A program made the translations under genes and the position numbers. Below the pieces are notes generated by a model. That model saw nothing but the letters and a program-made list of their open reading frames with translations, did no database searches and was not told where the DNA came from. Shown one piece after another: positions 1 through 55,474 of a stretch of 55,474 nucleotides of DNA; the first letter of the stretch is position 1; every line of letters begins with the position of its first letter. The DNA lies in the IMG/VR virus record IMGVR_UViG_3300037993_000105, positions 1 through 55,474 of that record, one strand, 5' to 3'. This stretch comes from a virus.

Positions 1-189
1 TGGGCCGAATGAAATCTCGCACGGTTTCCCGGTTGTACGGGATATAATAGTCTGATGTTCCTTGGTGAAGTCGGGCTTGTCCTGCTCCACCTTACTGCCT
101 TGCTTGTCTTTCGATGCCTCAGGCGGCGTCGTGTAATCGTCCGCGCCCGCCTTATACGTTCTACCGCTGATTTTTACTTCGTCGCACAT
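1..189 (-). CDS. Hypothetical protein, truncated by the left edge of the window
   Basis: The first 63 codons of a leftward gene are visible. It starts with ATG at 189, preceded by an AAAGGA ribosome site, and begins MCDEVKISGRTYKAG. The visible part is hydrophilic, rich in Lys, Asp, Glu and Pro, with no membrane segment. I recognise no family. It is the last visible gene of the leftward unit that starts at the 4.8 kb promoter and follows the 191-409 gene after 1 base. If the two ends of the window were joined, the frame would continue 15 codons and stop at about 55427. Confidence 0.55.
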   Translation of the reverse strand, partial: MCDEVKISGRTYKAGADDYTTPPEASKDKQGSKVEQDKPDFTKEHQTIISRTTGKPCEISFGP

Positions 190-190
190 A

Positions 191-409
191 CTAGTCCTTT
201 CCGAATAAATCCATCACCGTGTGTGATGTGCCGCCGGGAAACGTGCCGTGCTTGCTGAATGTCACTGGCGGGGCGGCTTTGCTCGCTGCGGCGGCTGCTT
301 GCTCGCCTACGTTCTCTGCTTCCTTGGTGTTGACGTTAGGCCGTTGGACCGCGACGTTTATCTTTTCTTCACTCTTACCGAGGGGGAAATTTCCCTGAGG
401 CTTTGGCAT
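191..409 (-). CDS. Small hypothetical protein (72 aa)
   Basis: The start is ATG at 409, chosen over an upstream in-frame start at 445 because a good AAGGAG site lies just before 409. The protein begins MPKPQGNFPLGKSEE, is hydrophilic, has an Ala-rich centre, and contains a short segment KHGTFPGGTSHTVMDLFG. I recognise no family. It sits at the distal end of the leftward lysis/nucleotide unit, 1 base before the next gene. Confidence 0.55.
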   Translation of the reverse strand: MPKPQGNFPLGKSEEKINVAVQRPNVNTKEAENVGEQAAAAASKAAPPVTFSKHGTFPGGTSHTVMDLFGKD

Positions 410-423
410 AAAACTCCTTCGAT

Positions 424-448
424 GCCGTGTGTTTCCGCCTGACACGGC
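424..448 (-). other. Intercistronic hairpin
   Basis: A 7-bp inverted repeat (GCCGTGT / ACACGGC, loop 11) lies in the 84-base gap between the genes ending at 494 and starting at 409. There is no T-tract, so it is more likely an RNA-stability or attenuation hairpin than a full terminator. Confidence 0.4.
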
Positions 449-493
449 CTTGAAGCGGATGAACGGGACAATGGCCCGCCGCGGACGCTTGCG

Positions 494-1234
494 TTACTTC
501 TCTGAAGCGCCTCGGGCCATCGGTGCGCCCTCGGCTTCCAATTCCATCTGGAGAATAGCTAGTGCACGCCACACCATTTTTGCGGAGTGTCGCAGGCCGT
601 CTGTGTCTATCTTACCGCGTTCTGAAAAATGTCTTTGTAGGGTATCTTCGTGGTCTTGTGATTTACCACGCGACCAATGAAGTTTCTCGCCGGGATTGTG
701 CTGCTGGTTGCCCGCATAGGATACCTTTGCAATCTCAATCAGTGCCTGAGGGAAATAATCAAGAACCCCTGTGGCTATTGGAATCTTTTTGCGCTCCGCT
801 GCGTCTGTTGGCAACAGAAGATCGTTAACATTCTTTCGCAAATACAACGCGGCCTGTTGTACACCAGCAAGATCATCTCCAAACTTCCCAAGGCTGGTAT
901 TGCAAGAACTGCATAACCATCCTCTGAACCTGCCGGTTTTATGGTCATGATCTAGATGCAGAGAAGTTTTACCCGGCAACCTGCCGCAAAGTTCACAACT
1001 TTCAGGACAAGGGCGCGTGGGCTGTGGTAGTGACTTTCTTCCCAAGTTACGTGATCTTTCTCGTGCCGCCTCTGGGTCTTTTGCATACTTTGCACGGTTG
1101 ATTGCGTTTAGGCACGCTTGGCACATTGCGTTTGTTACAAACCTGTTCGCAATATGCCCTTTCGAGCAAGGTTTGCCTGTGAAATAATGCCGCAATCCTT
1201 GTTGTCTAGCTTCGGAGCGAGCAATAACGTTCAC
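494..1234 (-). CDS. Endonuclease VII-like HNH domain fused to a MazZ/DUF5664-like domain
   Basis: This 246-residue protein appears to have two domains. Residues 20-120 match phage recombination endonuclease VII: zinc Cys pairs around 23/38/41 and 80/83, the catalytic core LHLDHDHKTGRFRGWLC at 92-108, and C108, C111, N112. Endonuclease VII resolves branched DNA during packaging. Residues 145-232 resemble the MazZ-like (DUF5664) nucleotide pyrophosphohydrolase family: a GVLDYFPQALIEIAKV helix, a YAG..QHNPGEKLHW segment, then a His-rich helical half ending GLRHSAKMVWRALAILQ. The gene overlaps the upstream nucleotidase gene by 4 bases (ATGA), which fits a nucleotide-metabolism pair. The nuclease could instead be a homing-type insertion at the front of a nucleotide-hydrolase gene. 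The first domain is secure; the second is a pattern match. Confidence 0.75.
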   Translation of the reverse strand: MNVIARSEARQQGLRHYFTGKPCSKGHIANRFVTNAMCQACLNAINRAKYAKDPEAARERSRNLGRKSLPQPTRPCPESCELCGRLPGKTSLHLDHDHKTGRFRGWLCSSCNTSLGKFGDDLAGVQQAALYLRKNVNDLLLPTDAAERKKIPIATGVLDYFPQALIEIAKVSYAGNQQHNPGEKLHWSRGKSQDHEDTLQRHFSERGKIDTDGLRHSAKMVWRALAILQMELEAEGAPMARGASEK

Positions 1235-1818
1235 TTCCCCTCCTCATTCAGAATAATTTTTGCGAACGTATCGAAGTCCTTGACTCGCGTCAGTCCGTTC
1301 GCATCTGCATCGAACGCGAGGTTGTGACTCGAATCCTTGAGGTAGACCTTACAGGCAGGCACAGCCTTTTGGATGTCAAGACAGTTCTTAGGACGGTCGT
1401 CAATGAAGTAGTCGTATTTCAGCGCCGCCGCCAGCGAGCCTTTCTCATAGCCCACAATGACCGTCGGATGCGGAATGCCGAAGTTGCGGTCAAGAAAGTT
1501 AGCTGACTGCTTTGCTGCTGTCAGGCCGACAGTGTCTACGCGGGCGGTCGGGTAATAGAGTGTGTGTCTCTTGTCGAGCGCACGCAGCATTTCACCTGTT
1601 GCACCATCCTCTAGTCTCAAACACTCCCAGAAATGCGGAGTTACCTTGATGTCGTCCCACACCTTCGCCTGTTCTTCTTTGGTCAATCCGAAGTTCGACC
1701 ATTCCCAGTCGACAGGCAATGTGCCAAGCGCGGGTTCCCCATAACGCACATGAGCGAGGTAGGTGTATGCGGTAATAAAATCCGCCAATACATCATCGAG
1801 GTCAATGCCTACAATCAT
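1231..1818 (-). CDS. 5'(3')-deoxyribonucleotidase, HAD superfamily
   Basis: This 195-residue protein opens with the HAD motif I, D6-L-D-D9 (IVGIDLDDVLAD), where D6 is the nucleophile and D8 the acid/base. A later KYDYFIDDRPKNC segment (about 134-146) carries the metal-binding Asp pair of motif IV. This matches the NT5C family, which removes phosphate from deoxynucleoside monophosphates. Phages use such enzymes to shape dNTP pools. It overlaps both neighbours by 4 bases, so translation is coupled, and it lies beside the MazZ-like domain protein, supporting a nucleotide-pool role. Confidence 0.85.
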   Translation of the reverse strand: MIVGIDLDDVLADFITAYTYLAHVRYGEPALGTLPVDWEWSNFGLTKEEQAKVWDDIKVTPHFWECLRLEDGATGEMLRALDKRHTLYYPTARVDTVGLTAAKQSANFLDRNFGIPHPTVIVGYEKGSLAAALKYDYFIDDRPKNCLDIQKAVPACKVYLKDSSHNLAFDADANGLTRVKDFDTFAKIILNEEGK

Positions 1819-2060
1819 ACGCCCTCCGACACTTCGGCAGGAAGAATCTTCTCAATCCTGAAACCGAGAATCAGTGACGCATCTGTGAGCTGTTGAAGTA
1901 CGTCGAACTTGATAAGCATGTACGGGAACTCGTACGTCGTCTCCTTGGTCCCGTTCACCTTGTCAAGCGTAATTATGGTTAGACGGGCGGGGAACCCAGT
2001 TCCGAACGTGCCGTCTAACCGAATGATCAGTCTGCCTTCGCTATCGCGCTCTGCTGCCAT
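1815..2060 (-). CDS. Hypothetical protein (81 aa)
   Basis: It starts with ATG at 2060 behind a strong AGGAGGAG site and overlaps the nucleotidase gene by 4 bases. The sequence alternates charged and hydrophobic residues (RLIIRLDGTFGTGFPARLTIITL), which suggests a small beta-sheet protein. I recognise no family. Confidence 0.6.
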   Translation of the reverse strand: MAAERDSEGRLIIRLDGTFGTGFPARLTIITLDKVNGTKETTYEFPYMLIKFDVLQQLTDASLILGFRIEKILPAEVSEGV

Positions 2061-2078
2061 ACTCCTCCTAGAATTTGG

Positions 2079-3722
2079 CTATGCTCTCCACTTGGCCGCT
2101 CCGTCGACCAATTTCATGCTGACTATTGCCCGCTGTCCATTTGGGTAGAGAACCACATGACTCCAACCCCAACTTGAAGGTCCACAGGTGTAATCCCAGC
2201 CCTCTGTCAGTTTCGAAGAGGTGCCCGCGACATACAGTCCGTGGAAAATGCCCGCGGCGTGTGTGTGCGCGGTCGTTGCCTTCTTGCCAATCTTCGCGAG
2301 GTTCTGTGGAGACCCGAAAGAGCCATTAGGTCCGAGGTGCCCGTGAAGGCCGCACTCGACTTCCTTGATTTCAAACGACTCGTCCGGCAACAGGAACTTG
2401 ACAGCACCCGGTTTCAGGCCCGCCTCATTCTCCATTGCGAACTTCGTCAGATTGACGTTCTTCGCTAACTTGCCAGCGCGAAGTTCACTATACATGAATG
2501 ACTGCAGTCGCAGAAACAATTCAGTGTTGGCAGGGTCAGGGCGGTAGTCGTATTCCTGCAACCACGCCTTCAGCCAGCTGCGGTCATGATTTGCGTCAGG
2601 CACAACAGTGTGACACCACGGTCGCAAATACCGCTCAACCGTTTCCTTAGTCTTTGACAACTCTGCGGCGACACGGCTCAGGCCGCGAAGCCATGTCGTA
2701 AACTTCTCATGGATCGCCTTGTGCTTGCGTACGTGCCGGTTGATGCTCGCACCTTCCATTATATCGTGTAGAAACTGGTACGTCGGGTGCAATGTATCAA
2801 GCATGCCCAGCGAGGCTTCGACGACCTCAGGCTGTGCGTTTGTCGAGTGCAAGTCTCCCCATGTGATGGCGTCGACGTGTGCTTCTGTTGAAACTACCTC
2901 GCCGCCCTCAATGACGACGTTCAAATCTTGAATGTTGCGCCCGTTCTTGCGAGCGGCCACTTGACGCACCCACCAGTTGCCTTGACTATCGACCTCGACA
3001 AGCAAGAACGCATATCGGTGATGGTGCTCTGCCTTGATGCCCAGTTTCTTCTGAAGGTAGTTCATCTGGGTCGCGGTGCCTGTCGTGTAAATCATCTTGA
3101 CAGGAAGGTCAGGCGTCGTCGCAATCGACCGCATCTCAATCTTCGTGTGCGGGAATATAACGCTGTTCGAACCGCCGTAAGTCTCCAGACCTGAGATCGG
3201 ATTGTCTTCAGTCGGTAGGATGTTCATGTTGCCACACCACGAAAGTCCCGGTGCGAGTTCATAACGCCCATCGCTGATGTACGGGGCAATTGCTGGGTCG
3301 AACCACAAATCTTCTTGATAGTCTTTCTTGGTGCCGTTTTTGACGGCCAACTTGCCAAAGTTGTTCTGGTTGTACGAGAATGTTCCGACCATGATCTTGG
3401 CGTCGTAATGCTTCGCCATCGCCAACACGTTCTCCCAAAAAGGTTCATGGACATGCGTGTTGTTCTGTGCTGATGTCAAGATGTATCGTTTGATCACACC
3501 GGAAGTTGGAAGTGCTTCGCGCTTCTCCGCGGCGTGCTTCTTGCCGCCTGCTAGCGGCTTGCGGCCCATGCCGACTCGTGCGATGTTGCGCCGAACTGTG
3601 CTGCGACTGCATCCCACCTCGCGGGATACCGCCGAAATGTTTCCTGAGTTTTTATTGAAACTGGCAATAATCGTAGCTCGCAAACCAGCGTCTGCTGTGC
3701 TGGTCGGTTTCTTTACGCTCAT
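2079..3722 (-). CDS. A1-like phage protein with N-terminal helix-turn-helix and a metallophosphoesterase-like C-terminal part
   Basis: Start at 3722 (547 aa) is preferred over 3809 because an AAGAAGG site precedes it and the longer form would overlap the gene upstream. Residues about 15-55 look like a helix-turn-helix (NISAVSREVGCSRSTVRRN). The rest has the GDLHS, SINRH and late ECGLHGHLGPNG.GS and AHTHAAG elements that I associate with T5 A1-like proteins and calcineurin-type phosphoesterases: ordered Asp, Asn-His and paired His residues. In T5, A1 acts before the main infection programme; here the gene sits at the end of the lysis unit. The family assignment comes from motif memory and should be tested. 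Confidence 0.55.
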   Translation of the reverse strand: MSVKKPTSTADAGLRATIIASFNKNSGNISAVSREVGCSRSTVRRNIARVGMGRKPLAGGKKHAAEKREALPTSGVIKRYILTSAQNNTHVHEPFWENVLAMAKHYDAKIMVGTFSYNQNNFGKLAVKNGTKKDYQEDLWFDPAIAPYISDGRYELAPGLSWCGNMNILPTEDNPISGLETYGGSNSVIFPHTKIEMRSIATTPDLPVKMIYTTGTATQMNYLQKKLGIKAEHHHRYAFLLVEVDSQGNWWVRQVAARKNGRNIQDLNVVIEGGEVVSTEAHVDAITWGDLHSTNAQPEVVEASLGMLDTLHPTYQFLHDIMEGASINRHVRKHKAIHEKFTTWLRGLSRVAAELSKTKETVERYLRPWCHTVVPDANHDRSWLKAWLQEYDYRPDPANTELFLRLQSFMYSELRAGKLAKNVNLTKFAMENEAGLKPGAVKFLLPDESFEIKEVECGLHGHLGPNGSFGSPQNLAKIGKKATTAHTHAAGIFHGLYVAGTSSKLTEGWDYTCGPSSWGWSHVVLYPNGQRAIVSMKLVDGAAKWRA

Positions 3723-3735
3723 TCGGAACCCCTTC

Positions 3736-4053
3736 TTAGAGCTTTCGTTTGCGGCGGTCAGCTGGTTGCGCCGTAGCAACCATTGCCGCTGGTTGTGTTC
3801 TTTTGGCAATCGTCTTCAAACTGTTGTCCATGCTGTGCAGCAGGCCGTCCTGTTTCCCCAGACTGGTGCACATCGCAGGAAAATGTTCTGATGCCATCTT
3901 GTCAACCTGAGTGACAGCTTTTGTTGCGACGGCTGTGATCTCCGTCACGAATTTCGATGCTCTCCACGCGAAATATATGATCGCGGGCCACCCGATGACC
4001 ATCAAATGCTGGTACGCGTACTCAAACATCTCTCCGTTACTTGGTACCATCAT
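3736..4053 (-). CDS. Small membrane-anchored protein, possible lysis accessory
   Basis: This 105-residue protein has one likely transmembrane segment near the N-terminus (about 14-32, HLMVIGWPAIIYFAWRAS), followed by a helical soluble domain (VTEITAVATKAVTQVDKM) and a basic C-terminus. ATG at 4053 overlaps the end of the preceding membrane gene by 17 bases; a downstream ATG at 4029 is also possible. Its place directly after the endolysin and a holin-like gene suggests a spanin- or holin-like role, but it has no lipobox and no diagnostic motif. Confidence 0.55.
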   Translation of the reverse strand: MMVPSNGEMFEYAYQHLMVIGWPAIIYFAWRASKFVTEITAVATKAVTQVDKMASEHFPAMCTSLGKQDGLLHSMDNSLKTIAKRTQPAAMVATAQPADRRKRKL

Positions 4054-4258
4054 TGTTGCCCCCGTTCTGACCTTGGTCGTTGCTTTGCGACTTCACCCAA
4101 CTGTGCCCGCCTAGAAAGCCGAGGACCGTCGTTGTAAAAGCCACGTAGCTGGCGTCAAGACCGTGGAGCCAATGAATCGCAGAACCTATCAAAAAGATCA
4201 AAATTCCGATGGGCAGATGCCCGTCTTTATTTACGACACTGATGATTTTTTCCCACAT
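4037..4258 (-). CDS. Putative holin-like small membrane protein
   Basis: Start at 4258 is set by a GGAAGG site. The 73-residue product MWEKIISVVNKDG... has two hydrophobic stretches (about 15-30, PIGILIFLIGSAIHWL, and 36-53, YVAFTTTVLGFLGGHSW) joined by a short turn, then a hydrophilic Gln/Asn-rich tail. That is the usual layout of class II holins. It directly follows the endolysin gene in the same transcription unit. Holins vary greatly, so this is a context call. Confidence 0.6.
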   Translation of the reverse strand: MWEKIISVVNKDGHLPIGILIFLIGSAIHWLHGLDASYVAFTTTVLGFLGGHSWVKSQSNDQGQNGGNNDGTK

Positions 4259-4293
4259 AATGCATCCTTCCAGCATCCCCCTCCCAAAAGACG

Positions 4294-4719
4294 CTATGCC
4301 CAAAAACTGAGTGAATTTAGGTCTGATACTCGTTTGTGTTGCTGTAGCCCATCGTTGCCGATGGCTCGTACTATTTTCTCCAAAAACCACGGACGCTCGA
4401 TCTTGCTGAGATCGCCCCAGTAAAGCCCGCCATGCGTCAGGTCAGTCGCGCTGCCGTCGTAAATGCCATCGACCGTTTGTAGCAGCTTCATGAACACCGG
4501 CTCCCAGATGGACGGAAACTTCAAGGGCGGCAACTCATTTTCAGCCATGAATGTAGGAACATTCTCAATGACTTGCAAAATACTTCCCCACCCGCACCTC
4601 AATCGATTCATCAGCGCGTGCATCACCATCTGACCGGCAAGGTGCCCGCCTGTGTACGACTGTCCGAACCGCCAACCCATCATAACCAACTGAGTCTTAC
4701 AAAAATCATCTTGCCTCAA
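4294..4719 (-). CDS. Putative endolysin (SleB-like cell-wall hydrolase family)
   Basis: The start is TTG at 4719 (141 aa, MRQDDFCKTQLVMMGWRFGQ). It is preferred because a GGGGGAGGG ribosome site lies 10 bases upstream, whereas an earlier in-frame TTG at 4824 falls exactly on the -35 box of the promoter. The YTGGHLAGQMVMHALMNRLR and GIYDGSATDLTHGGLYW segments fit phage cell-wall hydrolases related to SleB, where a Glu- or Asp-bearing helix and the D.T.GG..Y loop shape the active site. It heads the lysis cassette: endolysin, holin-like gene, membrane protein. The exact fold is inferred. Confidence 0.65.
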   Translation of the reverse strand: MRQDDFCKTQLVMMGWRFGQSYTGGHLAGQMVMHALMNRLRCGWGSILQVIENVPTFMAENELPPLKFPSIWEPVFMKLLQTVDGIYDGSATDLTHGGLYWGDLSKIERPWFLEKIVRAIGNDGLQQHKRVSDLNSLSFWA

Positions 4720-4795
4720 CGTATGGCTACCCTCCCCCAACGTGCCGCAGCCGCTTGCTTTGCCCTTGCAATCTGCACGCTGTTCTCCCATCTTT

Positions 4796-4824
4796 ATAGT
4801 ACCAAACGGTGCAGGTTTTGTCAA
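4796..4824 (-). promoter_or_regulatory. Sigma70-like promoter for the lysis/nucleotide unit
   Basis: Read on the minus strand: TTGACA, a 17-base spacer, then TACTAT. The two boxes and the spacing are identical to the promoters at 42711 and 48063 on the other strand. It begins 6 bases after the stop of the preceding gene and leaves a leader of about 70 bases before the endolysin start. Confidence 0.8.
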
Positions 4825-4829
4825 GCCTT

Positions 4830-5342
4830 TTATTGCTCCCGTGTAGGCATCTCATTCGGCACCATTTCACCGCTTGGTGAAAGCATGTGCCGCTCGACAT
4901 CAGGTGGCTGATTGAGGTCACCGGGAGTGTTCCCAGAGTTCATCTGGGGCTTGCCCACAGGGTTGCTGATGTTCATGTCTACGTACCCCGTAGAGCCCTC
5001 GCCCAGCTTCGGCGGCTGTGTCTTGTGCTCCGTATCGAGTTCGGGCTTGATACCACTTGTATTTGGTATAATCATGCCGCCCCAGTCGACGGGTGCACCG
5101 GCGGGCAGGGGCGCTTCCGTTTTGCCCTTCGCGCCCTTCGCCGGTTTTTGTTTTGCCTGCTTGTCCCTTTCGAGGTCTTCGTGGGACGGATAGAATTTTT
5201 GGAAGCGTGCAGGAAGTTCCGCTTCCTCTTCAGGGGAAAGGTCTTTGCCCGACCCCAGCGTATTGAGGGCCATGTAGTTTTCACGAGTGAGTGGCGTGCC
5301 GAGCATTTCCATCAGTGATTGAATTGGGTCCGGTTTCGGCAT
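4830..5342 (-). CDS. Hypothetical virion-associated protein (170 aa)
   Basis: The start ATG at 5342 overlaps the stop of the large upstream gene as TAATG, with GGAGG 7 bases before. The product begins MPKPDPIQSLMEMLGTPLTRENY. It is acidic and Pro/Gly-rich in the second half (KPAKGAKGKTEAPLPAG, GGMIIPNTSG), so largely disordered. I recognise no family. The coupling suggests it works with the 1060-residue ejection-type protein. Confidence 0.6.
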   Translation of the reverse strand: MPKPDPIQSLMEMLGTPLTRENYMALNTLGSGKDLSPEEEAELPARFQKFYPSHEDLERDKQAKQKPAKGAKGKTEAPLPAGAPVDWGGMIIPNTSGIKPELDTEHKTQPPKLGEGSTGYVDMNISNPVGKPQMNSGNTPGDLNQPPDVERHMLSPSGEMVPNEMPTREQ

Positions 5343-8300
5343 TATTTGCCTCCAAAGTTGAAGCTCTCCGCACGGCTTTCGTCGGCGTCCCACTCTTCCT
5401 GCGACATCCACTCAGGCTTCTTGAAACCACCTACTGCATTGATGATCTCTTGCCGTGCCTGTTCAGCAGTCATTTTACCGTCACCGACCTGCCGCCAGAT
5501 GTCATTGAGGGCCTGTACATGCGCTTGGGGTTTTTCACCAAGCAACGACCGTATGCCTTCCCAAAGCACAGACTGTGCTTGGTTTGGTCGTACACCCTTT
5601 TCTTTGGCAACGTTTCTATACGCTTCTTCGTGAATCGGGTACGTACCCTTAATGCCCACAGGCGCGTTAGTAGGCGGCTGGGGCGTACCTTTTTTGCTGG
5701 TCCCGAAGTTGTGTGCAACCTCGACATCGTCGCCGCCGACCGCTTTGAGGTGCGCCGCCCGGACAGCATGCGTATCTATGGTCAAATGGCCGTCTTCAGA
5801 CCACGGATTGATGATGTTGTTGTAAAAGTTTCTAGTCTTATGTCCTCGCCCGATTGCCTCACCAATTGATGCAGGTGAACCGTCGCCTTCAAGAATCTGA
5901 AGTGCCTTTGTCATAGAACCAATAGCGCCCCAGTTGTGTTGCGTGCTCGCCCGCACTTCACCCTCGGGAGAGTATACAGGAGTCTGGTCGGCCCCCTCTG
6001 TCTCGTCAACAAGTCTGAGCCACAATGCTTTGCCCGCTTGCACCGCTGCCGCTGCTTTCTCAGGGTCACGCTTCATGAGACTATCGGTTGCCTTAATTTC
6101 ATCATAACGCTTACCCCGTACAAAGTCAAGGGCTTTTTTGAATTCGGCAGGTTGCGGTACGCCAGCTCTTTTCAGGTTACGTAGCTCTGTCAGTTTGTCG
6201 TCCATGGCGTCTGTCCACGCATGCCCTCGACTGTCCTGATACCGCTGAATGAATCGCTCAGCGTTGCCAAGGTTGTTGCTCCACTCGTTCTGAGGCGAAA
6301 AGACGGAAACGACACCTGCCACCTTCTCATGTGGCACACCTGTCTTGCGGGAGATTTCGCTCGTCAACCCGTGGGCCGCTTCATACCACTTTTGTGATGT
6401 CCGCTTGATCGAATCAGGTATTGCGTCCCACAGTGCACTGAGGTTTCCAGTATAATGTTTGATGGTGTCATCAATGACCTGAGGGGCGGTTTTGCCTTCG
6501 TGATTCAATCCTTCATTGGCGTACTTCGAAAGGGTGAGTCCCATCTTGTCCGTATAGCCGAGTTTGGTTTCACCGTTCTCACCAACTTTGCTAGGAGCGG
6601 CTTTGCCCGCTTCATCCATTGCTGTGCGGCCAAGCGTAGGAGCGGTCGCTCCTTCAGTGTACCGTGGAGAAATTTGCTTTGCTTGCAAACCTGCACGATA
6701 CTCAGGGGTTGTTGCTGAGGCTTTCTCGTACGGCGTCTGTGCTGATGTCGTAGCCTCGGGCTGTTTGGTCCACTTTGAAATCTGTTCCTGTGTCGGCAAC
6801 TTTCCTGCTTTGTCACCGCTCCAGTTGTCAGTCATCTCACCGTTTTCGATCTTGACGATGTGACTGTTCGATTTTGGATTCATCTTCAGATCGTGCATGT
6901 CGGCGTTGTTTGGCAGCGGTCTCCAGCCGTCTTGAGAGTCCATTTTGCGAGAGTCTACGTCGTAGTACTTTGCGCCCGCTTCTGCCGCGCGCCTTGATAC
7001 GTCTTCGAGTGACGTTTTGTTGCCGCCCGAAGCATTATTCGCAAGCATCGGCTCTTCACCCGTGCCGCCCGTCTGTACTAACTCATGTGTCTTTAGGTGG
7101 AAGATGGACTTTTGGTTGGCCGCTGCACCTGCTGCTTTTGCCTCGTCGTCGTCCTTTATCAACTTCGTGACATCAAGGATGTGGTTACCTTTTTCGTCCT
7201 TCCAAGAGCCTATCGCGTGGTCTGGTTGGGCGAGCAAGTCTGCGTTCTTATCCGCAAACTGCTGATAGCGATCTGGCGTTAAACTGCCGGGTGCTACATT
7301 CTCAGTGCGGTCGGGATGTACTCCGACAGACCAAGCGTCTGTGCCATCAAGATTCTTACTGCCGTCTGCGCTAAATGTTGCCCCGCCGTTCTTGAGGTGC
7401 TGTGCACGCATCTCGGCAAACGGGTGCGCTGCGGGCTCTTCGCCTTTGATCGGCACAAGACCGCGCATTGTTTTTTCTAAATCAGTCCCGGCCTTACCAT
7501 ACTCTATGTTGGCAGTCTTGCCGCTAGGCGTCTCGATGTACACCTTTCCCGAGCCCATTTGCGGAGCCATGCGGTTGAGATGTTCCAACTGTTCGGTGGT
7601 CACACCACTGTCCGGTATGGACATATTGAACGAGCGGTCACCATACACGCCGTAAGGACGCATGCGAATTCCGCCGCCATTGACAAACACCTCGCGAGGG
7701 GCAGGCACGTCCGTCGTCTTACCACCTAGCATTTCATCGTGTATTGCTCCGGGCGGCATTGCAACACCAGTGCCATCAGGTAGGATGGCTGCTGTATGCG
7801 CTGGGTCGCCATCCGACTCTCCATACTTTTCCAACAACTTCGGACCTACGACATCGGGATGGTACTTGTCTTCGGGCTTGCCTCCACCCAATCCCTTGCG
7901 ACCTTTTCCACTGCGGATGACGCCTTCCTCACCGCCTTCTTGAAACGGGCGATTCTTTATTGCACTCGACACAGCGTCAACAGTTGTCGCGCCAACTTCG
8001 TTCTTCAGTATCTGCGAGCGAGGCATGGTCGGGCCTTCTGCGCCCTCAACAGGTGCCGCACCTCTTGCAAACTTCCCGCCTCCCTCTATGAGTTTGCCAC
8101 CAACCGCCATTCCGCCCGATTGACCGATAGCCTCAGGAGCAACGTCCAGCATGTCACTCTGTTTTTGAATTCGACTTTCAGGTGTCCCTGCTGCATAGTC
8201 GTAGTAGTACTTCGCTGCGGTCTTGATTGGCTCGGTGAGCATGCTGTGGATGAGTGGAATGTGCCCGCCCTTGACATCCTCAATCGCGCCCTGAGCAATG

Positions 8301-8524
8301 CCTTGTCCGACAGACACAGGATTGAGCATCGACCCCGCAGCGCCAACTTCGCGAGTCAATGTGTGGTACATTGCTGCGATGCTGTTGACGTTTTCTAGCG
8401 GCAGCGATTTGGGCAGAGCAATGGTGTTGCCGTCAGGCATTGCGATGACATGGTGCGTGCTTTGGTCAATTGCCTGCGGCTGTGCGCCTTGGTCGGTTGG
8501 CTGAAGTCCGGATGACTCGCTCAT
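5342..8524 (-). CDS. Large internal/ejection protein with C-terminal DUF7178-like domain
   Basis: This 1060-residue protein occupies the place of the largest internal virion protein of T7-like phages. The N-terminal half is low-complexity and Gly/Ala-rich, with scattered beta segments. Residues about 690-990 form a compact helical domain: KWYEAAHGLTSEISRKTGVP, VAGVVSVFSPQNEWSNNLGN, HLTIDTHAVRAAH and RPNQAQSVLWEGIR. That order of a WY helix, a SP..W.NN loop and a D.HA motif resembles the DUF7178/glycosylase-like helix-hairpin-helix fold seen in phage proteins. AAAGG precedes ATG 8524. It is probably packaged and delivered into the cell; the enzyme activity is untested. Confidence 0.65.
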   Translation of the reverse strand: MSESSGLQPTDQGAQPQAIDQSTHHVIAMPDGNTIALPKSLPLENVNSIAAMYHTLTREVGAAGSMLNPVSVGQGIAQGAIEDVKGGHIPLIHSMLTEPIKTAAKYYYDYAAGTPESRIQKQSDMLDVAPEAIGQSGGMAVGGKLIEGGGKFARGAAPVEGAEGPTMPRSQILKNEVGATTVDAVSSAIKNRPFQEGGEEGVIRSGKGRKGLGGGKPEDKYHPDVVGPKLLEKYGESDGDPAHTAAILPDGTGVAMPPGAIHDEMLGGKTTDVPAPREVFVNGGGIRMRPYGVYGDRSFNMSIPDSGVTTEQLEHLNRMAPQMGSGKVYIETPSGKTANIEYGKAGTDLEKTMRGLVPIKGEEPAAHPFAEMRAQHLKNGGATFSADGSKNLDGTDAWSVGVHPDRTENVAPGSLTPDRYQQFADKNADLLAQPDHAIGSWKDEKGNHILDVTKLIKDDDEAKAAGAAANQKSIFHLKTHELVQTGGTGEEPMLANNASGGNKTSLEDVSRRAAEAGAKYYDVDSRKMDSQDGWRPLPNNADMHDLKMNPKSNSHIVKIENGEMTDNWSGDKAGKLPTQEQISKWTKQPEATTSAQTPYEKASATTPEYRAGLQAKQISPRYTEGATAPTLGRTAMDEAGKAAPSKVGENGETKLGYTDKMGLTLSKYANEGLNHEGKTAPQVIDDTIKHYTGNLSALWDAIPDSIKRTSQKWYEAAHGLTSEISRKTGVPHEKVAGVVSVFSPQNEWSNNLGNAERFIQRYQDSRGHAWTDAMDDKLTELRNLKRAGVPQPAEFKKALDFVRGKRYDEIKATDSLMKRDPEKAAAAVQAGKALWLRLVDETEGADQTPVYSPEGEVRASTQHNWGAIGSMTKALQILEGDGSPASIGEAIGRGHKTRNFYNNIINPWSEDGHLTIDTHAVRAAHLKAVGGDDVEVAHNFGTSKKGTPQPPTNAPVGIKGTYPIHEEAYRNVAKEKGVRPNQAQSVLWEGIRSLLGEKPQAHVQALNDIWRQVGDGKMTAEQARQEIINAVGGFKKPEWMSQEEWDADESRAESFNFGGK

Positions 8525-8540
8525 TGTTTTAACCTTTCAA

Positions 8541-10928
8541 CTACTGTGCGCTCGCCAGCTGTGTCAATACATGCTTCGCGTACGCCTTAGACTGCCCTGC
8601 ATAATTATCAGAGTCTGGACTGTGCTTGGTATTTATGTAATCTTCCAGCGACAGATTCGCGTACTCAGGTCTGCTCTGGTCGAGCCGAATCTGCTGAACT
8701 GCCGCCTGTCTGCCCGTCTCGGGTGTAGCGAACTTTGCAAACACCTTGTTGCCGACCCTATAAGGAACAGCGTTAGACTGTCCTTTGTAGAGAAGGTTAA
8801 TGGGGTTGTTCAGTCGCACGTTGAGATTGTTAGGATGCCCGCCCTCAAAAGATGCCATCGCTGGCACCAACTTATCAGCAGGCAATTCTCCGAATGTTTG
8901 GTCGCTCATAGTTTGTGTGGGCTTTTCGGTGTGTATAGGTTCCCACTCTTGCGTGCCCGGTTGCGGCTGTGCTTGCACTGGTTCGGCCTGTTGCGATTGC
9001 GGGTTATAGATGTGACTTACAATACCGCCCTTGACCCCAGATGCGATCTTGCTGCGGACGCCCGCGGTTGCGGATGCTGTGTCCAGCCAGCTCGCGCCGT
9101 AACCAGATATTTTGCCGATGCCGCTAAGAACCTTCGGGTTAGTCATTGCGGCTTCAGCAAGCCCGCGTGAACCAAACCTGCCACCGAACGCAGCTCCCAG
9201 ACCCGCCAGAAGTTCTGCTGTTGAAACAATTTTGCCGCCGGTGTTGGCTACACCACTGAGTCCCAATGCGCCTGCTGTTCCTAACGCCAGCCCGGTGCCC
9301 AGACTCACAAACTTCACCTGATTGGTCAAAGACTTCATGCCGCCAACCATTGTGTCGAGTCTTTTGCCCAGCTCTGGCGCGCTTTCAAAAAGAGCATCAC
9401 GCGTCTGCTGGCTCATGCCCTGCCATCCCTTTACGACCTTATTCAAATCCAAATGGTTGGTTTCGTCGAGCGCACCCTTGACGATGTCCGCAAACTTGTT
9501 TACTCCGTACCCCGCCATCGTGTCATCACCTACGAGCCTCGACAAGACTTTGATCTTGTAGGGGGCGTTTGCGCCTGTCGTGATGTTCTGAAGGACATCA
9601 GAAGTCTTTTCATTGCGAATTGCTTTTATGAACGGCTCTTTCAAGTCGTTCACCGTTTGTTTGTACGCCGCGCGCGCGCTTGCATACTCACCGCTTGCGC
9701 CCGCGTTGAGACCATCCAACGTGTCGTCTATGCCATCCAGAAGGTGACCAATTGCCTGCTTATTTGCAGGATCGGCGGTTCGCAACGATCTGCTCAGACC
9801 TTGTCGTAGGTCAATGAGTGTGTCGCTGCTAAGACCTGCTTCAACACCTTTGGGGCCTGTGATGTACTCGACAAGTGCGTCCAATTGACTGGATGCGGGG
9901 GTCACTGCTTTCAACGCTCCCCGCAGTTCAGCAGGAAGGTTGGAATTGACACCCTTGAGGTCGAGTGCCGCCTGATAGAGCGGCGTGTCGCTGATAGCAA
10001 CGGGCGCTGCACCCATCTTCTCTTTCAATCCCGACAATGCAGTATCAAACGATGTGTGCATCTTGCTCTCAACGCTGTCCAGTGTATTGTTTAGAGTGGC
10101 TGAGACTTCTTGGGGCGTACGTACGTTTTGTTCGGCAAGGGTTTTCGCGCGGGCCACTGTTTCACCATTGACCCCTAGCTTTCCTAAAGAACTGACCACC
10201 TTACCAGCAACAGCTTTTGTGACAGCACTCACGCCAGCGGTCGCGCCGCCGAATGCCGCCATCGTTGCGCCCGCTTCGCCTGCAGTCTTTACACGCTCAC
10301 CCATTGGTGCCTGTGAGTTGCGCACGAAACTTTGTCCTGCTGCGATCATCGAATCCTTGGCGATGCTCAGCATCGTGGGATGACTCTCTAGATTCTTCGC
10401 CATCTGGGCGATTTTGCCCAACTTATCAGCACCCGACAACTCTCCCCAAGCCGCGCCGCCGAGTTCGGATACCAGCATAAACTCTGCGACCTGCTCAGCG
10501 CCGACACCAACCAATTTGTCGGCAGTAGTGCCAACAAGGCTGTTGGATTGCGTCTTCATTGCTTCGATGCCTTGATCATTGGTGTTGGTGGGAACCATCG
10601 CTGCGGCCTGACTGCCACCTAGCAAATAAGCCGCGGCTTTGTCCATGCCTACAGCATGCCCCGCCTTATTTGCAAGATCGGCGATGCCCGCGGATGTGTT
10701 CTCCGCAGACTTCAGGAAGTTCTCACCAATATTTCCAGCGTGTGAAACTACTGACTGGATTGCATCTTCAGACTTAGATAAATAGTCAGAAGCGGGCTTT
10801 TCACCAGCAACTTCCCATGTCGGCTGGGCAGGGGTCGGCTGGGCGGGATTCGCCTGTGCAGGTTGATTTGCTTGTGCGGGTTGTGATTGCGGTGCTGGTG
10901 TTTCGCTTTGAACCTGCCAATCGCTCAT
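8541..10928 (-). CDS. Internal virion protein with C-terminal muramidase-like domain
   Basis: Start at 10928 (795 aa, MSDWQVQSETPAPQ) follows AGGGGC. The N-terminus is a Gln/Pro/Ala linker of repeated PAQANQPAQ-type units. The centre is long Ala-rich helices with hydrophobic Gly-rich stretches (about 535-600) that could insert into membrane. The last 110 residues (AMASFEGGHPNNLNVRLNNP, FAKFATPETGRQAAVQQIRLD, LSLEDYINTKHSPDSDNY) match a peptidoglycan-degrading domain common in phage tails, with the Glu in FEGG a candidate catalytic residue. It probably opens the wall during DNA entry. Confidence 0.65.
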   Translation of the reverse strand: MSDWQVQSETPAPQSQPAQANQPAQANPAQPTPAQPTWEVAGEKPASDYLSKSEDAIQSVVSHAGNIGENFLKSAENTSAGIADLANKAGHAVGMDKAAAYLLGGSQAAAMVPTNTNDQGIEAMKTQSNSLVGTTADKLVGVGAEQVAEFMLVSELGGAAWGELSGADKLGKIAQMAKNLESHPTMLSIAKDSMIAAGQSFVRNSQAPMGERVKTAGEAGATMAAFGGATAGVSAVTKAVAGKVVSSLGKLGVNGETVARAKTLAEQNVRTPQEVSATLNNTLDSVESKMHTSFDTALSGLKEKMGAAPVAISDTPLYQAALDLKGVNSNLPAELRGALKAVTPASSQLDALVEYITGPKGVEAGLSSDTLIDLRQGLSRSLRTADPANKQAIGHLLDGIDDTLDGLNAGASGEYASARAAYKQTVNDLKEPFIKAIRNEKTSDVLQNITTGANAPYKIKVLSRLVGDDTMAGYGVNKFADIVKGALDETNHLDLNKVVKGWQGMSQQTRDALFESAPELGKRLDTMVGGMKSLTNQVKFVSLGTGLALGTAGALGLSGVANTGGKIVSTAELLAGLGAAFGGRFGSRGLAEAAMTNPKVLSGIGKISGYGASWLDTASATAGVRSKIASGVKGGIVSHIYNPQSQQAEPVQAQPQPGTQEWEPIHTEKPTQTMSDQTFGELPADKLVPAMASFEGGHPNNLNVRLNNPINLLYKGQSNAVPYRVGNKVFAKFATPETGRQAAVQQIRLDQSRPEYANLSLEDYINTKHSPDSDNYAGQSKAYAKHVLTQLASAQ

Positions 10929-10929
10929 A

Positions 10930-13272
10930 TTATTGCCCCTGTGTCTGTTGAATCTGGACGGGTTTACCACCCTGCAATGACCACGTTTGTCCGTTCTTAA
11001 ACGTAGTGTGCACGCCTTCTTTCAAAAGACCGATGGGCGGTGCTTGCGCGGGTTGTCCTTGTGCTGGCTGCTTGCCACCGGATGTCAGCCCTTGCGGAAT
11101 TTGAATGCCCATTCTTTGAAGCGTTTGCACACCCTCTGGTGTAATGAGGTTCGGGTACGCAGTTCCAATGGTGTTGCTGTACTTACGACCGAGATTGTTC
11201 AGTCGGATTGACGCACTATTGCCCAACTGTTTCAACGCTCTTTCAATCTGGGCAGGAGAGGAGTTGTCGTCAAGCACAACATTCATGACCTTCAAATCAG
11301 ACTCATGCTCCGCACGGTTTTGGTTCAAGAACGTCATGAACTCCTTGCGCACGGGCTCAAGAGACGTAACGAATGCTGTATAATCGGGATCGTTCGCTGC
11401 GTTCTTCTCGATCCAGTTCAACGGTTTGTTGAGCAACGGTGACGGTGCGCCCGCGAGCAACTTAGCTCGCATGGTAGAAGTCGTATCCATCGCATCACCT
11501 GCGTGACCGAGAAACGTATTGAAGTTCACGAGTTGATCAGCATCCTTACCGCTGGCGAAGGAGTCAATGACTTTAGACTTTGCTACGAGGGCCGCTGGAG
11601 AGTAATCGTTCGGGTTCTTACCAGCCGCCACAGCAGCATCATGCAGAACGTCGAAGAATCGCGTTCGCTGGTTGCCTCGGAAGCTGACAATGTCACCTAT
11701 CCTGCTGAAGTCACCACCGAGAACGTTTTGGGCGGCGGAATACAGGTCGGCGTCCGTTTTGTCTTGTGTGGCTTTTGCTGTTTTGTCTTTTACATCCTGC
11801 TTGGTCTGGGCTACGTTGCCTTCCTGCTTTGCGTTGACATCAAGCAGTGCTTGTGCTGCGGCTTTTCGTGCCGGGGGTTCGGTGGGAGAAGCAACAATTG
11901 TTTCAGCTTGTGCCACGGTCAGTGGCTTGCCTGCATTGACAGCGGCGGACTTCGCCGTAACATGCTTCAGTTCCTCGCCATTGAGGAATTCTCCAACTTC
12001 GTCGGGCGACTTGCCCAACAGTTTGAAAATTTCTCCCGCTTGTCCAGAGTTTTGTAACTGTGAAAGCGCGTGCTCGGTCGTTTGTGTGTGTGCATTAGCA
12101 AGCGCGGTCACAGCATCTACAGACTGGCGGGTCAATGCTGGGTTGTCCCTGAATTTCTTGTTGAAATCGTTTTGGCTAAGCTGGTCTTTTTCATCGACGC
12201 CCAAGCCAACTTGCATCTGATGGACAAACTCATACGCGATGGTGGCGGCGTGCGCCTCTTTCTCATACTGTATAAACTTCGTTGAGTCAAGCGGCAGTGA
12301 ATCGCCTGAGGCGGTTCTGAGGTTCCCTTGTTCGTCAAAGAGTTGAGCAATAGCTGGGTTGGTCTTCGCCAACTGGGTCAATGCGTCTTTATTGACGTTG
12401 ACATTGCCAGACTTGACAAGGCTGTAAGTCGGCAAATGGTATTGCTGCCCGTTGGGCGCGGTGCGTGTCTCCCAACCATCCTGAACTGGGGAGAGCCCCA
12501 ACTTCACAAGATCGCCGCGCTGTTCCACAGACTCGTGGGACATCTTGCGGTCACCTGTAGCGACAAGTTGTTCGCCAGTATCTTTCTCAGTCTGTGCAAG
12601 GCTGTCGATTGCGGGCTGGTAGATGTCTTTGCTCTTAGTATAAAAGTCTTCCTTACCTGACCAATTATCCGCGTGCAGTTTGTCAATCGCTTGTTGGTTA
12701 CGGTACTCGTCCAACGTATTCTTCGTCGCCGCATACTGCCGCATCATCTGTTGGTCAGCCTGTTTCTGAGGGGCATTACGGAATGCCTCTTGCTGCTGTC
12801 CCTCAGCCTTGAATGCGCCGCCTGCCGCAGCAGCGACCTGTCCTGACCGACTGCCGTACTGTCCTTGCGGAACAGCCGCACCAGCAGCCCAGCCTTCCAT
12901 CATGGAACTGATCGCGCCTGCCAAAATGTGTCCTGTCAAACTGACACGAGACGACGCAGGAACATCACGAGTCACGCCGTCTGGACCTGTCACAGTCCTC
13001 GGCTTGTCTGACCCTGATGCCATGCGGTTGACAATCCTGTCGTACCAACTTGCTTTGGGCGCAGCGGGGGCACTCGGCTGACCTGACGGCTGTTGAGCAG
13101 TCGGGGCAGTCTTCGCGGGCATGCTGCTGGCGTCAGGAGCCTGCTGTACGGGCGTCTGGCCTGCGGGGCGCGCTGGCATATTCGCTGCTGTACTTGTGTC
13201 GGCGGGTGCTGCCGCTTGCGGCAAAGGCATCGCTGGCGTCGATTGATTGGGGTCTTGTGTAGGTTCTGACAT
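10930..13272 (-). CDS. Large internal virion protein, helical (780 aa)
   Basis: It starts with ATG at 13272 behind AGGAG. The first 90 residues are Pro/Gln/Ala-rich and disordered (PTAQQPSGQPSAPAAPK). The remainder is mostly helical with many Gln and Asp, including AGAISSMMEGWAAGAAVPQG near residue 110 and a long coiled region. Size and position match the second large ejection protein of T7-like phages (gp15/gp16 class). No catalytic motif is visible. Confidence 0.6.
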   Translation of the reverse strand: MSEPTQDPNQSTPAMPLPQAAAPADTSTAANMPARPAGQTPVQQAPDASSMPAKTAPTAQQPSGQPSAPAAPKASWYDRIVNRMASGSDKPRTVTGPDGVTRDVPASSRVSLTGHILAGAISSMMEGWAAGAAVPQGQYGSRSGQVAAAAGGAFKAEGQQQEAFRNAPQKQADQQMMRQYAATKNTLDEYRNQQAIDKLHADNWSGKEDFYTKSKDIYQPAIDSLAQTEKDTGEQLVATGDRKMSHESVEQRGDLVKLGLSPVQDGWETRTAPNGQQYHLPTYSLVKSGNVNVNKDALTQLAKTNPAIAQLFDEQGNLRTASGDSLPLDSTKFIQYEKEAHAATIAYEFVHQMQVGLGVDEKDQLSQNDFNKKFRDNPALTRQSVDAVTALANAHTQTTEHALSQLQNSGQAGEIFKLLGKSPDEVGEFLNGEELKHVTAKSAAVNAGKPLTVAQAETIVASPTEPPARKAAAQALLDVNAKQEGNVAQTKQDVKDKTAKATQDKTDADLYSAAQNVLGGDFSRIGDIVSFRGNQRTRFFDVLHDAAVAAGKNPNDYSPAALVAKSKVIDSFASGKDADQLVNFNTFLGHAGDAMDTTSTMRAKLLAGAPSPLLNKPLNWIEKNAANDPDYTAFVTSLEPVRKEFMTFLNQNRAEHESDLKVMNVVLDDNSSPAQIERALKQLGNSASIRLNNLGRKYSNTIGTAYPNLITPEGVQTLQRMGIQIPQGLTSGGKQPAQGQPAQAPPIGLLKEGVHTTFKNGQTWSLQGGKPVQIQQTQGQ

Positions 13273-13295
13273 ATAGCTCCTAAATTTAGCTTACC

Positions 13296-13907
13296 TTATT
13301 TCTTTATCGCTGCGGCTCCGAGTGAACCAGCAGCGCCAATTCCAGCCGCAAGCAATGGTTGCCACCAATTTGATTGTGAATCAATCATTTGTTGCGATGA
13401 TACGGCTTCCTTGTTTGCATCGTTCGCAGAATTTGTAGCGTTTGTCGCCGCGTTAAACATGTTAGGTGCTGCTTCCTCGCCGGTGATGGCACCAAAGTAA
13501 TTCTGATTGCCCTGTTGGAAGTCGGCAACAGTGGCCTGTTCTTCTTGCTGGCTTTTCGTTGCCTCGACTGCTTGATTTGTTTGCAGGTTGACGGCTGTCG
13601 CAAGTCCAGATGGACTGACTGTGTTGCCGCCGCCAATAGCACTGACAGCATTGCCGACAGCGGACTTCTCGTTACGCGCGCTAGTTGCCGCATTGTTCAC
13701 GATTTGTGAGTCGACAGCACTTGTTTCTGCCGCCCCCCAGCCCTGCTGTCCCGGCCCCGCAGCCACAATTTTACCCAAAGAGGCGGTGACTGAGTTAAAC
13801 AGTCCGCTTACATCTCCAAAAACTTGCTTGGCCTGAGATTCCACTGTGCTGGCGAAACTCTGGATGTTACTGTTGAGTGCTTTTTCCGCAGACGAAGGTC
13901 CACACAT
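13296..13907 (-). CDS. gp14-like internal virion protein
   Basis: This 203-residue protein begins MCGPSSAEKALNSNIQ. MCGP starts are typical of podovirus internal proteins of the T7 gp14 class. It has Ala/Ser/Asn-rich helices and a C-terminal Gly/Ala hydrophobic segment (WWQPLLAAGIGAAGSLGAAA) able to span a membrane. In T7, gp14 forms the outer-membrane part of the DNA-ejection channel. It lies next to the two large internal proteins, as in T7-like genomes. Confidence 0.6.
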   Translation of the reverse strand: MCGPSSAEKALNSNIQSFASTVESQAKQVFGDVSGLFNSVTASLGKIVAAGPGQQGWGAAETSAVDSQIVNNAATSARNEKSAVGNAVSAIGGGNTVSPSGLATAVNLQTNQAVEATKSQQEEQATVADFQQGNQNYFGAITGEEAAPNMFNAATNATNSANDANKEAVSSQQMIDSQSNWWQPLLAAGIGAAGSLGAAAIKK

Positions 13908-13909
13908 AG

Positions 13910-14308
13910 TTACCTGCCTTCCAAATCTAAAACGTACTCATCATTGCCGATGGCCCGAAATTTCAAAACCTTCGTACAAAAATTAGACAATCTGTCGTGA
14001 GTAGTAGAAAATATCAACTGTTTAAATCCGACAGCAGCCGCCCTATCCGCGGCGCTGTGTGCTATGAGTACTAAGGCACGGGCGTTACGATGAATCTCGT
14101 ATGGCGTTACCCACATAGTCGAGACTCGCAGCCTCGCATCAGGCTCAGGACCGTAATGCACGAAGACGATTATGCCGTGGGAGTCTTCGAACAATTCGCT
14201 TGTTCCCCGAAAGTCCTCTACCTTCCACTCGCCCGGATGGAACTTGTCAGCCTCGATGGCCGCTTTTAATACGGGCAGGTCATCGGTATAAATCGGTCTG
14301 TTGGTCAT
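13910..14308 (-). CDS. Small virion-cluster protein, possibly GNAT-fold
   Basis: This 132-residue protein begins MTNRPIYTDDLPVLKAAIE. It reads like a compact GNAT-type alpha/beta fold: an opening helix, a strand GIIVFVHYG, a strand RLRVSTMWVTP, a helix RNARALVLIAHSAADRAAAVG, a strand QLIFST, then a C-terminal strand pair. The acetyl-CoA loop is not clear. Similar small proteins precede the internal virion proteins in other podoviruses. It overlaps the upstream gene by 4 bases. Confidence 0.5.
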   Translation of the reverse strand: MTNRPIYTDDLPVLKAAIEADKFHPGEWKVEDFRGTSELFEDSHGIIVFVHYGPEPDARLRVSTMWVTPYEIHRNARALVLIAHSAADRAAAVGFKQLIFSTTHDRLSNFCTKVLKFRAIGNDEYVLDLEGR

Positions 14309-15021
14309 TCTGACTCCAATGGTAGCAGAACCAACGTCAATGTCGGTTGGACGGACGTTTCGGCACTCAGATTGATGACCGTCATGTACAGGTTGGTGCT
14401 TTGAGGTGTATCACTGTTCGCGCCCACCCTGTTCTGCCAGTTCCACTTCAGTGGTGATGTATCAAGTACAATGTCACTGATTAAATTGTTGCCCAACTCG
14501 GCGGGTAGCGGGGCGTCCGTCGCCCGCGCGCTATCCGCGACTTGTGCAGCAGCACTCCCGTACAGCCGCACCTCGCAGGGCGCGGTCGACGTGCAGGAGA
14601 TCAGTTGAAATGATTTTGCCGAAAGGGTAAGTGATTTTAACACCTGTCCACCTACCGACAGCAAGGGTGCCACGTAAGAAACGCTCGTAGCCACCAACGC
14701 GCCAGAACTTCCGCCAGCACTCGTGCCGCTCGCCGCCTGCTGTACGATTGTCGTGTTGGTTGTTGTGGTGCCGCCACCGATACCTGTGTTAGCAGGAAGC
14801 GGAAGAACTCTGCGATGGGGTACGTCAGAATTCTCGTTGAACTGTCGCAGCGTGTCCGGTCCCGCGTTAATTGGCGGGAGCGGACATCGCAAGTAGGGGT
14901 TAATCTTCGCCTGTCCTGACTGATTCGTTTGAGCTACAGGTGCAGGAAGCGCTATTTTTGGGGGTGCAGGTGCGTACCCCTCTGGGCTAGTGCTTCTCAG
15001 TGTGTCAGAAAGTGACGGCAT
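14305..15021 (-). CDS. Hypothetical tail/virion protein (238 aa)
   Basis: The N-terminus is Pro-rich (PAPPKIALPAPVAQTNQ), followed by a Thr/Gly linker (GGGTTTTNTTIVQQ) and a C-terminal beta-rich domain ending LYMTVINLSAETSVQPTLTLVLLPLE. It resembles a small tail-attached beta-sandwich. No family is recognised. It follows the 1378-residue tail protein by 8 bases. Confidence 0.55.
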   Translation of the reverse strand: MPSLSDTLRSTSPEGYAPAPPKIALPAPVAQTNQSGQAKINPYLRCPLPPINAGPDTLRQFNENSDVPHRRVLPLPANTGIGGGTTTTNTTIVQQAASGTSAGGSSGALVATSVSYVAPLLSVGGQVLKSLTLSAKSFQLISCTSTAPCEVRLYGSAAAQVADSARATDAPLPAELGNNLISDIVLDTSPLKWNWQNRVGANSDTPQSTNLYMTVINLSAETSVQPTLTLVLLPLESE

Positions 15022-15029
15022 GTTTACTC

Positions 15030-18000
15030 CTATTGCTCGACCTCATACGCTCCCCAAACGGAGAACGTCTGTAATTCGTTCTGGGCGTTTTCGGCGGGCC
15101 ACTGAACCATGATCTGCATGTCGGAGCAGTACGCTGCTTCGTCAGGATCATCCGAAAGGTAGAATCGTTGTTTGAAGAACGACTTACTCTCAGGTAATCC
15201 GGGAGGGTCGGTCACCCACTTCTTTATCATATTGAACGAGCCCTTGTAATAAGGCAAGGCTTCGTCAATCAACAAGCCGATGATAAGTGGTGAACCTGTA
15301 CGTACGGAGGTAGTTGTGATGAACGCAATCTTTGCCACCTGTCCGGGGAGTGCGAAGACGTACGAACCAAACACCGCGTATGCAGGGTATGGGTTTCCGT
15401 TTGCGCCTGTCGTGCCCCCGTCAGTTGTTGCGTCCAAGTCTCGTGCGAGAATGGGGCCGGTACCTAGTGGCCCGATAAGTAGTGAGTGCACACCCGGCGA
15501 TGTTTGAACCGACTGCATTGCCGAAATGCCGCCCGCGACTGTAGCGAACGGGCTCCAACAGTTACCAATTTCGGGAGACGGTGTTGCGATCAGTTTGTAC
15601 CAACCAAACTGGCCGTCGCCTACAAACCAACCTTGATCTTCACCGAAGGTGTACCATGTTACATACACGTCCGCGGTGTTCCAAGACTGGCCGGGCTTTC
15701 CATTATTCAACCGGAACTGGTCGCCGATGGGGCTACCCGCGTAACTCAAACCTGCACTTGGATCGAATATCAGGAATTGCTTGTCAGTCGTGAAGAACCC
15801 AATGATCGACCCGTTTATGTCCAATGCGTTGTAATTCGCGAGGCCCACACCTGTGAGGTACGGGATGGCGGGAAGGATAGGGTTGTTTGCCGTTCCATTG
15901 CCTGCAATGATGTAGATGTCCGAGATCGTAAACACCAACATGCCAATTGCGGTAGGCACGAGGCGCACAACGCGCGAGGGCAGTACATCAAAGTTGAGCG
16001 GACTGGTTCCGTTGCCGTTTCCGGACGGAGCGTTCGCACCTGAGGTGTAATAGACGATGGTGCCGACACTGTACCACAGTCTGCCGAGGTGATAAGAGAC
16101 GTTGACTGCGCCGGGTGTTGGCGGGGTATTTTCTCCCGCATCTGCACCCTGAATCAGTTCATCCAAATCTACGTCAGCGGTCGAGTCAGTAAATCCATCT
16201 TGCAAATAGGTTGTCAGTGGCAGCGTCCAGTACGAGTTCCCAAGGCCCGAAACGAGCAGTGGAGTAGCGCCGCCATCCGTTGTACGGAATATGGCGACAT
16301 AGTCCACCTGAGGGTCAAGCGTACTTAGGTTGATGCCTGAACCCGGCAGAATGACAGGGTTTCCATTGACCGGACCTGTGCCTAGACTTACAGGACTGAG
16401 GTTGGAAACCGTGTTGTCCAATGTGTTGACCAATGCGATCCAGTACAGCCAACCCTGATCGGTGGTCGCTAGAATTGCACCAGCCACGGGCGTAATCGGT
16501 GGAAGCGGCCCTTCATTGATCCAATTCAGCGGTTGCACGTCAGGTGTGATGGAGTAAAGTCCACTCTGCCATGTCGGTGCGGTCAGTCCCGAAATTCCGC
16601 TTTCATATGCGAAATACTCGTCCGTAAGTTCAACTACAGCCGTTTCGGCGGTTGTGACGTTGATGCCCGCCTCCCATGCAAATGAGGTGACCGGACCAAG
16701 ATTCGCCCATATCAACTCTGTGCCTTGGAATGCGCCATTGCTGAAGTTTCGGAAACTGCCTACCGCATTGTTCGTGATCTCAGGCGCGATAGGGAAGTTG
16801 TTGGTTGCCGCAGGTGCTGTAGTGAATCCTGTAGATGCAAATGCAGGACTGGTTGATGCGCTCTCAAACCACGGCTGTGCTGTAGCGGCTTCGGGAACGA
16901 TCAGCGCGCCGTTCGCACCGACCATGAAAGATACATGGTCGAAACTTCCGCCACCAGAGTTCTTACCATAGCAGAACTCTATGCCGAAAACTCCAGCAGT
17001 AGGAAACGCAATGGTGATCTGCATTATTTGGTCGTTGTTCGCGCCATTCCAGCCACCGAGGATCGGATAGCCGTTCCACGGGGTGACCGTTTGCGTGCCC
17101 CAACCAACACCAGTCGGGGGAGGAGCAGTGCTTGCAGGAACGCTTTCATCTGTGCCGGTCGTGCCTGCAGTGTATGTCGCGCCTGCGGCTGTTTCGACGC
17201 CAAACCATGCGGCATCGCTAGCCTTGATAGTAAAGACAACGGATATGCCGCCCACGGGGATTCTGATCTTTCCCCATTGTAGAAATTCGAAATTCGGACC
17301 ACTTGGTGTAAACGGTGTGCTGTCCGCGCTCGCACTCATTTCGCCTGCGGTCGACACATTGTACAACTGCATCGGACTTGATTCGCTGCCGTAATAGTTC
17401 CACATCAACGAAGTCAAACCATGTGCAACAGCATCAGGAGCGACAGCGGTGTGCGATGTTTTGTCAACAGGATTGCCGACTGAGCCGCCATATACCACGT
17501 CAATGAAGTTGCCGGTCGCGCCTGAATTGTATCCACAGTGATCGAAAAATGCTGCCGACCATCCGATGTATGGGGTCGTGAGGTCTGCTCCTGAGAAGTA
17601 CGGAGCAGTTTGTCCGCTCAGTGCTCCACCGAAAGTTGCGGAGATAGGAATGCTAGTCGGTCCAGATAATTGCCCGATGTTTCGTTGGGCTTGGAATACG
17701 CAGGGCACGCCCCCAGCGTTCGCAATGACGAGTGAATCTGGCGCATAGTCGTAATTGTTCGGAATGAACGTACCGACTTGGTACACAACGTCGTTGATGG
17801 TGACAGTGCCGGGAGTCCACGGGTAAGCGCCCGCGTATTCGCCGTCATTGTAGAGCGTGTGTGCTGCCCATGTTCCGGGCTGTGTTGTCAGTGCCGTAAA
17901 TGTAGCAGTGCCTGTGCCGAAGGTCGCCCCAGTTGTTCCGGGCGTCGTGACCTGATACCATGTGCCAGCGTTCTGAATGAGTCCAGAGATGGCATAGTAT

Positions 18001-19166
18001 GTGTTAGGTTGCCACTTGGTGAAGGTAGAATTAGCCTCCGTCGTAGTCACCGCGGTTGTGGGCGCAGCGATGGCCCAATTCTCTACAGTAGAACCACGAT
18101 TGACCCAGATGACGTTTCCGTCAAGAATGATGTTGCCTGTCGGCGAGGTCGCGCCCCAGTTATTGCTCGTATTCGGGACGTACGCAGCCCACGCGGGCAC
18201 AGTCGCGCCTGTCTTTGCGATGACAGGTGTCGATCCGATCTGGGTCAAATATCCTGTGTCGACGGTTGCCGCATAGGTCATATGCGCGGTAGGTACCTCA
18301 ATGTTCGCAGTGACGGTAAAGCTTGTGTCGCTGAGCGTGATTGCTTCCAACGCTGTAATGACAACCCCGTTTAACCACGTCGCCGTGTCAAGCCCCCACA
18401 GTTGGAACGAAGCGCCGATGGCGTTCGCATCAAGCGGGTAGGATATGCCTGTGGTGTTGGGCAGTCCTGTGCTGTTACATGTCAGTGTCAGTAAGCCATC
18501 AGCGACCGTGACCTCTGTGATGTTGGCGGCGGCGATGGCAATGAGCTGTTGAATATTCTGGGTATTTGTAGTCGCGGAAATCGCACCCGTCAGCATGTAC
18601 GTGCTGAAGAACGGGTATGCGCCCGAGCTGCCGTCCACTCCTTGAAATTCAAAACTTGGAGCCCACGAGATCAAAGATTGGAGCCATTTCTTGTTGTCCG
18701 TTCCGTTAGAAAAATACAACTCATTGCCGACGGCCTGCATGTATGTCTGGCCTGTCGCTGCGGCGTCACCGAACACGAACTGCTTGACACCTGCGAGAGT
18801 CGCATACAGGGAGCCGGGCTCCGCAATCATCGTGAAAATTTCTTCGAGAGTCGTTCCGAACGCGTCAGCTGTGGCTTTGTTGACAATGAAATCGTCGAAC
18901 GCAAGGACATCTGTCCAACTGTTGGTGTCGAACGTAGGACTACCCGGACGCCGAATGAGCGTCAGCCGGTTGGAGACCTCGACGTTGGAGCCTGCTATCA
19001 TTACGTCGCCGTAACTGAGTTTGTAGAATTGTTCATACAAACTGTTCAGCGTGCCACGAAGCGGCGAACGGTTGGTGACCAGTCCGTTGAAGATTCTCCC
19101 GGTGTAAATAGGGGCGTACTTCGGGCTTTTTTGCGGTTGACCACCTGCGCCTTGAATCTGTGACAT
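15030..19166 (-). CDS. Very large tail protein, nozzle/tail-tube candidate (1378 aa)
   Basis: The N-terminal 130 residues (PIYTGRIFNGLVTNRSPL, LYEQFYKLSYGDVMIAG, RLTLIRRPGSPTF) look like the start of a tail nozzle (T7 gp12-type) protein. The rest is beta-rich and Thr/Gly/Asn-rich, with clear inserted modules. One at about 210-310 has a core FQLWGLDTATWLNG that recurs in the adaptor-like protein at 20585-21532. A propeller-like C-terminal half contains VDYVAIFRTTDGG and RLWYSVGTIVYYTSG. It is much longer than T7 gp12 (794 aa), apparently through inserted carbohydrate- or Ig-like modules. The virion role is secure; the exact part is inferred. Confidence 0.6.
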   Translation of the reverse strand: MSQIQGAGGQPQKSPKYAPIYTGRIFNGLVTNRSPLRGTLNSLYEQFYKLSYGDVMIAGSNVEVSNRLTLIRRPGSPTFDTNSWTDVLAFDDFIVNKATADAFGTTLEEIFTMIAEPGSLYATLAGVKQFVFGDAAATGQTYMQAVGNELYFSNGTDNKKWLQSLISWAPSFEFQGVDGSSGAYPFFSTYMLTGAISATTNTQNIQQLIAIAAANITEVTVADGLLTLTCNSTGLPNTTGISYPLDANAIGASFQLWGLDTATWLNGVVITALEAITLSDTSFTVTANIEVPTAHMTYAATVDTGYLTQIGSTPVIAKTGATVPAWAAYVPNTSNNWGATSPTGNIILDGNVIWVNRGSTVENWAIAAPTTAVTTTEANSTFTKWQPNTYYAISGLIQNAGTWYQVTTPGTTGATFGTGTATFTALTTQPGTWAAHTLYNDGEYAGAYPWTPGTVTINDVVYQVGTFIPNNYDYAPDSLVIANAGGVPCVFQAQRNIGQLSGPTSIPISATFGGALSGQTAPYFSGADLTTPYIGWSAAFFDHCGYNSGATGNFIDVVYGGSVGNPVDKTSHTAVAPDAVAHGLTSLMWNYYGSESSPMQLYNVSTAGEMSASADSTPFTPSGPNFEFLQWGKIRIPVGGISVVFTIKASDAAWFGVETAAGATYTAGTTGTDESVPASTAPPPTGVGWGTQTVTPWNGYPILGGWNGANNDQIMQITIAFPTAGVFGIEFCYGKNSGGGSFDHVSFMVGANGALIVPEAATAQPWFESASTSPAFASTGFTTAPAATNNFPIAPEITNNAVGSFRNFSNGAFQGTELIWANLGPVTSFAWEAGINVTTAETAVVELTDEYFAYESGISGLTAPTWQSGLYSITPDVQPLNWINEGPLPPITPVAGAILATTDQGWLYWIALVNTLDNTVSNLSPVSLGTGPVNGNPVILPGSGINLSTLDPQVDYVAIFRTTDGGATPLLVSGLGNSYWTLPLTTYLQDGFTDSTADVDLDELIQGADAGENTPPTPGAVNVSYHLGRLWYSVGTIVYYTSGANAPSGNGNGTSPLNFDVLPSRVVRLVPTAIGMLVFTISDIYIIAGNGTANNPILPAIPYLTGVGLANYNALDINGSIIGFFTTDKQFLIFDPSAGLSYAGSPIGDQFRLNNGKPGQSWNTADVYVTWYTFGEDQGWFVGDGQFGWYKLIATPSPEIGNCWSPFATVAGGISAMQSVQTSPGVHSLLIGPLGTGPILARDLDATTDGGTTGANGNPYPAYAVFGSYVFALPGQVAKIAFITTTSVRTGSPLIIGLLIDEALPYYKGSFNMIKKWVTDPPGLPESKSFFKQRFYLSDDPDEAAYCSDMQIMVQWPAENAQNELQTFSVWGAYEVEQ

Positions 19167-19174
19167 AGAACTCC

Positions 19175-20281
19175 TTACACACTCGCGTTATCGGCGTACA
19201 TGTACTCTACTGCTGCGATTGTGGTTCCGCTACCACCAATCCACCAGTTCAATCCAAGCGGATGTATAGTCGGCAGGCTGGTGCTATGACAACACGCAGC
19301 CCCATTGATATACAGGGTTGCAACGCCGCCCGTCACCGTAATTTTTGCGTTGATACGAGCGCTAGTTGATGCATTTACACCCGAATCAACCTCAGTAGAC
19401 GAACCACCTATGGTCGTCATCAGCTGCCAGTTGGGTAGAGTCGGGTCATACGTCAGGTACACTCCATCACCAATAGCAGACGGGTCAGCCGTGCTATAAT
19501 CACAAGTACTTACGCCCCAACAGGCTCGTTTATTGCCCGGAGTAACAAGTGTAGCACAGCATTTGAAATTGATTGTACGAGTAGGCCAAATCCAGAACCA
19601 CCCATAGTAATTACCACCCGTCATCTGGTAAGAAACACCCGCAATCGCAGAAGCGGGATTCGCCTGATAGGGGGTTCCTATATCACCGACGGTAACGGCG
19701 TCACCTATCTGAATCATGTAGTAATTGGCGGTCAACGATGCTTCCCACATCGCGAATCGTGCCGCATCAGGTTGAGGAAGACAATTCGGGGTAGGAGCAG
19801 AAGCGGTAGCCTCAATCACACCTGCGCCCGCATCGGTGAAAGTCACGGTGCTCGTGTTTTCAAAATTTGCCACAGACGGCGAACTAAGCGCAGTGCCATT
19901 GACCTGTACAGCAGTTCCTGCCTGCACCGACGGTACCCAACTGATGACCTGATTAGGAATCCATGATCCGAGATCGAACGTGCCAGTACCTACTATTTGT
20001 TGATTGTTCGGCCCCCAAGCAGGCTGGCCTTGTGCGGTGTATCCCGTCACGGTGTAGTAACTGTTGATAGGGAGAAGAACATCGTTGCCCCAAACGTATT
20101 GACCTGCGACCGCGTTACCGCTGGCGTCAAGGTTTATGGTAATCTCAACTCCAGAAGCGATCATGGAGTCATTGACCTCTGAATCTTGACTTAGCCGCAT
20201 CTTGAGGTATCCAAGGGCAAGTACATTACCTTCGGCATCTTGAAAATTGCCACCTGTTAGTTCGACCTTTGCTACTGCCAT
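19175..20281 (-). CDS. Putative tail fibre / receptor-binding protein (368 aa)
   Basis: The N-terminal 95 residues (VELTGGNFQDAEGNVLALG, YVWGNDVLLP, YYTVTGYTAQGQPAW) form a module shared with the 100-residue protein encoded directly upstream. A linker follows, with VQVNGTALSSPSVANFENTS-type repeats common in phage fibres. The C-terminal half is lectin-like: MIQIGDAVTVG, YGWFWIWPTRTINFKCCATL, and a closing LGLNWWIGGSGTTIAAVEYMY. Cys pairs (CC, C..C) may be structural. The likely role is host-surface binding. Confidence 0.6.
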   Translation of the reverse strand: MAVAKVELTGGNFQDAEGNVLALGYLKMRLSQDSEVNDSMIASGVEITINLDASGNAVAGQYVWGNDVLLPINSYYTVTGYTAQGQPAWGPNNQQIVGTGTFDLGSWIPNQVISWVPSVQAGTAVQVNGTALSSPSVANFENTSTVTFTDAGAGVIEATASAPTPNCLPQPDAARFAMWEASLTANYYMIQIGDAVTVGDIGTPYQANPASAIAGVSYQMTGGNYYGWFWIWPTRTINFKCCATLVTPGNKRACWGVSTCDYSTADPSAIGDGVYLTYDPTLPNWQLMTTIGGSSTEVDSGVNASTSARINAKITVTGGVATLYINGAACCHSTSLPTIHPLGLNWWIGGSGTTIAAVEYMYADNASV

Positions 20282-20282
20282 T

Positions 20283-20585
20283 TTATACCTCTTCGACTGT
20301 CCAACTCGGGGCCGTGATGTAGAATTGTGATTCCCAAACCAACTGGCCGAGCGCCGTATAGCACTTGGCTATATAGACGGTATCAGGAGTCATCTGGTCG
20401 TTCGACCAGATATACCCAGACAAGTCTCCATTATCATCCAAGTCGAACGAAACTATCCTGTTCGCGGAGAGTTGACAATCGCCCGCGGTCGCATCGGTGT
20501 TGAGCTTAAAGGTCACTTTGCCGCCCGCTATAGGCTTACCCGCTGCGTCCTGAAAGTTGCCACCTGTGATGAGTATCTTAGCCAT
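20283..20585 (-). CDS. Fibre N-terminal-module paralogue (100 aa)
   Basis: The whole protein equals one copy of the module that begins the adjacent fibre: ITGGNFQDAAGKPIAGG, IWSNDQMTPDTVYIAKCYTALGQLVW. It ends soon after the module, so it is a stand-alone adapter or the remnant of a second fibre. Its start overlaps the stop of the gene before it (TAATG). Confidence 0.6.
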   Translation of the reverse strand: MAKILITGGNFQDAAGKPIAGGKVTFKLNTDATAGDCQLSANRIVSFDLDDNGDLSGYIWSNDQMTPDTVYIAKCYTALGQLVWESQFYITAPSWTVEEV

Positions 20586-21532
20586 TATTGGCCTCTTGCT
20601 TGTTTGCCTTGCTGCATGTCCATGTTCTGGCCTGATGTCAGGTTGTTCCAGTTGTTGAGAAACACGTTACGATCTTCTTCACTGATGCCCTCAGCGCGCG
20701 CGAGCAATCCCGCAAGGAACTTCTGGTTGGCGACTTGAAATCGCGGGTCATCCGCAAACGCCCATATGAGCGCGAGAAAGCCCCAATTGACGACGTACTG
20801 CATGAAGTCCGGGATGGGTGCCCACGTTTGGTTCATGCTCGTGATTCGCGGGGCCGCTTTCTGGACGTGAATGCTTACGGGGTATGCCGCATCGGGGGCG
20901 GGCATGACGCGGAACGTCATGTTGCCGTTACCATCCTCTGTGTGAGGGTTGAGGAAGCGGGGCCGGTCAGTTTTGGAATCAAGCGACAAATTGTTCTTGA
21001 CTTCCATCTCCATCCAGATCGGTGTGGACGGGTTTATATCAAGTACAGAACAATGCTCAATGTGCGAGAACTCAGGAGCAGCCAGTGTGTAATCCTGTGT
21101 CGTTGTGACACTTGCTGTGCCCGTGTCCGCTGCCGACGCGTACGTAGCAAAGTTGGTTTGGGCTGTGAAGCCCGTCGGACTGTAGGTCTGTACGACGACG
21201 AGCTGTCCGTTCAAATTCGTCGCGGTCGTAAGCCCCTTGAGCAATACAGGATTGCCGTAGAAGAACGTGTTGTTGGCGGTCACCGTCAGCACGCCGTTGG
21301 CGTCGATAGCGATGTTCGTAATCGTCGACGATGCAGGTGTCGGGTTGCACGTAAACGATAGCTCTTCGTTATTCCACCACCAAGAAAAGGGCGGGCCGAG
21401 CACGGTCTGCAGAACCATGTTGGCATTCGAAAGTGCGGGCTCAAGGCTGTTGCCAATGACGGGGTTTCTGTCGAAGCTCAGTCGTTTGCACCAGTTGATG
21501 GTATCCAAAATTTTGACGGTTGAAAGTGCCAT
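20585..21532 (-). CDS. Tail adaptor-like protein with inserted beta module (315 aa)
   Basis: The N-terminal helices (LSFDRNPVIGNSLEPALSNA, LGPPFSWWWNN) and the C-terminal block (FRVMPAPDAAYPVSIHVQKA, PIPDFMQYVVNWGFLALIWA, ARAEGISEEDRNVFLNNWN) have the layout of a head-tail adaptor, T7 gp11-like. A beta domain sits in the middle (about 70-135, GNPVLLKGLTTATNLNG...). It shares overall layout with the 359-residue protein at 22049-23128, so the two are probably distant paralogues. The inserted module matches one in the 1378-residue tail protein. Confidence 0.55.
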   Translation of the reverse strand: MALSTVKILDTINWCKRLSFDRNPVIGNSLEPALSNANMVLQTVLGPPFSWWWNNEELSFTCNPTPASSTITNIAIDANGVLTVTANNTFFYGNPVLLKGLTTATNLNGQLVVVQTYSPTGFTAQTNFATYASAADTGTASVTTTQDYTLAAPEFSHIEHCSVLDINPSTPIWMEMEVKNNLSLDSKTDRPRFLNPHTEDGNGNMTFRVMPAPDAAYPVSIHVQKAAPRITSMNQTWAPIPDFMQYVVNWGFLALIWAFADDPRFQVANQKFLAGLLARAEGISEEDRNVFLNNWNNLTSGQNMDMQQGKQARGQ

Positions 21533-21541
21533 AAGGTTCCT

Positions 21542-21973
21542 TTACTCGGATTCTTTTTCTTCGGTCAATTTGCGAATGACCAGAGCGCCCCAAATGAAGG
21601 GTGCGAAGGTGTTAAACCACTCACCCATCATGATAGCGAAATCGCCGATGCTGTAGATGCTGCCAAGGTCGAACACATCTGCAAGAAAGTTTAGGTGCGT
21701 CTCATCGGTCATCACACAGTGCACATTGTCAATCATGCCGTCCGGCAACGCTACTTTGGGTGCGGGTGACACAAACGGGGGTGTGGGGATTGCAAGCGGT
21801 TCGGATTGCCCAAGCATGTCGCCTAACTTCACGGCGTTCAACATCACGGGGAAACGGTCATGATTCGCAATAAGCACGGCCTGATTTGACGCGATGCCAG
21901 TGCCGAGAATTGCCCACGGTGCGAGCAGAACGTATAAGAATGTTTTGCTAAGAAACTGTCGAATCTTGTTCAT
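21542..21973 (-). CDS. DUF5317-like membrane protein
   Basis: The start ATG at 21973 follows AAAGGAACCCC. The 143-residue product has a signal/membrane helix at 8-24 (KTFLYVLLAPWAILGTG), then SNQAVLIANHDRFPVMLNAV and MTDETHLNFLADVFDLGSIYSIGDFAIMMGEWF, and a last hydrophobic helix. The N..RMPV-like turn, the T.L.FL.D...L..IYSIGD pattern and the helix layout match DUF5317 as I know it from bacterial membrane proteins. It lies between two adaptor-like virion genes, an unusual place. Function unknown. Confidence 0.6.
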   Translation of the reverse strand: MNKIRQFLSKTFLYVLLAPWAILGTGIASNQAVLIANHDRFPVMLNAVKLGDMLGQSEPLAIPTPPFVSPAPKVALPDGMIDNVHCVMTDETHLNFLADVFDLGSIYSIGDFAIMMGEWFNTFAPFIWGALVIRKLTEEKESE

Positions 21974-22048
21974 GGGGTTCCTTTCCAGACAGAGCATTCA
22001 TTTTCGTCGCTTTCGGCACTTGCTGAAACCCTCTGTTCGACGTAATTA

Positions 22049-23128
22049 TCAATAGCCCCAGCCCCCGAACGGGTAAGCTGGGTTGACGGGGTTAATGCCG
22101 TATCCTGTATCCATGACGCCCGCCGCTGTCGGGTAGAATCCCCAGTCGTCTTGCTCGCGGGAGCCCTGACGGACAGCATTATCGCAGGACTTCAACCATA
22201 TCGCCCATTCATCTTTGAACTTCGCTCGCACCTTTGCATCAGGCGAACGACGGAAGCATTGTGCGAAAAACCCTTGCTTGAAATACGAGTAGTAGTCGTC
22301 GGGCACAGGGTCGATATATTGCGACATCTTCGTAAAGAGAGGAACGCGCGCCTGTCCTACTGGCAGAATTCTCCACATTGGCCCCGTCTGTGCTGGCGCG
22401 GGGTTGATACGGAAGCCTTGCCCCTTGGGATTGATTGCGGTCCACACGACAGTGCCGTCAGTGGCAGTCGTCGCCACAATAGTCTGGTTGGCAAGTGTTG
22501 GGAACACAGGGTTTAGGTTTGTGAGAAATGGGTTAGTCGATCCGCATACCCCGTATGTCGTGACAACCCACAAATTGCCGAAGGCGTCCGTGATGCAGGT
22601 GATGGGGTTTCTCGGGGTAGTTGTAAGTCCGGATGGGCTCGTATAGACAACGCCGGGACCGGGGTTCGGACACCCAGTCAGGCCGTCGATCTGACTTTGC
22701 CCCCACATGCCACACTGCATCGTGTCATTCTGCATCCAGCTTATTTTACAAACTCTGCTGGTGCTCATTTGCGTGCTGACTTCCAAAACGTCTCGCTTGA
22801 CTTCGATGGGAACGATGATCTTGGGGAATGTGGTGATGTTCTGATAGACCGCGGTGCAGCTTTCAAGCCAGCCGAGGTTCAGAAGTCCGGGGATGAAATA
22901 GTCTTGCTGGTAACTGTTGATATAAAATGGCGGAACCAGAATGCGGTTCCACTTCCAGTTGAACGGTTCCCCGTCGGGTGTGCCTGCTAACATTGCCGTC
23001 ATGGTGTCATTTGTGATCGACAGCGCGGGCTGGTCGGAGTACCCACCGTTGGGCAGTACTGGCGCAATCTCTGCGAATGTAAGTGCATCGTCCACAAGTG
23101 CGCGAATTTGAATCGAACTGTTCCCCAT
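22049..23128 (-). CDS. Tail adaptor-like protein (359 aa)
   Basis: The start ATG at 23128 follows AGGAGA (an in-frame ATG at 23188 has no such site). The N-terminus (IQIRALVDDALTFAEIAPVL, AMLAGTPDGEPFNWKWNRIL) and C-terminus (WRILPVGQARVPLFTKMSQY, IPVPDDYYSYF-like segment, FKQGFFAQCFRRSPDAKVRA, WAIWLKSCDNAVRQGSREQD) parallel those of the 20585-21532 protein. The centre holds a Cys-containing beta insert. The likely role is the ring joining portal and tail. Confidence 0.55.
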   Translation of the reverse strand: MGNSSIQIRALVDDALTFAEIAPVLPNGGYSDQPALSITNDTMTAMLAGTPDGEPFNWKWNRILVPPFYINSYQQDYFIPGLLNLGWLESCTAVYQNITTFPKIIVPIEVKRDVLEVSTQMSTSRVCKISWMQNDTMQCGMWGQSQIDGLTGCPNPGPGVVYTSPSGLTTTPRNPITCITDAFGNLWVVTTYGVCGSTNPFLTNLNPVFPTLANQTIVATTATDGTVVWTAINPKGQGFRINPAPAQTGPMWRILPVGQARVPLFTKMSQYIDPVPDDYYSYFKQGFFAQCFRRSPDAKVRAKFKDEWAIWLKSCDNAVRQGSREQDDWGFYPTAAGVMDTGYGINPVNPAYPFGGWGY

Positions 23129-23200
23129 AGGTCTCCTAAATAGAAAATGAAGCGGCATTGCTCTTGAGAGCCAAGCCCCGCGCCGCAACGGTTGATAGAT

Positions 23201-23890
23201 TTACCTCAGGTTAGTCGAAGCAATTCGCTCCCGGTAAATGTCGGCAGCGTCCACCATCTTGCCCGACGCTACGTCGAACGTAGAGAAGCGACATTGGACT
23301 GAGCCTGACATCGAGTTGTTTGTTTCGAAGTTACACGCACGAAGGTATTCCACTCGCGCCGCTTCGAACTTTTCCTTGTCGAACTTTCCATCCTTCACGG
23401 AGACGTTCTTGCCGTCGCGGAAGTAGAAGTTCTTTTCGACCGGAGGTGCCCACGTCTTAGCGCAGCGAAGGCAGCGTACCCAGATGTCGCCGTTAATCAT
23501 TTGGTGCTTGATGACCGAATACTGGTTACCGTTGCCACCTGTCGAGATGACGCGCATGTCGCGCTGGCTTGCCGTTCCACCCTTTTTATGGGTGCAAATG
23601 GTCCAACGATACAGGTCAGTCGCGTCCGCCTGTGCAAATGCCTTACCCTGAGACTCACGGTCGTACTGGAGTTGTTTGGACGCCAGTGCTTCCTTTTCGA
23701 GTTCAATCTTCAATTTCCTGATGTCGAGATTCCGACGCTCGCGCTCAGCCGCCTTGGCTTCCAACTCTTCTCGCAAGTTCTGCTGTTCCAACAGAACGTT
23801 CTCAAGTTGAATGCGCTTGATCTGTTCGTTCGTCGTTTCCGGCACTGTGGTCGTAATGGCGGTTACTGCAGTGTTTCCTTCGATACTCAT
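23201..23890 (-). CDS. Coiled-coil protein with a Cys/His zinc-like site
   Basis: Residues 20-80 form a strong coiled coil (QIKRIQLENVLLEQQNLREE...). Residues 95-150 contain CTHKKGG, a later His and VRCLRCAKTW, spaced like a zinc ribbon. The C-terminal part is mixed. Similar short coiled-coil/zinc proteins occur in phage head clusters, but I recognise no named family. Confidence 0.6.
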   Translation of the reverse strand: MSIEGNTAVTAITTTVPETTNEQIKRIQLENVLLEQQNLREELEAKAAERERRNLDIRKLKIELEKEALASKQLQYDRESQGKAFAQADATDLYRWTICTHKKGGTASQRDMRVISTGGNGNQYSVIKHQMINGDIWVRCLRCAKTWAPPVEKNFYFRDGKNVSVKDGKFDKEKFEAARVEYLRACNFETNNSMSGSVQCRFSTFDVASGKMVDAADIYRERIASTNLR

Positions 23891-23899
23891 GACTCCTCC

Positions 23900-24154
23900 T
23901 TAGTTTTCTTTCAAAGCTACGGGACTTTCTCCCGACAAAAAATCAACGTACGACTGACATGATTTTGGATCAGTCGGCGGAAAGAAATGTTGTAATGCAC
24001 GCTGACGGGTGACTTCCGCGTTTTTGTATGCCCGACTCGCGCTAGTTTCAAAAGTAAATGTCCAACACCATGTGTAAAAACACAAGGAAACATCTACATA
24101 AAATTTTTGCTTGTTTACAAACACACCGAATGAGACCTGATTTCTAGTCTGCAT
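23900..24154 (-). CDS. Small hypothetical protein (84 aa)
   Basis: It starts at ATG 24154 with AGGAGG 5 bases before. The first half is beta-like (VSFGVFVNKQKFYVDVSLCF), and the second ends QHFFPPTDPKSCQSYVDFL. No family recognised. It is spaced tightly between two real genes, which supports it. Confidence 0.55.
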   Translation of the reverse strand: MQTRNQVSFGVFVNKQKFYVDVSLCFYTWCWTFTFETSASRAYKNAEVTRQRALQHFFPPTDPKSCQSYVDFLSGESPVALKEN

Positions 24155-24162
24155 GAGTCCTC

Positions 24163-24837
24163 CTATATTCTCCCACCTGCGCGTCGGAACTGATACAGCG
24201 TTTCGTTGTACCGACTGAAGGCTGGTGTTTGTTTCGGCTTACCAAAAACTTCGTCCGCCTGTGCTTCTGTCAATGCGGACTTCAAAATCAACTGCAAGAG
24301 ACACGTTCTCCAGCCGCGGTATTTCTCCGCAAGTGGTACTCCGTGCTCGTCGAACGACATGACACTCAACTCGGGCATAAAGCCCAACTGCACCCAGCAA
24401 CCTACCTCAGACGGCAGGCTATCGCGCTGAATGATCAGTGTCACCATCCTCGGCATTGGATGGGGTTTATACCAACACTTGACGCCTGCTTTGCGCAGCT
24501 TGCCAATGAACTCCGAAGAGTGCATTATGGTTCCGACTCTTGCGCCCGCATCCGCGTACTCGCCCGGCTCGACCCATTGATATTCTTTGGCAAGCGCTGC
24601 GTTTTGTTCCTGCCAGCGTGCCAACTCCTCTTTGTTCAAATTGCTCGTGCTGTCATGGACACGCGTTGCGTAGTCGTCAATCTCGGCCTGAAGTTCAGAG
24701 GTGACATTTTCACCATCCAACGACTCGTTCCACGTCTTTTTCGACCGCACCGGCTGTGCTATCGTTGGGACGGGTGTGGGTGCTGAATTTTCCCACCGTT
24801 CAAAATAATCCTGATTGCTCACAAACCCTGTGCTCAT
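24163..24837 (-). CDS. Hypothetical protein (224 aa)
   Basis: The start ATG at 24837 is set by GGAGGAG. The product begins MSTGFVSNQDYFERW, with a helical N-terminal half (ELQAEIDDYATRVHDSTSNL) and a mixed C-terminal half (CWYKPHPMPRMVTLIIQRD, WRTCLLQLILKSALTEAQAD, TLYQFRRAGG). It reads like a conserved phage protein, but I cannot name it. Confidence 0.6.
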   Translation of the reverse strand: MSTGFVSNQDYFERWENSAPTPVPTIAQPVRSKKTWNESLDGENVTSELQAEIDDYATRVHDSTSNLNKEELARWQEQNAALAKEYQWVEPGEYADAGARVGTIMHSSEFIGKLRKAGVKCWYKPHPMPRMVTLIIQRDSLPSEVGCWVQLGFMPELSVMSFDEHGVPLAEKYRGWRTCLLQLILKSALTEAQADEVFGKPKQTPAFSRYNETLYQFRRAGGRI

Positions 24838-24978
24838 GACTCCTCCGGTTTCCACTGACTCCGCTGGCCGAGGGCGAAGGACCGCTTCCGCCGAGGGAGT
24901 CATTGCACATCATGATGCTGTATATCGGTCGCTCGTGCGGGGATCAGCCGCAGTCACTTCCGACGCTTCGTCGCTGTG

Positions 24979-25257
24979 TTAACCCAGCGCTTCCACCTCG
25001 TGCGATGCTTTGGGTAATCCACCCGGTGTTGCATCGCCACTGACCGTGGCATCAAATTTCCCTTCACATAAATCTTTGAACATCTCGTCGTTCTGCTGAG
25101 CGACCTCGACCGTGCGCCTCAGGCTTTCGTTGGCTGTTCGCAAAGCGCGAACAACCGTTCTCAAAATTCGGTTCGAATTACGAACCTTCGTGACCTCATG
25201 CTGCAGGATGTCGTTGGACTCAATGAGCCCTGCGATGACCAAATCCTTGTCCTCCAT
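24979..25257 (-). CDS. Short coiled-coil protein (92 aa)
   Basis: Helical for residues 5-60 (NDILQHEVTKVRNSNRILRT and on) with heptad-like hydrophobics, then a Gly/Thr-rich tail. Its ribosome-binding leader is identical over 23 bases to that of the 25276-25716 gene. No family recognised. Confidence 0.6.
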   Translation of the reverse strand: MEDKDLVIAGLIESNDILQHEVTKVRNSNRILRTVVRALRTANESLRRTVEVAQQNDEMFKDLCEGKFDATVSGDATPGGLPKASHEVEALG

Positions 25258-25277
25258 ATAGCCTCCTCTGACTATTT
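25255..25277 (-). repeat. Duplicated translation leader, copy 1
   Basis: Twenty-three bases, including the ATG, AGAGGAGG and AAATAGTC, are identical to 25714-25736. The copies are 459 bases apart. Confidence 0.75.
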
Positions 25278-25716
25278 ACCGTACGGCGCTCGCCGCTGCA
25301 AACTTGAATCTGTAAGCCGCCCAACCCGACGCTATGCATTCTGGGTCGGCAACACTTGGCGTGTCATAGTACAAAACGTGGGCCTTGATGTTATTCTCAA
25401 AGAGATCAACTATGTGTACACCAACACCGTACTTACGCATGGCATTCCCGACCAGCGCATTATACGTCGAAGCGCACATGTGTCCCAATCGCTCAGCAAC
25501 GACCGTAATTACGTCTGTGGGTTGTGTGTTAAACCAGTCGCAATACTCCTCAAGGGATACGTACTTGGTGTTGTCAATGACGCCTAACTGAATGACATGA
25601 CATGGTGCGTCGGTCTTAGACAACTTCAACCAATCAATCTGGCCTTTGTCGTAGAATCGCATGTCCTGACGGACAGTTTGTTCGAATGCCTGTTGGAACT
25701 CCTCCTCTTTGTTCAT
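25276..25716 (-). CDS. Hypothetical protein (146 aa)
   Basis: ATG at 25716 is chosen because it carries the duplicated leader. The product begins MNKEEEFQQAFEQTVRQDM and has a mixed alpha/beta pattern with segments VSLEEYCDWFNTQPTDVITV and RKYGVGVHIVDLFENNIKAH. No family is recognised. It overlaps the leader of the next gene by 3 bases. Confidence 0.6.
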   Translation of the reverse strand: MNKEEEFQQAFEQTVRQDMRFYDKGQIDWLKLSKTDAPCHVIQLGVIDNTKYVSLEEYCDWFNTQPTDVITVVAERLGHMCASTYNALVGNAMRKYGVGVHIVDLFENNIKAHVLYYDTPSVADPECIASGWAAYRFKFAAASAVR

Positions 25717-25736
25717 ATAGCCTCCTCTGACTATTT
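25714..25736 (-). repeat. Duplicated translation leader, copy 2
   Basis: Identical to 25255-25277. It also contains the TAG stop of the 42-residue gene upstream, so the copy spans a stop, a ribosome site and a start. Confidence 0.75.
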
Positions 25737-25859
25737 GTGTAGCAACAAAATATGGTTGTAATGCACGAGCAACAAGATGCCCGTTACCTGAATTACGACG
25801 GAGATGACCGCTGCGACGGTACGAACAAACGCCCATCGACTTTCCCATTTACTCAGCAT
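25731..25859 (-). CDS. Membrane microprotein (42 aa)
   Basis: ATG at 25857-25859 follows GGAGGGAGAT. The product MLSKWESRWAFVRTVAAV... has one hydrophobic helix (about 12-36: VRTVAAVISVVIQVTGILLL) and ends at TAG inside the duplicated leader. Strong ribosome site and tight spacing support translation. Function unknown. Confidence 0.55.
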   Translation of the reverse strand: MLSKWESRWAFVRTVAAVISVVIQVTGILLLVHYNHILLLHK

Positions 25860-25879
25860 ATCTCCCTCCGAAAGATTAG

Positions 25880-25919
25880 GGGCAGGATGCGCGATACTCT
25901 GCTTGCAGGTCGCCTGCCC
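25880..25919 (-). other. Intercistronic hairpin
   Basis: GGGCAGG (25880-25886) pairs with CCTGCCC (25913-25919), with a smaller CAGG/CCTG stem inside. It lies between the 49-residue and 42-residue genes and lacks a U-run. Confidence 0.4.
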
Positions 25920-25927
25920 TCTGTTTC

Positions 25928-26077
25928 TTAGCCTATACTTGTGCCACCTGTCACGGTGACAAGCAGTGTGGATTTGCCGCGCGTGCCCGCGACTGTGGGA
26001 GAAATGAGGTGGACGCCAGTGCCTGTCAATACGACTGCGGCTGCAACGCCGAGCCCTGTAGTAGGATTATCTGACAT
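25928..26077 (-). CDS. Small beta-rich virion protein candidate (49 aa)
   Basis: ATG at 26077 follows AAAGGA. The product begins MSDNPTTGLGVAAAVVLTG and continues with Thr/Val/Gly strands (STLLVTVTGGTSIG). It starts like the adjacent 194-residue decoration-like protein (MSGNPNPQHNPTDGLNVAAY), sharing the pattern M-S-x-N-P..TxGLxVAA, so the two are probably related or assemble together. Confidence 0.55.
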   Translation of the reverse strand: MSDNPTTGLGVAAAVVLTGTGVHLISPTVAGTRGKSTLLVTVTGGTSIG

Positions 26078-26096
26078 ATGTTTTTCCTTTCAGAGT

Positions 26097-26117
26097 GGGG
26101 CGGTAAATAACCGCCCC
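26097..26117 (-). other. Intercistronic hairpin
   Basis: A perfect 8-bp stem (GGGGCGGT / ACCGCCCC) with a 5-base loop follows the decoration-like gene. No T-tract. It is a likely mRNA-stabilising or attenuation element. Confidence 0.5.
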
Positions 26118-26127
26118 TGTACTCGGG

Positions 26128-26712
26128 TTACGCTACAACCGTGACAACAATCTGTGCATAAATCATCTGCACAGGATCGCCAGATGCCTGCGAGGGCTCC
26201 GGGTCTGCCGCAGCACTTGCGAAATCGAAAGTCGGGAACTGCACTTCGATAACCGCTTGGCCGAGAGCCAGACCAGTGATGAGGCCTGTGGAACTGACCG
26301 ATGCTACGCTGCCGTTATAGCCAGCGAATGCCGACGGTCGGTACCATGCGGGAGCGCCCGCTGCGGGGTCGTTGTACGACTTGTAGACAGGCGAGCCAAC
26401 CGGAGTATAGGTCGTGTTAGCCACGTCCTTCAGGACAGTGGTCAATTGGCAAGTGTCAGCGTAAACGGTTCCGCCGTAAGTCGCGCCCGACAAACTCAGT
26501 GTCAGAGCATATTGTGCGACAGGGTGATTGGTCGATGCGACCGCGCCGTAGCCTTCGCCGTTCAGACCACGAGTGTCATTAGGCGTTGCTTCGGTAGCGA
26601 CGGTCAGTCCGCCATTGGCGGGGTTGGTGATGTTAGTGCCGGTCACTTGGACGTAAGCCGCTACGTTCAGGCCATCAGTCGGATTGTGCTGTGGATTCGG
26701 ATTTCCGGACAT
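26128..26712 (-). CDS. Ig-like capsid decoration / head-fibre protein candidate
   Basis: This 194-residue, Ala/Thr/Gly-rich, beta-dominated protein contains a bacterial Ig-like (BIG2) signature near residues 128-160: GSVASVSSTGLITGLALGQAVIEVQFP split over two strands. Ig-like proteins encoded next to phage capsid genes are usually head decorations that bind surfaces. Between it and the capsid gene lies only an HNH endonuclease gene, so in the ancestral order it directly followed the capsid gene. Confidence 0.65.
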   Translation of the reverse strand: MSGNPNPQHNPTDGLNVAAYVQVTGTNITNPANGGLTVATEATPNDTRGLNGEGYGAVASTNHPVAQYALTLSLSGATYGGTVYADTCQLTTVLKDVANTTYTPVGSPVYKSYNDPAAGAPAWYRPSAFAGYNGSVASVSSTGLITGLALGQAVIEVQFPTFDFASAAADPEPSQASGDPVQMIYAQIVVTVVA

Positions 26713-26715
26713 AGA

Positions 26716-27336
26716 TTATTTCCCTTCTGCGAGGGCCTTAGCCCTCGTCAACACTTCTGTGATTCTCATGTCCACAAGCAGAGACGGAATCTGGTGCCCG
26801 AAGTTCCTAGTCATAGCCATTTCCATCCAAGCCCGTAATGAAAACTTTGACTTGCTAGCTTGGCATGACAACATCGAACTCTCAGGATGTGAACTGCAAC
26901 AAGGCACGAGGTTACCTTTTACATGTCCAAGAGATGAATCAATTCGATCCAACCCCCAAACTTTTCCTTTTTCAGGTAATCGACCACAATAAGTACAAGT
27001 TCGTGGATTTCCAGAATCGTCCAGATAGTAATGAATCACTTCTGTCGGATTAGAAAAACCAAATTCTCGTCCTGCTACTTTGTCCGTCCAACGCATTCCA
27101 TTATATCGTTTTCTGATAATCTTGTAATAGCCGTTAGACATCTTCTGTGCTCGTGCAGTGAATGCCGAGCCCGCTTGTATATATTCCACAAGCGTACCGT
27201 CTTTTCGCCATCCGGCAGCCCAATCCTGTATCGTATCAATACAAACACCTGTTCGGTTCGATATTTCCTGTTGGCTTCTCCGTAGACGCAACAACTCTAA
27301 AACTTTACTTTTCACTTCTTCTGGAAGTGCTTTCAT
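26716..27336 (-). CDS. HNH homing endonuclease with N-terminal helix-turn-helix
   Basis: Residues 8-45 form a helix-turn-helix (SQQEISNRTGVCIDTIQDWA). Residues 112-145 carry the HNH core: CTYCG, WGLDRIDSSLGHVKGNLVPC and a later SCQ..KS segment. This is the family of free-standing or intron-linked phage homing endonucleases. AAGGAGGG precedes ATG 27336, after the capsid stop and its hairpin terminator. It probably mobilises the ORF-less intron found just upstream in the capsid gene; that link is inferred. Confidence 0.8.
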   Translation of the reverse strand: MKALPEEVKSKVLELLRLRRSQQEISNRTGVCIDTIQDWAAGWRKDGTLVEYIQAGSAFTARAQKMSNGYYKIIRKRYNGMRWTDKVAGREFGFSNPTEVIHYYLDDSGNPRTCTYCGRLPEKGKVWGLDRIDSSLGHVKGNLVPCCSSHPESSMLSCQASKSKFSLRAWMEMAMTRNFGHQIPSLLVDMRITEVLTRAKALAEGK

Positions 27337-27359
27337 GTTCCCTCCTTAATAGGGATGCC

Positions 27360-27385
27360 AAAGGCGGGTGATTAAGGCACCCGCC
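27360..27385 (-). terminator. Terminator/attenuator after the capsid gene
   Basis: Read leftward: GGCGGGTG, a 7-base loop, CACCCGCC, then TTT. The 8-bp perfect stem (27363-27370 with 27378-27385) starts 23 bases after the capsid stop. The short T-run suggests partial termination, limiting the HNH gene downstream. Confidence 0.65.
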
Positions 27386-27407
27386 CACGGACTTGTGCAA
27401 CCAGTGA

Positions 27408-27447
27408 TTAGCTGATTGCCGACGCTGCGTCGATCTGACGCATTCTG
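27408..27447 (-). CDS. Major capsid protein, exon 3 (last 12 codons)
   Basis: It encodes (R)MRQIDAASAIS and stop, the kind of C-terminus found in N4-gp56-type capsid proteins. The exon 2 reading frame would otherwise run into the intron and stop at once (TAG at 27703-27701). The 5' boundary is placed after the G at 27448, which restores the frame (AT|C); the G at 27445 is an alternative that also keeps frame. Confidence 0.7.
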
Positions 27448-27722
27448 CAATGTTGTTACTCACCTTTCGGCGGGATAGGTCATTTCTGCCTACCTCATAC
27501 GGTTCAATTCCCGTATGTTCAGACTATCGCATCGCTTGTAACAAGCGTTCTCTCACTTAGTCGTTCAGGCTGCTTTCGCTTGCCCCTTGTTGGCTTCTCA
27601 GCGTTCAAGACAATCAGAGAGAATTTACCCACGACCAGTATGTTAATCGTGGTATCTGGTCCTAGCGAGGTCGTAAAATGAACTCGATAGGATGTCCCAA
27701 CTAGCGACCGGCTACAGCAGCC
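27448..27722 (-). ncRNA. Group I intron 2 in the capsid gene (no ORF, about 275 nt)
   Basis: A classic catalytic core is visible: GCAGCCTGAACGACTAAG (Q and R elements), a P8 hairpin GCTTGT/ACAAGC, then GATAGTCTGAAC (S element). The P7 pairing GACTA (27562-27558) with TAGTC (27526-27522) is perfect. A P9-type hairpin CATACGG/CCGTATG follows. P1 pairs exon GCGAT with GTCGC twelve bases downstream, ending in the required U.G pair at the 5' splice site after 27723. P2 is CCTA.CGAG / CTCG.TAGG. No reading frame is inside; the HNH gene is downstream of the exon. Confidence 0.85.
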
Positions 27723-28537
27723 ATCGCTTTACCAGATGTAACCCGGACAGACTCAGTATATCCGGGGATCAACCCTTCAGGGTCTGCAACCGTCGGCTCA
27801 GCGTTCTGCACGATGTTGCACTTGATGTTGCGCCACTCGCCGTCTCCGTAAGTGGTGTCGCCCTGCGCTCCAAGGTTAATGGCGAAGATACCGTCCTTAC
27901 CGAAGATGTAGGTGCGAAGGGCCGTCAGGCCAGTCACGCCACTGTAGTTGATGGTCTTGGTGACCAACGGAGACTGGAAGAAATGAACGCCCGTGGTCGG
28001 GATTTCAATGACTTCCGTCAGATCGACGCTGACCAGCTCTTCCATGCGGGCGAGACCCACAGGGGTGTGCTTCAGGATGTCGATAGGCGAATCGTTGCTG
28101 TTGTCAGCCGTCACGTCGCCAAGGGCGAACGGATGGATGACGCCGACAAAGGACTTGGAAGCCTCGTCGAACGGACGGATCGAACGGCCAGCCATAGACT
28201 GGACGCTGTTACGAATCTGAGACAGCGACAGAGCGGTGAAGCTCGCCGTGGTTGTCGCAGCCAGTTCCACCAACACGCTGGCATCGATGCTGGATGCACC
28301 GTCAGCAGTTGCGCGAACCAATGCGCTCAGAGACTCGCCAAGACGATACGACATTTCTTTCGCAACGTTCTCGACGGTCTGGTCAATCGCGGTTGCGAGA
28401 GACAGGGACGAAAAGTTCGCGTAGTCAGCGTACTCGCCGATAGTGGCAGTCGTATTCAGGACGTTGACGGACAGGGACGGGCCCACAGTTCCTTCGGTCG
28501 TCTGGTTGGTGTTAGCAGCCAGCGGCACGTACATGAA
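27723..28537 (-). CDS. Major capsid protein (N4-gp56 family), exon 2
   Basis: This exon gives about 271 residues of the capsid protein. It runs from FMYVPLAANTNQTTEGTVG (the family's L..A..TTEG.. strand), through IGEYADYANFSSLSLATAID and MSYRLGESLSALVRAT, to PEGLIPGYTESVRVTSGK. On its own it lacks the first quarter and the last strand of the family, which the other two exons supply. The spliced protein would have about 336 residues, normal for this HK97-fold family. The 3' splice site of intron 1 is placed after the G at 28538 because it is the earliest in-frame site. Confidence 0.85.
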
Positions 28538-29193
28538 CATTTCTAATGTGTTTTGGGTTTAAGACTCGAAAGTCCCTGATGTCACCATCAGGTCGCTCTG
28601 CATGTCACCATGCAGTTCAGACTCTATCATGACTCCCTGCGGAGTCTCTTGCGTATTAGTCGTTAGGGATACCCCACGAGAATTCAAAATTCTTAACTGT
28701 TGCCAATAAACTCGACGCAATTCGTTGTTCGCTTCAGGAGCGAGTCTAACGAAATTCAGCAAGATTTTTGCTTGTTCCCGTTTCACAACTAGGTAAGGGA
28801 GCGTTGCTAATAGAAGAATCTCTATATCCTTCTTCTTTAGCACTCGCCACATGTAGGCTTCTTTCGTTTTCGCTGTCGCTTTCTTTGACAGGTATACGCT
28901 TCCGCCAAAATTACTTTGCAGCCAATCAATCAACTTCTTACTCGTGCTTTGTACCATCACGATTGAGTTGTAATTTATGCAGGTCTCTTTTTGACCAGCA
29001 CCGATTGTGATGCAACCTTCACCATCTAGAATGCCTGCGAGGTAGCCATACTTCGCTTTATCTGACATTTTGCCTCCTTTCGGATATTATGTAGGCATGG
29101 GGTCTTTCCTCGGTATTGTCTACTATTTACTATAGCAGGGGTCCACCGATTTAGCAAGATTTATTTTTACAACCAGTACAAAATGTTTTAGAT
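28538..29193 (-). ncRNA. Group I intron 1 in the capsid gene (about 656 nt, carries a LAGLIDADG gene)
   Basis: P1 is perfect: exon ACCAGTAT pairs with GTACTGGT, 14 bases downstream, ending in the U.G pair that marks the 5' splice site after 29194. The 3' part of the ribozyme is seen as AACGACTAAT (R) and GATAGAGTCTGAAC (S), giving P7, then two hairpins with GTGA tetraloops: CTGCATG/CATGCAG (28598-28615) and CTGATG/CATCAG (28576-28591). These match the core of intron 2 in order and sequence. The 3' splice site is less certain; 28538 keeps the reading frame. Confidence 0.85.
28559..29068 (-). CDS. LAGLIDADG homing endonuclease in intron 1
   Basis: This 169-residue protein has a single LAGLIDADG motif at residues 9-18 (YLAGILDGEG, catalytic acid E17), followed by SIVMVQSTSKKLIDWL and a basic GGSVYLSKKA region. 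That is the usual arrangement of a one-motif enzyme working as a dimer. AAAGGAGG precedes ATG 29068. The last 35-40 codons (from about 28670) also form the P7-P9 core of the ribozyme, so protein and RNA share sequence. Confidence 0.9.
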   Translation of the reverse strand: MSDKAKYGYLAGILDGEGCITIGAGQKETCINYNSIVMVQSTSKKLIDWLQSNFGGSVYLSKKATAKTKEAYMWRVLKKKDIEILLLATLPYLVVKREQAKILLNFVRLAPEANNELRRVYWQQLRILNSRGVSLTTNTQETPQGVMIESELHGDMQSDLMVTSGTFES

Positions 29194-29349
29194 ATACTGG
29201 TTACCGCTCTTCATGGGCAGGTCAAGGCGCTCTGCGCATGCGACGAACGGGGTTTGCGCCTTCAGGTTCTCACGGAACCGTTTATCATAATACTTCACCG
29301 TGGATTGAGGCAGGTTGGATTGCTGGTTTCCAGCAGGAGAGAAAGACAT
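29194..29349 (-). CDS. Major capsid protein, exon 1 (52 codons)
   Basis: It starts at ATG 29349. The ribosome site is weak (AGGAT, 7 bases upstream). It encodes MSFSPAGNQQSNLPQSTVKY and continues with YDKRFRENLKAQTPFVACAE and PMKSGNQY. The YYDKRF..NLK..TPF...A and SGN patterns are the standard opening of N4-gp56 capsid proteins. The exon ends exactly at a codon boundary. Confidence 0.85.
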
Positions 29350-29364
29350 AATCTATCCTTCAGG

Positions 29365-30501
29365 TTAAGCTGATACTGGTGCACGCTTTCTGGCGTCCGC
29401 TGCACGTTGCAGGTCGTTCACCAACTTTGCAAAAGCCGGGTTTCTAAGTTTTTTCTTATACTCTTCGGAAGGCATGTTATCAATATCATCCAAAGTAATG
29501 TCAGTTGTCACACCACTTGTTGTGGAGTCTGAAGCATTGCTGCTATTCAGACCGGACGGGACTCTTACTTGGCGCTTTGTTTGCGGCTGCTCGACGGGAG
29601 TAATCCGACTCTCGGTTGCAACTGGAACCGGCGATACTTTTGGTTCCGTACTCGGCGCGGGTGCAGTCGGACCCACTGTGGGTACAGACGGCACGGGCGC
29701 GGGAGTTACCTCACGCACGATAGGGCTGTCGAGGAGCAATCCGGCTCCCTTCAGCGTTGAAAAAGCTAAGTTGAACATCGCGACAGTAGGATTTAGCTTC
29801 TTCTTGAACATCCATGCTGTCAGTACTTGTTTGTTTTCAGCACACGGATAAAACTCCGGTGTCTGTTTCTCGAAAATGTCGTAGTTCGACTTTGCCGTCA
29901 ACTGCAACATGAGCAACTGTTGGTTGTTCAGTGTTTGACGCAGTACGTCAGGCTTCATGCCGACGCTGGCTTCGAACATCGTGTCAATCGCTTCTAGCGA
30001 CTTCGACGGATCGTTCAAGTCTTGCGAAAGATTGAACCGCTCTTCGGTGGACAACTCGCGCGGCTTAAACTCAACAAATGACTCAAAGCGCTGTGCGTCG
30101 TCGGGCAGTGGCGTATCGTCCACGATCCCCAGCGTTTGTTTGCGGGTGACCTCGCGCAACTTGCGCACGAGTTCGACATTTTGAGCTGTGAGTTTTTGCG
30201 CCAACTCGTCCGGCGTATGATAGACGATGACTTGTTTTCCACCCAACTTCGCACCGGCAATATCTGTCGGCTGGTACTCGTATCGAAGCTCTGGCAATGC
30301 ATCCGTAGGCGCAACTACCTGATCGCTATGCGCAACTATGGGCTCGCTATGCGCAACTATGGGAGCAACCGCGGACGTGATGCGCGGGTCACTCGGATCG
30401 TCAAGTGTGTTATCGCCGGGTGCGACGGGCGCAGCTGTGGGCGCGATCACTTCCGGCTCCATTCGACTAAGACGGTTACGAACTGAACTGTTCATTGGCA
30501 T
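29365..30501 (-). CDS. Scaffold-like protein (378 aa)
   Basis: Position between portal and capsid, acidic disordered ends and a helical middle argue for a scaffolding protein, which shapes the procapsid and leaves before DNA packaging. Residues 75-115 (GGKQVIVYHTPDELAQKLTA and NVELVRKLREVTRK) match a module I have seen in phage scaffold-region proteins. The C-terminus is helical (SEEYKKKLRNPAFAKLVNDL). Residues about 45-65 hold a 7-residue repeat (PIVAHSE/PIVAHSD). AGGAGGAG precedes the start. Confidence 0.6.
   Translation of the reverse strand: MPMNSSVRNRLSRMEPEVIAPTAAPVAPGDNTLDDPSDPRITSAVAPIVAHSEPIVAHSDQVVAPTDALPELRYEYQPTDIAGAKLGGKQVIVYHTPDELAQKLTAQNVELVRKLREVTRKQTLGIVDDTPLPDDAQRFESFVEFKPRELSTEERFNLSQDLNDPSKSLEAIDTMFEASVGMKPDVLRQTLNNQQLLMLQLTAKSNYDIFEKQTPEFYPCAENKQVLTAWMFKKKLNPTVAMFNLAFSTLKGAGLLLDSPIVREVTPAPVPSVPTVGPTAPAPSTEPKVSPVPVATESRITPVEQPQTKRQVRVPSGLNSSNASDSTTSGVTTDITLDDIDNMPSEEYKKKLRNPAFAKLVNDLQRAADARKRAPVSA
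30323..30363 (-). repeat. 21-bp tandem repeat in the scaffold-like gene
   Basis: Two exact 20-base copies (TCGCTATGCGCAACTATGGG at 30323-30342 and 30344-30363) with a 21-base period, plus a partial third copy before them. Each unit encodes seven residues, so copy number can change without breaking the frame. Confidence 0.75.
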
Positions 30502-30515
30502 AATCTCCTCCTAGA

Positions 30516-30869
30516 TTATTGAAACTCTGGTGAAACGTTCGGCATTTCCGGATTCTCGGGTGTGCCGAGTTTCGAAGCGTTATAGTGTGCAAGATCGAAC
30601 TCTTCGACAATCCTCTGTATCAGCCCTGTGTAAAATTGGGCCGCGGCCTTTGCAACACAATGCAGTGCAACTACGGACTCGGGCTGGTCGACGGGCGTAT
30701 TCATGAGCGCCGTGTTGAAGTCCTTCACAACTTGGACCATCAACAGCTGCATGATGTCCCAACCTTCCTGCTGTATGTATGCAGAAAGTATTTGCTTTTG
30801 ACGGGCGTCAAGTTTGATGTCCATCTCCATGACGTTTGCCATCTCAAGTGACTTCACTGGATCGAGCAT
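30516..30869 (-). CDS. Hypothetical head-cluster protein (117 aa)
   Basis: ATG at 30869 follows GGAGGAGAC. Mostly helical: LEMANVMEMDIKLDARQKQI, GWDIMQLLMVQVVKDFNTAL, AKAAAQFYTGLIQRIVEEFD. No motif recognised. It lies between portal and scaffold, where small head-completion or scaffold-partner proteins are common. Confidence 0.55.
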   Translation of the reverse strand: MLDPVKSLEMANVMEMDIKLDARQKQILSAYIQQEGWDIMQLLMVQVVKDFNTALMNTPVDQPESVVALHCVAKAAAQFYTGLIQRIVEEFDLAHYNASKLGTPENPEMPNVSPEFQ

Positions 30870-30887
30870 GTCTCCTCCGAAATTTTG

Positions 30888-30920
30888 GGGGCAGTGCACA
30901 ATAGGTTAAGTGTCTGCCCC
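30888..30920 (-). other. Hairpin after the portal gene
   Basis: GGGGCAG (30888-30894) pairs with CTGCCCC (30914-30920), right after the portal stop at 30928. No U-run follows. It is a probable attenuator or processing site. Confidence 0.4.
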
Positions 30921-30927
30921 GCTCATA

Positions 30928-33114
30928 TTACTCAACCGTAGGCTGTTGACCTTCAAGCCCCTGAGGGCTAGGCGTGCCTTCAACCGCTTCGCTCATACCG
31001 TTTGCCCTTGCGGACTCACGTATGATGTCGCGTTTGATTCGGTTGTCCGATTCTTGGTCGGCTAATTGTTGTTTTTGTTGGAACTTCTGTTGGTCGCCTT
31101 GTGCCTTAGCCTGTGTCTGCATCTGCATCTGTGCGGCCTTCGAACTGGCGGCACGCTTTTTCTTCATGGCGTCGGTCAGAGGCTTGATGATGTCCTGTCC
31201 GTTCTTCCATTCGGACGCTTCCATCCACATGTTGATAATTGGCTTGAAGTCAATGTACTCTTCGTTGATGTCCGCCAGACTTTCTTGTATCTGTGGGTTG
31301 TCCAGAATCTGAGTCAACATGACCATTGACTGGGCCATCGTACGCTTAGCTGCCAAGCTAGAACCTGCAAGAACCTCGTACTCGATTTGAGCATCGTGGA
31401 ACTCTTGCATGTCAATGTGCTTCGCATACGCTTCCCCCCGCTCTTTTCCAAGAACGGCAAGTATGGCTTTGTCCGACATTATGTTGAAGATCAACATGTC
31501 GAGGATGCTGAGGAACGGTTTGAACACCTGTTCGATGAAGTTGTCCAGCGGGCCATCGAGACGTGTTGCGCTCGCACCCGCGAGAATGTTTGCACCGCCA
31601 GCCGTTCGCCCCATTGAGGAACGCGGACCTGCGGTAGACCCCTGCACTAACTGCTGATCTGCACCAGACGAGGACTCTGTAGCCTGCTCCGATTCCTTGA
31701 GTGCACTCCAAACATCTGACGGTACTTTCGGAGTTTCCATCAGACGATATGCTTTTTCGGTGTCCTTGACGGTGAGAATTTTTCCAATGCCCGACCGAAT
31801 CATTTGTGTCGGGGCGTTGTCATCACGGTCGCGTAGGTACAACGGGTTGACGCCGAACGAAAGGATTTTCAGAATGGCATTGATGGTGCCTTGGTCGACA
31901 CGTTGGTTTTGCCCAACGATCAGCCCGAGACCCATGCCATAGAATGCCTTTGGTCGGTTCCACCAGTTGGCGGAAAGAAACGGTACCTGTTTGAACTCGT
32001 TCTTGCCTGTAAAGATGACGGTCTTTTGATTGAGAACCATGATCTTTCGATCTTTGTCCCAATACTCCATGATCTCAAGCTTGCGGCGCAGCGGGTCAGG
32101 GCTTACTCTGATGTTGACCTTCTCCGCGTGGTGAACGACACCTTCGATGTAAGAGGCTTGTTCCGTCTCCAGTAGTTGGGCCTGTTCTTTTCCTGTGGCC
32201 CAGAATTTCTTTAGGTCTTCCTCCCCCGGAAAGCGCCAGCCTTTTATTGCTTCACCCTTTTCGCCATCAGCCAATGCCTGTACGACGGCATCGCGCAGTT
32301 CCTTCATTTGGTAGAAGTCCATGTAGCGAACGTCTATGACCCACGCGGCTTTGCGAATATCTGAGACGTTTAACTGGGGGTCAACTAGAACTTTGTCGAG
32401 CGGACGAAATTCGAATACGGGCAGCGGAACGATCTTCTCACGAACCTTGATATTGGGTGGTTCGTCGGTGACGACACTGTCGTCTGGCGTGCCGTCGGTG
32501 CCCGGAAGATTTACGACCGAGGCTGTCCTAGTGTAGTACTGGATCGTCTTCCAGTCGTATCCCCACTTCCAAATACCAGTTCCGAGATGCGCCATCTGCT
32601 CCAAGCCCCATTTAGTCTGGGTTTTGAATTCACAGTCGCGCAGGATGTATGAGAGCAGTGTAGTCTTTGCGTCCACGATCTGTTGGGTCTTACCAGCTGC
32701 GACGGGGTCATTGCTGGTTCCACCTGTAGGTCGAAGAATCATTGGAGGATCGTCGTAAAAGAGACCCTTGTGGAGTTGAGGTACGACCGCGTTGCACACC
32801 TTCGCAACGGTAAAGCGCTGGACGTTGGGCTCAAGGACGTACGTGTTTTCGTACACGGTCATTGGGCGCGGCGATTGGTACAGAAGGTCAGCATCTCTCC
32901 AAAGCAATGTCCACTGTCTGTTTGAGATGTACGCCTTCGCAGCCACAGCGGATTGCACGACGAGTGCTAGGTCGCCGCCGATGGTCAGGATGTCGCCGTC
33001 TTTGTTAAAATCCTCGTTGGTCAAATCCCTGTTGGGATTACCTTCGGAGTTTTCCAGATCAGCGATTCCAAGTGTTTCGATCTTCGCGGGCGATGTTTCA
33101 ACTGTGTCTGCCAT
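30928..33114 (-). CDS. Portal protein (728 aa)
   Basis: This large protein, directly after the terminase gene, has the T7-like podovirus portal pattern: a long N-terminal region with SNRQWTLLWRDADLLYQSPR, a wing domain, then NWWNRPKAFYGMGLGLIVGQ and NQRVDQGTINAILKILSFGV of the stem/crown. The C-terminus is Gln/Lys coiled coil (QMQMQTQAKAQGDQQKFQQK), typical of the barrel extension. It forms the dodecameric DNA gate of the head. Longer than T7 gp8 (536 aa), but within podovirus range. Confidence 0.85.
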   Translation of the reverse strand: MADTVETSPAKIETLGIADLENSEGNPNRDLTNEDFNKDGDILTIGGDLALVVQSAVAAKAYISNRQWTLLWRDADLLYQSPRPMTVYENTYVLEPNVQRFTVAKVCNAVVPQLHKGLFYDDPPMILRPTGGTSNDPVAAGKTQQIVDAKTTLLSYILRDCEFKTQTKWGLEQMAHLGTGIWKWGYDWKTIQYYTRTASVVNLPGTDGTPDDSVVTDEPPNIKVREKIVPLPVFEFRPLDKVLVDPQLNVSDIRKAAWVIDVRYMDFYQMKELRDAVVQALADGEKGEAIKGWRFPGEEDLKKFWATGKEQAQLLETEQASYIEGVVHHAEKVNIRVSPDPLRRKLEIMEYWDKDRKIMVLNQKTVIFTGKNEFKQVPFLSANWWNRPKAFYGMGLGLIVGQNQRVDQGTINAILKILSFGVNPLYLRDRDDNAPTQMIRSGIGKILTVKDTEKAYRLMETPKVPSDVWSALKESEQATESSSGADQQLVQGSTAGPRSSMGRTAGGANILAGASATRLDGPLDNFIEQVFKPFLSILDMLIFNIMSDKAILAVLGKERGEAYAKHIDMQEFHDAQIEYEVLAGSSLAAKRTMAQSMVMLTQILDNPQIQESLADINEEYIDFKPIINMWMEASEWKNGQDIIKPLTDAMKKKRAASSKAAQMQMQTQAKAQGDQQKFQQKQQLADQESDNRIKRDIIRESARANGMSEAVEGTPSPQGLEGQQPTVE

Positions 33115-33123
33115 ATCTCTCCG

Positions 33124-35127
33124 TTAAAACAAGTCTGCCAGTGGGTCGGTCGCTGACGGATCGTACGTGTCCTCTTTGACAGCGTTGATCGCCTCATAGA
33201 GACTCATGTCAGGATTTTCCTGAACCATCTGCTGTGCATTGAACTTTGCGTAAGCACCCAGCCCGTAGGTCTGTTCGTATTTAGCCTTGCCCAGCGGGTC
33301 AGGACAGTATGTGTCCTGCTGTGCAGTGATTTTTGCTTCCATCTCTGCGTACCCAGAAAACTGGTTGACGAGCAGCGCAAGAGCATCGACAATGTCGTCG
33401 TGCGTTGCCGCCGCGGTTCCGAACTTCGAAAGTTCGTCGTAAAGTTCTTCGAGCGAGGGACAGGAGTTGACGAACAGAAGGCGCTCGTCTCCGAGGTATC
33501 GTAGAACCGGCTTCGCCTTCATCATCTTCGAATTGGCTTTGTTGCCCAATCCCAAAGAGACGAATTCTATGCTGGCGCGCACCTTCAATTTGTCCATCTC
33601 GCGATAGACTTCTCTGCCGAGCCATTTGACGCCGACAGACTCCTCAATACAAACTCGCCTAGGCTTCCACTTCAGCACATTAGCGGCGATGACTGCAGGT
33701 AACTCATACTCGTTGAATCTTCCGCGGTTCATATCGATAACGTAAAATCGACCGCCGTAAATAAGTGCCGTAATGATGACCGTATAGTCTGCCCAACTCT
33801 TCGTCGAATAGGCTGTGTCGACGGTCATAACTATCATGCCAGTTCCGGGCATGAGATTCGCTTGGATTGTGCGTCGTATCAAAAGTTCGCGTGGGAACTT
33901 GACGACGTGCATCTGTGTCGGATCGTTGAGGTACTTGATTGCGAAGTACTCGTCGGTCTTTTTCTTGGTGCGAAGGAACTGATAAGTCAGTGCGTGAGGA
34001 TTGTTTTCCTCATTGAACCAGAGGCCGCAGTCAGATTCGACCATTTCCTCTTCAATTTTTCCTGCCTTAACAGCTGCTTCGTTGGCCCACCAAGCAGCAC
34101 GGATGTAAATCTTCATCGGGAAGTCTTCGCCCTCTTCGGCGTACTTCTTCGAGTTCTTGATATCCTGTCCGTACGTATCTTCTGAATCGTACCAAGTCCC
34201 AATCTTGTCGTAAAAACCGTAAGGATGCAGCATGGCTTGGTTGATGCTGACCTGCTTATTGACCTTCTTCAGTCGGTCAACTGTCAAACTGTTCTCGTTC
34301 GTGACAACGTCGTCCAACTTCATGATACAGACGTGCCAGCCTGCGAGGTTCTGTTCGATTGATGCCGCGAATACCGTGCACTCTTTCTCCAACTGGGAGA
34401 CCGCGGGCGTCTGATATTCATAGCCCTTGCCGTCGTCCTTGGGGATGCAGTGTTCGGGGAAAACGATTTGAAAGATGCTAGGATCGCCATCGCGCATCGT
34501 CTTCGCCTGCAGGGCTTTTTTGAGGGTGAAGAGGTTCATGCACGAACTGTCAGCGTCTTCGAGTACAAAATGTCCTTTGATCTCACTTACAAAATCTTCT
34601 GCGAGGTCGAGCACGCCTGTCAGAATGAGGATCGTCACTTCAGGGAAGCAGCATACCCACTGAACGCAATCCGCCATATCCATGGTGCTCTTGAAGCCGC
34701 CGCGAGGCACGAGCAGAAGACGCTCTTTCTTTTCGATGTAGTTCTCTTTCGCCGCAAATGCTTTGAAGTTCGGCAACGTCGGGTCTTTGCGAACGAAGAA
34801 TTCGTTGCAAATTTCCTCATGCGTGTTATGTACCTTGCCGTCAGTCCAGACATACTCATGGTCTGTCATGGCATCGTAGCCAAGTAGTTTGCACAAAAAG
34901 AACAGATTGGTTTGCGCCATGAAACGAACGCGCATCGTCAACTTGTTGTCCTTAGGCATGCCGTACTTATCGCCGACTTTGAGGACTTTCAACTGGTGAG
35001 CTGGAGAGAGTTTAGAAAAACTCTGCTGGGCCATTGCGTCGATCTCTTCCCAAGACTTGTCTCGATACTGGTAGTTCTTGTCTTGGAGATGTTTGTCCAG
35101 CATGGTTTGCAGGCTATCTATCTTCAC
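33124..35127 (-). CDS. terL: Terminase large subunit
   Basis: This 667-residue motor protein has a Walker A-like loop at 141-148 (LLLVPRGGFKST), a following TILILTGVLDLAEDFVSEI segment and an HVCIMKLDDVVTNE Walker B/coupling region. The RNase H-like nuclease domain shows the first acidic site in MTVDTAYSTKSWADYTVI (about 430-447), the second in VCIEES, and the third in THDDIVDALALL. It cuts and packages DNA through the portal. GTG at 35127 follows GGAGGAG. No small terminase is evident nearby. Confidence 0.9.
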   Translation of the reverse strand: MKIDSLQTMLDKHLQDKNYQYRDKSWEEIDAMAQQSFSKLSPAHQLKVLKVGDKYGMPKDNKLTMRVRFMAQTNLFFLCKLLGYDAMTDHEYVWTDGKVHNTHEEICNEFFVRKDPTLPNFKAFAAKENYIEKKERLLLVPRGGFKSTMDMADCVQWVCCFPEVTILILTGVLDLAEDFVSEIKGHFVLEDADSSCMNLFTLKKALQAKTMRDGDPSIFQIVFPEHCIPKDDGKGYEYQTPAVSQLEKECTVFAASIEQNLAGWHVCIMKLDDVVTNENSLTVDRLKKVNKQVSINQAMLHPYGFYDKIGTWYDSEDTYGQDIKNSKKYAEEGEDFPMKIYIRAAWWANEAAVKAGKIEEEMVESDCGLWFNEENNPHALTYQFLRTKKKTDEYFAIKYLNDPTQMHVVKFPRELLIRRTIQANLMPGTGMIVMTVDTAYSTKSWADYTVIITALIYGGRFYVIDMNRGRFNEYELPAVIAANVLKWKPRRVCIEESVGVKWLGREVYREMDKLKVRASIEFVSLGLGNKANSKMMKAKPVLRYLGDERLLFVNSCPSLEELYDELSKFGTAAATHDDIVDALALLVNQFSGYAEMEAKITAQQDTYCPDPLGKAKYEQTYGLGAYAKFNAQQMVQENPDMSLYEAINAVKEDTYDPSATDPLADLF

Positions 35128-35237
35128 AGCTCCTCCAAAAAATTAATGCCTCCGGACGATCAATCCGGTCTCGTGCGGCATACACGTCAGGCGACTTATT
35201 GTCAGGGGAGATACATCCCCTTATCGCGCCAAAATCA

Positions 35238-35888
35238 TTAAGCCTGTGCGGGGGGTGCGCCAGCGCCAACCGCGCCAGCCTGTGCCTGATCCGCGCCTTG
35301 CGGCCCACCGGGGGTCGGCATTGCGGGTGCGGTCTCGGACATATTGGGAGCCTGATCCGTCAGATGCTGCAACATTGACTTGTCGTCAGCAGACGTGTGC
35401 TCTTCCATCTTGTGATGTTCGGGATAGTGGTGATGATGTTCGTGGATGTACGTCCCACCCGCGGCTTTGCGCGTATGGATGGATTTGATCTTCTTGGGCG
35501 GCTTCGCATCGCCTTCGGTAACCTTGTCGTAAATGTTTTTCATTGGATTGTCCTTTGCGGGTGTGACTTTCTCGCCCTTGTGCAGTATTGCTGGTCCCGT
35601 CTTAGGGACATAATCTGTGCCGCTCTTATACGACGGAAGACCCTTCGTCATATCACTGATGTCTTTATCGGATATGCGTTTCTCTCCCGGCTTAGTGCCA
35701 TAAGGCGCGCCCTTGGGATTGGTCTTGTCGACTGCGGTACCCTTGGCGGCTGTCGAGCTTGCAGGTGTGCCCGCGGGCGTCGCTACAGAATTCAACACCG
35801 CGCTTGTTTCTCTGGCCCTGTCTTTGAGACCCGGACCTTCGTTCATGATGTCTTGGTCTGGCTTAGTGGGAGTAGGAGGAGCAGGCAT
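35238..35888 (-). CDS. Hypothetical disordered protein with LHKGE motif (216 aa)
   Basis: ATG at 35888 follows AAAGGA. It is Pro/Ala/Lys-rich, with the segment SGTDYVPKTGPAILHKGEKV (about 88-108), a motif common in small phage proteins. A His-rich stretch follows (YIHEHHHHYPEHHK, about 146-159) that could bind metal, then a low-complexity Ala/Gly tail. Function unknown; it may be a virion linker. Confidence 0.55.
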   Translation of the reverse strand: MPAPPTPTKPDQDIMNEGPGLKDRARETSAVLNSVATPAGTPASSTAAKGTAVDKTNPKGAPYGTKPGEKRISDKDISDMTKGLPSYKSGTDYVPKTGPAILHKGEKVTPAKDNPMKNIYDKVTEGDAKPPKKIKSIHTRKAAGGTYIHEHHHHYPEHHKMEEHTSADDKSMLQHLTDQAPNMSETAPAMPTPGGPQGADQAQAGAVGAGAPPAQA

Positions 35889-35889
35889 G

Positions 35890-36387
35890 TCATTGTCCTT
35901 TGAAGAAGTCGGGTAGCGACTTCCATCGCTCGCGCGCGTGCGCCCGCATTCCAACACCGGGATCGTACGGCGGATAGATGTATCTGAATTTCTTTTCTGC
36001 TGCGAGGAAACTATCAGGCATCTCGCCGACTGCCCTGAGGTACATGAGGGTAATTGTTGTCGACCGGCTGTGACCTGCGTTGCAGTGGACGAGTATTTTG
36101 CGGCCCGCGGACTGCATATCTTCTATGAAGTTTATCCCGAGATCAATGACCTCGTCAGGAATCATGGTCGGATCGTCGACATCAATGAGGTTCAGCGCCA
36201 TGACATCGCCCTTGCGCACTGAAAGATAGTTCTTGCCCTTGGGTGCGCCGAGTGTCGTATAGCCTAACATCGAGCGGTGACTGTCAGGTCCGTCCTTACA
36301 ACATGCTAGTCGTGCGTAGCCTCGCCCTTCAGCCTTCGCTACGTCCTTATCGGAGCCAACATATAGCCCACGTATGATCTCCTCCAT
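35890..36387 (-). CDS. Dual-specificity protein phosphatase
   Basis: The 165-residue product contains the Cys-based phosphatase signature H101-C102-N-A-G-H-S-R108-S109 (ILVHCNAGHSRSTTITLMYL). An acidic loop upstream (DVDDPTMIPDE) could supply the general acid. It is close to the size of a minimal dual-specificity domain. C102 would form the phosphocysteine and R108 bind the phosphate. AAGGAG precedes the start. Target unknown; host protein or nucleotide/RNA 5' phosphates are possible. Confidence 0.85.
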   Translation of the reverse strand: MEEIIRGLYVGSDKDVAKAEGRGYARLACCKDGPDSHRSMLGYTTLGAPKGKNYLSVRKGDVMALNLIDVDDPTMIPDEVIDLGINFIEDMQSAGRKILVHCNAGHSRSTTITLMYLRAVGEMPDSFLAAEKKFRYIYPPYDPGVGMRAHARERWKSLPDFFKGQ

Positions 36388-36396
36388 GTTGTCTCC

Positions 36397-36489
36397 TTAC
36401 TGAGCCAAGCGGTCGTACAACAAGACGCCGTATACCAAAAGGATACAGAATCCTGTGAAGCCGAAAAACACCAATGCTGCTTCTATCAT
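36397..36489 (-). CDS. Membrane microprotein (30 aa)
   Basis: ATG at 36489 follows AGGAGA. The product MIEAALVFFGFTGFCILLVY... is almost entirely one transmembrane helix with a short charged end (YDRLAQ). It fills the gap between two genes with normal spacing. Function unknown. Confidence 0.55.
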   Translation of the reverse strand: MIEAALVFFGFTGFCILLVYGVLLYDRLAQ

Positions 36490-36497
36490 AAAATCTC

Positions 36498-36824
36498 CTA
36501 CCCACAAATAAACTTTTTGCTCTTACCGTCAATCTCCCAATGGCCCGTATGGCCCTGTGCTGGAGTTACGGTCTCGCCTTTCTTTAGCGTGTAATTGCCG
36601 TCGGCAGGAACCACGCCGCCTGCGTGCATCTTACCCATCGAAGGAAATTTTGCATGAACCTTTGCCCGCACCGCTTTCTTTTCCGCGGGGGAGCCATTGC
36701 CGGACACGCGCGACAGTGCGTTGGCCGCATGGCTACGGTCGGGAATCGGGTAAGCTCTGCGCCCCGGAATTGCGAACGTACTCGTCTTCAAACTATTGCG
36801 CTTTGCGCTGGTCAACTTTGCCAT
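36498..36824 (-). CDS. Conserved small phage protein (DUF6582-like, 108 aa)
   Basis: It begins MAKLTSAKRNSLKTSTFAIP and contains RRAYPIPDRSHAANALSRVS, then GSPAEKKAVRAKVHAKFPSM. The AYPIPD..HA.NAL.R pattern is widely seen in phage small proteins (DUF6582-type). A GGVVPADGNYTLKKGETVTP tail resembles the motif in the 35238-35888 protein. Role unknown. Confidence 0.6.
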   Translation of the reverse strand: MAKLTSAKRNSLKTSTFAIPGRRAYPIPDRSHAANALSRVSGNGSPAEKKAVRAKVHAKFPSMGKMHAGGVVPADGNYTLKKGETVTPAQGHTGHWEIDGKSKKFICG

Positions 36825-36831
36825 AAGGCTC

Positions 36832-37152
36832 CTATGCTATAATCAAATTCTTTTGCGGGAGCGGTGTGCAGTCCTTAATCATCCCATTGTCTGCTGCGCG
36901 AACCGCTGCTGCTTCCGCCTGCATCTTCATGATGCGCTGTGCTTGCTCAATGACGAATGACTTCAGAACCATATTCGCAAAGTCTCGTGCAAATTCTTTG
37001 GATGTCTGGTCGAGCACCGCAAGGATGATGGCGTTCTTACGCCAAACCCGTGAGAATCCCTCAACCATTTTCAGGTCGCACTGGGGGATTTGTACTTGCA
37101 TCTCCAGTGGTGCCGGTTGCGGCGCTGGTTGTGCCTGTGTTGGCTCGCTCAT
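36832..37152 (-). CDS. Hypothetical helical protein (106 aa)
   Basis: ATG at 37152 follows GGAGGAGGGC. After a Pro/Gln leader it has helices (GFSRVWRKNAIILAVLDQTS, ANMVLKSFVIEQAQRIMKMQ). It overlaps the next upstream gene by 92 bases in another frame, which is unusual here. The strong ribosome site supports it. Confidence 0.5.
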   Translation of the reverse strand: MSEPTQAQPAPQPAPLEMQVQIPQCDLKMVEGFSRVWRKNAIILAVLDQTSKEFARDFANMVLKSFVIEQAQRIMKMQAEAAAVRAADNGMIKDCTPLPQKNLIIA

Positions 37153-37435
37153 TGTGCCCTCCTCCGTAAGTTTGTTCTTGGAACTCTCGCAGCCGCGCGT
37201 AATCTTCAACGGGCGCAGGCGGCGGCTCGGGCGCGGGCGCAGCAGGTGGTTTTGTATCTGGTATACTTCCGTTCTTCTGAAACTGTGGGAGCGCCGATTC
37301 GGGTATTAGGCCGTCGAGAAATGCACCCCAGATGTTAGCGGCCAACTTAGTAGGCCCGCCAGCATTTTTGTCCCGTCCTAGTTTCATGAACTGGTAAATC
37401 CACTTCTGGCGATACTTTGGTATATATCTTGGCAT
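37061..37435 (-). CDS. Hypothetical protein (124 aa)
   Basis: ATG at 37435 follows GGAGGAGGGAG. The basic N-terminus (PRYIPKYRQKWIYQFMKLGR) is followed by helices, a Pro-rich hinge (KPPAAPAPEPPPAPVED) and a Gly/Thr tail. The last 30 codons overlap the next gene. No family recognised. Confidence 0.5.
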   Translation of the reverse strand: MPRYIPKYRQKWIYQFMKLGRDKNAGGPTKLAANIWGAFLDGLIPESALPQFQKNGSIPDTKPPAAPAPEPPPAPVEDYARLREFQEQTYGGGHNERANTGTTSAATGTTGDASTNPPVRPENG

Positions 37436-37465
37436 ACTCCCTCCTCCCAGAAGGTTACCGAATGG

Positions 37466-37519
37466 TGACATTCGTAAATGTCATCGAACGGTGACATTTG
37501 CAATTCGCGATTCGCGAAT
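37466..37519 (-). repeat. Alternating TGACATT/AATGTCA repeats and palindrome
   Basis: TGACATT (37466), AAATGTCA (37476-37483) and TGACATTT (37492-37499) alternate in orientation, followed by the palindrome ATTCGCG-ATT-CGCGAAT (37503-37519). They fill an 87-base gap before the 37435 start. In RNA these could fold into competing hairpins; in DNA they could be a protein-binding cluster. Confidence 0.6.
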
Positions 37520-37522
37520 GTC

Positions 37523-37855
37523 TTACCACAAATTCTTCAAAGCCCCCATCGCATAAATGCGGTTTTTCTCTTCTTGAAACGGTTTTCCGTGCTGGTGTTT
37601 TGGGTGCCGCTGCCAAACGGCAACATGGCACATTTCATGCAAAAGCACGATTCGCCACCAGCAAGGTTCGCCCTTCAGTGCTGGGTCAAGTTTGATTTCA
37701 AAACAACCATCTCGTACTTCAAACACAGGGCAAGTTACGCCGTCACACTTAGGTGTCGGTTCCCAAAAGAGAACGGTATCTGTTGGAAGGGTGTCACCCC
37801 AGTACTTTTTGTTGAACTTAGCATACCAAGTTCGTAACCGGCGGTCGGACTGCAT
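37523..37855 (-). CDS. SprT-like zinc metalloprotease
   Basis: This 110-residue protein carries HEMCH at residues 73-77 (IVLLHEMCHVAV) with E74 as the catalytic base, and a His cluster HPKHQHG (84-90) for the third zinc ligand. The start (RLRTWYAKFNKKYWGDTLP) is the normal opening of SprT-like domains. In cells such proteases clear DNA-protein crosslinks; the phage role is unknown. Confidence 0.8.
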   Translation of the reverse strand: MQSDRRLRTWYAKFNKKYWGDTLPTDTVLFWEPTPKCDGVTCPVFEVRDGCFEIKLDPALKGEPCWWRIVLLHEMCHVAVWQRHPKHQHGKPFQEEKNRIYAMGALKNLW

Positions 37856-37867
37856 AACCCCTCCAAG

Positions 37868-37897
37868 AAACTATGGGCACCTATTTTCAAGGTGCCC
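37868..37897 (-). terminator. Intrinsic terminator candidate
   Basis: A perfect 8-bp stem (GGGCACCT 37875-37882 with AGGTGCCC 37890-37897), loop 7, is followed on the minus strand by ATAGTTTCTT. The stem-plus-ATAGTTT tail is the same as in the stronger terminator at 41551-41590. Confidence 0.5.
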
Positions 37898-37922
37898 GCT
37901 GTACGAAACGTCCTTTTGTGCG

Positions 37923-38105
37923 CTACAGTTTCTTCAGTTCAGTCTTGGCATCAGCCTCGGCTGCTGTCAGGTCCGCCCGCAACTTCGTGACTTCCGCCTT
38001 GAAGTCCGCGACCACAGCCTTTAACTCACGCGAGATCAGTCCACGAAACCCGAAGCCCGCGCCGAACAGAATCACTGCCACTGCCAATGCAATAACCAAA
38101 TCCAT
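37923..38105 (-). CDS. Membrane-anchored coiled-coil protein (60 aa)
   Basis: AAGGAGG precedes ATG 38105. An N-terminal transmembrane helix (DLVIALAVAVILFGAGFGF) is followed by a charged coiled coil (ELKAVVADFKAEVTKLRADL). The layout resembles an inner-membrane spanin subunit, but no lipoprotein partner is visible beside it, so this is tentative. Confidence 0.55.
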   Translation of the reverse strand: MDLVIALAVAVILFGAGFGFRGLISRELKAVVADFKAEVTKLRADLTAAEADAKTELKKL

Positions 38106-38114
38106 GTTTCCTCC

Positions 38115-38468
38115 TTACTCATGTTCGGGGGATAGAGACAATCCCGCCGATGTCACCTGTGCTGCGTTGACCGCAGGCACGCCGCTCTGCACCACACCTG
38201 CGACAACTTTGCTGGCGGTGCTGGGCAACGTATTGCCCAACGGTGCGTTGTTACAAATAAGGTCAGTGGCATTTTGAACCGTGCCGTTGACCAACTTCAG
38301 TCCGGGCTTCCCCGGAGGAACTGTGCCGAGTATCGTGCCGGAATCGTACGGGCCGATTGCCGTGCCCGTCTGTGTTCCTGCCAACTGGTACTGTGCCACG
38401 ATGCCATTCGGCTGTTCGCCCGATGCTGCGGCACCGCGTGCTACGAGTGTTGCTCCGTCATTCGCCAT
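38115..38468 (-). CDS. Hypothetical protein (117 aa)
   Basis: ATG at 38468 follows AAGGAGATTT. Ala/Gly/Thr/Val-rich, beta-like, with segments GTQTGTAIGPYDSGTILG and KVVAGVVQSGVPAVNAAQV. Possibly a small virion surface protein. No family recognised. Confidence 0.5.
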   Translation of the reverse strand: MANDGATLVARGAAASGEQPNGIVAQYQLAGTQTGTAIGPYDSGTILGTVPPGKPGLKLVNGTVQNATDLICNNAPLGNTLPSTASKVVAGVVQSGVPAVNAAQVTSAGLSLSPEHE

Positions 38469-38476
38469 AAATCTCC

Positions 38477-39943
38477 TTAAACTCTTTTGTGCGTACTCCA
38501 CCAGTTGACAGCCATACCATCTGATGCGTATCTATACGGACTTCCTGCTATAGATTTAATAAATGTCGCTGGCGGGGCTGAAGCGTTGTTTGTGGGCTTT
38601 CCCCACTCGACACTTGAATCGCCCCATTTTGCTTTGTACAAATCTGCCGCATGTCCCTGAATCTGTCCCTGTTTCTTACCGAACTCTCTGGAATAAGACG
38701 AAGAGGCTGTGTTGGCACCGTGCCCGTGCTTCACCTTCACATTTTTAGTGACGGCGAATTGGTATCCTGCGTTGAAAACTCTACGACAATAATCTACATC
38801 GTCGTATCCGTACCCAGCATATCTCTCGTCCAGCATGCCAACTTTTTCTATGACCTCGCGGCGGATCAACACACACACAAAGGCAAGATAGAAACTGCAC
38901 ACGCCCTCTTTGGCACTCGATACATGTTGTAAATAATTCGAGACGCCGCCATCTATCTTCGGGGATAGTACACCGACAGTAGGATTTTTTTTGAGATAGT
39001 CCTGCATCTGTTCGACTGTGTCCGCCTGTAGAAAACGAACATCGTCGTTGCACAGCAGAACATCACCAATGGATTGCTGTATGCCAAGGTTGATGTTTCG
39101 GCTGTATATGAAGGGCTTTATCCCAGAGACTGTTGTCCAGCCTTCGGGCTTGACGATCTCTTCTCCGTCCCGCACTAAAATCTTTCGTACGTTCGGGCAG
39201 AAGCGATTCACGCTGTCCCTACAGTCGTTGAAAATGTCTTTGAACTTGGACGGAACTACAACGGTGAACGAGTTCGGTCCATACAAATCTGGATGCAGTG
39301 CTTGGATTTTGTTCACTAACTCTTGATGTCGGGGCAGTGCCTGTGAGTAAAGTCCATGCTCGTCTGTAGGCTTCGACCTGTAGTGAAACAGGGGCTCACT
39401 TAGCACCGCTAATTTTTTTCCGTGGCTGAGTAAGTCTATCCAGAGGTTCCAATCTTCATAGGCAAACAACTCTGTGTTGTACCCACCTACATCAACCAGC
39501 GCCTGCTTGCGAAACAACGCGCAGCAAGTCAACTTATTACCTGTCAACTCTTCAACCAACGTCGGAATAGTGATGTGCGTTCGACCTGTATGCTGGCCGA
39601 AATAATCAAAGTCAGTGCAAACCGCTGAAATGTCCGGCGTCATCAAAGACATTGTCCGAACAATATATTCTGGTGAAATGGTGTCATCGGCATCAAGCGT
39701 CACTATAAATTCGCCTGTGGCTTCGCGTATGCCTGTGTTGCGTGCAGCGGACGCACCCTTATTGTCTTGGCGTATCACACGCACTGGGTACTTACTGATG
39801 ACCTCCAAAGGATCATCTGTCGAACCGTCATCTACCACAATGACCTCGACGTTACTATACGTCTGGTTCAGTGCGGACTCGATGGCCTGCGCCACATACC
39901 GCCTTGCGTTGTATAAAGGTATGATGACGCTGACTAATTTCAC
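38477..39943 (-). CDS. Tandem family 2 glycosyltransferase (488 aa)
   Basis: The first GT-A domain (about 1-220) has SVIIPLYNARRYVAQAIESA, VIVVDDGSTDD and the DxD-type LDADDT. The second (about 225-430) has VVVPSKFKDIFNDCRDSVNR, LLCNDDVRFLQ and MLDERYAGYGYDDVDYCRRV, with a HGHG late motif. Each domain would transfer a sugar from a nucleotide donor. It is first of three adjacent transferases, joined by 4-base overlaps. Confidence 0.88.
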   Translation of the reverse strand: MKLVSVIIPLYNARRYVAQAIESALNQTYSNVEVIVVDDGSTDDPLEVISKYPVRVIRQDNKGASAARNTGIREATGEFIVTLDADDTISPEYIVRTMSLMTPDISAVCTDFDYFGQHTGRTHITIPTLVEELTGNKLTCCALFRKQALVDVGGYNTELFAYEDWNLWIDLLSHGKKLAVLSEPLFHYRSKPTDEHGLYSQALPRHQELVNKIQALHPDLYGPNSFTVVVPSKFKDIFNDCRDSVNRFCPNVRKILVRDGEEIVKPEGWTTVSGIKPFIYSRNINLGIQQSIGDVLLCNDDVRFLQADTVEQMQDYLKKNPTVGVLSPKIDGGVSNYLQHVSSAKEGVCSFYLAFVCVLIRREVIEKVGMLDERYAGYGYDDVDYCRRVFNAGYQFAVTKNVKVKHGHGANTASSSYSREFGKKQGQIQGHAADLYKAKWGDSSVEWGKPTNNASAPPATFIKSIAGSPYRYASDGMAVNWWSTHKRV

Positions 39944-40677
39944 AAATATCTCCTCTTCAATTGTTCGTAAAGGCAGTCAGCCGGATAGCTCGCAGTGCTG
40001 TCGAGTTTCTTTCCCGAGGGAAGAATACCCGCGGCGGCGTTCGGTCCATTGTCCCAGATACTGCCGCGAAGATGAACTGCGTAGGATTTTGTCAAATCCC
40101 ACTTTATTGTGGGGTTCACGATATCTTTGATTCGGTTCCAAGGGACTGGGTCGAACGCGGCTTTCGGCTGAAGGTAACTTGTCATGCCGAATTTTAGGAC
40201 TGAACTTTGTACCAACTTCGGCCCGACATCCTGATAGCCTTTGTTTACGCGGTCAGATACGCTCATGTCCGAAACTGTCTTGAAGCAGTGCTGCATTATG
40301 GGAGCGCCCTTCGGCGTCTTCATGAAGCAACCGCTGACATAAAACTCGTCAACGTTGTCCAACACGAAAGCGTACGGCGTACTTATGTCAAACGGTTTCA
40401 GACAGACAGAATCCATGTCTGCGTGCCAGCCGCCCTCCATCAGCAGCATGGCGTACCGAAAATAATCTGCGAACTGTTCTGGGTGGCGAAAGTTTTGTAT
40501 TTCCGATTGCGGCAGAATCTCTCGCGCATCGTGGATCACCACGCCGTCTGGTATTCCCGTCACGTCGTTGTAGAGGTATAGGTGATAAGGAACACCGTGG
40601 TATAAGTACGAAGAGATGGACAACCTTTCCATCAGGTCGATTGTTTTTTCGGTCCACATACTACGCACTATGTTCAT
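39940..40677 (-). CDS. GT32-like glycosyltransferase (245 aa)
   Basis: ATG at 40677 follows AAGGAGAGCC. The core FADYFRYAMLLMEGGWHADM, with D87-M-D89, is the donor/metal-binding DxD of the Gly_transf_sug (GT32) family. It begins with NIVRSMWTEKTIDLMERL, resembling the family's opening. Overlaps both neighbours by 4 bases. Confidence 0.78.
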   Translation of the reverse strand: MNIVRSMWTEKTIDLMERLSISSYLYHGVPYHLYLYNDVTGIPDGVVIHDAREILPQSEIQNFRHPEQFADYFRYAMLLMEGGWHADMDSVCLKPFDISTPYAFVLDNVDEFYVSGCFMKTPKGAPIMQHCFKTVSDMSVSDRVNKGYQDVGPKLVQSSVLKFGMTSYLQPKAAFDPVPWNRIKDIVNPTIKWDLTKSYAVHLRGSIWDNGPNAAAGILPSGKKLDSTASYPADCLYEQLKRRYL

Positions 40678-41396
40678 TGGCTCTCCTTCCAATGACGCCG
40701 CATTTGATCTGGCGTAAGTGAGTGTATTACTAAGAAGTCGTTTGGTTTTGCTAACTCCGCGTCTGTGATGTACTGGTTCGTTCTCGTGCGCGGCGCGATG
40801 TAATAACGACCATCTATTTCGCCGTAAATCCCTTTGCGGTACAAAGACTCGCCCGCCCATCTGTCTTCCGCCCAACAGCCGGGCGCACTTTCCGACAAAA
40901 CTTTCAGGGCATGCTTACTCAACCAGTAAGCCATTCCCGAACAATAAGTAGTGGTGTTTGCTGTGCGGGACTTCCACCACACAACTGCTGTGGGGTCGGG
41001 CACGGGCACTGGGCCTGTTGAACTGCCGACGTAGTCCGCGGTAGGCACGTTCTGCATGATGCGCTTCCAGTAGGCATACACGTCGTCGTCAATCTTGAGG
41101 AGATAGTCGTAGTCCTTAGCCAGCGCGTATTTGATTACGCCTCGAAGCTTGTCCGCTGAGTGCAGGTAGTCGTCTGGCGCGTCTAAGAACACTTCGTCCG
41201 GCTGGGGTGACCGTCCACTCCCACGCCCGTAGAAGAACTTATAATCGACCGTGACATCCTTCAACCATGTGTCTCGAATCGCGGAGACGCGATCCACAAC
41301 AGGCGGGCGGGTGAACCAATCTCGCGTATCGCTACCGGGCACAATGTATTGGTACTTGTGGCACGTGAATATACCCAGTAGAATTCGCGGCCCCAT
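40674..41396 (-). CDS. GT31-like (galactosyltransferase-type) glycosyltransferase (240 aa)
   Basis: ATG at 41396 follows GGAGGGGTG. It has the GT31 order RVSAIRDTWLKD, DYKFFYG, DEVFLDAPDDYLHSADKLRG, then the metal-binding triplet D103-D-D105 (YLLKIDDDVYAYW) and later EDRWAGE. GT31 enzymes are mostly known from eukaryotes, so a phage copy is of interest. Acceptor unknown. Confidence 0.75.
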   Translation of the reverse strand: MGPRILLGIFTCHKYQYIVPGSDTRDWFTRPPVVDRVSAIRDTWLKDVTVDYKFFYGRGSGRSPQPDEVFLDAPDDYLHSADKLRGVIKYALAKDYDYLLKIDDDVYAYWKRIMQNVPTADYVGSSTGPVPVPDPTAVVWWKSRTANTTTYCSGMAYWLSKHALKVLSESAPGCWAEDRWAGESLYRKGIYGEIDGRYYIAPRTRTNQYITDAELAKPNDFLVIHSLTPDQMRRHWKESQ

Positions 41397-41539
41397 CACC
41401 CCTCCTTCAACTTGTCTTTGATCCATTGTGGCAGCGGTCGACACACGCTGACATCGGGGTAGTTCGGAAAGATCATCCGAAGCAGTTCACGGCTGGTGTC
41501 CAATGGCACCCATCCGTACGGGTTGCGTGTGAAGTCCAT
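41396..41539 (-). CDS. Small hypothetical protein (47 aa)
   Basis: The start at 41539 begins MDFTRNPYGWVPLDTSRELL; its stop overlaps the next start (TGATG). The ribosome site is weak (GGTGGTG). It is the first gene after the intrinsic terminator at 41551. Function unknown. Confidence 0.45.
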   Translation of the reverse strand: MDFTRNPYGWVPLDTSRELLRMIFPNYPDVSVCRPLPQWIKDKLKEG

Positions 41540-41550
41540 AGCACCACCAG

Positions 41551-41590
41551 AAAAAACTATGGCCCAACAAGACTGGCATCCTGTTGGGCC
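41551..41590 (-). terminator. Strong intrinsic terminator
   Basis: A perfect 9-bp stem (TGTTGGGCC 41582-41590 with GGCCCAACA 41561-41569), loop 12, then ATAG and six T on the minus strand. It separates the 41.8-42.6 kb genes from the late genes, so late transcription must read through it or start downstream. Confidence 0.85.
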
Positions 41591-41804
41591 TGATGTCACC
41601 GGCGCTCGCGGGGGTTACACGCGAGAGGAGGAGGAGGTCGCCGGTGGTTCTCGATTACCTCTGACTGGGGCTAAGGCCGCGGGCTGTTGGGCTTTGGCGC
41701 ATATCCCTCAGCTTACTGGCAACTCCAATGCTTTGCCTTATCAAAGGTTGATGTAGCTCTGAAATGCCACGTTGCGGTAGTAATCCGACCCCGCTCCCCG
41801 TAGC
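41591..41804. other. Non-coding stretch upstream of the terminator
   Basis: Together with the terminator this leaves 265 bases without a convincing gene on either strand. It includes a short GC-rich inverted pattern near 41603-41650 (CACCGGCG / CGCCGGTG). It could be the 3' part of a small leftward RNA ending at the terminator; I see nothing decisive. Confidence 0.3.
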
Positions 41805-41987
41805 TTAATCCTTACGACAATCTCCATACGGATAGTGACGATATGATGCAAAGCCGTTTTGTTCGGATACTATAACCGTGTCTCCTGCTACCAAAACCTC
41901 TCCGCAATGATTGCAAAGCTGATAGCCGTCGTCGCCCCTTGGATCGCCGGGCGTTTTGAGCACGATTTTGTTGGCTAGGTCATCCAC
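41805..41987 (-). CDS. Small zinc-ribbon-like protein (60 aa)
   Basis: GGAGGGG precedes ATG 41987. It has CNHCG at about 25-29, then a beta hairpin (GEVLVAGDTVIVSEQNG) and a later H..YGDC, spaced as a treble-clef or ribbon zinc site. No named family. Confidence 0.55.
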   Translation of the reverse strand: MDDLANKIVLKTPGDPRGDDGYQLCNHCGEVLVAGDTVIVSEQNGFASYRHYPYGDCRKD

Positions 41988-42149
41988 ATCCCCTCCGAGA
42001 AATTTGACGGTTTTGGTACGGGTTGCCGTCTCCCAGTTGACTGTCGTTTATTTCTTTCCCGCCCCCAATGGGGTATGGGGTCGCCACAGTCTGCGACAAA
42101 CTTTTTCGTCCACCTACAGTACTATAGCCGTTTGGTGACAAAAGTAACA

Positions 42150-42638
42150 CTATTTGTTGTATAATTTTTTCATATATCGACTAAGTCGTTGAAACCTAAC
42201 CCTTTGCGCAGGAGTATGTTTGCGATTTTGGGAACAATACCTAGCCAAAAACCGCCTATCCTTTTGTTCTAAATGGTTGAAAATGCGCTCCCTTTCTTCA
42301 TCTTCAAGGTGTGACATCGCCCGCGCCTCGTGATCGTCCGCGAATACATGTGCGGTAACGTCCCACGGCATAAGTTCTTCAGAATCATCATCTTCCGCGG
42401 CGGCAACCTGTAGAACCATCTGAGAAACTGGTGTTAGTTTTTCTGTGCGAAGCCATGTTTTAGCGAGGGCTCGCGCGGCATTGTAGGCCAATTTCGTGTC
42501 AAATGTACCGCCCTCCAGCAGTTTTACCCAAACGCTTTGGTACAAGTCTTCTCGGATTCCAGTGCTTGCGGGCGCGCCGACGGGCAAAACCTTCCGTATG
42601 CCACGGGCTATTGCCCTGCCGATCTCTTTCTCGTTCAC
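42150..42638 (-). CDS. Sigma-factor-like protein (162 aa)
   Basis: GTG at 42638 follows GGAGGGA. Residues 25-70 (IREDLYQSVWVKLLEGGTF, FDTKLAYNAARALAKTWLRT) resemble sigma70 region 2, the core-binding and -10 recognition helices (DL.Q.VW.KL). The C-terminal part (LEDEERERIFNHLEQKDRRF, HTPAQRVRFQRLSRYMKK) is helix-turn-helix-like, as region 4 would be. It is the first leftward gene and has its own promoter, which fits a switch toward late genes. Divergent; an alternative is an unrelated helical regulator. Confidence 0.5.
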   Translation of the reverse strand: MNEKEIGRAIARGIRKVLPVGAPASTGIREDLYQSVWVKLLEGGTFDTKLAYNAARALAKTWLRTEKLTPVSQMVLQVAAAEDDDSEELMPWDVTAHVFADDHEARAMSHLEDEERERIFNHLEQKDRRFLARYCSQNRKHTPAQRVRFQRLSRYMKKLYNK

Positions 42639-42653
42639 ATTCCCTCCACTGTC

Positions 42654-42682
42654 AGAATAGCAGCCGTGCGCCTAAAAGTCAA
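42654..42682 (-). promoter_or_regulatory. Leftward sigma70-like promoter
   Basis: On the minus strand: TTGACT, 17 bases, TATTCT. It lies 16 bases before the GTG of the sigma-like gene and only 28 bases from the rightward promoter's -35 box, so the two are divergent and may share control. Confidence 0.6.
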
Positions 42683-42710
42683 GCCTTTATTTTCGTGTAA
42701 AATTTTCCTA

Positions 42711-42739
42711 TTGACAGACCCCGCCCCAACTGCTACTAT
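42711..42739 (+). promoter_or_regulatory. Rightward early promoter
   Basis: TTGACA, 17 bases, TACTAT, identical in both boxes and spacing to the sites at 4796-4824 and 48063-48091. The leader to the SSB start is about 75 bases. Confidence 0.85.
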
Positions 42740-42821
42740 TGGAATGTGAGGAAACCGCGTGCCCCGCGTCTGTGGGGCGACACTCATTACCACACTACAT
42801 GTGAAAAATAAGGAGACCCAA

Positions 42822-43301
42822 ATGGGCGTACAGATCACGAAGAAAGTGTTTGAAATTGCGGATGCAGGGTTACACAACGCGAAGATTGTTCGCACTGAAG
42901 ACCTCGGACCGCAGGAGGGCGGAAAGTGGGGCACAAAAGAGAAAGTTCTCATTGTGTTTGAATGCCTTGACCAGCAAGATGCCGAAGGCAAGAACGTTGA
43001 AGTCTGGGGGCGATTCACGCAGAGCATTGGCGAGAAGTCGATGCTTGGAAAATTGCTCGCAGCTTTGCACATCACCCCCGGTAATACATTCGATACGGAC
43101 GACCTACTCGGTAACCGTGTCCAACTTGTTGTCGTCCACAGCGATGACGGAAAGTATGCCAACATTGAAACCTTCATTCCCTTGAAGGCTGGTAAGACCC
43201 CGGCTCCCACCGCCAAGTCCACAACACCCGCAATACCTGTCCTCGCTAAGCCGACGCTCGCACCGACCGCGCCGGTCGAAGACGAAGACATTCCTTTCTA
43301 G
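42822..43301 (+). CDS. ssb: Single-stranded DNA-binding protein
   Basis: ATG at 42822 follows AAGGAGACCC. The 159-residue product has a beta-rich OB-like body (KVLIVFECLDQQDAEGKNVE, RVQLVVVHSDDGKYANIETF), a Pro/Ala/Thr linker, and ends in EDEDIPF, the acidic tip by which SSB proteins recruit replication partners. It is the first gene of the replication arm and is followed by a strong terminator, so it is probably made in excess over the genes behind it. Confidence 0.85.
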   Translation: MGVQITKKVFEIADAGLHNAKIVRTEDLGPQEGGKWGTKEKVLIVFECLDQQDAEGKNVEVWGRFTQSIGEKSMLGKLLAALHITPGNTFDTDDLLGNRVQLVVVHSDDGKYANIETFIPLKAGKTPAPTAKSTTPAIPVLAKPTLAPTAPVEDEDIPF

Positions 43302-43319
43302 GAAACCCCTTTTGTAGCA

Positions 43320-43354
43320 AAGCCCGCGGGTCGCCAGACTCTGCGGGCTTTTTT
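43320..43354 (+). terminator. Intrinsic terminator after ssb
   Basis: Stem AGCCCGC (43321-43327) with GCGGGCT (43343-43349) and six T. It lies between ssb and the primase gene and would limit read-through. Confidence 0.85.
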
Positions 43355-43368
43355 AGAAAGGCTAAAAG

Positions 43369-45426
43369 ATGAGTTTGAACGAAGAGCTACTGAAGAGCGC
43401 CGAAGACGCTCTATCACGAGGGTTCGCAATATTGACTTGCCTCCCTCACGACAAAGCCCCATGGGCCAGCTACTCGCCTAACGCGTGTCACTCCGCGTCC
43501 CGAGTTCCTGAGATCGCCCTCAAGGCATGGCATGATGGCACTGAGGCCAACTACGGTGTGGGATGCGAGACCAGCGGAATCACGGTACTCGACGCCGACC
43601 ACGGTCTGGCTAATTACGAAGAGTTTGTCGCGTGGCGGACGGAAAACAATCTTCCGCCAACATACACTGTACGTACAGGACGCCGCAAGAACAAGACGAC
43701 CGGCGAGCCTGAGTACGGCATTCAGATGTACTACTCCAAGGCAATTCCCACCACAGCATTCAGTATTGGAAACGTCACTGGTGAGTTGAAGGGCAAGGGT
43801 GGGTATGTTTGCGGGGCCGGAAGTGTTCACCCCGACAGCGGTGAGAAATACGAAATTCTCGAAGACATTGACATTGCCCCGCTACCTGAAGGGCTTCTGA
43901 TTTTTGAAAAGAAGAAACTGGAGTACACGCCGAAATCCGCGGGCGGCGAGCTGATCCCTGCGGGAAGCCGATGGATACACTGTCAAAGCATGGCGGGAAA
44001 ACTCCGCAACATGGGGATGGACCGCGACGGCATTTATGCTGGTCTCAAGAACTTCCTCAAGAACAATTGCGAAGACGGAGAGAACTACCCGGATGACAAG
44101 ATTCAGAATCTCGCCGACGCCGCTGTCACGAAGTTCGACGCCGCAGAACTGACGCCCGTCATCACATTCGGCGGCAGCAACAAAAAGATTGACAACTCGA
44201 TTGCCAACCTCCCCGACGAATTACTCGAAGGTGATTGGATTGGAGAGATGACACACGCTCTGGCTGATGGGACACACATCCCGCCGTCATTCGTGCGCGC
44301 CACAATCAAAGCGGTGCTTGGTGCCTCACTTGATGGCATGGTTGGTTTCCCGCACCACCCCGACCTGCACATGCGCAATTACAGCTTCCTGATCGCCCCC
44401 GGCGACTCTGGTAAGGGTGAGTCTTGGAAGCGCGTCAGTAAATACGGAATGGCAAACTATATTGAGAAGGCTGGTATCTTCATGGGTGACCCCGGATGGT
44501 ATTCGTCCGGAGAGTTCCTTGTCAAGAAGTTCGTCGAGAACGGTCTGGAAGATCGTCGTGTCGTGACGCACTTCGATGAGATGCGTTTGTTGTTCGAAAA
44601 GGGCGCAGGTCAAAACTCAACACTCAATACGAGAATGCTCAATTTGTACGATGGCGCAGAAATATCCGCGGGGAGTTGCACGAACGCAGGCGGGACTGTC
44701 AAGAACGTCAGCGTCACGATCACAGGCGGCTTCACCAAAGAGTCATTCACTCGCGCGCTGAGTGGCAAGGCGCTTGGTGACGACGGCTTCCTGTCACGAT
44801 GCGTGCTGTCCTATGTCGAGAAGCCTGCAAAGGTTGGTGACTGGGATGACATGAACCCCGAGATTGTAAATCCGATACAGCAGAAAATGCTCGACCGCTG
44901 GACAAGTCTTTCTACGATGTTTGGGACGCCCGGCGCGGGACCACATATCCCGACCGAGACCGATGCGGCGAAGGAACTGCGATTGGAATTCGACAAGTGG
45001 CTTCATGCGGAGATGGATGCGGATTCTGAATTCGGGCACCACTTTTGTGGCAGACTCGACTCGCATTTCAAGCGCGATCTTCTACTCCGTACATTATTTT
45101 CTGAAGACCCGAATGTGATTACAGAGGCGCAGGTCAAGAAGGCTGCTGATTGGGCCGCGCACGAACTGATGCTGCGAAGAGAGATATGGCCCGCCGATCA
45201 GGTCAGCCCTGTATCTCAGATGTGCACACTAATTTCGAAGGCGTTCAAGAAAAAAGAGAACATCACCAAGATGCGTGTCATAGATTTTTGCAATGTGAAC
45301 CGCGACGGCACTCATGATGAATTTGGGCGTGCTTGGAAGGCAATGCTGACAAACGGAACGGTGTATTTGGTTGGTAAGACACACAAAAAGACTGATATTT
45401 TTGCGATGAAGGGGGAAAATGATTGA
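43369..45426 (+). CDS. Primase-polymerase/helicase-type replication protein (685 aa)
   Basis: The N-terminal 190 residues match the bifunctional primase-polymerase (AEP) domain: metal site GITVLDADHG (about 70-79), a YGIQMYY segment near 117 and GGYVCGAGSVHPDSGEKYEI. In the usual motif II (GG.H.Y) the His is replaced by Gln, and the acid of motif III is not obvious. Residues about 300-500 form a P-loop ATPase of the DUF3987 type: Walker A GDSGKGES at 343-350 and Walker B THFDEM near 400. It would prime and unwind phage DNA. It lies between ssb and the polymerase gene. Confidence 0.8.
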   Translation: MSLNEELLKSAEDALSRGFAILTCLPHDKAPWASYSPNACHSASRVPEIALKAWHDGTEANYGVGCETSGITVLDADHGLANYEEFVAWRTENNLPPTYTVRTGRRKNKTTGEPEYGIQMYYSKAIPTTAFSIGNVTGELKGKGGYVCGAGSVHPDSGEKYEILEDIDIAPLPEGLLIFEKKKLEYTPKSAGGELIPAGSRWIHCQSMAGKLRNMGMDRDGIYAGLKNFLKNNCEDGENYPDDKIQNLADAAVTKFDAAELTPVITFGGSNKKIDNSIANLPDELLEGDWIGEMTHALADGTHIPPSFVRATIKAVLGASLDGMVGFPHHPDLHMRNYSFLIAPGDSGKGESWKRVSKYGMANYIEKAGIFMGDPGWYSSGEFLVKKFVENGLEDRRVVTHFDEMRLLFEKGAGQNSTLNTRMLNLYDGAEISAGSCTNAGGTVKNVSVTITGGFTKESFTRALSGKALGDDGFLSRCVLSYVEKPAKVGDWDDMNPEIVNPIQQKMLDRWTSLSTMFGTPGAGPHIPTETDAAKELRLEFDKWLHAEMDADSEFGHHFCGRLDSHFKRDLLLRTLFSEDPNVITEAQVKKAADWAAHELMLRREIWPADQVSPVSQMCTLISKAFKKKENITKMRVIDFCNVNRDGTHDEFGRAWKAMLTNGTVYLVGKTHKKTDIFAMKGEND

Positions 45427-45598
45427 ATCACAGTCACAGTCCTCTATTACACGGACCCCCTAACGTCGACCCAATTTTTTCAATACGTTAGAGTAGGGGT
45501 GTAAGAGAGAGATGACTGTGATTCAGCACCAAAGCACCATAAGTCATTGATTCTAAACAGAAAACGAATCACAGTCGCAATCACAGTCATTCACAGTC
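45424..45598 (+). repeat. Iteron-like TCACAGTC cluster, candidate replication origin
   Basis: Six copies of TCACAGTC lie in 175 bases: direct at 45428, 45434, 45569, 45581 and 45591, and inverted at 45514. Two extended copies form a 12-bp perfect inverted repeat (TGAATCACAGTC at 45424-45435 and its complement at 45514-45525). Between them is a second inverted repeat, CTAACGT (45460-45466) / ACGTTAG (45485-45491), around an AT tract. It fills the gap between the primase and polymerase genes. Confidence 0.65.
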
Positions 45599-45625
45599 AA
45601 TGAAAACAAAGGACTTAGGAGTAAA

Positions 45626-48058
45626 ATGAAGGTTCTCGATCCCAAACCGCTGCTCAATGTGACGGTGATTCATCCGGACACTGTTGCAGAACTCATCACT
45701 TGGCTGGCAAGTAAGCCTGTCTTCGGGTGGGATGTGGAAACGACCGTCACGAAGACGTTCTTCGACCGCAAAACCCGAACGATGCAGTTCGGATGGTCCG
45801 ACCGCCAATTTTTTGTCGATCTCTTAGAATTTTGTGACGGGCGCTCTGACCTGCTGTCTGAGGTCCAAGGAAACTACGGCCAGAATCTGTTCGCTGCCCC
45901 GAAGCTGAAGGCGTTTCTCGGAGCAATCAGCCCGTACCTGTGCTCCAACCAGCATCTAAAGGTGGGCGTCAACCTCGGGTTCGAATATACGTGCATGTAT
46001 TGGGGCTTTGGAATCTCCCCCTATGGATTCTATGGATGCGACATTGTTGAGCGCGTCCGGACCGCTGGCGCGCACTCCCTCGAAGACTATCCCTACTTCT
46101 CCATGGAACAAATGATGGAGCGGTACTGCGATGCCGAGATTGACAAAACTCTACAGACTTCGTTTAACCTCACAGACCCCATTACCGAAGCACAGATCGA
46201 GTACGCCGTCCTTGACACGCGGCTCCCTGTAGCAATCAGGTTCCGACAACTGAACGGGTACAATCGCCCGAACGGCAGTCATGTGCCGAGTATAGTTGAG
46301 GAGGGTCTGGCGCGAATCTGTCAGATCGAGAATGACTGCATTATGTCATTCGAGCAGTTTCACATCCACGGTGAAAAGATTGACCGCCCGAAATGGAAAG
46401 AGCGCGTCGACGGCCTGATGGTCAAGCGGTCGGGTGCGCTCTCCCAGCTCGATTCTATATTCGTCCCGCTCGTCGGCAGCAAGACGAACGATATCGTCAC
46501 TGATGGGATGGTGCAGGAGGCAAATGATAAGTGGCGGGTCATCAAGAACACCAAAGACCCTCTGCGCATCGAATACAAGGCTGTGGCGGGCGCGCTGGGC
46601 AAGAAGCGTACTTGGTGTAAGGAAATGCTGGAGAACGCGCAGGGCGAGGCTCTAATCAACTACGGCTCGCCATCTGTCATGCTGAAAGCGCTGCGGCAGT
46701 ACTTCCCCGAACTCAGAACCCTGAAGACGACAAACGACGAGGACATGCAACCGTTCGGGTCGCAAGACGGCAACGGCAAGGTCGTGCGAGTCGGTCACCC
46801 GGCTATTGACGCCCTGAGGGATTATAGAGAATACGACAAACAGATCACGACGTATGGTGAAGAGTGGATCACGGAGTGGAGCACGCACCCCTGCAACGAC
46901 GAGGGCTGGCTTAGCCCGTTCGATGGCAAGCTGCACTCGCGATACAACCAGCTCGCCGCCGAGACAGGCCGCTCCTCTTCGGACAACCCGAATGGACAGA
47001 ACCTTCCGCGGGATAAGGAATGCCGCAAATGCTTCATTGCCGAAATAGGGTATGTCTACGTCACTTGCGATATGAGCGGAGCGGAGCTTCGCATCCTCGC
47101 AGAACTTTCGAATGCCGCCATCTGGATTGCAGCCTTCGTGCGCGGGGAGGATGTTCACTCCGTCTGCTGCGAAATTCTCTTCCCGGCTGAGTGGCTGGCG
47201 AACGCCGATCCCGATTGCACGTATTATGCACTCAGTGCCGAAGGAAAGCCGAAGCACCAAAAGTGCAAGTGCAAAAAGCACAACGCCCGACGTGATGTCA
47301 CCAAGACGCTCAATTTCGGAATTGCGTATGGCATGGTTGCTGCGACACTTGCCCGCCGAGCCAACATTACGATTGAAGAAGCCGAACTGGTCATTGATGC
47401 TTGGATGAACCGCTTCGCAGATATCTGGAACTATCTTGAGCAGTCAGGACGCAATGCCAGAAAGTACATGAAGGCGTTCAGTATGTTTGGACGCCGACGA
47501 ATCTTCCCGCAGCCGACGAAGGAAAAGGCGCGCGCGAAAATAGTCAAGTACTGGAAAGATTCTATTGCGTACAGCCCCGTGGTAGCGGAGGCGCGCATCA
47601 ATGCGTGGATGGAGGAGAACAAGACCGAGGTCATCAACAAGAAGACCGGCGCGGTGACTTACAAGCTGAAGAAGCCCGTCGGTGAAGTCAAGTTCTGGTT
47701 GACGCACCGCGAACCGACCGAGGCCGAGATCACAAAGTCCATGCGGTCCATGATGTCTGGCATTGAGCGGCAAGGGAAGAACCTGCCGATGCAAGCGACG
47801 AACATAGACATTGCCAAGCTGGCGATGGGATGCGGTTATGACCCTCAGGGCAAGCCGTACCTCTTCCACATCTTGCCGAAATATAATGCACGGCTTATAA
47901 AGTTTGTTCACGACGAATTGGTCGCAACGTGCCCTGAGGAGCACGGTCAGGCGGTTGCTGCCGAGATCGCGGATGCTTTTAAGCGGGCCGCGTCTGAGGC
48001 GATGACGAAAGTAACCATGGAAGCGGAATTCAACGTCGCCCCGCATTGGGCAAAATAA
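45626..48058 (+). CDS. Family A DNA polymerase with 3'-5' exonuclease
   Basis: AGGAG precedes ATG 45626 (810 aa). The exonuclease domain shows FGWDVETT (about 33-40) and YAVLDTRLPVAIRF. The polymerase domain has motif A CDMSGAELRILAELS (about 479-493), motif B RRDVTKTLNFGIAYG (about 554-568) and motif C KFVHDELVA (about 759-767). A Cys/His-rich insert (HQKCKCKKHNARR) precedes motif B. It has no 5' nuclease domain, like T7 polymerase. It is the replicative enzyme of this phage. Confidence 0.95.
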   Translation: MKVLDPKPLLNVTVIHPDTVAELITWLASKPVFGWDVETTVTKTFFDRKTRTMQFGWSDRQFFVDLLEFCDGRSDLLSEVQGNYGQNLFAAPKLKAFLGAISPYLCSNQHLKVGVNLGFEYTCMYWGFGISPYGFYGCDIVERVRTAGAHSLEDYPYFSMEQMMERYCDAEIDKTLQTSFNLTDPITEAQIEYAVLDTRLPVAIRFRQLNGYNRPNGSHVPSIVEEGLARICQIENDCIMSFEQFHIHGEKIDRPKWKERVDGLMVKRSGALSQLDSIFVPLVGSKTNDIVTDGMVQEANDKWRVIKNTKDPLRIEYKAVAGALGKKRTWCKEMLENAQGEALINYGSPSVMLKALRQYFPELRTLKTTNDEDMQPFGSQDGNGKVVRVGHPAIDALRDYREYDKQITTYGEEWITEWSTHPCNDEGWLSPFDGKLHSRYNQLAAETGRSSSDNPNGQNLPRDKECRKCFIAEIGYVYVTCDMSGAELRILAELSNAAIWIAAFVRGEDVHSVCCEILFPAEWLANADPDCTYYALSAEGKPKHQKCKCKKHNARRDVTKTLNFGIAYGMVAATLARRANITIEEAELVIDAWMNRFADIWNYLEQSGRNARKYMKAFSMFGRRRIFPQPTKEKARAKIVKYWKDSIAYSPVVAEARINAWMEENKTEVINKKTGAVTYKLKKPVGEVKFWLTHREPTEAEITKSMRSMMSGIERQGKNLPMQATNIDIAKLAMGCGYDPQGKPYLFHILPKYNARLIKFVHDELVATCPEEHGQAVAAEIADAFKRAASEAMTKVTMEAEFNVAPHWAK

Positions 48059-48062
48059 ACAC

Positions 48063-48091
48063 TTGACAACCTTGTTTCCATTTGGTACTAT
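48063..48091 (+). promoter_or_regulatory. Rightward promoter for the HNH/tmRNA block
   Basis: TTGACA, 17 bases, TACTAT, starting 4 bases after the polymerase stop. Transcription would begin near 48098, almost on the next ATG, so the first ORF would have a leaderless message, or the transcript mainly serves the tmRNA and later genes. Confidence 0.85.
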
Positions 48092-48096
48092 TAATT

Positions 48097-48333
48097 ATGG
48101 AGAAAGAAACGCTGACGAGGACCGAACGACTTCTGGCCGAATACCTTGACAATGAAGGTCAGGCAGTCACGCTGGCACCGTACGTCCACATTCCAGAGGC
48201 CATATATACCCCCGAAGACGGCGTGCGCAAGATGACATCTTTGGAAGAAAGAGAGTGCATAGCAAACGAATTAATCAAGCATCTGGTTGATGTGTTGATG
48301 CTGTATCTGCCGTATCGAGGAGCCACTCCCTGA
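48097..48333 (+). CDS. Small hypothetical protein (78 aa), possibly leaderless
   Basis: It begins MEKETLTRTERLLAEYLDNE and ends in a helix IANELIKHLVDVLMLYLPYR. There is no ribosome site, since the promoter -10 box lies 5 bases before the ATG. Codon use looks coding. Function unknown. Confidence 0.45.
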   Translation: MEKETLTRTERLLAEYLDNEGQAVTLAPYVHIPEAIYTPEDGVRKMTSLEERECIANELIKHLVDVLMLYLPYRGATP

Positions 48334-48345
48334 GTAGACTGGCTG

Positions 48346-48582
48346 GTGGAGGGCTATGGTTCCACTTGCGTGGCTGACCTCAAGAACGATGTTCAATGCC
48401 AGAAACTGGCGCAAGGTGTGCTGCGAATCTGGGCTAGCAGGAAACGCAGCAGGAACATTCGGGCCATGCAAGTGGGACCGTACGCCCCTATCGTAAGTTA
48501 TTGCAGTATGAAGTCGCAGGCTTGGTTGTCGGACGGCGGTTACCATGGAAGACTTGAACAGGAAAAGAAAACGTCAGCGTGA
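48346..48582 (+). CDS. Doubtful small ORF (78 aa)
   Basis: GTG at 48346 without a clear ribosome site; it overlaps the start of the HNH gene by 38 bases. The reading frame has ordinary residue use (VADLKNDVQCQKLAQGVLRI). The DNA also contains a 7-bp hairpin TGCTGCG/CGCAGCA. It may be either a small gene or an untranslated leader. Confidence 0.25.
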   Translation: MEGYGSTCVADLKNDVQCQKLAQGVLRIWASRKRSRNIRAMQVGPYAPIVSYCSMKSQAWLSDGGYHGRLEQEKKTSA

Positions 48583-48985
48583 GTGGGTTGCTAAGCGACG
48601 AAAGAATTGGTTTGCCGCTAATGGCCCTTGCAGGGGGTGCGGCTCTTCGGAGAACCTAGAGATGCATCACATTGACCGCACTGAGAAGGAAGAACACAGA
48701 ATCTTTTCTTGGTCTAAAGCAAGGCGGGAAGTAGAGCTGGTGAAGTGTGTCGTGCTTTGTCATAGCTGCCACCGTAAAGAAACAAATAAGCAGGTTGGTA
48801 CGCGGAGACCTGTTAATCACATTCATGGCACACAGACAGAATACCGTCGTGGATGCAGGTGCGAACCCTGCCGTACTGCAAAGTACGAAGCCATCAAACA
48901 TGAGCGTATGAAGAAACAGGCGACGGTTGCGGACTCGGGTTCGAATCCCGACATCTCCACTGAGGGCACTATCTCAGTGTCCTGA
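48545..48985 (+). CDS. HNH endonuclease overlapping the tmRNA gene
   Basis: This 146-residue protein has CRGCGSSENLEMHHIDRTEK, a W.S..R..E helix and KCVVLCHSCHRKE: the HNH zinc pairs C..C and C..CH around the catalytic HH. Then comes GTQTEYRRGCRCEPCRTAKY, a DNA-binding tail seen in phage endonucleases. The natural end of the family is near residue 125. The frame happens to stay open through the acceptor piece of the tmRNA to 48985. Ribosome site weak. Probably a homing endonuclease. Confidence 0.75.
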   Translation: MEDLNRKRKRQREWVAKRRKNWFAANGPCRGCGSSENLEMHHIDRTEKEEHRIFSWSKARREVELVKCVVLCHSCHRKETNKQVGTRRPVNHIHGTQTEYRRGCRCEPCRTAKYEAIKHERMKKQATVADSGSNPDISTEGTISVS

Positions 48986-49226
48986 GTGGGGATGAAAGGC
49001 GTTCGACGCAGCTGGTTTGTTTGTTTTCGACGTTCCGCACTGACGTGGCTGGCGTAAAATAGACACGTAAACCAATAAATGCTACGACTGAAAAGCCGAA
49101 GGCATTTGCTGCTACTGCCGGAAGGTAGTGAGTAGCTGGGGCGGTCAGAAGCCTAGCAACAGAATATCTGACCACGGGCCGGGAATTCAGTACCGTCAAT
49201 ATCCGGTTTCCTGATAGACCGGCCCG
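48911..49226 (+). ncRNA. ssrA: Circularly permuted (two-piece) tmRNA
   Basis: The acceptor piece comes first: P2 3' strand CGGTTGC (48924-48930), the tmRNA-typical GGAC, T-arm TCGGG-TTCGAAT-CCCGA (48935-48951), acceptor strand CATCTCC and discriminator A (48959); CCA is not encoded. After a hairpin spacer (CACTGAG/CTCAGTG), the coding piece starts at 48988 with GGGGATG, pairing all 7 acceptor bases with a G3.U70 wobble (the alanine identity pair), then GGCGTTCGACG of the D-like loop and P2 5' strand GCAGCTG (49008-49014). A pseudoknot-like ACGTG/CACGT pairing precedes AATAAAT and the resume codon GCT at 49081. The tag reads ATTEKPKAFAATAGR. Later stems are GGTCAGA/TCTGACC and CGGGCCGG/CCGGCCCG. 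Confidence 0.85.
49081..49128 (+). other. tmRNA tag reading frame
   Basis: Fifteen codons from GCT to TAG, preceded by U at -5 and A at -4 as in known resume sites. The peptide ends TAGR rather than the usual LAA/VAA protease signal. Confidence 0.6.
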
Positions 49227-49244
49227 TACAAATTTAGGAGAGGT

Positions 49245-49439
49245 ATGTTAGAGTGGAGGCACGATGTTAAGATCACTGTCGTCCAGTCCGGCGAAGATCA
49301 TGGCACTGCTCATGGCTTCGGAGAGTTTCATTGCAGCGATCTTATATCTCGTGCAAGGGGATGTAAGACACGCTTGCTATTGGGCCTCGTCGGCCTGTAT
49401 CATCTTATCTGTGACGCTGTGAGGAGGAACATAGTATGA
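49245..49439 (+). CDS. Small hypothetical protein (64 aa)
   Basis: AGGAGAGG precedes ATG 49245; its stop overlaps the next ATG (ATGA). It begins MLEWRHDVKITVVQSGEDHG and contains a hydrophobic segment RLLLGLVGLYHLICDAV. It starts about 19 bases after the last tmRNA stem. Function unknown. Confidence 0.5.
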   Translation: MLEWRHDVKITVVQSGEDHGTAHGFGEFHCSDLISRARGCKTRLLLGLVGLYHLICDAVRRNIV

Positions 49440-50044
49440 ATCTTTACTTCACCGCCGACGAGCATTATGGACATGACAACCACAACGGCGGCATCATCAA
49501 GATGTGCAATCGTCCGTTCGCTGACCTCGACGACATGCGCGAGCAGCTAATTGCCCGTCACAACTCGAAGGTGCCCGACTCGCCTGACAGCGTGACGGTC
49601 CACCTCGGCGACATGTTCTGGCGGAAGTTGAAGACTCTGGAGTGCGTGGCAATTGTTCTTCGTTTGAACGGGAGACACGTATACATCAACGGCAATCACG
49701 AGGAGGTCTTCAATCGGCCTGAGTCACACAACTTGCGCGTTATGTTCGACGACATCGCCGATGTCAAAATGCTGACGGTCGGCAAGAAGATGATCTGGCT
49801 GAGTCACTACGCCCATCGCTGCTGGCCGAAGTCGCATCAGGGTTCGTACCACGTCTTTGGGCATACGCACGGCGTCATGCCTGATTACCGTCGATCACAT
49901 GATGTCGGCGTCGACGCAAACAATTTCTATCCGGTATCATTCGACGAGTTGGACGCGCGCATGGTCGCGAAGGGCAAGTTACCGCCTGACGAGGTCGAGC
50001 AGGACATGCTTGACCATCCGTGGCCCAAAGTGGAGGGGAAATGA
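49436..50044 (+). CDS. Calcineurin-like metallophosphoesterase
   Basis: All five family motifs are visible in 202 residues: D8-x-H10 (YFTADEHYGH), G58-D59 (HLGDMFW), G86-N-H88-E (YINGNHEE), SHYAH, and GHTHG. This binds two metals and hydrolyses phosphoesters. Close relatives in phages are listed as phosphoesterases of unknown substrate. GAGGAGG precedes the start. Confidence 0.9.
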   Translation: MNLYFTADEHYGHDNHNGGIIKMCNRPFADLDDMREQLIARHNSKVPDSPDSVTVHLGDMFWRKLKTLECVAIVLRLNGRHVYINGNHEEVFNRPESHNLRVMFDDIADVKMLTVGKKMIWLSHYAHRCWPKSHQGSYHVFGHTHGVMPDYRRSHDVGVDANNFYPVSFDELDARMVAKGKLPPDEVEQDMLDHPWPKVEGK

Positions 50045-50217
50045 ACGATTTCACTAAGATGATTGTCATGATGGTGACGTACCTGTCCGTCTTGATTTGT
50101 GCTGTATTTTTTGTGATGTCGTGCTTCGTCCATCAGCCCGTCGGAATGTTCTGGTATGGGCTTGGTCTCATTGGATTCGGCGCGGGGTTGCGGGCACAAG
50201 TCAAACTCTGGTTCTGA
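50041..50217 (+). CDS. Small membrane protein (58 aa)
   Basis: ATG at 50041 overlaps the previous stop (ATGA) with GGAGGGG before it. Two hydrophobic helices: KMIVMMVTYLSVLICAVFFV and GMFWYGLGLIGFGAGL. Function unknown. Confidence 0.6.
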   Translation: MNDFTKMIVMMVTYLSVLICAVFFVMSCFVHQPVGMFWYGLGLIGFGAGLRAQVKLWF

Positions 50218-50218
50218 T

Positions 50219-50635
50219 ATGGCATATAAGCGACCTTTTGCGGAAGCGCATGTCTTCGACATTTATATAGATGGTTTGTCGAACAACAACGTCATCATAG
50301 ATGAGGCTTTTGATGTCAGCGATCCGGTCCAGCGCTGGAGATTGTACTGCGAGAAGTGTGGTGCCACACTGACTTATAGTGATGTGTCCGTGGTTGAGAT
50401 GGCGGAAAAGTACAGGTTTGGAGCAACTGTTGATGCGAAGGTCAGTGCGTTTTGCAAGGCGCATTGCCATCAGGTCAAGCACGACACCGTCAAGATGTAC
50501 GACGACTTGCCTAGTAAGAAGCCGCTGCCGATACAGATTGTAAAACTTGCGCCGATTCCAATCACCAAAACATTGCCAGCGCCTGAGTACCCGACGCCGC
50601 TACCGCTGAAAAGGTCAGGAAGGAAAGTTCGATGA
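50219..50635 (+). CDS. Zinc-site protein (138 aa)
   Basis: ATG at 50219 follows the previous stop by 1 base, so translation is probably coupled. It contains LYCEKCGATLTY and FCKAHCHQVKH, four metal ligands spaced as in a zinc finger, then a Pro-rich tail (LPAPEYPTPLPLKRS). Possibly a host-interaction protein. Confidence 0.55.
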   Translation: MAYKRPFAEAHVFDIYIDGLSNNNVIIDEAFDVSDPVQRWRLYCEKCGATLTYSDVSVVEMAEKYRFGATVDAKVSAFCKAHCHQVKHDTVKMYDDLPSKKPLPIQIVKLAPIPITKTLPAPEYPTPLPLKRSGRKVR

Positions 50636-51075
50636 AACTATCTGATACAGAGAAAATGGAACAAGAGCCCCGCCTTTGGGAGATCACCGCGGCATGCTAT
50701 ACTGGGGTTCAACTTCCTGCTCGTCTGGATTTTGGTCGATTCTTGAAACACGGTGACGTGTTCGTGAGATATGAGATTTACAAGATTGCTGCTAGTTATG
50801 CGCTGGTGACCCCCGGTTGGGGAGATGATGCCACACCACTAATTCGCAGCATTGCGACAGAACCAAATTACCGTGCAAACGGACATGCGGGGTCGCTGCT
50901 CGACGAATTGGCTGGTTTCTACAAAGCACAGGACATCAGACAGATCATCCTGCACTGTAAGTCCGACAACCCAGCCCAGACGCTGTACTTCAAAGCGGGC
51001 TACCGAGTCACCGCAATTCTACGCAACTACTACAGGCCCGAAGGTGATGGGCTAGAAATGAGGAAAATATTATGA
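50632..51075 (+). CDS. GNAT-family N-acetyltransferase
   Basis: This 147-residue protein has the acetyl-CoA binding signature IATEPNYRANGHAGSLLDEL (R/Q-x-x-G-x-G/A loop) and LYFKAGYRV, the conserved late segment, followed by RNYYRPEGDGLEMRKIL. It may acetylate a host protein or small molecule. ATGA overlap upstream and downstream. Confidence 0.85.
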   Translation: MKLSDTEKMEQEPRLWEITAACYTGVQLPARLDFGRFLKHGDVFVRYEIYKIAASYALVTPGWGDDATPLIRSIATEPNYRANGHAGSLLDELAGFYKAQDIRQIILHCKSDNPAQTLYFKAGYRVTAILRNYYRPEGDGLEMRKIL

Positions 51076-51560
51076 ACACGGAAAACATGATGTATGATGC
51101 GCCTGTGGGGGATTACGAAGGCATGGAAGAGTCAGTGCCGTGCTGCCAGCGCCCAAGTTGTGTGCCCCGCGAGGCTGAGTGCACGGGCGAACCGGGCGAG
51201 ACTGACCTACTTATTGCTGATCTTCAGCAACAGTTGGAAAAGGCGACGGCAAAGGCTGAGACATACATAGATATGTACAACGCCGCATATGCAGAGTGGA
51301 AACTCTCTGATGCCACACTTGCACGCGCTGTGGAGCGAGTGGACCAGCTGACGGCGAAGGCTGATGCATACGAACGTGCGTACGTGGAGCGAAGGAACTA
51401 CTGGAAAAACGAAATGCGCAAGCTGTACGACATCTCATTAGACCGATACAGGCAGATTCGTGTGCTTGAGCAGCGGCTGTCTGAGGGTTGGTGGACGAAG
51501 CTCACTCGTTGGGTCAAGAACGATTGGGAGTACAACATCTATGAAGACTACCAACGCTAA
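51072..51560 (+). CDS. Coiled-coil protein (162 aa)
   Basis: A Cys-rich N-terminus (PCCQRPSCVPREAEC) is followed by long coiled coils (LIADLQQQLEKATAKAETYI, RAVERVDQLTAKADAYERAY) and an aromatic tail (WWTKLTRWVKNDWEY). No family recognised. Confidence 0.6.
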   Translation: MNTENMMYDAPVGDYEGMEESVPCCQRPSCVPREAECTGEPGETDLLIADLQQQLEKATAKAETYIDMYNAAYAEWKLSDATLARAVERVDQLTAKADAYERAYVERRNYWKNEMRKLYDISLDRYRQIRVLEQRLSEGWWTKLTRWVKNDWEYNIYEDYQR

Positions 51561-51584
51561 TTTCGCCCAAAAATTTGGAGGAGT

Positions 51585-51824
51585 ATGAAACAGCAGAAGT
51601 GGTTCATTACAGCATTTCTTTACGCGATTGACGAGTACGGGCTTCGGTGCGGTCGTTGCACCGTCGACGTCCCGGTTGACCTCAGCGGCTCAATCCCGAC
51701 CGTACCATGCGTCGTCAGGTTGGGCAAGTTGACATTCGTGCGGACAAACACCTGCCCACTGATCTATGAATCCGTAGCCATTGCGACCATCAAGAAAGTA
51801 GTGAGGGATTGGAGGCCGCTATGA
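51585..51824 (+). CDS. Small hypothetical protein (79 aa)
   Basis: GGAGGAGT precedes ATG 51585. Beta-like, beginning MKQQKWFITAFLYAIDEYG, with a CGRC pair. No family recognised. Confidence 0.55.
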   Translation: MKQQKWFITAFLYAIDEYGLRCGRCTVDVPVDLSGSIPTVPCVVRLGKLTFVRTNTCPLIYESVAIATIKKVVRDWRPL

Positions 51825-52036
51825 CCAAGCAGGAGATTGAGAACATTCGTGCCAAGATGCAGGACGAACTCGACTCGTTGAAAGAGGCGACCGAGATGTG
51901 GCGCGCGGAAGCTCCCGGTCGGGACTTGCTGCATCCTTCGCACCCCGAGTTGACGGCGTACCTCTTGAAACAGTTAAAGATCGCCGACTCAAACTATGAC
52001 CGTTTGTGTGAAGAGTTTGCAGAGGAGGAACTGTGA
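51821..52036 (+). CDS. Small helical protein (71 aa)
   Basis: ATG at 51821 overlaps the previous stop. Charged helices (TKQEIENIRAKMQDELDSLK, YLLKQLKIADSNYDRLCEEF). No family recognised. Confidence 0.55.
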   Translation: MTKQEIENIRAKMQDELDSLKEATEMWRAEAPGRDLLHPSHPELTAYLLKQLKIADSNYDRLCEEFAEEEL

Positions 52037-52134
52037 ACACGATTATTTACTTGACAAGTTTTATCCCACATGCAATACTGTTCCTGTTGTTAATCGAAAA
52101 CCGCCTGACTAGCGGCTTAGGAGAATCCAAATGA
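52033..52134 (+). CDS. Membrane microprotein (33 aa)
   Basis: GTG at 52033 (GTGA overlap) follows GAGGAGG. One hydrophobic helix: NTIIYLTSFIPHAILFLLLI. It ends as ATGA at the next gene. Function unknown. Confidence 0.45.
   Translation: MNTIIYLTSFIPHAILFLLLIENRLTSGLGESK
52051..52079 (+). promoter_or_regulatory. Candidate internal promoter
   Basis: TTGACA, 17 bases, AATACT, inside the microprotein gene. The -35 and spacing match the other phage promoters, but the -10 is weaker. Confidence 0.4.
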
Positions 52135-52592
52135 AAAAGCAACTGACCGCCGAACAACTGACCGCGCTGCAAACTTACGCCTCGGAGCATGGGCGCAACT
52201 GGAAGTCCGCTCTTCACGATTCGTGGATGACCGGGAATTATGACGGTTCCGTCGATGCAGGACCGTTGCAGCAAATTCGCAACACTTTCGGCCCTACTTG
52301 GCTGGTCCGTTTCAACCTCAAGAAGGCCGCTGCCGACACTCAGCATCCGTTGAGCGGGAACAGACCGGGGAATCCCATACTCAAGGCTATGGATAAACTG
52401 GTCGAGGAAGCCGAGATCGAAAACCCAGTCTTTGACGACCTGAAAGGAGCGGCCAAGATGCTTGACCAAGCATTGAGCCGCCTCCATCCCTCGCTCGAAC
52501 TTTACAAGGACATCAAGAAAGTGGATGAGCAATTGGACTGTGTTCGCCTGTCGCTCGAAGAAGGCGACTACTACAGCCAGAGGGAGCGGTGA
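52131..52592 (+). CDS. Conserved phage protein (153 aa)
   Basis: TTAGGAGA precedes ATG 52131. The opening LTAEQLTALQTYASEHGRNW and KSALHDSWMTGNYDG pattern is one I have seen in many phage genomes. The C-terminal half is helical with acidic patches. No function known. Confidence 0.6.
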   Translation: MKKQLTAEQLTALQTYASEHGRNWKSALHDSWMTGNYDGSVDAGPLQQIRNTFGPTWLVRFNLKKAAADTQHPLSGNRPGNPILKAMDKLVEEAEIENPVFDDLKGAAKMLDQALSRLHPSLELYKDIKKVDEQLDCVRLSLEEGDYYSQRER

Positions 52593-52595
52593 GCC

Positions 52596-52814
52596 ATGAT
52601 CCGCACAGCGAAGGTTCTTTTCTGTGATAACGAACACGGCATCGGCAACCGCACCTTCCCAGAGATGGGCCGCGTCGATGACCAGACTTTCATTGAGCCG
52701 ATGAGCGCAGCACAGTTGCGCAAAAAGGCGAAGGTCGAAGGGTGGACTCGGGTAGATGGAGTGGACTATTGCCCGGACTGTTCGTATGTGGACCCGCTTA
52801 ACTTCGCCAGGTGA
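52596..52814 (+). CDS. Small zinc-site protein (72 aa)
   Basis: It begins MIRTAKVLFCDNEHGIGNRT and ends with DYCPDCSYVDP: Cys/His ligands at both ends suggest a knuckle. FPEMGR and AAQLRKKAKVEGW suggest an actinophage-style small protein. GGGAGCGG precedes the start. Confidence 0.55.
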   Translation: MIRTAKVLFCDNEHGIGNRTFPEMGRVDDQTFIEPMSAAQLRKKAKVEGWTRVDGVDYCPDCSYVDPLNFAR

Positions 52815-52858
52815 CCTGTGATCCACTTTCATTCGCGGAACTCGTCAGGTAAATAATC

Positions 52859-53047
52859 GTGACTGTGAAAACACTTTTACTGCACGACTCTCTCAACCCG
52901 GCCCGCATCGTCCCGATGGACCCCGCGGACTTCTCGATTGCTGTCCCGTACATGACAGGATCACTGGTGTACGCCAAGGGTAACGATCAACCTGTTATGG
53001 TCCACGAGACCCCTGAAGATATTGCTATCATGCTGGAGGCGGAATGA
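52859..53047 (+). CDS. Small hypothetical protein (62 aa)
   Basis: GTG at 52859; weak ribosome site (AGGT). Alpha/beta pattern: TVKTLLLHDSLNPARIVPMD, ETPEDIAIMLEAE. ATGA overlap with the next gene supports it. Confidence 0.5.
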   Translation: MTVKTLLLHDSLNPARIVPMDPADFSIAVPYMTGSLVYAKGNDQPVMVHETPEDIAIMLEAE

Positions 53048-53316
53048 ACGAGCGCATAAAGCTTGTTTTCTGGGGCTGGGGGGTTGAATTCGGTCGCTAC
53101 TTCTGTGGCGGCGCGCCGGGAGTTCCTGTGATATATTACTGGGGTGTCGGCCTGCATTGGCGCACCTGCTGGGACAAAGAGATTGCGGGCAACTGGGTTT
53201 GGAGAGTCCGCTACTGGTACTCAGCATACCAACACGTCCCGATATTTGCTGAGGAGGTGCTGTACCGCGAGCGAGTGAATGTCATGAGAAAGAAATTTGG
53301 ATTGGAGGAGAAATGA
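53044..53316 (+). CDS. Small aromatic-rich protein (90 aa)
   Basis: Many Trp, Tyr and Gly (KLVFWGWGVEFGRYFCGG, YYWGVGLHWRTCW, WVWRVRYWYSAYQH), then a charged helix. Trp density is high. Overlaps both neighbours by 4 bases. Confidence 0.55.
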   Translation: MNERIKLVFWGWGVEFGRYFCGGAPGVPVIYYWGVGLHWRTCWDKEIAGNWVWRVRYWYSAYQHVPIFAEEVLYRERVNVMRKKFGLEEK

Positions 53317-53750
53317 ATCAAAATTTTGAAGGAAAACCGATCTTAGTAAATTTGCGAGAAATGCTTGACAAACCTGAGATGTTAGAATATCTGGAGAAAG
53401 GGGGGTACACGATTGACTGGACTGCTGTCTATAAGGTGATGCAGGGATTGGAGGGAGATATGTACACGCCTGTGCAGTTGAGGGCCGCGGCTAAGTTGCT
53501 CTGGAATGCTGTGAGGTATGTCAAAGACCGCGGGCTTGGCAAGGCCGAGGGCGACTACATCACAGGCTGGACTTCGCTCCCCCTGTATCAACCGGTTTAC
53601 ATCTCTGCCACCTGCATCCTGACTGATCTGGCTTTTCGAGCCAGTGATTTAGCTGAAGCCAAAGCGGGATTCGCGAGCAACGACACAGCCGACATTTTGT
53701 TTGATAAGAGCGCGAGAGTTCATTGCCGCGGAATTGCGGCTAAGGAGTAA
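53313..53750 (+). CDS. Hypothetical helical protein (145 aa)
   Basis: Helices such as LREMLDKPEMLEYLEKGGYT, QLRAAAKLLWNAVRYVKDRG and TCILTDLAFRASDLAEAKAG. No family recognised. GGAGGAG precedes the start. Confidence 0.6.
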   Translation: MNQNFEGKPILVNLREMLDKPEMLEYLEKGGYTIDWTAVYKVMQGLEGDMYTPVQLRAAAKLLWNAVRYVKDRGLGKAEGDYITGWTSLPLYQPVYISATCILTDLAFRASDLAEAKAGFASNDTADILFDKSARVHCRGIAAKE

Positions 53751-53753
53751 GTC

Positions 53754-54140
53754 ATGGTAGAACTACCGAAGGGTGTTTACGCGTTTTACGGAAAGAAGTT
53801 TATAGAGGCTTACGAAGCCGCAGGCGGCGCACTGGACGATATTTCTACGTGCATACACGACAGACTTGAGCGTTTGGCGGCAGAGGCAGGGACCGCCGCC
53901 GCCCAACAGCAGAAAGCACCGCCGGTGCCTGAGCCGACGCCAAACAACAAATGCGGTGAGCAAAAGATGTGTAGATGTAATTACTCCGCAGAAGGTTTGT
54001 GGGGAAGTGCGATCTCGTTCAAGTGCCCTGTGCACGGCGATATCACGATTGACCGCCGCTGTCCTCCCATGTCAAGCATGAGCATAAGCCCAGCCCAGTA
54101 TATTGGCCCGGACAGCTTCCGTTTGCCGGGCGGTCGATAA
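53754..54140 (+). CDS. Hypothetical protein with C-terminal zinc-like site (128 aa)
   Basis: Helical N-terminus, Ala/Pro linker, then CGEQKMCRC, KCPVHG and RRCPP, five Cys and a His. TAAGGAGTAAGTC precedes the start. Function unknown. Confidence 0.55.
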   Translation: MVELPKGVYAFYGKKFIEAYEAAGGALDDISTCIHDRLERLAAEAGTAAAQQQKAPPVPEPTPNNKCGEQKMCRCNYSAEGLWGSAISFKCPVHGDITIDRRCPPMSSMSISPAQYIGPDSFRLPGGR

Positions 54141-54152
54141 GGAGAAGAGAGA

Positions 54153-54383
54153 TTGACGAAGAAAAAAGATAAGTTCCGTGACGGCAACTGTCCCGACTGC
54201 GAACAGCCTGTCGGTGCGTCTGGTGTAGACGGCGGATCCTGCGCCCGAAGCTTGTGCCGCGACTGTGTACCCGACTTGCCCCGCACGTCTGTGCCAAGAA
54301 CGGGCCCTGCAACGGATGGCCTAGTCAGATCATTCGGGCGAAAGGAAACCCATTCAAATGAGTTCATACGGAAAAGACCCTGA
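54153..54383 (+). CDS. Small zinc-ribbon protein (76 aa)
   Basis: TTG start at 54153 after AAGGAGAAGAG. Contains CPDCEQP and CARSLCRDC, a compact zinc ribbon. Basic ends. Overlaps the next gene by 26 bases. Confidence 0.5.
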   Translation: MTKKKDKFRDGNCPDCEQPVGASGVDGGSCARSLCRDCVPDLPRTSVPRTGPATDGLVRSFGRKETHSNEFIRKRP

Positions 54384-54663
54384 CGGCCCCTGCATTTGTC
54401 CATCCCCTAATTGCCTCGTGAAGCGGCATGTGCCCCTCGTGCCTGAAGTCTACAAAATCAAAGAGGTCACGCTAGGGGTCTACCATCAGAACCCCGAAAT
54501 GCCGAGTGTAACTTTTACACACGAGGAGGTCGTTGTCCTGCGATATATCCTTCAGAACGCCCGCGGTGCCAACTGGCCGCTCGCATGGGACGGACCTCTG
54601 GTCAAGCGCGTCATAGAGAAAATCGGCCCTACGGGGCTGAACAGCACGGTGGAGGAACTATGA
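54358..54663 (+). CDS. Hypothetical protein (101 aa)
   Basis: Opens DPDGPCICPSPNCLVKRHVP with a Cys cluster, then a helical half (HEEVVVLRYILQNARGANWP). AAAGGAAA lies 9 bases before the ATG. No family recognised. Confidence 0.55.
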   Translation: MSSYGKDPDGPCICPSPNCLVKRHVPLVPEVYKIKEVTLGVYHQNPEMPSVTFTHEEVVVLRYILQNARGANWPLAWDGPLVKRVIEKIGPTGLNSTVEEL

Positions 54664-54818
54664 AAAGACTGACAGCAGAGGTTCTGAGACGACGTAAGAT
54701 GTGGGAGCGACTCTACTCACCTGAATATATTCGTCGTTTTTTCACGTTATTCGACGGCGAACTCGAAGCGCTGTTAGAAGACGTTGTGAAGCGCAACACT
54801 CAACCAACGGACACGTAG
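54660..54818 (+). CDS. Small helical protein (52 aa)
   Basis: ATG at 54660 overlaps the previous stop. Basic/aromatic: RLTAEVLRRRKMWERLYSPE. It is the last gene of the rightward series. Confidence 0.5.
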   Translation: MKRLTAEVLRRRKMWERLYSPEYIRRFFTLFDGELEALLEDVVKRNTQPTDT

Positions 54819-54841
54819 TAACCAGATCATCAATACCCTCC

Positions 54842-54862
54842 GGCGGGCTCTCCCCGGCCCGC
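54842..54862 (+). terminator. Terminator-like hairpin ending the rightward arm
   Basis: Stem GCGGGC (54843-54848) with GCCCGC (54857-54862), loop 8, 24 bases after the last stop. The tract behind it is C-rich rather than T-rich, so it may need Rho or act as an mRNA end. Confidence 0.45.
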
Positions 54863-55319
54863 ACCCCCCTTCCTTCTGGCTGACCCCATATAAAACATAT
54901 ATACTATAAATACCACCCTTTCTATGTCCGACCCCCCTTTTTGTAGAAAAATGCGGCATAAAAACGCCAGACACCCCTACCACCCTTTCAAGGAGTCTCT
55001 TTTTGATACAAGAACTGTCTCCATGCAGATATATCAAGATGAGACACGCACACCTGATATGCTTGACTATATGATGGTTACCCTGTATATAGTAACCTCA
55101 TGGGGTAACATGGCAGGGGGTGCAGGGGGTGGGGGAGGTAGGGGAGGTACGGGGTGACATAAGTGCCATCAGGACCGTCAGCCGGGCCACGCCGCAGGCG
55201 GGCGAAGGAACCGGGCGGACTCCCCACGGGGTGCCGTCGACCCTAAGTACTGACCCCCTTATTGCCTTTACTATCAGCGAGTTGCGAGCCTGTCGACCCC
55301 TGTCCGCGGCAGTGCCATA
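54863..55319. other. Long non-coding region at the right end
   Basis: About 450 bases without a supported gene. It contains an AT-rich block near 54890-54925, competing inverted repeats at 55076-55109 and a G-run cluster at 55116-55154. This is the only long non-coding part of the window and could hold an origin, a packaging site or promoters. Confidence 0.5.
55116..55154 (+). repeat. G-run cluster, G-quadruplex candidate
   Basis: Five runs of four or five G (55116, 55125, 55131, 55141, 55151) with short loops, enough for a four-tier-type quadruplex on the plus strand. Confidence 0.6.
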
Positions 55320-55474
55320 ATGCAGTCAGGCCCTTTGTTTGCAACAATGTACCACGATCTTCCCAAAGCTAGCCTAAATCTAGTGCAAGCAAAGGACTTA
55401 GCGCATGGTAACAGAACGTTATATCGTTACTTGTCCCACCGCGAGGTCATCTCCGTTTGGCACAGGACGTGCCT
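55320..55474 (+). CDS. Open frame running off the right edge (doubtful)
   Basis: ATG at 55320 opens 51 codons without a stop (MQSGPLFATMYHDLPKASLN...). No ribosome site. If the ends were joined it would stop at base 55. It would then overlap the leftward gene at 1-189, so at most one of the two is likely real here. Confidence 0.25.
   Translation, partial: MQSGPLFATMYHDLPKASLNLVQAKDLAHGNRTLYRYLSHREVISVWHRTC

What the first reader, a model, noticed from the sequence alone, without database searches (positions are those of the whole stretch)
48911..49226. Phage-encoded circularly permuted tmRNA
A tRNA-like 3' half (GGAC, T-arm, CATCTCC-A) precedes a tmRNA-like 5' half (GGGGATG...GGCGTTCGACG). 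The halves form a 7-bp acceptor stem with a G3.U70 pair and a 7-bp P2 in the correct geometry; a tag frame, the -5U/-4A resume context and downstream stems are present. Normal tmRNAs have the opposite order; permuted genes are known from a few bacterial lineages. Its presence in the replication arm suggests the phage handles stalled ribosomes or retags proteins during infection.
Basis: partly seen in the sequence, partly recalled or inferred. Interest (0 to 1): 0.9.

Follow-up and report, generated by a model that had tools for sequence, protein, structure and literature searches.

The report
Phage permuted tmRNA with odd tag
A phage related to viruses of Acidobacteriota carries a real two-piece ribosome-rescue RNA (tmRNA) whose halves are encoded in swapped order; such genes are already known in phages, but here one recurs across a group of related phages and this phage's copy encodes an unusual peptide tag.

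Summary
Rfam's permuted-tmRNA model matches 48902-49122 (71.9 bits, cut-off 47) and ARAGORN calls a permuted tmRNA. Of 37 records reached through the DNA polymerase, 32 were searched and 13 carry one over the cut-off, including the isolated Acidobacteriota phages Tunturi_3 and Tunturi_4, where it is not annotated. Across ten lineages the acceptor and T-stem, and a post-tag hairpin in six, are kept by compensatory changes. It looks like a retained gene that borrows host SmpB (SmpB in 0 of 22 records). Phage permuted tmRNAs are already published (Melnitz, PMC9004378), so this is a new member of a known kind. Two features stand out: the tag ATTEKPKAFAATAGR ends in Arg, while the nine other lineages' tags end in Ala and 60 of 62 distinct viral tags end in Ala or Val; and homing-endonuclease-like genes lie near the tmRNA in up to five of ten lineages. 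Function is inferred; nothing was tested in cells.

The parts
48902..49173 (+). permuted tmRNA gene, part shared with relatives (precursor)
   Evidence: RF04321 48902-49122 71.9 bits; ARAGORN 48870-49219; post-tag hairpin to 49173
48902..48959 (+). 3' piece (acceptor piece): P2b strand 48902-48907, P2 strand 48925-48931, T-arm 48935-48951, acceptor 3' strand 48952-48958, discriminator A 48959; CCA not encoded (next bases CTG)
   Evidence: sequence, pairing; 54 of 119 viral stretches of the pattern scan also lack an encoded CCA
48960..48987 (+). intervening segment, presumably removed in the mature two-piece RNA
   Evidence: 28 nt between the halves; the cleavage is inferred from known permuted tmRNAs
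48988..49173 (+). 5' piece (coding piece): acceptor 5' strand 48988-48994, UUCGA 49002-49006, P2 49007-49013, P2b 49030-49035; 3' end not known
49081..49131 (+). tag reading frame ATTEKPKAFAATAGR with stops TAG TGA; resume codon GCT
   Evidence: identical in the near-twin contig
49143..49173 (+). post-tag hairpin, 7-bp stem GGTCAGA/TCTGACC, loop with CCTAGCAACAGAA
   Evidence: loop motif in 8 of 10 lineages; a like element ends the alpha_tmRNA model
49174..49227 (+). 9-bp hairpin ACGGGCCGG/CCGGCCCGT after the tmRNA, role unknown
   Evidence: read directly from the sequence
48545..48985 (+). HNH endonuclease ORF upstream, reading into the 3' piece and spacer
   Evidence: phrog_4234 E 4e-32 over residues 5-126; ORF end 48985; no Pfam family at E 0.001

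Best explanation
The phage makes its own two-piece tmRNA. A single precursor is cut by host tRNA-processing enzymes at 48959 and 48988 (inferred from known permuted tmRNAs). The two pieces stay paired through the acceptor and P2 helices, the host adds CCA and charges the RNA with alanine (G3.U70 present), and host SmpB delivers it to stalled ribosomes. The ribosome switches to the GCU resume codon, adds ATTEKPKAFAATAGR and stops at UAG UGA. The most likely benefit is recycling of ribosomes stalled on broken mRNAs during infection. Shown here: the gene, its fold, its recurrence in related phages and the absence of a detectable SmpB in those searched. Inferred: expression, processing, charging, tagging and benefit.
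For: RF04321 and ARAGORN matches. 13 of 32 related records searched carry the gene over the cut-off. In the DNA polymerase tree a clade of 11 rows (support 100/99) holds 8 with the gene; the other 3 are contigs that end about 0.3-1.7 kb downstream of the polymerase. In 8 of 10 lineages the gene lies about 0.5-4.2 kb downstream of the polymerase on the same strand (the 4.2-kb case assumes a circular record). Acceptor paired in 70 of 70 cells with two-sided changes at 3 of 7 positions and G3.U70 in all ten; T-stem 50 of 50, 5 of 5 positions; post-tag hairpin 36 of 36 in six lineages. -4 A in 10 of 10. All ten have an open tag frame with a stop, frames set by hand. SmpB in 0 of 22 records, found in 10 of 14 control genomes.
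Against: No expression or processing data. The window's tag lacks the Ala or Val end that 60 of 62 distinct viral tags have. P2 in ungapped register is incomplete in 5 of 9 lineages scored. Strands for P2b and the hairpin were picked for pairing, the T-stem was required to pair by the search expression and the acceptor was scored by pairing, so those counts lean towards structure. P2b has 4 of 60 cells unpaired. Over all 22 tree rows the label 'carries tmRNA' needs 6 changes and 98 of 500 shuffles do as well.
Confidence: 0.62

Rival explanations
1. Reprogrammed tag: the RNA rescues ribosomes, but its tag, extended past the ancestral stop by Gly-Arg, no longer marks proteins for ClpXP-type proteases, so tagged proteins survive or go elsewhere.
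For: Nearest relative in the polymerase tree (the MAG contig FNV, 49% identity) has AETKPLAFAAAA*; the window's frame runs on as AFAATAGR**. Tags of the 9 other lineages all end in Ala. The tag is identical in a 99.85-99.97% identical contig.
Against: That LAA-like ends are needed for degradation is recalled, mainly from E. coli; proteases of Acidobacteriota were not examined. One lineage only.
Confidence: 0.2
2. Decoy: the RNA mainly ties up host SmpB or ribosomes and blocks host trans-translation.
For: No SmpB found in the phages (0 of 22). A tag-less tmRNA of phage DS6A inhibits the endogenous tmRNA in E. coli (passage of PMC11915505).
Against: All ten lineages keep an open tag frame and the -4 A, which a decoy would not need.
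Confidence: 0.08
3. Relic or hitch-hiker: the gene is a decaying passenger carried by homing endonucleases.
For: HNH-like genes lie near it in up to five of ten lineages. The window lacks an encoded CCA, which the 8 other lineages found by the search expression have, and the stop that FNV has after AFAAAA.
Against: Complete acceptor, T-arm and hairpin pairing with compensatory changes; lack of encoded CCA is common in viral copies, 54 of 119; presence in 8 of 8 clade members whose contigs reach past the site.
Confidence: 0.07
4. Chance tRNA-like sequence or a plain tRNA gene.
For: General tRNA likeness of the T-arm; a weak mascRNA match at 20 bits.
Against: E 6.4e-12 over the window and matches in relatives. 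Standard-form RF00023 is over its cut-off in 0 of 32.
Confidence: 0.01

Closest known systems
Permuted tmRNA of Methylophilales phage Melnitz and other phages (PMC9004378, passages seen)
   Same: Phage-encoded two-piece tmRNA with swapped halves in a phage whose host is not an alphaproteobacterium; the window's post-tag hairpin is of alphaproteobacterial type. That paper counts 53 two-piece among 133 unique phage tmRNA structures
   Different: 50 of those 53 were from marine or aquatic samples, while the two isolates of the present group come from Arctic soil (sources of the IMG/VR contigs were not looked up); no riboswitch family is over its cut-off in the window; tags here run from 12 to 36 aa
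Rfam RF04321 tmRNA_permuted (PMC11915505, passages and part 1 of 2 of section 12)
   Same: Over the gathering score in the window and in 13 of 32 related records
   Different: The model's base pairs cover the tRNA-like domain only; the window scores below the cut-off of the clade model RF01850 (69 of 84), while L179 and L180 pass RF01849 (59.9 and 51.4 of 50)
tmRNA genes of Bradyrhizobium elkanii phages (PMC12656738, passages seen)
   Same: tmRNA in virulent phages that also carry DNA polymerase A
   Different: The passages do not state the gene form; hosts are Bradyrhizobium
tRNA-adjacent HNH endonucleases of mycobacteriophages (Lukilu, LilhomieP, Myrna)
   Same: Related HNH protein, 43-46% identity, coding end or match end overlapping a tRNA gene edge
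   Different: In the window the neighbour is a permuted tmRNA and the ORF reads through its 3' piece

Membership tests
permuted (two-piece) tmRNA | covariance-model match over the curated cut-off | tested here: met
   RF04321 71.9 bits, cut-off 47
permuted (two-piece) tmRNA | 3' half before 5' half with a spacer | tested here: met
   28-nt spacer, ARAGORN tmRNA*
permuted (two-piece) tmRNA | 7-bp acceptor with G3.U70 for alanyl-tRNA synthetase | tested here: met
   7/7 pairs; G-U at position 3 in 10 of 10 lineages
permuted (two-piece) tmRNA | P2 helix joining the pieces | tested here: met
   7/7 in the window; incomplete in 5 of 9 lineages in ungapped register
permuted (two-piece) tmRNA | tag reading frame with resume context and stop | tested here: met
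   GCT at 49081, -4 A, TAG TGA
permuted (two-piece) tmRNA | tag ending in small hydrophobic residues (ALAA-like) | tested here: not met
   ends AGR; a usual trait (60 of 62 distinct viral tags end in A or V), not a formal requirement: the family also holds forms without a tag
permuted (two-piece) tmRNA | precursor cleaved into two RNAs | not testable with these tools
   needs Northern blot or RNA-seq
permuted (two-piece) tmRNA | works with SmpB | not testable with these tools
   no phage SmpB in 22 records; the host would have to supply it
alpha-type permuted tmRNA (RF01849) | best clade model over its cut-off | tested here: inconclusive
   window fits RF01850 best at 69 of 84, yet has the alpha-type CCTnGCAACAGAA hairpin

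The most novel reading that the evidence does not exclude
A lineage of Acidobacteriota-type phages has kept its own permuted tmRNA since its common ancestor, moved or guarded by homing endonucleases, and in this phage the tag has been rewritten by loss of the ancestral stop so that ribosomes are freed without sending the nascent protein to the usual protease: a phage-made rescue RNA with a non-degradative tag.
Probability: 0.18. Interest if true: 0.72.

Novelty: new member of a known kind. Interest (0 to 1): 0.45.

Why it matters
The use of phage tmRNAs is not known. Here the gene recurs in one phage group that includes two cultured viruses with cultured hosts, so deletion, RNA mapping and tag assays become feasible. 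The varied tags (12-36 aa) and the odd Arg end offer a natural test of whether phages use tmRNA for ribosome recycling, for protein turnover or for something else.

Tried and rejected
DNA-level search for relatives of 48850-49300 in 50,697 phage records found none. The primase-like protein 43369-45426 found none. Standard one-piece tmRNA was rejected: RF00023 over cut-off in 0 of 32. SmpB was sought and not found in 22 records, namely the window plus 21 of the 32; fragments, near-copies and the MAG were left out. An RF-1 domain (ArfB-like) gene exists in 4 of the same 22, beside the tmRNA in Tunturi_4, but not in the window. From 37 polymerase-related records, one search was given 32; L155, L156, L157, L159 and L160 were left out. 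In one search, run at E up to 1, weak matches ring in 13 of 14 control genomes, 1 over the cut-off, so only matches over the cut-off were counted. Missing CCA as a sign of decay was rejected (54 of 119 viral stretches lack it). A general link of HNH genes with viral tmRNAs was not found: 0 of 80 distinct loci within 400 bp by a regex that misses some HNH types, control 2 of 818 positions; tblastn with seven HNH proteins over 119 loci found only the twin contig near a tmRNA and one weak match in L021, about 1.7 kb from its tmRNA. The tRNA adjacency of the HNH family is not universal: of the relatives fetched, L163 has no tRNA in its 3.3 kb and in L165 the nearest is about 330 bp away. Pfam gave no family for the four neighbouring HNH-like ORFs tested nor for the window's; two of the four have PHROG matches, and those of L180 and L172 were called HNH-like by motif alone. 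Whether Acidobacteriota themselves have one-piece or permuted tmRNA could not be tested: no genome handle for that phylum was obtained. As a partial stand-in, in the phylum of the MAG that holds the FNV contig 14 of 148 genomes match RF04321 at E 0.001 but only 1 is over the cut-off, and that match is the phage contig; the MAG's binning was not checked. Papers: PMC9004378, PMC11924767 and PMC12656738 were seen in passages, PMC11915505 in passages and part 1 of one section; other papers only as search listings. PMC11924767 has 0 occurrences of tmRNA in its main text. A search for the phrase 'phage-encoded tmRNA' gave 0 papers.

Full report
What is there. The window is a 55,474-base virus record. 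Rfam finds one family over its cut-off in it: tmRNA_permuted RF04321 at 48902-49122, 71.9 bits against 47, E 6.4e-12. ARAGORN independently reports a permuted tmRNA at 48870-49219. The resume codon GCT at 49081 has -5 U and -4 A. I add a helix 48902-48907/49030-49035 and a post-tag hairpin 49143-49173 whose loop, CCTAGCAACAGAA, resembles the element that ends the alphaproteobacterial model.

Which phage. The terminase is 47.9% identical over its whole length to that of Tunturiibacter phage Tunturi_3; the next listed record has 25.9% (8 of 78 records listed). The DNA polymerase is 38% identical to Tunturi_3 and 36% to Tunturi_4. A phosphoesterase lies downstream of the tmRNA in the window, in Tunturi_3 and, read by eye, in the FNV contig. 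So the window is a distant relative of phages of Acidobacteriota; its own host and sample source are not known to me.

The gene in related phages. Relatives reached through an alignment of three polymerases gave 37 records in all; 32 were searched whole and 13 of 32 have RF04321 over the cut-off. One of the 13 is a near twin of the window (99.85-99.97% identical over the aligned pieces) and four look like copies of one virus (same score and ARAGORN result), leaving nine lineages plus the window. Tunturi_3 and Tunturi_4 are among them; no tmRNA is annotated in the copies held here and their paper's main text does not use the word. In a polymerase tree of 22 rows the window pairs with the FNV contig (100/100), inside an 11-row clade (100/99) in which 8 rows carry the gene; the other 3 are contigs that stop 0.3-1.7 kb after the polymerase. 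Over all 22 rows the trait is not significantly clustered (98 of 500 shuffles as low), so ancestry is argued for that clade only. In 8 of 10 lineages the gene follows the polymerase within about 4.2 kb; in G015 and Tunturi_4 it lies about 26 and 31 kb away.

Constraint. Over ten lineages the acceptor is paired in 70 of 70 cells with two-sided changes at three of seven positions, the T-stem in 50 of 50 with changes at all five, P2b in 56 of 60, and the post-tag hairpin in 36 of 36 over six lineages; no shuffle of 1000 reached any of these. P2b and hairpin strands were chosen for pairing, the T-stem was required to pair by the search expression, the acceptor was scored by pairing, and the shuffles ignore relatedness, so these figures are an upper view. 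The Rfam alignments, made with an outside model, place the acceptor and T-arm in the same register in the nine of ten lineages whose alignments I viewed (G005 was not shown). For the hairpin, four lineages were dropped before the count: Tunturi_4 and G015 lack the loop motif, and the stems of G010 and G009 were unclear.

The tag. Tags read from the resume codon, with frames set by hand, are: window ATTEKPKAFAATAGR, FNV AETKPLAFAAAA, G004 ANEETLAMEAAA, and 26-36 aa in the seven others, among them ANTVTSTIRNVASVRTGFFRSAEPITNRYAVAA in Tunturi_4. ARAGORN missed three of these genes and read another tag in G010. Nine of ten end in Ala; the window ends in Arg. In the pattern-scan set 60 of 62 distinct tags, as ARAGORN reads them, end in Ala or Val; the two others are this tag, from the twin contig, and one unusually placed call that may be wrong. 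The comparison with FNV suggests loss of a stop after AFAATA and extension by Gly-Arg.

Neighbours. Directly upstream is an HNH endonuclease (phrog_4234) whose ORF runs into the 3' piece. Its relatives in mycobacteriophages Lukilu, LilhomieP and Myrna, 3 of 161 matching records, sit at the edge of tRNA genes; other relatives do not all do so (L163, L165). Other lineages have other HNH types near their tmRNA: phrog_99 HNH just upstream in G004, phrog_2255 HNH about 600 nt downstream in G010 (where a tRNA gene lies nearer), and HNH-like ORFs recognised by motif alone in FNV (upstream) and G006 (downstream, with an in-frame stop). Other viral tmRNA loci did not show this. In Tunturi_4 an RF-1-domain protein, the class of ArfB-like rescue factors, ends a few bases before the tmRNA.

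How it works. By established knowledge of tmRNA, the RNA should be cut into two pieces, charged with alanine and used with host SmpB. None of 22 records searched has SmpB, while the same search rings in 10 of 14 control genomes. The phage most likely uses the RNA to clear ribosomes during infection. Whether the Arg-ended tag still leads to proteolysis is the open and most interesting point.

What is known. Permuted tmRNA genes in phages are published: the Melnitz paper counts 53 two-piece structures among 133 unique ones in 402 phages, 50 of the 53 marine or aquatic (passages). The tmRNA database paper lists 79 bacteriophage sequences. Hence 'new member of a known kind'. I saw no mention of a tmRNA in Acidobacteriota phages in the listings or in the passages; several of those listings were cut, they cover only the held open library, and no search was made for an Arg-ended tag.

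Noticed in passing
window 48756-48758; L002 11134-12342: A near-identical contig has a 1.2-kb insertion carrying most of an AAA ATPase ORF (PF00004, phrog_3757) inside the HNH gene, with a 3-base overlap at the junction; the window has the HNH gene intact.
   Followed up: partly
window 52052-52861: About 0.8 kb present in the window and absent from the near-identical contig.
   Followed up: no
PP885687 43532-44293 (L193): In Tunturi_4 an RF-1-domain release-factor-like gene and the un-annotated permuted tmRNA are adjacent: a possible two-part ribosome-rescue cassette.
   Followed up: partly
L124, L125, L126: HNH endonucleases of one family in three mycobacteriophages overlap or abut tRNA genes, in both orientations.
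   Followed up: partly
L006, L057, L064, L070, L020, L058: Viral permuted tmRNAs with long tags (27-29 aa) ending in LAV that share a TVSGKN-like core.
   Followed up: no
L169 (Tunturi_3 region): Rfam finds two tRNA matches just downstream of the Tunturi_3 tmRNA, one of which ARAGORN reports with a four-base anticodon call (gaaa).
   Followed up: no
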